Assembly: GCA_024228355.1 (NCBI GenBank)
Contig: JAAETN010000759.1
Location: 1-35,098, forward strand
Length of the DNA stretch: 35,098 bases
Origin: Maribacter sp.
GTDB lineage: Bacteria; Bacteroidota; Bacteroidia; Flavobacteriales; Flavobacteriaceae
Reading direction: 5' to 3'
The position numbers and the translations under genes are program-made. Of the stretch, positions 1 to 35,098 are shown piece by piece. Every line of letters begins with the position of its first letter. Positions within the stretch are counted from its first letter, which is position 1. A model generated the notes under the pieces. That model was not told where the DNA came from. It did no database searches and was given only the letters and a program-made list of their open reading frames with translations.

Positions 1-1
1 G

Positions 2-29
2 CCCTGACGAATTCGACAGGGTTTTTTTT
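2..29 (+). terminator. Hairpin plus T-tract at the left edge
   Basis: CCCTG (2-6) pairs with CAGGG (17-21), with inner CG/CG pairs across an A-A mismatch and an AATT loop, followed by eight T. It reads as an intrinsic terminator on the plus strand, for a gene left of the window. It may also serve gldJ from the other side, but the minus-strand T-tract would lie outside the window. Confidence 0.6.
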
Positions 30-44
30 GAATCTCAATTAATA

Positions 45-1715
45 CTATTTGGCTTTCTTGCCTCTAACAGTTTTATTTTTGGTTTTTGACTTGGAACCTA
101 CTCTAGACATTGCACATCTGAAACCAATGTAATCAGTGGCCATGTACTGTGGTAAATTTCTTCTTTGTGCAGTATCTAACCAATAGGACCTGTCTCTCCA
201 AGAACCACCTTTGAATACACGCACCTCATCATTAATCAAAGTTGTCCTGTTATTTGACTGATCATATTGACGTGTTAACTTTCCAAGCGAATCCCGCTCT
301 ACTTTATGTTTAGGGGAATCGTACATTTTTCTCGCATTGTTTTGGTCATCTTCATCACTGAATCTATCAAAGAATCTTGACGAACTTGGATCACCATCCC
401 TATAGCCTCTATTGTCACTTGAGGAGAAATTGGTTCTTAGATAAGTTTCTTCCTCATCTACAGGCACCATTTTAATTTCGCCTGGAAGATTCATAGCAAC
501 CACTTTACCATTTGGCAATGTATCAAAAACTATAGAATCTCTAAGAATATTTACTTTTCCGTCTTCTCCAATGGCAGTTTTCATATAAATATTACCTCTG
601 TAATAGTTAAAGTCACTTATCTCATCATCTACAATAGGGCGGTAAACATCCGCTACCCATTCGGCAACATTACCTGCCATGTCATAAAGTCCAAGATCAT
701 TAGGCTTATAAGACATAACTTCGGCAGTAATATCAGCTCCGTCATCAGACCAACCAGCTATTCCACCATAATCACCTTTACCTTGCTTGAAGTTGGCTAA
801 TTGATCACCTCTACCTACACGTTGGCCATTTCTTGTGTAATCACCTTCCCAAGGATATTTTTTTCTTCCTCTATAGTTATTGTACTCTCTTGATCCAACC
901 TGTGCCTGGGCAGCGTACTCCCATTCTGTTTCAGTTGGTAATCTATATTCTGGCATGATAATACCACTACTTCTTTTAGCATAGGTGTTTACACTATCTT
1001 TTTTCATTTTTCCTTGAAGTGAATCGATTTGGCCATTATAAACAGACTCTGGTCTATTCAGATAGGCTTCTGTACTGAACGTTCCTGCAACTTCACCAGT
1101 AGCAGCCTGGTACTTGGCATCTTTCGCCAAATAGCCTTCTCTTTCCAACATTACTTCGTTCACTCGGTCAGTTCTCCACTCCGCAAATTGTGTGGCCTGA
1201 ATCCAGTTTACACCAACAACGGGATATTCTGCATACGCAGGATGTCTCAAATAATTATTGGTCATTGTCTCATTAAATCCTAAACGGTTTCTCCATACCA
1301 ATGTATCTGGCAATGCACCTTTATAAATGTTTGCATATTTCGGATTTTCTGGAGGGTAAACACTCTTTAAATAATCCAAATATTCAAGGTACATTACATT
1401 CGTAACCTCCGTTTCATCCATATAAAAGGATTGCACATGTTGGGAAGTCGGTGTGTTGTTCCAATCGTGCATAACATCATCTTGCACCTTACCTTTGGTA
1501 AATGTACCTCCTTCAACAAATACAAGACCAGGAGCGGTTTCTTGCTCCTTAAAGTCAGTATTGAATTGGAAACCACCTTCTTTGGCATTTATTTTCCAAC
1601 CCGTAGCTCTTGATACATTTTTGGAAGATGAAGATTTCTTGCTACAACTTGTAACTGTAAAACCTCCCGCTATTACTGCACAAGAAAGTACAATTTTGAT
1701 AAACTGTTTTTTCAT
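45..1715 (-). CDS. gldJ: Gliding motility lipoprotein GldJ
   Basis: Lipoprotein of the Bacteroidota gliding motility and type IX secretion machinery, related to GldK and to formylglycine-generating-enzyme (FGE/SUMF1) folds. The N-terminus is a lipoprotein signal with lipobox VTSC (Cys24) followed by a serine/lysine linker. The FGE-like fold begins near residue 62 (PGLVFVEGGTF), includes EVTNVMYLEYL and YRLPTETEWEYAAQA, and ends with VFKGGSWRDRS and IGFRCAM near residues 500-540. The 556 aa match the usual GldJ length, and the stretch TGWKINAKEGGFQ after the signal is typical of GldJ rather than GldK. The FGE catalytic function is not expected; in the family it has a structural role at the outer membrane. 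It is divergent from porV, another T9SS gene, which supports the call. The C-terminus is basic (KSKTKNKTVRGKKAK). Confidence 0.95.
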   Translation of the reverse strand: MKKQFIKIVLSCAVIAGGFTVTSCSKKSSSSKNVSRATGWKINAKEGGFQFNTDFKEQETAPGLVFVEGGTFTKGKVQDDVMHDWNNTPTSQHVQSFYMDETEVTNVMYLEYLDYLKSVYPPENPKYANIYKGALPDTLVWRNRLGFNETMTNNYLRHPAYAEYPVVGVNWIQATQFAEWRTDRVNEVMLEREGYLAKDAKYQAATGEVAGTFSTEAYLNRPESVYNGQIDSLQGKMKKDSVNTYAKRSSGIIMPEYRLPTETEWEYAAQAQVGSREYNNYRGRKKYPWEGDYTRNGQRVGRGDQLANFKQGKGDYGGIAGWSDDGADITAEVMSYKPNDLGLYDMAGNVAEWVADVYRPIVDDEISDFNYYRGNIYMKTAIGEDGKVNILRDSIVFDTLPNGKVVAMNLPGEIKMVPVDEEETYLRTNFSSSDNRGYRDGDPSSSRFFDRFSDEDDQNNARKMYDSPKHKVERDSLGKLTRQYDQSNNRTTLINDEVRVFKGGSWRDRSYWLDTAQRRNLPQYMATDYIGFRCAMSRVGSKSKTKNKTVRGKKAK

Positions 1716-2146
1716 AATTAGGACTTGAGTTCAAATATTTCAACTACGTTACAGTAGTTTGGAATTCTTGTTTTGATTTAATTTTGCTGTCACTTTCGGC
1801 ATATAAAACGATGATTTGACCATAATATTTTGTTCATGAAAAAATATTTCCAAATCAACCATTTTAAATTGGGCAGAAAGACTTTATACACAAATTATAA
1901 CGGCGTAATTACTATTATAGTATTGAAGGCATTTTTTCTTTTAAATAATGTTTTTTTTGATTTTAAGGGCAAAGAATAAATCATTGATCAATAATTATTC
2001 TGATTATGCACTTATCTGTAGTAAATAATCTTACTGCGCCTGAATTGAAATATTTTCGATGAACGGTACAAGATATTTTTAAAAAGCCCGTTAACAAGTA
2101 CAATAAGTCTAAATTGTTATCAAGAACACCCAACAATTTTTAACTA
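1716..2146. other. 431-bp gldJ-porV intergenic region, no confident gene
   Basis: AT-rich divergent region. It must hold promoters for gldJ and porV, but no clean TAnnTTTG box was found in a convincing position. A 47-codon ORF (1836-1979, plus strand, starting MKKYFQINHF) has no recognisable family. A 10-bp palindrome, ATTGATCAAT (1983-1992), is flanked by the inverted hexamers GAATAA (1974-1979) and TTATTC (1995-2000). In the flavobacteria I know, porU lies here. Confidence 0.6.
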
Positions 2147-3313
2147 ATGAAAATAAGCCCGGAACTGATGAAAAAATTATCATTACTTATATTATTGGTA
2201 TTTGCCGTGAAATTATCGGCTCAAGAGGATAGAGTTATAACCACTGCCGTCCCATTCTTGACCATTGCTGCAGATGCACGATCAGCAGGGATGGGTGATA
2301 TAGGAGTTGCCACTTCTACTGATGCGTTTTCACAACAATGGAATCCCGCAAAGTTTGCCTTTGCGGAACGAAAAATGGGTATTGGAGTTAGTTACACTCC
2401 GTATTTAGAGAGTATAATCACGGACATATCGCTTTTGAACGCCAGTTTTTTTAACAAAATCGATGATCAAAGTGCTTTTGCAATAGGGTTACGTTATTTT
2501 ACCCTTGGAGAAATTGAGTTGCGACAATTCGCTAATGATCCTGGTACATTGGCCAAACCCAATGAATTGGCTTTTGACGGATCTTATTCCTTAAAATTAA
2601 GTCCATCTTTTTCAATGGCCGTTGGCGGTAGATATATTAGGTCTAACCTGAAATTACCACAAAATGGTTCGGAGGATTCACAAGCAGCTAGTTCGTTTGC
2701 AGTTGATGTGGCCGGTTATTATCGTTCAAAAGAAATAGCCTATGATAAGTTCAGCGGAAGATTGAGAGCTGGGTTTAATCTTTCCAACCTAGGAGGTAAA
2801 ATAGTATATGATGAAGGTGGACAGGAAAACTTTTTGCCGGCTAACTTAGGCTTTGGAGTTGGTTTCGATTTTATTTTAGATCAGGATAATGTTATTGGGC
2901 TAACAACCGAGTTTAATAAACTTCTTGTACCTACGCCCAAAGATTTTAATGAAGATGGGGTAATAGATTCTGCCGATAATGATGAATACCAACAAATTGG
3001 ATTTTTTAGCGGAATTACAAAGTCATTCGGAGATGCACCAGATGGTTTTAGTGAAGAACTAAAAGAATTCACTTGGGCGCTAGGTGCTGAATATACCTAT
3101 CAAGATGCCTTTATGATTCGTACAGGATATTTTAACGAAAGTGAGGAGAAAGGATCAAGAAAGTTCTTTACCATGGGCGCAGGATTCAAATTCAAGTCTG
3201 CCCAGATTGATCTTTCTTATTTATTCTCGACATCACAAGTTAAAAATCCGTTGGAAAACACCTTGCGTTTTTCGCTTACCTTTAATCTAGGGGAAGAGTT
3301 TTTAAATGATTGA
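2147..3313 (+). CDS. porV: Type IX secretion system outer-membrane protein PorV (LptO)
   Basis: Outer-membrane beta-barrel of the FadL-like PorV family. PorV shuttles T9SS cargo from the SprA translocon to the PorU sortase for signal removal and surface attachment. Evidence: a cleavable signal peptide ending near LSAQED, then the characteristic N-terminal block AVPFLTIAADARSAGMGDIG and SQQWNPAKFAF, alternating amphipathic strands to the end, and a C-terminal strand LRFSLTFNLGEEF. Length (388 aa) is normal. Two ATG starts are possible: 2147 (MKISPELMKKLS) and 2168 (MKKLSLL); the second gives a more standard signal peptide. It is followed by a strong terminator. PorU is not adjacent, which is unusual. 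Confidence 0.95.
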   Translation: MKISPELMKKLSLLILLVFAVKLSAQEDRVITTAVPFLTIAADARSAGMGDIGVATSTDAFSQQWNPAKFAFAERKMGIGVSYTPYLESIITDISLLNASFFNKIDDQSAFAIGLRYFTLGEIELRQFANDPGTLAKPNELAFDGSYSLKLSPSFSMAVGGRYIRSNLKLPQNGSEDSQAASSFAVDVAGYYRSKEIAYDKFSGRLRAGFNLSNLGGKIVYDEGGQENFLPANLGFGVGFDFILDQDNVIGLTTEFNKLLVPTPKDFNEDGVIDSADNDEYQQIGFFSGITKSFGDAPDGFSEELKEFTWALGAEYTYQDAFMIRTGYFNESEEKGSRKFFTMGAGFKFKSAQIDLSYLFSTSQVKNPLENTLRFSLTFNLGEEFLND

Positions 3314-3330
3314 TCAAAGTAAAAATTCAA

Positions 3331-3368
3331 TAACAAAACCTGCCATTGAGCAGGTTTTGTTATTTTTA
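3331..3368 (+). terminator. Intrinsic terminator after porV
   Basis: A 12-bp stem (3332-3343 with 3350-3361; arm AACAAAACCTGC) closes a 6-nt loop and runs into TATTTTT. It ends the porV transcript 26 bp before cdd. Confidence 0.85.
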
Positions 3369-3393
3369 AGCTTAGATATCCGCTTCTATTGAT

Positions 3394-3876
3394 ATGAAAA
3401 AACAAACTATTTCATTTGAACTTTCGGTTTTTGAGTCTCTTGAAGAATTAAACGAGCAAGACCAAAAATTAATGCTCAAGGCCATGGATGCAAGAAAAGA
3501 TGCCTATGCACCTTATTCAAATTTTATGGTTGGCGCAGCAGTACTTTTAGAAAATGATAAAGTGGTAATTGGCAATAATCAAGAAAACGCATCTTATCCC
3601 TCGGGTTTATGTGCTGAACGCGTTGCAGTATTTCAGGCGGGTGCTAAATATCCGGGAGTTGCAATAAAATCCATTGCGATAACAGCAATGTCAAGAACCC
3701 ATTTGGTAGAGAAAGCAGCGGCTCCTTGTGGCAATTGCAGACAAGCGATTTCCGAATATGAGTATAAACAGAAAAGTCCTATAGAACTTCTATTAATGGG
3801 TGAGACAGGAGAAATTATTAAATGCCATTCCTTAACTGATATATTACCATTGGGTTTCAATAACTCGTATTTGTAG
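3394..3876 (+). CDS. cdd: Cytidine deaminase
   Basis: Zinc-dependent deaminase converting cytidine and deoxycytidine to uridine and deoxyuridine in pyrimidine salvage; cytosolic. The zinc site is complete: Cys73-Ala-Glu75 (SGLCAERVAVF) and Cys112/Cys115 (APCGNC). The substrate loop AYAPYSNFMVGAA lies near residue 40. At 160 aa it is slightly longer than the tetrameric bacterial form, with about 20 extra residues at the N-terminus (MKKQTISFELSVFESLEEL), usual in Bacteroidota. It lies between porV and pdhA. NupC and a deoxynucleoside kinase elsewhere in the window belong to the same salvage route. Confidence 0.95.
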   Translation: MKKQTISFELSVFESLEELNEQDQKLMLKAMDARKDAYAPYSNFMVGAAVLLENDKVVIGNNQENASYPSGLCAERVAVFQAGAKYPGVAIKSIAITAMSRTHLVEKAAAPCGNCRQAISEYEYKQKSPIELLLMGETGEIIKCHSLTDILPLGFNNSYL

Positions 3877-3991
3877 AATTTAATTAGGCAGACTTCCCAG
3901 TTGGATATTTAATTGAATTCAATGGTTTTGTTGATATGTCTTGATGCGACAAGCTTTTTAGTTTATTTTTTTACCGATTGATTAATATGTG

Positions 3992-3999
3992 TATTTTTG
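3992..3999 (+). promoter_or_regulatory. Bacteroidota -7 box before pdhA
   Basis: TATTTTTG matches TAnnTTTG and lies 75 bp before the pdhA start, implying a leader of about 70 nt. No TTTG -33 element at good spacing was found. Confidence 0.5.
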
Positions 4000-4074
4000 T
4001 TTTTCTGTTTTCTAGGCATTCAGCGCTATGTTTGATAAAGTGGAAAACCCGAATTCTAAATAAAAAACCGATTA

Positions 4075-5070
4075 ATGGAAAAAATCACCAAAGAGACTTA
4101 TCTGAAGTGGTACGAGGATATGCTGTTCTGGAGGAAGTTCGAAGATAAATTAGCAGCTGTATATATTCAACAAAAGGTTAGAGGATTCCTTCATTTGTAT
4201 AATGGACAGGAAGCCGTTTTGGCTGGAGCTTTACACGCAATGGACCTAACGAAGGATAGGATGATTACTGCTTATAGGAATCACGTTCAACCCATTGGCA
4301 TGGGTGTAGACCCAAGAAAAGTGATGGCCGAACTTTATGGTAAAGTGACAGGTACATCAAAAGGCATGGGAGGTTCTATGCACATATTTTCAAAAGAACA
4401 TCGTTTTTACGGCGGTCATGGTATTGTTGGAGGGCAAATTCCTCTAGGTGCCGGATTGGCATTTGCAGATAAGTACTTTAAACGCAAAGCTGTAACTCTT
4501 TGTTATATGGGCGATGGTGCTGTTAGGCAAGGATCACTTCACGAAAGTTTCAACTTAGCAATGCTTTGGCAGTTGCCAGTTGTCTTCATTTGCGAAAATA
4601 ATGGTTATGCCATGGGGACTTCAGTAGCACGCACATCACATTCCATAGATATATGGAAATTAGGCTTGGGTTATGAAATGCCATGCGGACCTGTAGATGG
4701 TATGGATCCCGTTATAGTAGCAAAGGAAATGAACAAAGCAATTGAGCGGGCGAGAAGTGGTGGTGGACCAACTTTCCTTGAAATGAAAACCTATCGTTAT
4801 AGAGGGCACTCAATGTCAGATGCACAACATTATAGAACAAAGGATGAGGTTGAAGAGTACAAAAAGATTGACCCCATTTCACAGGTTCTAGAGGTGATAC
4901 GCGATAAAAATTATGCTTCTGAGGATGAAATTAAGGTAGTGGATAAGAAGGTCAAGGATTTGGTTCTTGAATGCCAGAAATTTGCCGAAGATTCAGATTA
5001 TCCTCCAATTAACCAATTATATGATGTGGTCTACGATCAAGAAGACTACCCATTTGTACAACATAAATAA
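4075..5070 (+). CDS. pdhA: Pyruvate dehydrogenase E1 component, alpha subunit
   Basis: Thiamine-diphosphate-dependent E1 alpha subunit, which with PdhB decarboxylates pyruvate and reductively acetylates the lipoyl groups of E2. The ThDP-binding motif is visible as YMGDGAVRQGSLHES followed by ENNGYAMG near residues 142-182. The phosphorylation-loop equivalent YRGHSMSDAQHYR is present, and the N-terminus carries WRKFEDKLAAVYIQQKVRGF. Length (331 aa) is normal for the two-subunit E1. pdhC follows after 7 bp, so the two are almost certainly cotranscribed. The beta subunit is not here but at 26.3 kb, and no E3 gene is in the window. Confidence 0.96.
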   Translation: MEKITKETYLKWYEDMLFWRKFEDKLAAVYIQQKVRGFLHLYNGQEAVLAGALHAMDLTKDRMITAYRNHVQPIGMGVDPRKVMAELYGKVTGTSKGMGGSMHIFSKEHRFYGGHGIVGGQIPLGAGLAFADKYFKRKAVTLCYMGDGAVRQGSLHESFNLAMLWQLPVVFICENNGYAMGTSVARTSHSIDIWKLGLGYEMPCGPVDGMDPVIVAKEMNKAIERARSGGGPTFLEMKTYRYRGHSMSDAQHYRTKDEVEEYKKIDPISQVLEVIRDKNYASEDEIKVVDKKVKDLVLECQKFAEDSDYPPINQLYDVVYDQEDYPFVQHK

Positions 5071-5077
5071 TACATAA

Positions 5078-6703
5078 ATGGCAGAAGTGATTAATATGCC
5101 TCGATTGAGCGATACCATGGAAGAAGGTACCGTTGCCAAATGGCTTAAGCAAGTTGGGGATAAGGTAGAAGAAGGGGATATTCTGGCTGAAATCGAGACA
5201 GATAAGGCAACAATGGAATTTGAATCCTTTCATGAAGGCACACTGCTTCATATTGGAATTGCCGAGGGTGATGGTGCCCCCGTAGATACGCTTTTGGCCA
5301 TTATTGGTGAAGAAGGTGAGGACATTTCAGCACTGCTGAAGGGCGCAACCCCAGCAAAAGTTGAGGAAGCTGTCGCGGAAAGCAAAGAAGTCGCCGCTGT
5401 AGCTGATTCAACCAGTGATTCCAGTGAAATTCCCGAGGGAGTTGAAATCGTAAAAATGCCGCGCCTAAGCGATACTATGGAAGAAGGGACTGTGGCTGCT
5501 TGGCTTAAGAAAGTCGGCGACACTATTGAAGAAGGGGATATTCTGGCGGAAATAGAGACAGATAAGGCCACTATGGAGTTTGAATCATTCTATTCGGGTA
5601 CCTTATTGCATATAGGTATTCAGGAAGGGGAATCTTCCCCTGTTGATACCGTTCTTGCGGTTATCGGACCTGCTGGTACCGATGTGAATGCGGTGTTGAG
5701 CACTAAACCATCCGCAGGGAAAAGTGAGCAAAGCACTAAAGTAGAAGTTAAGGAAGAAAAGCCTGTTGAACCAAGTCAAGAAACAATGACTAGTACAACC
5801 CATGATGGCCAGCGAATTTTTGCTTCTCCCCTTGCCAAGAAAATTGCCAAGGAAAAAGGCATCAATTTAAATGATATTAAGGGTACTGGTGATCATGGTA
5901 GAATTGTCAAGAAAGACGTTGAGAGTTTTGTGCCGTCGACCCAACAGACTTCTACTGCAGTTCAAGAAACTTCTGCGGCATCGGCAGCCACTGTTGCTCC
6001 TCTAGTGCTACCAGTTGGCGAAGAGAGCTCTGAAGAGGTGAAGAACTCTCAAATGCGCAAGACCATAGCCAAGAGATTGGCAGAATCAAAGTTCACCGCA
6101 CCGCACTACTATTTGATTATTGAGGTTGATATGGATAATGCCAAGGCCTCTAGGGCGCAGATCAATGACTTGCCCGATACCAAAGTATCGTTCAATGATA
6201 TGGTTGTAAAAGCTTGTGCAATGGCCCTTAAAAAACATCCCCAAGTGAATACCACCTGGACAGGGGATACTACAAAATATAATCACCATGTTCATATAGG
6301 TGTTGCAGTTGCGGTTGAAGACGGACTTGTAGTGCCCGTTGTGAAGTTTACGGATCAAATGAGTTTAACCCAAATCGGTGCATCTGTAAAAGATCTAGCC
6401 GGCAGGGCTAGGAACAAGAAATTAACTCCTGCCGAAATGGAAGGAAGTACGTTTACGGTTTCCAATTTAGGAATGTTCGGTATTTTGGAATTTACATCCA
6501 TTATCAATCAACCAAATTCGGCAATTTTATCTGTCGGTGCAATTGTTGAAAAACCCGTTGTAAAAAACGGGCAGATCGTAGTTGGCAATACAATGAAACT
6601 ATCATTGGCCTGTGACCATAGGACAGTTGATGGTGCTTCAGGAGCAGAATTTTTGCAGACTTTAAGAGCATTTTTGGAAAATCCAGTGACCATGTTAGCA
6701 TAG
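5078..6703 (+). CDS. pdhC: Pyruvate dehydrogenase E2, dihydrolipoamide acetyltransferase
   Basis: Core subunit of the pyruvate dehydrogenase complex; transfers the acetyl group from lipoamide to CoA. Domains in order: lipoyl domain 1 (residues 1-75, lipoyl Lys43 in ETDKATMEF), linker, lipoyl domain 2 (about 122-200, Lys163 in the same motif), an Ala/Glu/Ser-rich linker, a peripheral subunit-binding domain (about 244-282, FASPLAKKIAKEKG and GTGDHGRIVKKDVE), a second linker, and the catalytic domain (about 315-541). The active-site motif DHRTVDG has His514. The lipoyl domains are close copies, also at DNA level (an identical 20-mer starts at 5168 and 5528). It is last in the pdhA-pdhC operon, with a terminator 30 bp downstream. 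Confidence 0.96.
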   Translation: MAEVINMPRLSDTMEEGTVAKWLKQVGDKVEEGDILAEIETDKATMEFESFHEGTLLHIGIAEGDGAPVDTLLAIIGEEGEDISALLKGATPAKVEEAVAESKEVAAVADSTSDSSEIPEGVEIVKMPRLSDTMEEGTVAAWLKKVGDTIEEGDILAEIETDKATMEFESFYSGTLLHIGIQEGESSPVDTVLAVIGPAGTDVNAVLSTKPSAGKSEQSTKVEVKEEKPVEPSQETMTSTTHDGQRIFASPLAKKIAKEKGINLNDIKGTGDHGRIVKKDVESFVPSTQQTSTAVQETSAASAATVAPLVLPVGEESSEEVKNSQMRKTIAKRLAESKFTAPHYYLIIEVDMDNAKASRAQINDLPDTKVSFNDMVVKACAMALKKHPQVNTTWTGDTTKYNHHVHIGVAVAVEDGLVVPVVKFTDQMSLTQIGASVKDLAGRARNKKLTPAEMEGSTFTVSNLGMFGILEFTSIINQPNSAILSVGAIVEKPVVKNGQIVVGNTMKLSLACDHRTVDGASGAEFLQTLRAFLENPVTMLA

Positions 6704-6731
6704 CAGTATTCTAGAATATTATTATAGTAAT

Positions 6732-6758
6732 GCATCCGCCCATGGCGGATGTTTTTTT
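6732..6758 (+). terminator. Intrinsic terminator after pdhC
   Basis: CATCCGCC (6733-6740) pairs with GGCGGATG (6744-6751) across a 3-nt loop, followed by seven T. The ATG at 6730 abuts this hairpin, which argues against it being the start of the next gene. Confidence 0.9.
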
Positions 6759-6783
6759 ATCTTTAAAATTTAATCTCTATCCC

Positions 6784-7863
6784 ATGCAAAAAGTTTTTTA
6801 TTTATTAATAGTTCTTTTAATTCTTAGTTGTGGCTCTACTCAACTCAAACAAACTAATCCGGAAAGCATACCGCAGGGCCCCGAGGGTGTCAAAGGAAGG
6901 GTTGTCAAGGCCGAAACTCCAATTAATGTAGAAACTACAAAGCATTCAGAGTCACAAGTTAGCACCGTTTCTTCGAAAACCAAACCTTCAACCGTTGCTT
7001 TCTCAAACAGTGATGCGGTAGGCGAGCTGATGAACTTTTTAGCATCTGATGAGTTGCAAGGACGTGATTCTGGAAGCCCAGGGATAGAAAAGGCCGCGGT
7101 CTTCATTGAAAGAATATTTAAATCGAACAGTTTAAAACCATATTTTATCTCTTATAGGGATACACTTTCGAATTTTGAAAAACCAGCCTATAATATGGTT
7201 GGCGTTTTGGAAGGAACTGATGCCCAACTAAAAAATGAATTTATAGTGGTTGGGGCGCATTATGACCATATAGGAACAAGAAGTCCAATCAATGGTGATA
7301 CCATTGCAAATGGTGCCAACGATAATGCTGCCGGTACTACTACCGTATTGGAATTGGCAAGGTATTTTGGAAATGCAAAAACCAATAAACGAAGTTTGGT
7401 GTTCGCACTTTTTACTGCCGAGGAAAAAGGCTTATTGGGGTCCAAGCATTTGGCAAAAAAATTGAAGGATCGAAATTTTAACCTGTACACAATGCTCAAT
7501 TTCGAAATGGTAGGAGTACCCTTAGTGGACAAGGATTATTTGGTCTATGCGAGTGGTTATGAACGTTCCAATCTGGCGGAGATTTGTAATGGTTATGCCA
7601 AGGAAAAACTGGTGGGATTTTTGCCAACTGCCAAAGAATTCAATTTATTCGCTAGGTCTGATAATTATCCTTTCCATACTAACTTTGCAGTACCTTCCCA
7701 AACCTTTTCAACCTTTGATTTCACGAATTTTGACCACTACCATAAAGTAGGTGATGAAGCTTCTTTGATGGATTTTGGCCATATGGCAACTCTTGTGAAC
7801 AAATTCATTCCCGTAATCGAAGGAATTGCCAATGCATCACAAAAAGAAATAAAGTACAACTAA
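6784..7863 (+). CDS. M28-family zinc aminopeptidase, lipoprotein
   Basis: Predicted exported metallopeptidase of family M28. The start at 6784 gives a classical lipoprotein signal, MQKVFYLLIVLLILSCGS (lipobox Cys16); an upstream in-frame ATG at 6730 sits at the pdhC terminator and is rejected. After a low-complexity linker, the catalytic domain begins near residue 78 (MNFLASDELQGRDSGSPG). Zinc ligands expected for M28 are visible: His in GAHYDHIG, Asp in NGANDNAAG, the catalytic Glu pair in TAEEKG, an acidic ligand in NFEMVG, and His in FDHYHKVGDE. The family removes N-terminal amino acids from peptides; the substrate is unknown. Its stop overlaps the SDR start by one base (TAATG), so the two are translationally coupled. 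Confidence 0.9.
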   Translation: MQKVFYLLIVLLILSCGSTQLKQTNPESIPQGPEGVKGRVVKAETPINVETTKHSESQVSTVSSKTKPSTVAFSNSDAVGELMNFLASDELQGRDSGSPGIEKAAVFIERIFKSNSLKPYFISYRDTLSNFEKPAYNMVGVLEGTDAQLKNEFIVVGAHYDHIGTRSPINGDTIANGANDNAAGTTTVLELARYFGNAKTNKRSLVFALFTAEEKGLLGSKHLAKKLKDRNFNLYTMLNFEMVGVPLVDKDYLVYASGYERSNLAEICNGYAKEKLVGFLPTAKEFNLFARSDNYPFHTNFAVPSQTFSTFDFTNFDHYHKVGDEASLMDFGHMATLVNKFIPVIEGIANASQKEIKYN

Positions 7864-8543
7864 TGGCAAATGTAATCATCACAGGTACGAGTAGGGGTAT
7901 AGGTTTTGAAATGGTCCAATTACTTGCCAATGAGGGTCATAAGGTGTTGGCCCTTTCAAGAAATGAGAAAACCATTAACCAATTGAAGCATAAGAACATT
8001 TTCAGTTTTTCATTTGATATTACTAAAAATGAGGATTTGAAAAAGGTCGATGAATTTTTAAAAAGCAATTGGGATTCCGTAGATGTCTTGATCAATAATG
8101 CAGGGAGATTACTGAACCAGCCCTTTTTGGAAACCGAATCCGATGCGTTTGAAGCGGTCTACAAAGTCAATGTTTTTGGGCTTGCCAATCTAACTAAATT
8201 GGTTTTGCCAAGAATGCCGAAAAACGGACATGTAGTTACCATAAGTTCAATGGGTGGCGTTCAAGGAAGTATAAAATTTCCGGGTCTTTCTGCATACAGT
8301 TCAAGTAAAGGCGCTGTGATTACACTGACCGAACTATGGGCCGAGGAATTCAAGGAAACTGGACCATCTTTTAATGTGTTGGCTTTGGGAGCAGTACAGA
8401 CCGAAATGCTGGAAGAGGCTTTCCCAGGGTACAAGGCACCAACTACGGCATTTGAAATGGCATCCTATATCAAGGACTTCGCTTTAACCGGACATAAAAT
8501 GTATAATGGTAAATTACTGCAGGTAAGCAGTAGTACGCCTTGA
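7863..8543 (+). CDS. Short-chain dehydrogenase/reductase (SDR)
   Basis: Cytosolic NAD(P)-dependent oxidoreductase of the classical SDR family. The Rossmann motif is TGTSRGIG (residues 8-15), followed by NNAG near residue 78, the catalytic Ser in ISSMGG and the YxxxK pair in YSSSKG. Length (226 aa) is on the short side of normal. The Arg in the glycine-rich motif hints at NADPH preference, which is inference. The substrate cannot be told from sequence. It starts on the last base of the M28 peptidase stop codon, so it is the second gene of that operon. It converges with the DUF2892 gene. Confidence 0.9.
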   Translation: MANVIITGTSRGIGFEMVQLLANEGHKVLALSRNEKTINQLKHKNIFSFSFDITKNEDLKKVDEFLKSNWDSVDVLINNAGRLLNQPFLETESDAFEAVYKVNVFGLANLTKLVLPRMPKNGHVVTISSMGGVQGSIKFPGLSAYSSSKGAVITLTELWAEEFKETGPSFNVLALGAVQTEMLEEAFPGYKAPTTAFEMASYIKDFALTGHKMYNGKLLQVSSSTP

Positions 8544-8637
8544 TTGTTATTTCAACATAAAAATCTGACAAAGAAAAAAGGCTGTGATAAGGTCATAACC
8601 TTGTGGAAACTGTCTAGGTCAATACTTAACTAGTGAG

Positions 8638-8850
8638 CTATTTCTTATCCTTTGTGGAACAGGTACTAAGTCCGAATGGAGCATAAAGTGGGCAAAAACT
8701 AATCAGACTTGTCAATACAAAAACGCCGGCCAACACTAATAAAACCAAGCCTAATGTGCCAGAAATGACATTGGTATAATAGAGGGCCGCAATAACAACG
8801 GCTATTATTATTCTAACTATCTTGTCTGTACTACCCATATTTTTTTTCAT
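8638..8850 (-). CDS. DUF2892 (YgaP-type) small membrane protein
   Basis: A 70-aa inner-membrane protein with two transmembrane segments (about residues 12-28 and 33-50) and the DUF2892 pattern NMGSTDKIVRIIIA, then CPLYAPFGLSTC. The two C-terminal cysteines are typical of the family, which occurs alone or fused to rhodanese domains as in YgaP. The biochemical role is unknown, though family members are often linked to sulfur or nitrogen-oxide metabolism. It is monocistronic. A perfect Crp/Fnr-type palindrome lies 72-87 bp upstream (8922-8937), so regulation by such a factor is plausible. Confidence 0.85.
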   Translation of the reverse strand: MKKNMGSTDKIVRIIIAVVIAALYYTNVISGTLGLVLLVLAGVFVLTSLISFCPLYAPFGLSTCSTKDKK

Positions 8851-8921
8851 TTCATTAAATTTTGATTATACAATTTTGGTTTTAGCTATTTGAAATTACA
8901 CCAAATATTTTAAATGGTCAC

Positions 8922-8937
8922 TGTGATCAAAATCACA
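8922..8937. promoter_or_regulatory. Crp/Fnr-type palindrome upstream of the DUF2892 gene
   Basis: TGTGATCAAAATCACA is a perfect 6-bp inverted repeat with a 4-bp spacer and fits the TGTGA-N6-TCACA form recognised by Crp-type factors. It lies upstream of the minus-strand DUF2892 gene. The -7 box downstream is degenerate (TAATTTCA, reverse of 8891-8898), as expected for an activated promoter. Binding is inferred. Confidence 0.55.
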
Positions 8938-9037
8938 ATGGATAAATTAAATATACGATGACCAAGGTCGCCACTTAAGTATTTTTATAATGTTGTTATA
9001 TTGTTTTGCCTTAATCTCATGTTCTAACTTCTTCAAA

Positions 9038-9931
9038 TTAAAACTGATTGTTTTTTAGCCAATTCACAAATAAGGAAACCCATTGATCAGTGCCATCAGA
9101 TACTTTGCCCATACCAAAACCGTGGCCACCTTTTGGGAAAATATGTGTTTCTGCCATTACGTTATTTTCGAAAAGTTCTTGGGCATAAAGCGTTGTTTCC
9201 TCGACTTTGCAAACATTATCATCATAGGCATGAACCATAAATGAAGGTGGAGTGTCTTTAGTGACTAAATTCAACAATGTATTTTCTTCAATTTCTTTGG
9301 GAGTGAGTTTTCTGTGATATAGACTTTTTTCCAACCAACTCAAATTCTCTTTTGAAAGATTGGTGACCCCATAAATCAAAGCTGAAAAATCAGGATTTTC
9401 ATTTTGGTTGGTACTTTTCCATAAACTCAGAACAGTTGCTAAATGACTTCCTGCCGAAAACCCAAGAACGCCAATTTGATTTGTATCGATGCTATATTCA
9501 CTTGCTTTTTCATGGAGTATTTTCAGGGCTTTTCGACCATCGCTTAGGGGTACCAAATGAGGTTTGTTTGAAGACATTGGGTTAGGAAGTCTATATTTTA
9601 ATACTGCGGCGTTTATTCCCTGTTTTGCTAAAGCCTGGGCTAAATCATAACCTTCATGATACATGGCCACCAATTCATAACCCCCGCCAGGAATAATTAT
9701 AACCGCCTTGCCTGTATTAATACCTTCAGCTTTATAAATACTGAGTGTTGGCTTAGTAATATTGAAAACGCACTGCGTTCCCCAGGCTTCTTTTTCATAT
9801 TCTTTGAGGTTGTTTTCCCTGTAATAAGGAATTTCCCCACTTCCCCATAAATTGTAAACTTCTTGGCCGACACAAATGTGGGACACAAGGAGAAACAGTA
9901 TAAATACGTTGTTCTGGAATATGGTTTTCAT
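9038..9931 (-). CDS. Exported alpha/beta hydrolase (acetyl-esterase-like)
   Basis: Secreted or periplasmic esterase of the alpha/beta hydrolase fold, similar in layout to acetyl (xylan) esterases. The start at 9931 gives the signal peptide MKTIFQNNVFILFLLVSHIC and cleavage near VGQE; an upstream in-frame ATG at 9952 is less likely. The oxyanion-hole block is IIPGGGYELVA, the nucleophile elbow GFSAGSH, the acid likely Asp in VHAYDDNVC, and the His in KGGHGFGMG. Length is 297 aa. The substrate may be an acetylated sugar or polysaccharide, by analogy only; no polysaccharide utilisation locus is adjacent. It is one of two exported hydrolases flanking the GIY-YIG gene, all on the minus strand. Confidence 0.85.
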   Translation of the reverse strand: MKTIFQNNVFILFLLVSHICVGQEVYNLWGSGEIPYYRENNLKEYEKEAWGTQCVFNITKPTLSIYKAEGINTGKAVIIIPGGGYELVAMYHEGYDLAQALAKQGINAAVLKYRLPNPMSSNKPHLVPLSDGRKALKILHEKASEYSIDTNQIGVLGFSAGSHLATVLSLWKSTNQNENPDFSALIYGVTNLSKENLSWLEKSLYHRKLTPKEIEENTLLNLVTKDTPPSFMVHAYDDNVCKVEETTLYAQELFENNVMAETHIFPKGGHGFGMGKVSDGTDQWVSLFVNWLKNNQF

Positions 9932-10031
9932 TTTATGGTTTTGTAGACCCAAGTAAAAATAAACTACTAATAATTAGCAAACAACTATACTTTATGTTTG
10001 TGAGAAATATATTTACTGGTTAATGTAGGCT

Positions 10032-10382
10032 TTACTTAAACCATACCGCATAGCGTTTTCTACGTAGTTCGAGCGCCAATTTTTCTTCCAATTTCAATGC
10101 CTCTGATCTAGTAGAGACTGGAGCGATATGATTGTAAAGGCTAGGACGGAGGTACATACCATATTTTTGGACGATATTGGAGGATAATTTATACCCTTTT
10201 TTGTTTCTAAAACCCGTTTTGTGCTGCTCAAATCGTTCTTTGGGAGTCTTACTGGTCATCCCTACATAAAGGCATTGAAGTACCCCATTAAATTGGGGAT
10301 TAGCATATCGGAATTTCGCATTTTCAGTAAAGACCTTTTTTGATAATTCGATTACGTAAACGCAGTAGGTTGTTTTAGGCAT
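10032..10382 (-). CDS. GIY-YIG nuclease-fold protein
   Basis: Small stand-alone GIY-YIG domain protein of 116 aa. The start at 10382 (MPKTTYCVYVIEL) puts the GIY-equivalent strand at the N-terminus; an in-frame ATG at 10484 would overlap the neighbouring hydrolase and add 34 unrelated residues. CVYVIEL stands for GIY and CLYVGMTS for YIG, separated by about 22 residues, longer than usual. The following helix has RFEQHK with the expected Arg, and ALKLEEKLA supplies the catalytic Glu. Such proteins occur widely without known targets; UvrC-like or homing functions are not implied. Cytosolic, no partner visible. Confidence 0.75.
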   Translation of the reverse strand: MPKTTYCVYVIELSKKVFTENAKFRYANPQFNGVLQCLYVGMTSKTPKERFEQHKTGFRNKKGYKLSSNIVQKYGMYLRPSLYNHIAPVSTRSEALKLEEKLALELRRKRYAVWFK

Positions 10383-10444
10383 CTTTAGGTTTAGTACAAG
10401 TTTGATATATTTTTGTGGTAAACCTAAGTTACCAATTTTATGGT

Positions 10445-11551
10445 TTATTGGCAATCTGTGACGCTGGTACTCGCTGTTGGGCAATCGACTTCACTGGCCG
10501 AAGTGATAAAATCTTCTTGGCGGGGTTCACCACAAAGTACTTGGTCTTTTATCCAATCCCTTATTTTGATAGTGGTCTCTGCATTTTTGGCTTCGGTCCA
10601 ATTGTGCCCTAGGCCCTCTACGCTATGTAGGCTGTATGGTTTGTTCAATTCGGCAGCCCTGCAGGCAATTTCATAACTACCATGCACGGTAATTTCTGTG
10701 GGACAATCAAAATACGTACCCGATTTATAGGGCACTGTTGTATCGCATACACCATGCGCCAAAAAAAGTGGAATATTGTCAGTTAGGTCAAAAAGGTCTA
10801 AATCATATAATGGTCCCGCCACACCAATGATTCCTTTTATAGGATGTCTAGGTTCCCATGGTCCCAATTCATCTTTTATACCTTGGTATTCGGATGGGAA
10901 AGTTGAAAGCCAATCTGAAGCATCAGTTGAAAGCATACCATTGAGCACGGTCATGGCACCTTGGCTGTTTCCCATCAGGAATAGATTGTCAATATCAATG
11001 CCATATTCAGTAGGATTTTGGTACAAAACATCAATGGCTTTCCTCAAATCCTGAATAGCTCGGTAGTGTGTCTTTATAACCTCATCTATGGGTATGTCAC
11101 AAACTGGATCAGAAAAACCTTTTACGTCCTGCCGGTATTCCAAGGTAGCTATGGTGTACCCATATTTGCAAAAATTGCTGCGCATTGCTGGTAAAAATAA
11201 TCCTGCATAAGGATCTTTCGGCTCCACTGAATTGGGTCCATAGCCGTGAACAAATAGCACGGTTGGTCGTAGGGGAATAGAATCAGTATACGAATCGTTC
11301 GGTTGGTCTATTAAAATATTATAGGTACCCATTTTACCTTCCTCATCGGGACAATCAACACAATATGGAATAGTATGATAATCAAATCCACAAAAACCAA
11401 TAGGCTTATTGATAAAATGATAGGAACAATTCCCATCAGGTATATCAGTTGTATCTATATCCGGGGAATTTGTATTACACGATTGGGATAGCATAAGTAA
11501 GGCTAAAGCGAATGCCCGTATTGCATATAAAGGGAAGCTGTTTTTTATCAT
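10445..11551 (-). CDS. Alpha/beta hydrolase lipoprotein
   Basis: Predicted surface or periplasmic lipoprotein esterase of 368 aa. Lipobox LSQSC (Cys25) ends the signal, followed by a Cys-rich stretch (residues 40-70). Fold motifs: TVLFVHGYGPNS (oxyanion region), nucleophile elbow MGNSQGA, FLAHGVCDTTVPY with the likely acid Asp, and EGLGHNW with the catalytic His. The layout resembles feruloyl or polyhydroxybutyrate-depolymerase-like esterases, but the specific substrate is not evident. The C-terminal tail after the catalytic His (about 40 residues) is again Cys-containing, suggesting disulfides. Its own promoter is expected in 11552-11651; none was recognised. Confidence 0.8.
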   Translation of the reverse strand: MIKNSFPLYAIRAFALALLMLSQSCNTNSPDIDTTDIPDGNCSYHFINKPIGFCGFDYHTIPYCVDCPDEEGKMGTYNILIDQPNDSYTDSIPLRPTVLFVHGYGPNSVEPKDPYAGLFLPAMRSNFCKYGYTIATLEYRQDVKGFSDPVCDIPIDEVIKTHYRAIQDLRKAIDVLYQNPTEYGIDIDNLFLMGNSQGAMTVLNGMLSTDASDWLSTFPSEYQGIKDELGPWEPRHPIKGIIGVAGPLYDLDLFDLTDNIPLFLAHGVCDTTVPYKSGTYFDCPTEITVHGSYEIACRAAELNKPYSLHSVEGLGHNWTEAKNAETTIKIRDWIKDQVLCGEPRQEDFITSASEVDCPTASTSVTDCQ

Positions 11552-11651
11552 TATTGAGATCCTTTAATGTCTTTAACAGATTTCAATGATTCTGGTATTA
11601 CCTACTTACTCAAAGTTGAGGATTAAACAAATACCAAACAAAGACATTTGT

Positions 11652-12230
11652 CTATTGAGTATCCGAGGTTAATTTTCTTTTTATTCTGCTAAGGTGACGG
11701 GGATTCATGCCTAAAATGCTCGCAATATATTTTTGGGGTATTTCATTGCTGAGCTTAGGATATTTTGCTTGAAATTGAAGATAGCGTTCAGTACCCTTGG
11801 TAGTAATCAGTAAATTGGTCAAATGCTGATACTTGAGCAGATCCTGGGAAAGAACCTTGATCACCAAACCCTGCATATCGGGATAAGATCTTGATAATCT
11901 GTCGAATTCGGTCTTGGTGGTCACTAAAACCGTTGAATCGGCCAAAAATAGTAATCCGTCGATACTGGGTTCTTCATTAATAAAGCTGCCAAATGATGTT
12001 ATGAAACTACCTTTTATAGCTGCCCAACGCGTGTAGGCATTCCCATCGATCACATATTGTAGTGCCACTTGGCCATCGACTAAAAATCCCAATTGCTTAC
12101 AGACTAGTCCCTGTTCATGAAAATAGTCTCCTTTTTTGTACTTTTTTAAACTGAACGCTTGTAGAAAGTCTTTTTGCAATTCATCCGATATTGTAACTCC
12201 TGACTTTTTTAAAAACTCAATTAATAACAT
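11652..12230 (-). CDS. Crp/Fnr-family transcriptional regulator
   Basis: A 192-aa protein with an N-terminal cyclic-nucleotide-binding-like beta-roll (about residues 15-120, including KYKKGDYFHEQGLVCKQLGFLVDGQV) and a C-terminal winged-helix segment whose recognition region is YIASILGMNPRHLSRIKRKL. It lacks the cysteine set of oxygen-sensing Fnr and a clear cAMP phosphate-binding signature, as is common for Bacteroidota members of this family whose ligands are unknown. It is monocistronic. Two Crp/Fnr-type palindromes occur in the window (8922 and 20773); whether this protein binds them is untested. Confidence 0.85.
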   Translation of the reverse strand: MLLIEFLKKSGVTISDELQKDFLQAFSLKKYKKGDYFHEQGLVCKQLGFLVDGQVALQYVIDGNAYTRWAAIKGSFITSFGSFINEEPSIDGLLFLADSTVLVTTKTEFDRLSRSYPDMQGLVIKVLSQDLLKYQHLTNLLITTKGTERYLQFQAKYPKLSNEIPQKYIASILGMNPRHLSRIKRKLTSDTQ

Positions 12231-12370
12231 TGTTGATAGATATTAAATGGCAAAAAATTCAATTGTAAAGTGACTTCGCCCCATAGTTGATTTGGATAAT
12301 TATAAAGATGTTTTAATTTCTACATCCTACAAATTACATAATTCCTTTAAGTTCAGAAACGTTAAATTCC

Positions 12371-12378
12371 TATTTTTG
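12371..12378 (+). promoter_or_regulatory. -7 box placed for a leaderless sprT-like transcript
   Basis: TATTTTTG matches TAnnTTTG and ends 6 bases before the start codon at 12384. Since the box usually ends about 4 bases before the transcription start, the mRNA would begin at or within two bases of the ATG. Confidence 0.5.
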
Positions 12379-12383
12379 CACTG

Positions 12384-12986
12384 ATGGATGACATCCTTAC
12401 AAAATACTTACCAGAAAGGGCTGTAGACCCTTGCATGCAACTTATAAAAGAGTCTGGTGCAAACCTGAAAATCGTGAACCAAAGGGTGACTCGCCATGGG
12501 GACTATCGCAAAATGCCCAATGGGTTACATCAGATTACGATAAATGCAACATTGAACAAATATCGATTTTTAATTACCCTTGTACACGAAATTGCGCATT
12601 TGGCGGCCTTTGAAAGGTATGGTCGTCGAATAAAACCCCATGGGGTGGAATGGAAGCGTACATTTCAATATTTAATGTTGCCATTTTTAAGACCAGAAAT
12701 ATTTCCATCTGTCCTTTTGCCCCAGCTGGCGAAACATTTCAGAAACCCCAAGGCTAGTAGTGATACTGATGCTGTTTTATCACTAGCTTTGAAAAAGTTC
12801 GATATTCAACAATCAGAATTGGACTTTATTTTTGAATTGCCTTTTGGGAGTGTTTTCCGTCTTTACAACGGTAAACTTTTTAAAAAGGGGAAAAAGCGTG
12901 TAAAGCGCTATGAATGTGTTGAGGTTGCCTCTGGAAAGGTATATTTATTTCAGCCCAATGCTGAAGTAGAATTAATAAAAGAATAA
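12384..12986 (+). CDS. SprT-like zinc metalloprotease domain protein
   Basis: A 200-aa SprT-family protein. The zinc motif is HEIAH (LVHEIAHLAAFERYG, near residues 67-81) followed by the downstream His in KPHGVEWK, the third-ligand pattern of SprT/Spartan-type domains. The C-terminal part (about 130-200) resembles the family's zinc-ribbon region, but the cysteine pairs are missing (only RYECVEV), so a ribbon is probably not formed. Family members such as Spartan cleave DNA-protein crosslinks; that role is not shown for the bacterial proteins. It is the first gene of a compact operon: manC starts on the base after its stop codon. Confidence 0.8.
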   Translation: MDDILTKYLPERAVDPCMQLIKESGANLKIVNQRVTRHGDYRKMPNGLHQITINATLNKYRFLITLVHEIAHLAAFERYGRRIKPHGVEWKRTFQYLMLPFLRPEIFPSVLLPQLAKHFRNPKASSDTDAVLSLALKKFDIQQSELDFIFELPFGSVFRLYNGKLFKKGKKRVKRYECVEVASGKVYLFQPNAEVELIKE

Positions 12987-14069
12987 ATGAAGAATAAAAA
13001 TTACTATGCTGTATTGATGGCAGGTGGGGTTGGATCCCGTTTTTGGCCGATCAGCACCTCTGAAAACCCTAAACAATTCCATGATATGTTGGGTACTGGG
13101 CAAACGTTGATCCAGAAAACTTTTCAACGTCTCAATAATTTCATTCCAACCGAGAATATTTTTATTCTTACCAATGAACGTTATAATGATTTGGTATTGG
13201 AACAATTGCCCTTGGTAAAACAGGAACAAGTGGTATTGGAGCCGGCGATGCGAAATACAGCACCTTGCATTTTGTATGCCGCATTAAAAATCCAAAAAAT
13301 GAATCCTAATGGAGTTATGATCGTGGCACCAAGTGACCATTGGATTGAAAATGAAGATGCCTTTGCCAGGGATGTAACAAAGTGTTTTGATAAGTGTGAA
13401 AAAGAAGAAGTGCTTTGTACGCTGGGTATTAAACCCACTTTTCCAAATACTGGTTTTGGGTATATTGAATTTGAAAAAGAAAATACTTCAGCCTTGAAAA
13501 AGGTACACCAGTTTCGTGAAAAACCAGATTACGATACTGCAAAAGAGTTCCTTGCACAAGGTAATTTTATATGGAATGCAGGGATATTCATGTGGGGAGT
13601 AAATACGATCGTGAATGCCTTTAAAAACTTTCAACCAACACAGTATAGTTTGTTAGAAGCCGGAGTTACCCAATACAACACCAGCGGTGAAAAAGATTTT
13701 ATAAAGGAGAACTACCCAAAGGCAGAAAATATTTCTATAGATTATGCTATCTTAGAACAATCCACGTCCATTTATGTACTTCCGGCAACTTTTGATTGGA
13801 ATGATTTGGGAACATGGGGTTCCTTGTATGACAAATTGGATAAGGATGCTGATAACAATGCTGTGGTAAACAGCAAAGTAATCACTGAAGATGCGAAACG
13901 AAATATGATCCGTTCTCCCAAAGACAAAATCGTGGTTGTCGATGGGCTTAATGATTATATTATTGTGGATAAGGAAGAAGTTTTGCTTATTTACCCTAAA
14001 TCTAAAGAACAAAACATAAAGCAAATACTAGGAAAGGTAAAAGCTAAGTTTGGCAATAAGTATGCTTAA
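12987..14069 (+). CDS. manC: Mannose-1-phosphate guanylyltransferase
   Basis: Makes GDP-mannose from mannose-1-phosphate and GTP, a precursor for mannose- and fucose-containing polysaccharides and glycoproteins; cytosolic. The nucleotide-binding loop is VLMAGGVGSRFWPIS (residues 8-22), followed by EPAMRNTAPC, APSDHWI, the FREKP motif and WNAGIFMW. At 360 aa it is the single-function form, lacking the C-terminal phosphomannose isomerase cupin of the roughly 470-aa AlgA/ManC proteins. It begins directly after the sprT-like stop and ends 2 bp before the DUF389 gene, so the three are cotranscribed. Confidence 0.93.
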   Translation: MKNKNYYAVLMAGGVGSRFWPISTSENPKQFHDMLGTGQTLIQKTFQRLNNFIPTENIFILTNERYNDLVLEQLPLVKQEQVVLEPAMRNTAPCILYAALKIQKMNPNGVMIVAPSDHWIENEDAFARDVTKCFDKCEKEEVLCTLGIKPTFPNTGFGYIEFEKENTSALKKVHQFREKPDYDTAKEFLAQGNFIWNAGIFMWGVNTIVNAFKNFQPTQYSLLEAGVTQYNTSGEKDFIKENYPKAENISIDYAILEQSTSIYVLPATFDWNDLGTWGSLYDKLDKDADNNAVVNSKVITEDAKRNMIRSPKDKIVVVDGLNDYIIVDKEEVLLIYPKSKEQNIKQILGKVKAKFGNKYA

Positions 14070-14071
14070 TT

Positions 14072-15538
14072 ATGAGTGATCAATTTAACGAAGAAAGTAA
14101 CATTCCACTTAGTGAAAGCGAAAGTGGGGAAGAAGTAAAAAAGGATATACAAGGCTTACTCGGAAGTACAAAAAAGTTTCTGTCAGAACTTCTTGATATT
14201 CGTAAAAATACGGATCAAGAAGCTACGAAAGAAGCAATAATAGCCGATATTCCTTTTAAAGGTCATACTTCGTGGATTCTTGTTTGTTCGATTTTTATTG
14301 CTTCTGTTGGTCTTAATGCCAATTCAACTGCTGTTGTCATTGGCGCCATGTTAATTTCTCCTTTAATGGGGCCAATCTTGGGCATTGGCCTGTCTTTAGC
14401 TGTAAATGATGTTGATACCCTGCGAAGGTCTTTAAAGAACTTTGCAGTAATGGTCGTATTGAGCGTATTGACAGCCTATTTGTTTTTCGCCATATTTCCT
14501 CTACGTGATGAATCCTCAGAATTATTGGCACGTACAGCACCTGATATCCGTGATGTGCTTATTGCTTTTTTTGGTGGGCTGGCTTTGGTCATCGCGCGGG
14601 CAAAAAAAGGGACCATCGCCTCGGTAATTTTTGGTGTGGCCATCGCGACTGCTTTAATGCCTCCCCTTTGCACCGTAGGTTTTGGATTGGCAATTGGCAA
14701 TTATGATTATGCCACGGGTGCAATGTACCTCTTTAGTATTAATACCATTTTTATTGCCTTGGCAACATTTTTGGTTTTGAAGTTGTTGCGTTTTCCTATG
14801 GTACGTTATGTGAATTCCAAGAAGCGAAGGCTTATTGGCAGGGTGGCATCCATTTTCGCGATATTGGTGATGGTTCCTGCGGGTGTCACTTTTTGGGGTG
14901 CTTTACAAGAATCCTTATTTAGGAAGCAAGCACAAAATTTTGTTGAAGAGAAAGTGGCTCCCTATCAATTTGAAGGTTCTGGTCGGTTTATGGAAGACTT
15001 TACCGATATCGAATTCAATAAGGGTGAAAATTCATTTATCGAATTGGTTTTTATGGGTAATGAAACCATACCAGATAACGTAATAGCTACTTGGAACAAA
15101 CAAAAAAATGAGGATGATGGTTTTAACAGATTGAAAGATACAGAGCTCCAAATCATCCAAGGTGCAAAAAATGAGCAATTGGATCAACTTAAATATGTAG
15201 ATCAGTTATATGAAAGCCAAAAAACCGAATTGTTAGACAAGGATGCAAGAATTAAGGTGTTAGAAGAGGAATTGGGCAAATTGGGAAGAATGTCAATTCC
15301 TTTTGCTGCTGTAAGTGCGGAAGCTAAAACCAATTACGAAAATTTGGAATCCCTGGGATTTTCCCCAACCATACAAACTGACTTCAACAAGCAAGATACC
15401 ATTCCCATATTTGAAGTGAAATGGAAAAGGGATGCCAAAAGATTCCAAACCGTTGCCGATACCAAGAAGTTACATAATTGGTTAAAACTTAGGTTGAAAG
15501 ACAGCACCATTCAACTAAAGGAGGTAATTCAGGATTAA
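14072..15538 (+). CDS. DUF389 membrane protein with soluble C-terminal domain
   Basis: A 488-aa integral membrane protein. Residues 1-65 are acidic and cytosolic-looking. About 65-280 hold the DUF389 core of six or seven transmembrane helices, with ANSTAVVIGAMLISPLMGPI and the helix containing ATALMPPLCTVGFGLAIG. Residues 280-488 are soluble and include a coiled-coil stretch (about 355-405, LDQLKYVDQLYESQ and ARIKVLEEELGKLG) and a compact end domain. The function of DUF389 is unknown. The extra 200 residues exceed the minimal domain. It is the last gene of the sprT-like/manC operon, and its stop overlaps the convergent mlaF-like stop through a shared TTAA (15535-15538). Confidence 0.85.
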   Translation: MSDQFNEESNIPLSESESGEEVKKDIQGLLGSTKKFLSELLDIRKNTDQEATKEAIIADIPFKGHTSWILVCSIFIASVGLNANSTAVVIGAMLISPLMGPILGIGLSLAVNDVDTLRRSLKNFAVMVVLSVLTAYLFFAIFPLRDESSELLARTAPDIRDVLIAFFGGLALVIARAKKGTIASVIFGVAIATALMPPLCTVGFGLAIGNYDYATGAMYLFSINTIFIALATFLVLKLLRFPMVRYVNSKKRRLIGRVASIFAILVMVPAGVTFWGALQESLFRKQAQNFVEEKVAPYQFEGSGRFMEDFTDIEFNKGENSFIELVFMGNETIPDNVIATWNKQKNEDDGFNRLKDTELQIIQGAKNEQLDQLKYVDQLYESQKTELLDKDARIKVLEEELGKLGRMSIPFAAVSAEAKTNYENLESLGFSPTIQTDFNKQDTIPIFEVKWKRDAKRFQTVADTKKLHNWLKLRLKDSTIQLKEVIQD

Positions 15539-16302
15539 TCACGTTCCTCAATATACATTTGTTTCACTTTCTTAAATAGCTCAGAGGAGTAAACAAAGTT
15601 GGTTACAGCTTCATTATCGGTTTTGAAAATTTCATCTTTGGTACCTTCCCATTCCTTGATCCCGTTTTTCAGGAAAACTATTTTCTCGCCAATTTCCATG
15701 ACCGAGTTCATATCATGTGTATTTACAACGGTCGTTATGTCGTATTCTTTGGTGATCTCTTGTATCAGGTTGTCTATTATTATGGCCGTTCTTGGGTCAA
15801 GGCCTGAATTTGGTTCATCACAGAATAAATAGGTAGGGTTCATAACTATGGCCCTTGCGATAGCTACCCGTTTTTGCATCCCCCCAGAGATCTCCGAGGG
15901 ATATTTTTTATGTGCATCTATTAGATTTACCCTTTTTAATACAAAATCGGCTCGGTCTTGCATTTCAGAATGAGACTGTTTAGTGAACATTTCCAATGGA
16001 AACATAACATTTCCTTCAACAGTCATTGAATCAAATAATGCACTACCTTGAAAAACCATGCCCATATCCTGGCGAAGATTTCGTTGTTCCTTTGTCGATA
16101 ATTGGGAGTAGATTCTTCCGTCATGACTAATGGTGCCCTTATCCGGGCTGAAAAGTCCCAAAAGGCATTTAAGAAATACAGTCTTCCCAGAGCCACTTTG
16201 ACCAATAACCAAATTGGTCTTGCCTTTGTCAAATACTGTGCTAATGCCTTTTAAAACGTGAGCATCACCAAAAGATTTATATATGTCGTTTACCTCAATC
16301 AT
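15535..16302 (-). CDS. ABC transporter ATPase, MlaF-like (phospholipid transport)
   Basis: ATPase of an MCE/Mla-type lipid transporter, which moves phospholipids between inner and outer membrane. Walker A is GQSGSGKT (near residue 40), the signature SGGMQKR, Walker B YLFCDEPNSGLD, and the switch His is in NTHDMNS. The start at 16302 gives MIEVNDIYKSFG, the normal N-terminus; an in-frame ATG at 16362 would lie inside the permease gene. The start overlaps the permease stop by one base (TAATG), so the two are coupled. Length is 255 aa. No MlaD/MCE substrate-binding gene is in the window. Confidence 0.9.
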   Translation of the reverse strand: MIEVNDIYKSFGDAHVLKGISTVFDKGKTNLVIGQSGSGKTVFLKCLLGLFSPDKGTISHDGRIYSQLSTKEQRNLRQDMGMVFQGSALFDSMTVEGNVMFPLEMFTKQSHSEMQDRADFVLKRVNLIDAHKKYPSEISGGMQKRVAIARAIVMNPTYLFCDEPNSGLDPRTAIIIDNLIQEITKEYDITTVVNTHDMNSVMEIGEKIVFLKNGIKEWEGTKDEIFKTDNEAVTNFVYSSELFKKVKQMYIEERD

Positions 16303-17039
16303 TAGCCCAATAAAAGTTGTGTTAAAATATAATTTAGGATGATAATCACAACACTGGTCCATACAAAGGAAGTTGTTGCGGCCTTACCCACTTCAAGCGC
16401 GCCACCTTTCATATAAAATCCATGAAAAGAGGGAATAGTTGCCAAAACAAAGGCGAATACCAAGGTTTTTATAAAGGCATAAGTGACATGAAATGGAATA
16501 AAATCCAACTGTACCCCTTCCACAAAATCGGCACTTGTACTAAATCCTCCAAAGACACCGGCAAACCATCCGCCAAAAATACCTACATACATTGATATTG
16601 CTATAATGAAGGGATAGAGTAACAATGCGATAATTTTTGGAAAAACCAAATAGTTCAATGCGTTTACACCCATTACATCCAATGCGTCAATTTGTTCGGT
16701 TACTCGCATGGTACCGATACTACTTGTAATATAAGAACCTACTTTACCAGCCATTATGATAGAACAGAATGTCGGGGCGAATTCCAATATTATGGATTGT
16801 CGTGTGGCAAAACCTACCAGGTTTTTCGGAATTAATTCACTAGTTATATTCAAGGCTGTCTGTATAGCCACAACGCCACCAATAAAAAAGGAAATGAAAA
16901 TGAGAATACCCAATGACCCGAAGATGAGTTCATCTATCTCTTTAAGAATCAATGACTTCATTATGCTCCATTTGGTAGGTTTTTTAAAAACCTCTTTAAT
17001 CATAATAGCATAGCTGCCAATTGATGCTAAGTAATTCAT
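16302..17039 (-). CDS. ABC transporter permease, MlaE-like
   Basis: Inner-membrane permease of the MlaE/YrbE family. It has an N-terminal amphipathic segment (IMIKEVFKKPTKW), then about five transmembrane helices, with conserved blocks FIGGVVAIQTAL, KVGSYITSSIGTMRVTEQIDAL, ALNYLVFPKIIALLLYPF and PSFHGFYMKGGALEVGKAAT, all typical of the family. Length (245 aa) is normal. It is the first gene of the two-gene operon with the MlaF-like ATPase; promoter box at 17058-17065. It diverges from pafA. Confidence 0.92.
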   Translation of the reverse strand: MNYLASIGSYAIMIKEVFKKPTKWSIMKSLILKEIDELIFGSLGILIFISFFIGGVVAIQTALNITSELIPKNLVGFATRQSIILEFAPTFCSIIMAGKVGSYITSSIGTMRVTEQIDALDVMGVNALNYLVFPKIIALLLYPFIIAISMYVGIFGGWFAGVFGGFSTSADFVEGVQLDFIPFHVTYAFIKTLVFAFVLATIPSFHGFYMKGGALEVGKAATTSFVWTSVVIIILNYILTQLLLG

Positions 17040-17057
17040 AGAATATATATAGACTTA

Positions 17058-17065
17058 CAAATGTA
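17058..17065 (-). promoter_or_regulatory. -7 box of the mlaE-like operon
   Basis: On the minus strand this reads TACATTTG, a match to TAnnTTTG, 19 bp before the start codon. The predicted leader is about 14 nt. Confidence 0.5.
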
Positions 17066-17124
17066 AAAATAGCAATAATGAATGTCTTTTAACCTTCATT
17101 TAATCTTTTAAGGGTTAATTTCTA

Positions 17125-17132
17125 TATTTTTG
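17125..17132 (+). promoter_or_regulatory. -7 box of pafA
   Basis: TATTTTTG, 19 bp before the pafA ATG. It arises about 60 bp from the divergent mlaE box, so both promoters share one short intergenic region. Confidence 0.5.
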
Positions 17133-17151
17133 TATTATCAATTTATTACAC

Positions 17152-18834
17152 ATGCACAAGAATAAAATATCCCTCCTATTAGTAGCGGTTTTCCTTACAT
17201 TCAACACTGTTGAAATAGTAGCTCAGAAGAAGTCCAAGAATGGTAATAAGGTTGAAAATTCAGATCACCTAAGAGTCTCTCCCAAGTTGATTGTTGGCAT
17301 TGTGGTAGATCAAATGCGCTATGATTATTTGACCCGTTTTTGGAACCATTTTGAAGATGACGGTTTTAAAAGAATGGTAAACCAAGGGTTTAACTGCAAA
17401 AACAATCACTTTAATTATGCACCAACCAGTACAGGACCTGGCCATACTTCGGTTTATACAGGTACAACTCCTGCAATTCACGGCATTATAGGGAATAATT
17501 GGTATGATAAGGAAACCGATCAAGAGGTGTATTGTGCCTCGGATGAGGCCTTCAATTCAGTTGGGACAACTACTGATGCAGGTAAAATGTCTCCGCATAG
17601 AATGGCGGTCACAACGGTTACGGACCAACTTAGATTACATAATCAAATGCGAAGTAAAACCATTGCAATTGCTTTAAAGGATAGAGGAGCGGTGTTACCT
17701 GGTGGGCATACTGCAAATGCCGCTTATTGGTTTCATGGGGCGGATGAGGGCAATTGGATTACCAGTTCTTTTTATATGGACAGTCTTCCAAATTGGGTCA
17801 TTGATTTTAATGCTTCAAATGCTGCGGAAAATTATAAAAAACCCTGGACCACTATAAAGGATGTTAACACTTATTTAGAAAGTGGCTTGGACAATAACAA
17901 ATATGAAGGTTTGTTCACAGGACAGACTGCCCCAATATTTCCGCATGATTTACCAAACTTATGGAATAGTAATGGCCAATATGATATTATCAAGGCGAGC
18001 CCCTACGGGAATAGCATAACTGCTGACTTTGCTATCGCGGCATTGGAAGGGGAGGATTTAGGGTCTGACAGTATAACCGACTTTTTGGCGGTGAGCTTTT
18101 CAAGCACAGATTATGTAGGTCATAAATATGGCGTAAACTCAAAGGAAATTCAGGATACATACGTGAGATTGGATAGGGATTTGGCCCGACTGTTTAAAGC
18201 TTTGGATAAAAAAGTTGGTGAAAATGAGTATACCGTTTTCTTAACTGCGGATCATGGTGCTATCAATGTACCAGCATATCTGAAGGACCAAAAAATACCG
18301 GCAGGTTATATGGATGGTGGGGAGCTTGCAACAAAATTCCAGGAATTTCTGAAATACAAGTACGGTACCACTGATTTGGTAAAGAACAATTCCAATTATC
18401 AATTGTTTCTAGATCATGATGTAATTAGGAATTTGGACTTGCAAATAGGCGATGTTCAGAGTGAGATTGCTCATGAACTATTGAATTATAAAGACATTGA
18501 TAAAGTATATACCGCCCAACAAATGTGGCAAAATGAATATACCCATGGAGTACCTTATATTTTGCAAAAGGGGTATAACCAAAAACGTTCCGGTGATATC
18601 CTGATGGTTTTGAAACCAGGTACGATTAGTTACTCGGTTACCGGATCTACACATGGGTCTCCTCAAATTTATGACACTCATGTTCCTTTGCTTTTTTATG
18701 GAAAGGGCATACGGAAAGGAAGTACTATCGTACGAACTGAGATTCCCGATATTGCCCCCACTATATGCTCTTTATTGGGTATTGCATTCCCAAGCGGTTC
18801 AACTGGGACTCCAATAGCCAAGGTTTTAAAATAA
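17152..18834 (+). CDS. pafA: Alkaline phosphatase PafA-type
   Basis: Periplasmic or secreted phosphomonoesterase of the alkaline phosphatase superfamily, similar to the PafA enzyme of flavobacteria that releases phosphate from organic phosphates and is not inhibited by phosphate. The signal peptide ends near EIVAQK. Metal ligand Asp is in GIVVDQMRYD, the Thr nucleophile in PTSTGPGH (residues 91-98), the Asn in GNNWYD (about 115), and the PafA-specific Lys/Arg pair in LKDRGAVLPGGH. Further metal ligands are in SSTDYVGHKYG, TADHGA and STHGSPQIYD. Length (560 aa) is normal. murI follows after 12 bp. No Pho-box was recognised. Confidence 0.92.
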   Translation: MHKNKISLLLVAVFLTFNTVEIVAQKKSKNGNKVENSDHLRVSPKLIVGIVVDQMRYDYLTRFWNHFEDDGFKRMVNQGFNCKNNHFNYAPTSTGPGHTSVYTGTTPAIHGIIGNNWYDKETDQEVYCASDEAFNSVGTTTDAGKMSPHRMAVTTVTDQLRLHNQMRSKTIAIALKDRGAVLPGGHTANAAYWFHGADEGNWITSSFYMDSLPNWVIDFNASNAAENYKKPWTTIKDVNTYLESGLDNNKYEGLFTGQTAPIFPHDLPNLWNSNGQYDIIKASPYGNSITADFAIAALEGEDLGSDSITDFLAVSFSSTDYVGHKYGVNSKEIQDTYVRLDRDLARLFKALDKKVGENEYTVFLTADHGAINVPAYLKDQKIPAGYMDGGELATKFQEFLKYKYGTTDLVKNNSNYQLFLDHDVIRNLDLQIGDVQSEIAHELLNYKDIDKVYTAQQMWQNEYTHGVPYILQKGYNQKRSGDILMVLKPGTISYSVTGSTHGSPQIYDTHVPLLFYGKGIRKGSTIVRTEIPDIAPTICSLLGIAFPSGSTGTPIAKVLK

Positions 18835-18846
18835 TCCATAGGTAAA

Positions 18847-19635
18847 ATGAACAATCATCCGATTGGTATTTTTGATTCTGGAGTGGGAGGCACTTCCATT
18901 TGGAAAGAAATCAATGCATTACTGCCCAATGAAGGTACTATTTACTTGGCGGATAGTAAGAATGCACCTTATGGCGCAAAATCAAAAGAAGAAATTGTTC
19001 AGTTAAGTATAAGGAATACAGAACTTTTACTTGATAAAGGCTGTAAAATAGTAGTTGTTGCCTGCAATACTGCCACGACAAATGCGATAGATTACTTAAG
19101 AAAGAATTATAATATTCCTTTTATAGGAATTGAGCCCGCTATTAAGCCCGCTGCACTGCAATCGCAATCAAAAACAGTCGGTGTTTTAGCCACTAAGGGA
19201 ACATTATCTAGTAGTCTCTTCCATAGTACCTCCGAAAATCATGCTAACGGAATCAAAATCATTGAACAAGTGGGTACCGGACTAGTCCCTTTGATTGAAA
19301 GCGGAAATGTAAATTCATCCAAGACCAAAGCCTTGTTGGCAACCTATATAGAACCGATGCTTAGCGCTGGGATTGATTACTTGGTACTGGGTTGTACACA
19401 CTATCCTTATTTAATTCCTGTTTTAGAGGATCTGCTTCCCAAACATGTGAAAATCATTGATTCTGGTGAAGCTGTGGCGAGGCAAACAATGGCAGTGCTG
19501 GTCAAAAATGATTTATTGACAAATTCTAATGAAAAGGGGAAACATAAATTCTTTACAAATACTGATGTGGGTATTCTTGAGAGTTTTATTAAGAATAACA
19601 GTTCGTCAATTAATACGGTTTATCAAGACTTCTAA
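18847..19635 (+). CDS. murI: Glutamate racemase
   Basis: Cofactor-independent racemase making D-glutamate for peptidoglycan; cytosolic. The N-terminal half has GIFDSGVGGTSIW (catalytic Asp10) and VVACNTATTNA with the first catalytic Cys (73); the C-terminal half has LGCTHYPYL with the second catalytic Cys near 184. DSKNAPYGAKS is the substrate loop. Length (262 aa) is normal. It lies 12 bp after pafA and is likely cotranscribed, though the functional tie is not obvious. It converges with folA, the stop codons being only 4 bp apart, and no terminator lies between them. Confidence 0.95.
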   Translation: MNNHPIGIFDSGVGGTSIWKEINALLPNEGTIYLADSKNAPYGAKSKEEIVQLSIRNTELLLDKGCKIVVVACNTATTNAIDYLRKNYNIPFIGIEPAIKPAALQSQSKTVGVLATKGTLSSSLFHSTSENHANGIKIIEQVGTGLVPLIESGNVNSSKTKALLATYIEPMLSAGIDYLVLGCTHYPYLIPVLEDLLPKHVKIIDSGEAVARQTMAVLVKNDLLTNSNEKGKHKFFTNTDVGILESFIKNNSSSINTVYQDF

Positions 19636-19639
19636 TAAA

Positions 19640-20134
19640 TCACTTTCTCAAGTAAGTTAAATATGTAAAATCATATTTGTGTCTTTCATCCTTGGGATGG
19701 TATTCAGATTCTTTCAGTTGCCAAACAGCTTCATCAACTTCAGGAAAAAAAGTGTCGGCTTCAAAGTTGTGATGTACTCTTGTTATTTCCAACTTATCGG
19801 CCAATTTTTCTCCTTGTTCATAGATTTCACCCCCTCCGATAATAAAAGGACTTTTATCTTCCGTGGATAGTTTTATTGCTTCTTTTAAGGAATGTACAAC
19901 AATACAATCCTCATGTTTAACCTTGTAGTTCTTATCCCGAGTTATGATAATATGGGTTCTTTTGGGCAATGGTTTGGGAAAACTCTCAAATGTCTTTCTT
20001 CCCATTATTATAATATGGCCCGTTGTCAATTGCTTAAAGCGTTTAAAATCATCTGGCAGGTGCCAAAGCAGGTCGTTGTCTTTGCCCAATGCATGGTTCT
20101 CCCCAACAGCGGCTATCATTGTTATAGTTTGCAC
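19640..20134 (-). CDS. folA: Dihydrofolate reductase
   Basis: Reduces dihydrofolate to tetrahydrofolate with NADPH, recycling the product of thymidylate synthase, whose gene thyA lies 1.1 kb away. Motifs: MIAAVGENHALGKDNDLLWH, LPDDFKRFKQLT (substrate acid Asp), IIMGRKTFESFP and IIGGGEIYEQ. Length is 164 aa. The start is a GTG at 20134 whose G is the last base of the upstream TAG stop (TAGTG), so translation is coupled to the 2TM gene. The next in-frame ATG (20119) would remove most of the first beta-strand, so the GTG is preferred. Confidence 0.93.
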   Translation of the reverse strand: MQTITMIAAVGENHALGKDNDLLWHLPDDFKRFKQLTTGHIIIMGRKTFESFPKPLPKRTHIIITRDKNYKVKHEDCIVVHSLKEAIKLSTEDKSPFIIGGGEIYEQGEKLADKLEITRVHHNFEADTFFPEVDEAVWQLKESEYHPKDERHKYDFTYLTYLRK

Positions 20135-20520
20135 TAAAGTTTTTTTTTATTGATTTTGGACAAGGGGAAGTCTGTTTCTATTTCTTTTTGCAATTCCGCG
20201 ATTTTTTCATTCTGTTTTAATACTAACTTCTCTCTTTGTTGTCTTTCCCAATCCCTTCCCATGAATTTATGGGTTACATAAACATTGACTAGGTGTATTA
20301 CGAATAAAAAAGCCCAAAAGGTGATTGCCCATATAAACCAATCATATTCATCTCCGAATTTTAAGATCTTATTGATCAAAATCAAAAAAACACTTCCAAT
20401 CAAGAAAATGACAAAGTGTTCGTATAGCCTCTTCTTTTGTTTAATTCGGGCATGGGCAGACTCTAAGAGGTCATGTTGCTCCAAATTCAATTCAGATTTT
20501 GTTTTATTTTTGGTAAACAT
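20134..20520 (-). CDS. 2TM domain protein
   Basis: A 128-aa membrane protein with a 2TM domain: a basic helix (ESAHARIKQKKRLYEHF), two transmembrane helices (about residues 34-53 and 64-86) separated by NKILKFGDEYDW, and a charged C-terminal helix (RQQREKLVLKQNEKIAELQ). This domain occurs in Bacteroidota, alone or fused to LytTR regulators or histidine kinases; its role is unknown. The start at 20520 is chosen because a -7 box (20542-20549) lies between it and the alternative in-frame ATG at 20565, which would be upstream of the promoter. folA starts on the last base of its stop codon. Confidence 0.85.
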   Translation of the reverse strand: MFTKNKTKSELNLEQHDLLESAHARIKQKKRLYEHFVIFLIGSVFLILINKILKFGDEYDWFIWAITFWAFLFVIHLVNVYVTHKFMGRDWERQQREKLVLKQNEKIAELQKEIETDFPLSKINKKKL

Positions 20521-20541
20521 CCCAATAGTTGTCTTTAAAAG

Positions 20542-20549
20542 CAAAGATA
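20542..20549 (-). promoter_or_regulatory. -7 box of the 2TM-folA operon
   Basis: Minus-strand TATCTTTG, a perfect TAnnTTTG match, 21 bp before the ATG at 20520. It decides the start of the 2TM gene. Confidence 0.55.
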
Positions 20550-20772
20550 CGGCATTTGCGAACATTTAATTTTGTGTGTGCGGAATTTGAGACAGGCTAT
20601 GTAATTCTGAAAAATTCGATTCAGCTTCCATTCGTTATTCCAGAACCAAGACAAAGTATATTGTAAGAATCATAAAAGAAACCGCATTGATTTTACCTAC
20701 ATGGCAATTAGCAAGCTTGGTTTTTAAAAAGCCAATCTAATAAAGGACTAAAAATTGAGATTTTGATAAAAG

Positions 20773-20784
20773 TGATATGGATCA
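20773..20784. promoter_or_regulatory. Fnr-type half-site pair before the CBM48 gene
   Basis: TGATATGGATCA is a TGAT-N4-ATCA palindrome, the core shared by Fnr/Crp sites. Its centre is 34 bp before the middle of the -7 box, so with a start near 20820 it lies at about -41.5, the classical activator position. Function is inferred. Confidence 0.45.
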
Positions 20785-20808
20785 TAGGGAACAAGAGGAT
20801 TTATACTT

Positions 20809-20816
20809 TAATTTTG
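20809..20816 (+). promoter_or_regulatory. -7 box of the CBM48 gene
   Basis: TAATTTTG matches TAnnTTTG and lies 25 bp before the ATG at 20841. No -33 element is visible; an activator site sits upstream. Confidence 0.5.
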
Positions 20817-20840
20817 CGGTTAATATAAAATGTTCATGTT

Positions 20841-21137
20841 ATGGGAATTGCAAAACAGTATTTAAAAACAAAGCCGGTATGTAAAGTGACCTTTACAGTA
20901 CCTGCAGAAGAAGCTAAAAAGGTATCCGTTGTTGGGGATTTTAACAACTGGAACCCTAAAGGTAGCACATTGAAAAAATTGAAAAACGGAACTTTTAAAG
21001 GTACGTTTGACCTTCCAAAAGAAAGTACTTACGAGTTCAGATATTTGGTTGATGGAAATTATGTAAATGAAGCTGAAGCAGATCGTTACCAATGGAACGA
21101 TTATGCCGGAACTGAGAATGCAGTTTTAGAGCTTTAA
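20841..21137 (+). CDS. Stand-alone CBM48 / isoamylase-early-set domain protein
   Basis: A 98-aa single-domain protein of the AMPK-beta/isoamylase-N type, an immunoglobulin-like fold that binds alpha-glucans such as glycogen. The typical blocks are CKVTFTVPAEEAKKVSVVGDFNNWNP, broken here as VTFTVPAEEA and VVGDFNNWNP, followed by GTFKGTFDLP, YEFRYLVDGNYVNE and the C-terminal strand ENAVLEL. The Trp in FNNWNP is the usual sugar-stacking residue. No signal peptide, so cytosolic. It carries no catalytic domain and no glycogen gene is adjacent; a glycogen-binding or regulatory role is inferred. Monocistronic, with its own promoter, a possible Fnr-type site and a strong terminator. Confidence 0.85.
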   Translation: MGIAKQYLKTKPVCKVTFTVPAEEAKKVSVVGDFNNWNPKGSTLKKLKNGTFKGTFDLPKESTYEFRYLVDGNYVNEAEADRYQWNDYAGTENAVLEL

Positions 21138-21154
21138 TTGAATTTAGCATAAAT

Positions 21155-21191
21155 AAAAAAGGCCCTGACGGTACCGTCAGGGCCTTTTTTT
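21155..21191. terminator. Bidirectional terminator, perfect palindrome
   Basis: A perfect 36-nt palindrome centred in GGTACC: A6, then arm GGCCCTGACGGT, its complement, then T6 or more. It can end both the CBM48 transcript (plus) and the convergent thyA transcript (minus). Confidence 0.92.
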
Positions 21192-21210
21192 AGTGTTTTT
21201 AATTACAGTA

Positions 21211-22035
21211 TTATACTGCTACAACCCCTTTTATGTGAGGATGTGGATTATAATCCACCAAAGTAAAGTCATCAAATTTAAAATCAAGGATATCTTTAAC
21301 TTCTGGGTTGATGACCATTTTAGGTAATGCCTTTGGCTCACGGCTTAATTGCAGTTCAACCTGTTCCATATGATTGTTGTAGATATGTGCATCACCAAAT
21401 GTATGTATGAATTCCCCTGGTTCGTACCCACAGACCTGTGCCATCATCAAGGTGAATAAGGCATAGGATGCAATATTAAAAGGAACACCCAAAAATATAT
21501 CTGCACTACGCTGGTATAATTGACAGGACAGTTTACCATCGGCAACGTAAAATTGGAAGAACGCATGGCATGGCGGGAGTGCCGCCTTACCGTTGGCTAC
21601 ATTTTCGGAAAAAGATTTAGAGGTGTCTGGTAATACACTGGGATTCCAAGCTGAGACGAGCATTCTTCTACTGTTGGGGTTGTTTTTAAGGGTGTGTATT
21701 ACTTCTTTGATTTGGTCTATTTCCTCGTTGTTCCAGTTGCGCCATTGATGACCATAAACAGGTCCTAAATCCCCATTTTCATCTGCCCATTCATTCCATA
21801 TTCGCACTCCGTTTTCTTGAAGGTAGGCCACATTCGTGTCCCCTTTTAAAAACCACAAAAGCTCATGAACTATAGATTTCAAATGTAATTTCTTAGTAGT
21901 AACCATTGGGAAACCTTCACTAAGGTCAAATCGCATTTGGTGTCCAAAAACACTTAGGGTGCCAGTGCCGGTCCTATCGCCTTTTTGGCAACCATTTCTA
22001 AGGACCTCTTTCAGTAAATCGTGGTATTGCTTCAT
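21211..22035 (-). CDS. thyA: Thymidylate synthase (ThyA type)
   Basis: Methylates dUMP to dTMP using methylene-tetrahydrofolate, yielding dihydrofolate for FolA. Motifs: [20 protein letters not shown] at residues 17-36 (phosphate-binding Arg), [23 protein letters not shown], and the catalytic Cys in [12 protein letters not shown]; the end has [14 protein letters not shown]. The start at 22035 ([12 protein letters not shown]) is the normal N-terminus; an ATG at 22065 adds ten unrelated residues. Length is 274 aa. It has its own promoter (22091-22098) and ends at the bidirectional terminator. Confidence 0.96.
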
Positions 22036-22090
22036 ATAATGCCTAACCCGCAAAGGGCATTTCAAAAATTAAATCTTAAACTTATGATGG

Positions 22091-22098
22091 CAAAAATA
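22091..22098 (-). promoter_or_regulatory. -7 box of thyA
   Basis: Minus-strand TATTTTTG, 56 bp before the thyA ATG; predicted leader about 50 nt. Confidence 0.45.
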
Positions 22099-22165
22099 AT
22101 GAAACAGGGCGCTACTTTTAAATTGGCGAAATTATTCTTATAAAAATTTATTAACGGAAAATATC

Positions 22166-23626
22166 TTATCCCAATATCATTCCTGCGATTGTAGCAGAAA
22201 GTAAGGAGGCCAAAGACCCGCCTAGAACAGCTCTCATTCCAAATTCAGATAATACTTTGCGCTGTCCCGGGGCAAGAGACCCTATACCCCCAATCTGTAT
22301 GCCTATAGAAGCAAAGTTCGCAAACCCACATAGCATATAGGTTGCCATTATTACTGATTTGCTAAATGTAAAGTGCGATGCATTTGACAGGTTCTTTAAA
22401 TCGGCCAATTGTATATACCCTACAAATTCACTGGCTGCCAGTTTAATACCCAATAATTGTCCCATTTGCATAATGTCTTCCGATTGTACGCCTATCAACC
22501 ACATTAATGGTGCGAAGATAGTTCCAAGAATGGCCTCCAACGAAAACTTATCATAGACCGAGTTTGCAGCTATCCATTCATTGAAGGAAGTAAGGTCTCC
22601 TGCCCATCCTAAAATTCCATTAATCATGGCAATAAAAGCAACAAATACCAATAACATGGCCCCTACATTCACCGCAAGTTTTAATCCCTCTGTGGTTCCG
22701 TTGGCAATCGCATCCAAGATATTTGCGCCTATTTTTTCGTTGGAAACTTCCACATCGGTATTAACGGCTTCAGTCTGTGGATATAATATTTTTGATACGA
22801 CAATGGCACCGGGAGCTGCCATAACGGAGGCTGCCAAAAGATGTTTTGCGAACTGCAATCTTAGAACAGGGTCATCACCACCTAAAAATCCAATATAAGC
22901 TGCCAAAACCGCGCCGGCAACAGTTGCCATTCCCCCAATCATTACCAATAGCATTTCGGACTTGTTCATTTTTTCCAAATATGCCTTTATAAGCAATGGA
23001 GCTTCCGTTTGTCCTAAGAATATATTACCCGCAACGCTCAAACTTTCGGCTCCTGAAATCCCAAGGGTTCTTGATAATAGCCATGCGAAAGCCTTGACGA
23101 TCTTTTGAATAAGACCCAAATAAAACAATACCGAGGTCAGCGCAGAAAAGAAGATAATGGTTGGGAGAACTTGGAAGGCAAAAATAAATCCGAAAGTATC
23201 CATATCAACTACGAGTCCTTCAAACAAAAATTGACTCCCCGCCCGGGTATAATCCAAGATGCTTACGAATACCTGGCCTACACTTTCAAAGGCTTTTTGG
23301 ATGAATGGTACTTTTAAGACCCCTATGGCAATCATAAGTTGAATGCTTAGGCCAATCCCAACAGTTTTCCAGTTAATGCCTTTTCTGTTAGCGCTAAATA
23401 AGTAAGCAATTAAAATAAGGACAAGCATACCCAAAATACCTCGCCACAGGCTGTTTATTGAAAAACCTTCGTTAGGGATAATCTGCCCAACAGTATTGGG
23501 GTCAATATCATTGATTACGGTTGTTTCTGAAATAGATAGTATGGTATCTTGAGGAATTAAATCTTGTGAAAGTAAAGGAAAAGAAAACAATAGAACCAAT
23601 AAAAGCATCCCAAATTTAGTTTTCAT
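22166..23626 (-). CDS. Concentrative nucleoside transporter (NupC/CNT family)
   Basis: Inner-membrane cation-coupled nucleoside importer of the CNT family, feeding salvage (Cdd, deoxynucleoside kinase). The Nucleos_tra2 and Gate domains are visible: LFSANRKGINWKTVGIG, SALTSVLFYLGLIQKIV, GNIFLGQTEAPLLIKAYL, MIGGMATVAGAVLAAYI, ASVMAAPGAIVVSKILYP and CGFANFASIGIQIGGIG. Before the CNT core (from about residue 58) there is a cleavable-looking signal peptide (MKTKFGMLLLVLLFSFPLL, then SQD) and a 35-residue polar segment, absent from E. coli NupC. Length is 486 aa. It lies 15 bp after the bifunctional nuclease gene and is probably cotranscribed with it. Confidence 0.92.
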   Translation of the reverse strand: MKTKFGMLLLVLLFSFPLLSQDLIPQDTILSISETTVINDIDPNTVGQIIPNEGFSINSLWRGILGMLVLILIAYLFSANRKGINWKTVGIGLSIQLMIAIGVLKVPFIQKAFESVGQVFVSILDYTRAGSQFLFEGLVVDMDTFGFIFAFQVLPTIIFFSALTSVLFYLGLIQKIVKAFAWLLSRTLGISGAESLSVAGNIFLGQTEAPLLIKAYLEKMNKSEMLLVMIGGMATVAGAVLAAYIGFLGGDDPVLRLQFAKHLLAASVMAAPGAIVVSKILYPQTEAVNTDVEVSNEKIGANILDAIANGTTEGLKLAVNVGAMLLVFVAFIAMINGILGWAGDLTSFNEWIAANSVYDKFSLEAILGTIFAPLMWLIGVQSEDIMQMGQLLGIKLAASEFVGYIQLADLKNLSNASHFTFSKSVIMATYMLCGFANFASIGIQIGGIGSLAPGQRKVLSEFGMRAVLGGSLASLLSATIAGMILG

Positions 23627-23641
23627 AGAATGCCCGTTACA

Positions 23642-24271
23642 TTAATTACGTTTGGATATTTCGTCTCTTAACATGGCCGCTTTCTCATAGTCTTCATTGG
23701 CTACGGCCTTTTCCAATTCCTTGTTCAATTCATCTATGGTCAATTCTGTATAGGCATCTGTCGCTCCTTGGTCAATCTCGACGGTTTCACCTTCTTGCAA
23801 AATTTCATCGACCATAATACTATCATCGTTTTCGTCCTTATCGCTATCCTTGGAAGTAAATTTTAAAAATATCCCAGCTTTATCCAAAATTGTTTTATAG
23901 GTAAAAATGGGTGCGTCAAAACGTAAGGCCAATGCAATAGCATCACTGGTTCGCGCATCAATGATCTCTTCAATTTTATCCCTCTCACAAATGATGCTCG
24001 AATAAAAAACGCCATCTACCAATTTATGGATAATTACCTGCTTAACAACAATATCGAACCTATCTGCAAAATTCCTGAAAAGGTCGTGTGTCAATGGTCT
24101 TGGTGGTTTAATTTCTTTTTCCAATGCTATGGCGATAGATTGAGCTTCGAACGCTCCAATAACAATGGGGAGTTTGCGATCACCATCAACTTCATTCAAT
24201 ATAAGGGCATAAGCACCATTTTGAGTTTGGCTATATGATATTCCCTTTATTTTTAAACGTACTAAACTCAT
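23642..24271 (-). CDS. Bifunctional nuclease family protein with UVR motif
   Basis: Residues 1-135 are a BFN (DUF151) domain: SLVRLKIKGISYSQTQNGAY, LPIVIGAFEAQSIAIALEK, PRPLTHDLFRNF and DARTSDAIALALRFDAPIF. After an acidic linker (SKDSDKDENDDS), the C-terminal 35 residues form a UVR motif (LNKELEKAVANEDYEKAAML), as in UvrB/UvrC and ClpC adaptors. This BFN-UVR pairing is usual in Bacteroidota. Plant BFN proteins degrade RNA and DNA; activity in bacteria is largely untested. Length is 209 aa, cytosolic. It precedes nupC by 15 bp. A 15-bp hairpin lies just upstream (24289-24339). Confidence 0.88.
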   Translation of the reverse strand: MSLVRLKIKGISYSQTQNGAYALILNEVDGDRKLPIVIGAFEAQSIAIALEKEIKPPRPLTHDLFRNFADRFDIVVKQVIIHKLVDGVFYSSIICERDKIEEIIDARTSDAIALALRFDAPIFTYKTILDKAGIFLKFTSKDSDKDENDDSIMVDEILQEGETVEIDQGATDAYTELTIDELNKELEKAVANEDYEKAAMLRDEISKRN

Positions 24272-24288
24272 AGGATATAATATACCAC

Positions 24289-24339
24289 AAAGGGCTGTTC
24301 AAATTAAAAGGGATGACCAAATTTTTTGAACAGCCCTTT
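24289..24339 (-). terminator. Long hairpin between etfA and the BFN gene
   Basis: A perfect 15-bp inverted repeat (arm 24289-24303, AAAGGGCTGTTCAAA; other arm 24325-24339) with a 21-nt loop. It lies after etfA and 17 bp before the BFN start, all on the minus strand. Only three T follow the stem, so it may be a terminator of etfBA or a leader structure of the BFN-nupC transcript. Confidence 0.5.
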
Positions 24340-24360
24340 AGGGGCACAAATTAACAAAAA

Positions 24361-25329
24361 TTAAGCGTTTTGGGCTTTAAATTCCTTTAATTTTTCGATG
24401 AGTTTAGGCACCACTTCAAAAGCGTCACCTACAATACCGTAATCAGCTGCTTTAAAAAAAGGAGCTTCGGGGTCTGTGTTGATAACCACTTTAGTTTTCG
24501 ATGCACTTACACCTGCTAAATGTTGTATAGCTCCAGAAATACCGATTGCAATATATAGATTACTTGCAACAGGTTTGCCAGTTTGTCCCACGTGCTCACC
24601 GTGTGGTCTCCACCCCATATCTGAAACAGGTTTAGAGCATGCCGTCGCGGCACCAAGTACTTCAGCCAGTTCTTCAATCATTTCCCAGTTTTCAGGTCCT
24701 TTTAAACCTCGACCACCAGAAACAACAATATCGGCATCGGCAATCGTAACCTTGCCAACCACCTTGTCAATTTCTATAGATTTAGAAGTAAAATCGACAT
24801 CATCTAGTACAGGGTTGAAATCTTCAATGCTTGCGGTGGTATTATTTTCAACCAAACCGAAAGAATTATTTGATACTCCCACAACCTTAATGTCGGTGTT
24901 TATCTCGGTATGAGCGAAACCTTTATTACTGAATACCGTTCGTTTAACCTTAAATGGACTTGTGCTTTCAGGAGCAGCTACCACATTGGAGGCATAGCCT
25001 GCACCCAACTTAGCAGCTACTATTGGGGTCAAAAATTTTGTATCTGAACTTGAACTGACGATAATGACCTTGGCATCTTCACTTTTTGTCGCTTCAACAA
25101 TGGCACGTGCATATGCCTTAGCATTGAAAGTCTTTAATTGATCACTTGAAACGTTCAATACTTTGCTTACCCCGTAATCTCCTAGCTTTTCATTCTCATT
25201 GGAATTGAATGAAATAGCTGTAACTGCAGTTCCAATTTGTTTGGCTACTTCACTTGCATAAGAAGCAACTTCAAAAGCATTTTTTTTAAAACTGCCGTTA
25301 TCTGATTCTGTATATACTAAAACTGACAT
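24361..25329 (-). CDS. etfA: Electron transfer flavoprotein, alpha subunit
   Basis: FAD-binding subunit of ETF, which accepts electrons from acyl-CoA dehydrogenases and passes them to the quinone pool. The N-terminal domain (1-185) is the Rossmann-like ETF fold; the C-terminal FAD domain holds VVSGGRGLKGPENWEMI, CSKPVSDMGWRPHGEHVGQT split as SDMGWRPHGEHVGQTG, YIAIGISGAIQHLAGV and INTDPEAPFFKAADYGIVGD. Length (322 aa) is normal. It follows etfB after 54 bp; the two form one transcript. The neighbouring palindrome upstream of etfB suggests repression of the pair. Confidence 0.96.
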   Translation of the reverse strand: MSVLVYTESDNGSFKKNAFEVASYASEVAKQIGTAVTAISFNSNENEKLGDYGVSKVLNVSSDQLKTFNAKAYARAIVEATKSEDAKVIIVSSSSDTKFLTPIVAAKLGAGYASNVVAAPESTSPFKVKRTVFSNKGFAHTEINTDIKVVGVSNNSFGLVENNTTASIEDFNPVLDDVDFTSKSIEIDKVVGKVTIADADIVVSGGRGLKGPENWEMIEELAEVLGAATACSKPVSDMGWRPHGEHVGQTGKPVASNLYIAIGISGAIQHLAGVSASKTKVVINTDPEAPFFKAADYGIVGDAFEVVPKLIEKLKEFKAQNA

Positions 25330-25383
25330 AACAATATTTTAGATTAATCCCGAATTGGTTTCAGGAAATTTATTACCTTGTGA

Positions 25384-26130
25384 TTAAATGACTTTGGCTT
25401 CGTTATGGAGAAGATTTACTAATTCTTCCACATTGGCAGCATCAACTAATTTTACAGCTCCTTTGGGAGCTGGTTTATCAAAGTTAACATCCGTGGTTGC
25501 CACTGTTGCCTCAATAGGCTCTACGACGCTCAAAGTTTTTTTCCTTGCCATCATGATACCACGCATGTTTGGTATACGTAAATCGCTTTCATCCACTAAT
25601 CCTTTTTGACACCCAATAACCAATGGTAATGAGGTTGCGATTTTTTCCTTACCACCATCAATCTCACGAACTGCCGTTGCATTAGTTCCATCAATCTGTA
25701 AATCTATACACATGTTTACAAAATTCATGTCCAATAAAGTTGCCAGTATTCCTGGTACCATTCCACCATTGTAGTCAATCGATTCCCTTCCGCCAATTAC
25801 CAAATCATATGCTCCATTTTTAACCACTTCCGCCAATTGTTGGGCTACGAAATAACCATCAGCAGGTTCAGCGTTCACGCGAATTGCCTCATCAGCTCCA
25901 ATGGCCAACGCTTTGCGCATGGTGGGTTCTGCGCTTTGACCTCCAACAGTAGCTATATGAACAGTAGCGCCCTGCTTCTCTTTGAACCACATGGCCCGGG
26001 TTAGTCCAAACTCATCATTTGGATTAATAACAAACTGCACTCCATTCGTGTCGAATTTGGTGTCACCATCAGTAAAATTAATCTTTGAGGTGGTGTCCGG
26101 AACGTTGCTAATGCAAACTAATATCTTCAT
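25384..26130 (-). CDS. etfB: Electron transfer flavoprotein, beta subunit
   Basis: AMP-binding partner of EtfA. Typical sequence: MKILVCISNVPDTTSKINF, VINPNDEFGLTRAMW, VGGQSAEPTMRKALAIGADE, DLVIGGRESIDYNGGMVPG, and LPLVIGCQKGLVDESDLRIP with the recognition-loop segment MRGIMMARKK. Length (248 aa) is normal. First gene of etfBA, divergent from pdhB. A perfect -7 box (26166-26173) lies 36 bp upstream, and an 18-bp palindrome covers the -33 region. Confidence 0.96.
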   Translation of the reverse strand: MKILVCISNVPDTTSKINFTDGDTKFDTNGVQFVINPNDEFGLTRAMWFKEKQGATVHIATVGGQSAEPTMRKALAIGADEAIRVNAEPADGYFVAQQLAEVVKNGAYDLVIGGRESIDYNGGMVPGILATLLDMNFVNMCIDLQIDGTNATAVREIDGGKEKIATSLPLVIGCQKGLVDESDLRIPNMRGIMMARKKTLSVVEPIEATVATTDVNFDKPAPKGAVKLVDAANVEELVNLLHNEAKVI

Positions 26131-26165
26131 AAACGTAATATTTTCGGGTCTTTAAAAGAATTCAG

Positions 26166-26173
26166 CAAAGATA
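26166..26173 (-). promoter_or_regulatory. -7 box of etfBA
   Basis: Minus-strand TATCTTTG, matching TAnnTTTG, 36 bp before the etfB ATG. Confidence 0.55.
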
Positions 26174-26191
26174 GGTAATCTTTTTAAAAAA

Positions 26192-26209
26192 TACTATGCG
26201 CGCATAGTA
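26192..26209. promoter_or_regulatory. Perfect 18-bp palindrome, candidate operator of etfBA
   Basis: TACTATGCGCGCATAGTA is an exact inverted repeat in an AT-rich setting. It begins 19 bp upstream of the etfB -7 box, thus over the -33 region, and lies about 54 bp upstream of the pdhB -7 box. The shape suits a dimeric TetR- or MarR-type repressor; the factor is unknown. Confidence 0.6.
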
Positions 26210-26262
26210 AAAAATTGTAACTTTTTTAATTCTATGACCCCATATCTTGACATATATTTTGC

Positions 26263-26270
26263 TATTTTTG
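26263..26270 (+). promoter_or_regulatory. -7 box of pdhB
   Basis: TATTTTTG, 43 bp before the pdhB ATG; predicted leader about 39 nt. Confidence 0.5.
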
Positions 26271-26312
26271 CTTTCGTTTTTATCCCAAGGGATAACTTAA
26301 TAAAAGCTTTTA

Positions 26313-27290
26313 ATGAAGACACTACAATTTAGGCAGGCCATAGCAGAGGCAATGTCCGAGGAAATGAGAAGGGATGAGTCAATTTATTTGATGGGCGAGG
26401 AAGTTGCAGAATATAATGGTGCTTATAAAGCTTCAAAAGGGATGTTGGATGAATTTGGTCCAGAACGGGTTATTGATACCCCAATTTCAGAATTAGGATT
26501 TGCTGGTATAGGTGTTGGTTCTACACTAACAGGAAACCGACCTATTATTGAATTCATGACTTTTAACTTTGCATTGGTCGGCATTGACCAGATTATAAAT
26601 AATGCTGCGAAAATCAGACAAATGTCTGGCGGACAATTCAATTGTCCAATTGTGTTTCGTGGACCAACAGCTTCTGCAGGTCAATTGGCAGCAACACACT
26701 CCCAGGCATTTGAGAGTTGGTTTGCAAACTGTCCTGGTTTAAAAGTAGTGGTGCCATCTAATCCTGCTGATGCCAAAGGACTTCTAAAGTCTTCAATAAG
26801 GGATAATGACCCTGTTATTTTTATGGAGTCCGAACAGATGTATGGCGATAAAGGTGAAGTCCCCGAAGGAGAATATACGATTCCATTGGGAGTAGCTGAT
26901 ATACGTAGAACGGGTTCTGATGTGACCATTGTTTCTTTTGGTAAGATTATCAAGGAAGCCATTAAAGCGGCCGATGAACTTGAAAAGGAAGGTATTAGCT
27001 GTGAAATAATCGATTTGCGTACGGTTAAACCATTGGATTATGAAGCGATCCTGAATTCTGTTAAGAAAACAAATAGATTGGTAGTTTTGGAAGAGGCATG
27101 GCCATATGGCAATGTGGCTTCCGAAATCACGTTTCACGTACAATCAAATGCCTTTGATTACTTGGATGCGCCAATACAGAAAATAAATACCGCTGATACT
27201 CCAGCACCTTATTCCCCCGGATTATTAGCAGAGTGGTTGCCAAATCACGAAGATGTAATAAATGCCGTTAAAAAAGTGTTATATAAATAA
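26313..27290 (+). CDS. pdhB: Pyruvate dehydrogenase E1 component, beta subunit
   Basis: Partner of PdhA in the ThDP-dependent E1. Visible blocks: LMGEEVAEYNGAYKASKGML (the active-site Glu region), RVIDTPISELGFAGIGVGS, EFMTFNFALVGIDQIINNAA, the cation loop RGPTASAGQLAATHSQ, VIFMESEQMYG, and LEEAWPYGNVASEI. Length (325 aa) is normal. It is monocistronic with its own promoter, 21 kb from pdhA-pdhC, and divergent from etfBA. A moderate terminator follows. Confidence 0.95.
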   Translation: MKTLQFRQAIAEAMSEEMRRDESIYLMGEEVAEYNGAYKASKGMLDEFGPERVIDTPISELGFAGIGVGSTLTGNRPIIEFMTFNFALVGIDQIINNAAKIRQMSGGQFNCPIVFRGPTASAGQLAATHSQAFESWFANCPGLKVVVPSNPADAKGLLKSSIRDNDPVIFMESEQMYGDKGEVPEGEYTIPLGVADIRRTGSDVTIVSFGKIIKEAIKAADELEKEGISCEIIDLRTVKPLDYEAILNSVKKTNRLVVLEEAWPYGNVASEITFHVQSNAFDYLDAPIQKINTADTPAPYSPGLLAEWLPNHEDVINAVKKVLYK

Positions 27291-27315
27291 GTGGTGTCAA
27301 TTAGTAAAGTAATTT

Positions 27316-27354
27316 AGCTTCGCCGACCAAGAGTTGACGGAGCTTTTATTTTAA
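27316..27354 (+). terminator. Probable terminator after pdhB
   Basis: AGCTTCG (27316-27322) pairs with CGGAGCT (27338-27344), including one T-G wobble, followed by TTTTATTTT. The loop of 15 nt can form a further short CAA/TTG pairing. Confidence 0.5.
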
Positions 27355-27400
27355 TGGTATATTATTGAATAGTAATTTTACCATGCAGATTCAGAATTAC

Positions 27401-29896
27401 ATGAAGAATTTCCTTTCCATTTTCTGTTTGCTTTTTTCCATGGTTGTATTGTCTCAAACCAAGGTGGGAGGTAAGGTCATTGATGAAACAGGTGAGCCAG
27501 TGGCATTTGCCAATGTAATCTTTAAGAACTCTACTGAGGGTACAACTACCGATGATAATGGGAATTTCTATATGGAATCGGATTCAACTCACGACAAACT
27601 CGAGATTTCTTTTATTGGTTATGAAACCCAGGATATCTTACTGGAATCCAGGGTAACTTATAATATGAGAATAACCATGTTAGAGGGGAATCAACAGTTG
27701 AAGGAGGTTGTGATTTATGCCGGAAAACAATCTAAGAAAAACAATCCTGCCATTGATATCTTGCGCAAAATCTGGTCAAAAAAAAGGGTAAATGGCCTGC
27801 GCAAATTCAAACAATATCAATATGATAAATATGAAAAGGTAGAGTTTGATCTGAATACGATTGATAGTGCCCTGATGAAAAAGAAAATTTTCAAGGGAAT
27901 GGAGTTTGTATTCCAAGACTTGGATACTTCTCGTATTACCGGTAAGACTTATCTTCCTATTTTCTTGAATGAAACATTTGCAAAGGTATACGGTGATAAT
28001 CTTACACAAACAGAAAAAGAAGATGTACTTGGCAACAGAAACTCGGGGTTTGATAATAATCAGGCCATAATAGCATTTGTAGAGGATTTGTACCAGGATT
28101 ACGATGTATATAATAATTATCTGAAGTTCTTTGATAAGAGTTTTACAAGTCCTCTTTCCAAAACAGGCATTGATACCTATAATTATGTTTTAAGGGATAG
28201 TGCATTTATTGATAATAAGTGGTGTTACAATATTACCTACTACCCACGTCGTAAAAACGAGCTTACCTTTAAGGGTGATTTTTGGGTAAATGACTCTACA
28301 TACGCTATTAAGAACATAAATCTTGAAGTAACAAAGAGCGCCAATATCAATTGGGTCAAGGAGATTTATATTGAACAGGATTTTGATGTGGTAAGCGATT
28401 CGGTCTTTCTATTGAAACGCGACTACATGTTGACCGATTTCAGCTTCAGGAAAAAGGAGGAGTCAAAAGGAGTTTATGGTAAACGAACCACTGTTTATGG
28501 GGATTATCAGTTCGATATTGAGAAACCCAAGGAATTCTACAAGACCAAAAGTAATGCGTACGACCCCTTGGTTATGAATCGGGATAGCATTTTTTGGGAA
28601 AACAATAGGTTAGAGACCTTAAATAAGGATGAACAGGGAATCTATAAATTATTGGATACCTTAAAGACTGTTCCGAAATTCAAATCAATTTACAACATAG
28701 CCAGTATTCTAGCTTCGGGTTATATCGAAATTGATAAATGGAATCTGGATATTGGAGATGTGTTCAGCACTTTTGGCTATAATGATGCAGAAGGTGTTCG
28801 TATTCGCGCTGGTGCAAGAACCTTTACAGGGCAAAATGACACCTGGCGATTGGAAGGGTATATGGCTTATGGATTTATGGACCAAAAGGTTAAACATGGC
28901 TTTTCGGCCAAGTTTTTATTGGATAAAAAAAGTAGGTTAATGGTCTCCGGTGGTAATCGCCGGGATGTTGAGCAGTTGGGTTTAAGTTTAACCTCCACGA
29001 ACGACGTATTGGGCCGAAGCGTTGCTTCTTCTTCTGTTTTTACGGTTGGTTCAAACGATAGGCTAACCAATATAAACTTGAGTACCGCAAATTTGGAAAT
29101 TGAACCTATTACTAATTTTAGGGTTCGGGTAGGTAGTTCGTATCGCACATTGAGCTCGGCTTTGCCTGATGCCTTTAACTTGGATTATGTTGATCCTGAT
29201 TCACCTACAGGTATTTCTTCAGAAGTCAAACAATTCGATATAAATGCGTTGATAGTTTATACCCCAGGAAAGCGAACTATCGGTTATGGCGTAGAACGAT
29301 ATGATATAAATGATACGTACAGCACCTTGTTATTGAACTATACAAGGGGATTTGAAGGTTTTTTGGAAAGCGATTTTGATTATAGCAAGTTACAATTTTC
29401 GTACAGCCAACCTTGGCAACTGGGTGGTTTTGGTCGACTCTATAGTACAGTGGAAGTTGGTAAGACCTTTGGCGAGGTACCTTTGGGGCTTTTGAATGTT
29501 GTTCCGGGTAACCAGACGCTGTTTACCATTTATAATACATTCCACAATTTAAATTTTTACGAGTTTGTTACAGACACCTATACTTCTGTTCATTTAGAAC
29601 ATAATTTTAACGGTCGATTATTTTCAAGAATACCATTGATCCGAAAGTGGAACTTAAGGGAATTTATAGGAATAAGAGGAGTTTGGGGCGAATTGTCGCC
29701 TGAGAATATAGCTTTGAGCAGTCCTACAAATATTCCATTGCTAGCGCCTACCGATAAGATTTATTGGGAATACTCAATAGGTGTTGGTAATATTTTTAAA
29801 TTTTTCAGGTTAGATTTTAATTTTAGGGGCAATTATTTAGATAATCCTGATGCTAGAGCTTTCGGAGTTACTGGAGAATTTGGATTTCATTTTTAG
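27401..29896 (+). CDS. DUF5686 outer-membrane protein with carboxypeptidase-regulatory-like domain
   Basis: A large predicted outer-membrane protein (831 aa). Signal peptide MKNFLSIFCLLFSMVVLSQT; then a CarboxypepD_reg-like beta-sandwich (about residues 20-100: GGKVIDETGEPVAFANVIFK, SFIGYETQDI), then the DUF5686 region (about 110-480, IRKIWSKKRVNGL-like helix ILRKIWSKKRVNG, KFKQYQYDKYEKVEFDL) and a C-terminal beta-barrel ending in a terminal-Phe strand (FGVTGEFGFHF). The role is unknown; the domain pair recalls TonB-dependent receptors but there is no plug domain. Other possible starts are ATG 27383 and TTG 27365; 27401 gives the standard signal peptide. No gene partner is evident. Confidence 0.88.
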   Translation: MKNFLSIFCLLFSMVVLSQTKVGGKVIDETGEPVAFANVIFKNSTEGTTTDDNGNFYMESDSTHDKLEISFIGYETQDILLESRVTYNMRITMLEGNQQLKEVVIYAGKQSKKNNPAIDILRKIWSKKRVNGLRKFKQYQYDKYEKVEFDLNTIDSALMKKKIFKGMEFVFQDLDTSRITGKTYLPIFLNETFAKVYGDNLTQTEKEDVLGNRNSGFDNNQAIIAFVEDLYQDYDVYNNYLKFFDKSFTSPLSKTGIDTYNYVLRDSAFIDNKWCYNITYYPRRKNELTFKGDFWVNDSTYAIKNINLEVTKSANINWVKEIYIEQDFDVVSDSVFLLKRDYMLTDFSFRKKEESKGVYGKRTTVYGDYQFDIEKPKEFYKTKSNAYDPLVMNRDSIFWENNRLETLNKDEQGIYKLLDTLKTVPKFKSIYNIASILASGYIEIDKWNLDIGDVFSTFGYNDAEGVRIRAGARTFTGQNDTWRLEGYMAYGFMDQKVKHGFSAKFLLDKKSRLMVSGGNRRDVEQLGLSLTSTNDVLGRSVASSSVFTVGSNDRLTNINLSTANLEIEPITNFRVRVGSSYRTLSSALPDAFNLDYVDPDSPTGISSEVKQFDINALIVYTPGKRTIGYGVERYDINDTYSTLLLNYTRGFEGFLESDFDYSKLQFSYSQPWQLGGFGRLYSTVEVGKTFGEVPLGLLNVVPGNQTLFTIYNTFHNLNFYEFVTDTYTSVHLEHNFNGRLFSRIPLIRKWNLREFIGIRGVWGELSPENIALSSPTNIPLLAPTDKIYWEYSIGVGNIFKFFRLDFNFRGNYLDNPDARAFGVTGEFGFHF

Positions 29897-29969
29897 TGAT
29901 ATCCAATTGTTATGAAAAGCATTGATGCAATCATTTCAAGTAAATTTATAGATTAATAGAAACAATAAT

Positions 29970-30497
29970 ATGAGTGAAAAAGACAACATCACCTTTGATG
30001 TATTGATAGAAATACCTAAAGGAAGTCGTAACAAGTATGAATATGACTTTACACTGCATAAAATCCGTTTTGATAGAACCTTATTTTCTTCAATGATGTA
30101 TCCGGGTGATTACGGTTTTATCCCCGAGACCTTGGCATTGGACAAGGATCCTTTAGATGTTTTGGTATTATGTACTGAACCTACTTTTCCAATGGTAGTA
30201 GTCGAAGTTAAACCCATAGGTGTCTTTCATATGACCGATGAAAAAGGTCCTGATGAAAAAATCATTTGTGTGCCAATTTCTGATCCAATTTGGAGTGAGC
30301 GAAAGGATATAAGTGATATAAACCCCCATAGATTAAAGGAAATTGAACATTTCTTCCAAGTATATAAAGATCTGGAGAAGAAAAAAGTCGATGTAGGCGG
30401 ATGGGGAGATGCCAAAGAGGCCGTGGAAATTTATCATAAATGTGTTGAACGCTATGATAAAAGCGAGCATAAGAAAAAAAGAACTTTCACAATATAA
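29970..30497 (+). CDS. ppa: Inorganic pyrophosphatase, family I (soluble)
   Basis: Cytosolic Mg-dependent hydrolase of pyrophosphate. The family signature is visible as DKDPLDVLVL (metal-binding aspartates) with upstream IEIPKGSRNKYEYD, RTLFSSMMYPGDYGFIPETL, and downstream VKPIGVFHMTDEKGPDEKII and KKKVDVGGWGDAKEA. Length (175 aa) is normal. It is followed by its own terminator and then by the membrane pyrophosphatase gene, so both PPi-cleaving enzymes are adjacent but separately transcribed. Confidence 0.96.
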   Translation: MSEKDNITFDVLIEIPKGSRNKYEYDFTLHKIRFDRTLFSSMMYPGDYGFIPETLALDKDPLDVLVLCTEPTFPMVVVEVKPIGVFHMTDEKGPDEKIICVPISDPIWSERKDISDINPHRLKEIEHFFQVYKDLEKKKVDVGGWGDAKEAVEIYHKCVERYDKSEHKKKRTFTI

Positions 30498-30514
30498 TCC
30501 ATAATTTGTGGTCA

Positions 30515-30554
30515 TAAAAAAGCAGGCATTTATTATTAAATGTCTGCTTTTTTT
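30515..30554 (+). terminator. Intrinsic terminator after ppa
   Basis: A-tract, then AGCAGGCATTTA pairing with TAAATGTCTGCT (one G-T wobble) around a 3-nt loop, then seven T. Confidence 0.88.
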
Positions 30555-30612
30555 ATCTGTTTGATTTTACTACTTTAGCTGCCGTTATAAAAACCTTAAA
30601 TAACTAAACAAA

Positions 30613-33027
30613 ATGGATTTAATCGTAAAGTTCTTACCTGCTTTTGGTGTTTTGGCACTACTCTTTGTATGGATCAAAAATATCTCGGTTTCGAAGCAGG
30701 AAGTTGGTAATGAAAAAATGGCAAATATTGCCAAGCATATTGCAGATGGGGCAATGTCTTTTCTAAAAGCAGAATACAAAATACTATCAATTTTTGTTAT
30801 TGCCGTAGCTATTCTCCTTTATTTTAAAGGAACAAATGAGACAGGATCCAACGGGATGGTAGCCGTTTCGTTTATCGTGGGCGCCATTTGTTCGGCACTG
30901 GCAGGTTTTATTGGAATGCGAGTAGCTACCAAGGCCAATGTGAGAACAACACAAGCTGCTAGAACTTCATTGGGTAAAGCTTTGGAAGTTGCATTTGCCG
31001 GTGGATCTGTAATGGGACTAGGTGTTGTAGGTCTAGGTGTTCTAGGGTTGAGCGGTTTATTCATGATATATCAAATGATGTGGCCGGGGGCTGATAATTT
31101 ATCAATGGTATTGAACGTACTTTCAGGATTTTCCTTAGGTGCTTCATCTATCGCATTATTTGCCCGTGTGGGTGGTGGTATTTATACCAAAGCTGCTGAT
31201 GTAGGTGCTGATTTAGTTGGTAAAGTAGAAGCTGGAATTCCAGAGGATCATCCTTTGAATCCTGCAACGATTGCAGATAACGTGGGTGATAATGTTGGTG
31301 ATGTAGCAGGAATGGGAGCCGATTTATTTGAATCATTCGTAGGATCCATTATTGGTACCATGGTGCTGGGAGCATTTATTATTACGCCAGAGTTTGAAGG
31401 ATTAGGCGCGGTATACCTGCCATTGGTATTGGCCGCAGTTGGTATTATAATGTCAATAATAGGCACATTTTTTGTAAAAGTAAAAGAAGGTGGAAACCCT
31501 CAAACTGCCTTGAACATAGGCGAGTTTGGATCTGCAGGACTAATGGTAATAGCCTCATATTTTATAATTCATGCAATGATTCCTGAATCACTTGAAGGTT
31601 TGCCAAGCGGGGCAATGGGCATTTTTTGGGCAACTTTGGCTGGTTTAGTTGCTGGCTTGGGTGTTGGTAAAATCACCGAATATTATACGGGAACCGGAAC
31701 TAAACCTGTAAATTCAATTGTACGCCAATCTGAAACTGGTGCTGCAACAAACATTATTGCAGGTTTGGGAGTAGGTATGATGTCGACTATGATACCAATT
31801 TTGTTGATTGCTGCCGCAATTCTAGTATCGCACCATTTTGCGGGACTTTACGGTATTGCAATTGCTGCTGTGGGAATGTTGGCTAATACTGGTATTCAAT
31901 TGGCTGTTGATGCTTATGGACCAATTTCAGATAACGCAGGTGGAATTGCTGAAATGGCAGAATTACCAAGTGAAGTTCGAGAGCGCACTGATAAATTGGA
32001 TGCTGTTGGGAATACAACCGCTGCCATCGGAAAAGGATTTGCAATAGCTTCAGCTGCATTGACTGCTTTGGCTTTGTTCTCTGCATTTATGAAAGTAGCG
32101 AATGTTACATCTATTGATGTTTCAAGACCTGATATAATGGCCGGATTATTAGTAGGTGGAATGCTTCCTTTCATATTCTCTGCCTTGTCTATGAATGCAG
32201 TTGGTCGTGCCGCAATGGCAATGATCGAGGAAGTACGTCGCCAGTTTAGGGATATTCCTCAATTGAAAGATGCTTTGGAAGTCATGAGAGCGGTCGATTC
32301 AGATATGTCAAAGGCAACCCCAGAACAGCGTGTAATTTTTGACAAGGCTGACGGATTGGCCGAGTATGATAAATGTGTTGATATTTCCACAAAAGCTTCT
32401 ATTAGGGAAATGGTATTACCAGGTCTTTTGGCTATTGCCGTTCCTGTTGCCGTTGGTTTTATTGGTGGTGCTGAAATGTTAGGAGGTCTCTTGGCCGGTG
32501 TTACCACTTGTGGAGTAATGATGGCTATCTTTCAGTCGAATGCTGGTGGTGCATGGGATAATGCCAAGAAAATGATCGAATCTGACGGAAGAAAAGGTTC
32601 AGATGCTCACAAAGCAGCTGTTGTAGGTGATACTGTTGGTGATCCTTTCAAAGATACCTCAGGACCGTCATTGAATATTCTATTAAAATTAATGTCTGTT
32701 GTAGCCTTGGTTATTGCACCAAGTATCACATTGTCATCCGATGCCGTAACTGCTTATAATGAACAAAAAGCTAATACTGAAATGGTTGCAGAAGCGGTTC
32801 AAAAAGAAGTAAGGGTCGAAATGAAGAAGAATGATGATGGTACAGTTAATGCTACTGTAACTACGACTACAACTGAAAACGGAGAGGAATCAGTGGTAGA
32901 AGAAGTTTTCGCTGGAACTGAAGAAGAGGTTAAAGCGAAAGTTGAAGCTTATAAAGGTGATGCAAAGGATTTAAAAATTAAAGTAAAAAAGGTTATAGAG
33001 GAAGTTATCGAAGAAGAGGAAAACTAA
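30613..33027 (+). CDS. hppA: Membrane-bound ion-pumping pyrophosphatase
   Basis: Integral membrane pyrophosphatase coupling PPi hydrolysis to H+ and/or Na+ export. Substrate motifs: [53 protein letters not shown], and [19 protein letters not shown]. The segment [10 protein letters not shown] has Ala where K+-independent enzymes have Lys, placing it in the K+-dependent group. The pumped ion cannot be settled by eye. About 16 transmembrane helices end near residue 708. A roughly 95-residue polar C-terminal tail follows (Thr-rich [15 protein letters not shown], then charged [18 protein letters not shown] and a Glu/Lys end), beyond the usual family end. Total 804 aa. A strong terminator lies 22 bp downstream. 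Confidence 0.95.
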
Positions 33028-33048
33028 TATGACCGACTTGAAACTTAA

Positions 33049-33077
33049 GACCCACTATTAAAAGTAGTGGGTTTTTT
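33049..33077 (+). terminator. Intrinsic terminator after hppA
   Basis: ACCCACTATT pairs with AGTAGTGGGT (one T-G wobble) around AAA, followed by six T. It ends 2 bp before the convergent pepE stop codon. Confidence 0.88.
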
Positions 33078-33078
33078 G

Positions 33079-33786
33079 TTAAAAGAAATTCAGCGATGAT
33101 TCTACCGGTAATTCGTAGGGCTTCCCGTCCTTTTCAAAAATACGCGCACTAAGGTTTCCACCTTTTAGCGTTATTTCATTATTTTGAATTCGAATCCAAC
33201 TTCCTTCCCTTAAACCAATAACCGGGGTAGTATTGAATTCATGAAATTCCTTAATTCGGGTTTCCCTTGTTTCACCTTTATGTTTTGATGAAGGATTAGG
33301 GTCTAGATAATGCGGATTTATATTGAAAGGAATAATCCCCAAGGCCTCAAATTTTGGAGGATATACAATTGGCATATCATTAGTGGTCTTTATGTTCAGC
33401 CCAGCTATATTGCTTCCAGCACTTGTACCCAAGTAAGGAACTCCGTTGGTAATAACTTCTTTCATTTTGGGAATGAGTCCAAATTGGTATAAAGCATTAA
33501 TAAGAACAAAGGAATTTCCGCCACCGGTAAAAATCCCTTCCGAATTTTTAATTGCTTCAATTGGATCCCTGAAAGTATGAATGCCTACAATTTTTTTACC
33601 AATATTCCTAAATCCTTCTTGAGCTATATCGGTATAGGTATCATGGGAAATACCCGTTGGTCTTGCGTAGGGAATAAATAAAATTTCGTCAGTCTCTTTG
33701 TATAATTCCCTAAGTGAATCAAATAGATAATCTAAATAACTTCCTCCAAATACAGTTGATGTGCTTGCTAGTAGACAGTTTGTCAT
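33079..33786 (-). CDS. pepE: Peptidase E (alpha-aspartyl dipeptidase), family S51
   Basis: Cytosolic serine peptidase hydrolysing dipeptides with N-terminal aspartate. The nucleophile is in LGTSAGSNIAG (Ser near residue 123), with IFTGGGNSFVLINAL before it and FNINPHYLDPNPSSKHKGET after it (the catalytic His/Glu region). The N-terminus is LLASTSTVFGGSYLDYL. Length (235 aa) is normal. It is the second gene of the minus-strand pair with the deoxynucleoside kinase (12 bp gap). Confidence 0.92.
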   Translation of the reverse strand: MTNCLLASTSTVFGGSYLDYLFDSLRELYKETDEILFIPYARPTGISHDTYTDIAQEGFRNIGKKIVGIHTFRDPIEAIKNSEGIFTGGGNSFVLINALYQFGLIPKMKEVITNGVPYLGTSAGSNIAGLNIKTTNDMPIVYPPKFEALGIIPFNINPHYLDPNPSSKHKGETRETRIKEFHEFNTTPVIGLREGSWIRIQNNEITLKGGNLSARIFEKDGKPYELPVESSLNFF

Positions 33787-33798
33787 TGAAGATAATTG

Positions 33799-34413
33799 CT
33801 AGAATAATCCATGAATTTCCGCATCAATTTTATTCAGGATTTCACCAAGATCTTCAGGATTATCGACAAAGTCGAGTTTATCAACATCGATTACCAAAAG
33901 ATTTCCTTTTTCATAACCATGGATCCAAGCTTCATAACGTTCATTCAATCTGCTCAAATAGTCAATTGAAATTGAGTTTTCGTAATCTCGGCCTCTTTTA
34001 TGAATTTGGTTTACTAAATTGGGAATTGAGCTCCTCAGGTAGATTAGCAAGTCCGGTGGTTGTACCAGGCTTTCCATCAATTCAAAAAGGCTTGAATAAT
34101 TGGTAAAGTCCCTATTGGTCATTAAACCCATGGCATGTAAATTGGGTGCGAATATATAGGCATCTTCATAGATGGTCCTGTCCTGGATTATATTTTTACC
34201 GCTTTCCCTGAATTTTAATACTTGACGATATCTATGATTTAGAAAATAAATCTGAAGATTAAAACTCCATCGCTCCATTTGATTATAAAAATCATCTAAG
34301 TATGGATTGTCTACAACATCCTCAAAATGAGCTTCCCATTTATAATGCTTGGCGAGGAGTTTCGTTAAAGTGGTCTTTCCGGCGCCTATGTTTCCTGCAA
34401 CGGCAATATGCAT
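33799..34413 (-). CDS. Deoxynucleoside kinase (dCK/dGK family)
   Basis: Phosphorylates deoxynucleosides for dNTP salvage. P-loop AVAGNIGAGKTTL (residues 4-16), catalytic Glu in EDVVDNPYLDDFY, the ERS-like substrate motif as DRTIYEDAYIFA, lid region KRGRDYENSIS and a final LVIDVDKLDFVDN. Length (204 aa) is typical of bacterial dAK/dGK-type kinases; the favoured base cannot be read from sequence. It is the first gene of the pair with pepE and diverges from metK. The promoter was not clearly found; TATACTTTG (reverse of 34472-34480) is a near match. Confidence 0.9.
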   Translation of the reverse strand: MHIAVAGNIGAGKTTLTKLLAKHYKWEAHFEDVVDNPYLDDFYNQMERWSFNLQIYFLNHRYRQVLKFRESGKNIIQDRTIYEDAYIFAPNLHAMGLMTNRDFTNYSSLFELMESLVQPPDLLIYLRSSIPNLVNQIHKRGRDYENSISIDYLSRLNERYEAWIHGYEKGNLLVIDVDKLDFVDNPEDLGEILNKIDAEIHGLF

Positions 34414-34560
34414 GCTATTAATATATTTTCGGTTAGGTTATTGCACTATTATTATAGAATGTAGCAATATACAAAGTATATCGAGTACGAGAAAAGATTT
34501 AAGATGAAATACACCATATAACATTTTGATTACAAAATTTTTATTTCACGATGAAATATG

Positions 34561-34568
34561 TATTTTTG
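34561..34568 (+). promoter_or_regulatory. -7 box of metK
   Basis: TATTTTTG, ending 15 bp before the aptamer begins at 34583. The predicted transcription start, near 34572, leaves the riboswitch at the 5' end of the RNA. Between the dNK start (34413) and this box nothing else was recognised. Confidence 0.55.
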
Positions 34569-34580
34569 CTATCTAAAATC

Positions 34581-34650
34581 ATGAGGAAAGATTTGTCTGA
34601 TTGCAACCTCGTATACCGATTTTGTCGGTTTAAAAAATGCTAAAGCAGTA
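34581..34650 (+). promoter_or_regulatory. SAM-II-type riboswitch aptamer upstream of metK
   Basis: Conserved SAM-II pieces appear in order: P1 strand GAGG (34583-34586), GATTTG (34590-34595), TTGCA (34601-34605), P1 return CCTC (34607-34610), an A-rich stretch, then GCTAAAGC (34639-34646). CTG (34597-34599) can pair with CAG (34646-34648) to form the pseudoknot with the GC/GC pairs. A 5-bp hairpin (34615-34619 with 34625-34629) is inserted in the connecting loop. SAM-II elements bind S-adenosylmethionine and usually lower translation of methionine/SAM genes, consistent with metK 75 bp downstream. Confidence 0.8.
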
Positions 34651-34652
34651 AC

Positions 34653-34706
34653 TACTGAATTTCTTCGGTATTTTCGCTTCGATTGCAATCAATTTGATCT
34701 TTCCTC
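34653..34706 (+). promoter_or_regulatory. Expression platform of the metK riboswitch
   Basis: A 7-bp hairpin (34653-34659 with 34664-34670) is followed by two segments complementary to the aptamer 5' half: TTGCAATC (34683-34690) to 34599-34606, and ATCTTTCCTC (34697-34706) to 34583-34592. This helix cannot coexist with P1 and the pseudoknot. It ends 17 nt before the metK ATG. Confidence 0.7.
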
Positions 34707-34723
34707 CTACAAATTAAGTGAAA

Positions 34724-35098
34724 ATGGCATATTTATTTACCTCAGAATCTGTTAGTGAAGGGCATCCTGACAAAGTGGCCGATCAAATTAGTGATGCTTT
34801 ATTGGATAGTTTTCTGGCTTTTGATCCAGAAAGTAAAGTGGCCTGCGAGACCTTAGTAACTACAGGACAAGTGGTTTTGGCCGGTGAAGTGAAAAGTCAT
34901 ACCTATTTGGACGTCCAGAATATTGCAAGAAGTATTATCAATAAAATTGGTTATACGAAAGGGGAGTACCAGTTCAGCGGTGATTCATGTGGCGTAATTT
35001 CATTGATTCACGAACAGTCCCAAGATATTAATCAAGGTGTAGACAGAGGTTCAAAGGAAGAACAAGGAGCAGGTGATCAAGGAATGATGTTCGGATAC
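34724..35098 (+). CDS. metK: S-adenosylmethionine synthetase, N-terminal part
   Basis: First 125 codons; the gene runs off the right edge (full length is usually 380-430 aa). It makes SAM from methionine and ATP. Visible motifs: [20 protein letters not shown] (ATP/Mg-binding His and Asp), [13 protein letters not shown], and [11 protein letters not shown], which contains the conserved methionine-binding GAGDQG hexapeptide. The ATG at 34724 gives the standard N-terminus MAYLFTSE. It is preceded by the SAM-II-type riboswitch, so feedback control by its product is expected. Confidence 0.95.

Follow-up and report, generated by a model that had tools for sequence, protein, structure and literature searches.

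A long-loop SAM-II aptamer and a conserved anti-aptamer strand in the metK leader of a Maribacter sp.

Introduction

SAM-II is a well-studied small riboswitch. In the relevant section of a 2024 review it is filed under direct occlusion, and strand exchange is treated as a separate group (PMC10907184). Passages of Barrick and Breaker 2007 describe alpha- and betaproteobacterial SAM-II elements as most often tied to predicted terminators (PMC2258182), and excerpts of Scheuer 2022 report that SAM-II control in Sinorhizobium operates through a terminator and at the start codon (PMC9373788). SAM-II also occurs outside the proteobacteria: Corbino 2005, in the portion considered here, mentions the Bacteroides group (PMC1273637), and the corresponding part of Weinberg 2010 lists "SAM-II long loops" from marine samples as well as from Bacteroidetes (PMC2864571). 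An initial annotation of the locus described here, which placed SAM-II mostly in alphaproteobacteria and had it act near the ribosome-binding site, was therefore incomplete with respect to both the Bacteroidetes long loops (PMC2864571) and the alpha- and betaproteobacterial terminators (PMC2258182).

Excerpts of a study of Flavobacterium johnsoniae indicate that structure around the start tunes translation (PMC6847099). In the transcriptome of Flavobacterium psychrophilum, five Rfam-predicted 5' elements are expressed, and SAM-II is not named among them in the text sections considered (PMC9723704). The term SAM-II is absent from the main text of TaRTLEt (PMC12121620) and from that of the Bacteroides thetaiotaomicron transcriptome map (PMC7366714). 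Among the matches listed, which were mostly open literature without supplements, no description of an anti-aptamer strand in Bacteroidetes SAM-II was found, and such a strand is provisionally regarded as undescribed. Here we report on the metK leader in a 35,098-nt stretch of Maribacter sp. DNA, referred to below as the window, and on the corresponding leaders of its relatives.

Results

SAM-II aptamer in the metK leader

Across the whole window, the sole gathering-level Rfam match was to the covariance model RF01726 (SAM-II, long loop) at positions 34577 to 34653 of the forward strand, on which all of the leader features described below are located. The match was full length (model positions 1 to 60 of 60), with a score of 63.8 bits against a gathering score of 44 and an E value of 3.2e-10. 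The opposite strand of the aptamer gave no Rfam match, and an aptamer on the reverse strand was rejected on this basis. The initial annotation had read a SAM-II-type aptamer in this leader and had suggested the Rfam SAM-II model as a check; the search upheld that reading. As the score is above the gathering level and the element is located in the leader of the SAM gene metK, the segment 34577-34653 is, by model match, a SAM-II aptamer, for which SAM binding is predicted. A genome search detected one SAM-II copy in this genome. The RF01726 alignment placed the P1 strands at 34582-34586 and 34607-34611, and a hairpin inside the long loop was read from the sequence and folding at 34616-34628. From knowledge of the family, we take TGCTAAAGCAG (34638-34648) to be the 3' strand of P2. 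An upstream open reading frame within the aptamer (ATG at 34581, 20 codons) was considered and rejected, since an ATG directly before P1 was present in only 10 of the 194 leaders described below.

The metK gene (S-adenosylmethionine synthetase; 34724-35098; Pfam PF00438, E = 1.3e-42) starts at the ATG at 34724-34726 and is truncated by the window end. Its N-terminal sequence was 94% identical over 125 residues to those of Flagellimonas flava and Sinomicrobium weinanense, each being among the best named matches. The aptamer match ends 70 nt upstream of the AUG (34653 versus 34724). Upstream of the aptamer, TATTTTTG at 34561-34568 matches the flavobacterial sigma-A box TAnnTTTG, which is located at -12 to -5 according to the relevant passage of the F. 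psychrophilum study (PMC9723704), and the metK transcript would be expected to start near 34573, about 10 nt before P1. Of the 194 leaders, 184 have a TANNTT[TG]G motif 5' of the aptamer, compared to 21.6 expected from shuffles, and the motif begins a median of 21 nt upstream of P1. A divergent deoxynucleoside kinase gene (PF01712; 33799-34413) is located upstream of the metK leader and is adjoined by a peptidase S51 gene (33079-33786). Genes for a soluble inorganic pyrophosphatase (PF00719) and then a membrane proton-pumping pyrophosphatase (PF03030) are also found near metK, at 29970-33027; the metK reaction releases pyrophosphate.

A downstream strand complementary to the aptamer

The strand at 34683-34706, between the aptamer and metK, repeats the 5' half of the aptamer imperfectly and in inverted orientation. 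Within it, ATCTTTCCTC (34697-34706) is complementary to GAGGAAAGAT (34583-34592) over 10 bp and TTGCAATC (34683-34690) is complementary to GATTGCAA (34599-34606) over 8 bp, exactly as the initial annotation had specified. The 6x6 internal loop that it had drawn between these pairings was reduced to a predicted 4x4 loop by one extra pair at each loop edge (one U-G and one U-A), giving a predicted helix of 11 bp plus 9 bp, beyond which three further pairs were predicted. The claim that the two folds exclude each other was borne out, because the bases of P1 and the pseudoknot are also used by the anti-aptamer helix. The aptamer-downstream duplex had a predicted energy of -29.2 kcal/mol (z = -5.2), and none of 100 dinucleotide shuffles was as good. 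Folding of the 150-nt leader gave a z value of -5.5, with 0 of 200 shuffles being equally stable, and inclusion of 37 nt of coding sequence gave a z value of -3.5, with 1 of 200 shuffles being equally stable. A second, CTTTAGC-like anti-strand, directed against the P2 strand, was enriched in the family, with pairing at a level reached by 5% or fewer of 30 shuffles in 40 of 194 leaders; this anti-P2 pairing, as seen in other clades, lacked significance for the window leader (z = +0.3).

Distribution of the aptamer and assembly of a leader set

At an E value of 0.001 or less, SAM-II was detected in 11 of 12 genomes of the genus, in 34 of 40 relatives and in 215 of 219 sampled family genomes with a completeness of at least 90%, 210 of which were above the family cut-off. 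In a class-wide sample of 149 genomes, 22 had a match at this level; this survey provided 20 new loci, of which 9 were without a core match and 11 were inspected by eye only. A set of 194 distinct metK leaders was built from 243 loci and covers part of the SAM-II places from the 219-genome family survey. A total of 47 loci were dropped as they did not match a text pattern for the aptamer core, a pattern which favours canonical cores, yet RF01726 matches six of these (L010, L026, L163, L226, L234 and L241). The other 41 dropped loci were metK loci chosen without Rfam, at least one of which (L113) has the core by an earlier pattern.

Loci L002 and L031 were left out of the counts, as metK was not found downstream. 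In these loci, SAM-II (at 1501-1614 and 1501-1602, respectively) lies upstream of other genes; the gene downstream of the L002 element resembles, by reading, an O-acetylhomoserine sulfhydrylase, and an anti-strand-like sequence is present in L002. Two of the metK leaders, L196 and L037, contain GC-rich segments together with CCGCTTTAGCA, a complement of GCTAAAG, features that suggest further platform variants. In L023, the anti-strand appeared, by reading, to be weak.

Coupling between the aptamer and the anti-aptamer strand

The duplex between an aptamer and its own leader was better than dinucleotide shuffles at P values of ≤0.05 in 124 of 194 leaders and ≤0.01 in 74 of 194, and the mean duplex energy was -18.0 kcal/mol for own versus -16.2 kcal/mol for swapped combinations; P values from these shuffles and swaps ignore relatedness. 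Counts of duplex classes were set aside, since the two arms of the helix are often joined by the duplex program. Because relatives are not independent, a metK tree and non-overlapping pairs of leaders were then used. There were 62 independent pairs whose 5' domains differed within the first 13 nt; of these, 44 favoured the own combination and 17 disfavoured it (sign test, P = 7e-4; Wilcoxon test, P = 7e-6). When any difference in the 5' domain was allowed, 79 independent pairs were available, with the own combination being better in 50 and worse in 21.

Compensation was analysed in those leaders that have a CAAAT register (94 of 194). The base of the aptamer immediately 5' of GATTTG formed a Watson-Crick pair with its partner in 65 of these leaders, compared to 40.3 expected if the positions were independent (G-C, 23; A-T, 41; G-T, 5; A-C, 6; Fisher P = 2e-9), and 8 of the 16 independent contrasts at this position showed full compensation. 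For the G of GATTTG, there were 75 Watson-Crick pairs versus 64.8 expected, and 5 of 9 contrasts were compensated. Coupling was absent in this set at positions three and four beyond ATTTG, with 52 and 33 of 94 pairs being Watson-Crick compared to 48.7 and 32.7 expected, and only 1 of 17 contrasts was compensated at position three. Within the genus (11 sequences), 85.8% of the cells of the window helix were paired, as opposed to 42% to 57% when the helix was slid, and covariation was confined to a single two-sided change, with a score reached by 88 of 500 shuffles. Covariation of the helix, a check proposed in the initial annotation, was seen across the family, with compensation at two positions, and was not significant within the genus.

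These results indicated that complementarity is kept in relatives which keep the aptamer and that it tracks aptamer changes across the family. The downstream helix is exclusive of the aptamer fold, as in strand exchange, and is conserved and compensated in the family; in the genus it is conserved with little variation. The locus had been portrayed as an unusual outlier, a picture at odds with the presence of SAM-II in almost every family genome sampled and of an anti-strand commonly among metK leaders. An inverted copy, even an imperfect one, could in principle reflect a functionless duplication or chance complementarity, but this explanation is highly improbable for a conserved strand whose changes go with those of the aptamer across independent pairs. 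Taken together, the sequence comparisons indicate that the anti-aptamer strand is real and conserved. The distance from the end of this strand to the AUG had a median of 21 nt (5% to 95% range, 13 to 41 nt; 194 leaders), which would place the end of the strand roughly outside the initiating ribosome.

Absence of terminators and composition of the leader

No GC-rich hairpin with a T-tract was found between the aptamer and metK in the window, and the window sequence has no T-tract 3' of the anti-aptamer helix, the latter having already been remarked upon in the initial annotation. Across the leader set, a simple hairpin-plus-T pattern of our own detected intrinsic terminator-like hairpins 3' of the aptamer in 2 of 194 leaders. 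Intrinsic termination was rejected for the window on these grounds, in agreement with the earlier view that simple termination was unlikely. As there is no terminator after the helix, the switch most likely acts on translation initiation, and would do so in a lineage without Shine-Dalgarno pairing.

The same strand exchange could alternatively control transcription or decay. An aptamer locked by SAM would leave a C-rich, G-poor, unstructured leader of about 45 to 70 nt onto which Rho or an RNase could load, so that the metK message is stopped or destroyed, and the anti-aptamer helix would mask this site at low SAM. Rho uses exposed C-rich, G-poor stretches. The C-over-G skew from aptamer to start was +0.141 per nt in the leaders compared to -0.002 in 79 controls (P = 1e-28), the part of the leader 5' of the anti-strand still had a C/G ratio of 2.9, and the rarity of intrinsic terminators (2 of 194) is also consistent with such an output. 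The window itself, however, was only mildly C-rich (+0.059; 78th percentile of the 79 controls), part of the skew would follow from pairing with a purine-rich aptamer, and the moderate distance between anti-strand and AUG (5% to 95% range, 13 to 41 nt) is not needed by Rho. The section of the 2024 review considered here names riboswitches in which a rut or RNase site becomes exposed (PMC10907184). We regard an output through transcription or decay as the main rival to control of translation initiation, less probable but a serious alternative.

A candidate start-hiding helix

The translation start region of the window, AAGTGAAAATG (34716-34726), includes the metK AUG at 34724-34726 and, according to duplex and fold predictions, can form 11 pairs, two of them G-U, with a candidate anti-start strand, TATTTTCGCTT, at 34669-34679. 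The upstream-to-start duplex had a predicted energy of -14.0 kcal/mol including flanking pairs, and 0 of 60 shuffles were as good. Pairing of 34671-34679 with 34716-34724 was present in the fold predicted with the aptamer locked. The openness of the start region was compared between a fold of the leader alone with the aptamer locked (bound) and a fold of the whole leader (free), both computed without pseudoknots or SAM. In the window, openness was 0.25 bound and 0.59 free, corresponding to the 4th and 78th percentiles, respectively, of 79 control upstream regions, and the shift ranked 7th of 194 leaders. This shift arises because TATTTTCGCTT can pair with AAGTGAAAATG and cover the AUG.

Across the 194 leaders, mean openness was 0.563 free and 0.498 bound. 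The free-minus-bound difference exceeded that of shuffles (P = 1e-12, a value which ignores relatedness) and was above 0.1 in 64 leaders and below -0.1 in 15. The difference stemmed from a more open free state and not from a more closed bound state: the bound state of the family was not more hidden than that of shuffled leaders (0.498 versus 0.515; P = 0.29) and equalled that of ordinary genes (0.498 versus 0.498 in the 79 control upstream regions). In 87 independent pairs, coupling of the start-region duplex was weak, with the own combination being better in 45 and worse in 31 (sign test, P = 0.14; Wilcoxon test, P = 0.004), and coupling of openness was absent (P = 0.24 for the bound state and 0.41 for switching). 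Only 25 of the 194 leaders had a start-region duplex that outperformed shuffles at P ≤ 0.05, although own duplexes beat permuted ones with a z value of -5.9, these figures again ignoring relatedness. Perfect Watson-Crick start-region helices of at least 10 bp were present in 7 of 194 leaders versus 1.0 expected from swapped leaders, and those of at least 8 bp were present in 19 versus 9.1 expected, several of these helices being AT runs. No covariation of the start-hiding helix was detected in the genus, where 57.6% of cells were paired, a level reached by 240 of 500 shuffles. A family-wide start-hiding helix was not supported, given the lack of openness coupling in the 87 pairs and of covariation in the genus, and the helix is proposed for the window and for some clades. 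Translational start-hiding is the most likely output for the window and is not established for the family.

In the L022 and L222 leaders, ATACTTCTTTA is complementary to TAAAGAAGTAT, which adjoins the ATG, and 10 bp of the same helix is found in L038 and L208. The 12 nt before the metK ATG in these four leaders carry (C)TAAAGAAGT, a sequence like the GCTAAAG strand of the aptamer, and this sequence is perfectly complementary, over 10 to 11 bp, to a strand between aptamer and anti-strand.

Directly 3' of the aptamer, a small hairpin (ACTGAA/TTCGGT) at 34654-34669 covaries in the genus. For this hairpin, 91.7% of cells were paired and three of six pairs had changed on both sides in 11 sequences, a covariation score reached by 5 of 500 shuffles. 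Its role is possibly in pausing or spacing.

Relative stability of the alternative folds

The mixed fold containing the anti-aptamer helix was better than separate folds by at least 5 kcal/mol in 188 of 194 leaders and by 13.6 kcal/mol in the window (-13.6), energies which exclude contributions of the pseudoknot and of SAM. The anti-aptamer fold is thus the predicted ground state and, if the energies are correct, SAM must act during transcription, before the anti-strand emerges. These predictions suggest a co-transcriptional, kinetic switch.

The predicted ground state, together with the lack of family-wide support for the start-hiding helix, would also fit a scheme in which the anti-aptamer helix is real but regulation consists of occlusion or altered mRNA stability near the aptamer, and in which the downstream strand does no more than sharpen the response by acting as a kinetic trap. 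The aptamer match ends at 34653 and the AUG is at 34724, a layout that departs from direct occlusion. With 70 nt between aptamer and AUG and no Shine-Dalgarno pairing in this lineage, direct occlusion has little to occlude, and we consider this scheme improbable.

Discussion

We favour, with a probability of roughly 55%, a SAM-II riboswitch with strand exchange that feeds back on metK and has a translational output. The alternative pairing is supported by conservation and covariation, and its dependence on SAM is predicted from the bases that the two folds share. The 5'-most RNA would fold as a SAM-II pseudoknot, and binding of SAM during transcription of the leader would keep the aptamer locked. 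When SAM is absent, the strand 34683-34706, made about 35 to 58 nt after completion of the aptamer, would invade the 5' half of the aptamer and form the anti-aptamer helix of 11 plus 9 bp. At low SAM, this helix would be present and the AUG region open. At high SAM, with the aptamer locked, the freed leader strand 34669-34679 would pair with 34716-34726; as the AUG would be covered in this state, high SAM would be expected to switch metK off.

A broader interpretation is that a family without reliance on Shine-Dalgarno pairing rebuilt SAM-II from an occlusion device into a three-way strand-exchange switch, in which an inverted 5' half of the aptamer competes with the original and a released leader strand hides the AUG. 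We put this forward tentatively and consider it less probable than the simpler scheme. Similar caution applies to the L022, L038, L208 and L222 leaders, in which, under a three-way arrangement, a single strand might conceivably choose between aptamer and start codon.

The aptamer class is already known, and the new element is the variant of the expression platform, whose output step we infer. SAM-II is nearly universal in the sampled Flavobacteriaceae. If members of this family use strand exchange without a terminator or Shine-Dalgarno pairing, they would offer a natural and widespread system for studying riboswitch control and, more specifically, control of a ribosome for which an unstructured start region is important.

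The closest described relative is the RF01726 long-loop SAM-II of Weinberg 2010, which, in the part of that paper considered, has the same aptamer model and phylum; the window copy precedes metK (PMC2864571). The main-text account there, to the same extent, gives motif and taxa without an anti-aptamer strand or a control mechanism (PMC2864571). Proteobacterial SAM-II of metA and metZ, as described in passages of three papers (PMC1273637, PMC9373788 and PMC2258182), resembles the window in having a separate platform downstream and in being expected to be OFF with SAM. It differs in having predicted terminators, whereas the window has no hairpin with a T-tract and such hairpins occur in 2 of 194 leaders. 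The Sargasso Sea SAM-II, assigned to the direct-occlusion group in the review section considered, belongs to the same aptamer class (PMC10907184). Its ribosome-binding site lies in the pseudoknot; in the window, 70 nt separate the aptamer from the AUG, and the competitor is a distinct downstream strand. Strand-exchange riboswitches acting on a start region, a rut site or an RNase site, as outlined in the same section (PMC10907184), share with the window an aptamer strand common to two exclusive helices. Those examples have another aptamer, and the lineage of the window is without Shine-Dalgarno pairing, so that we propose the AUG region itself as the target.
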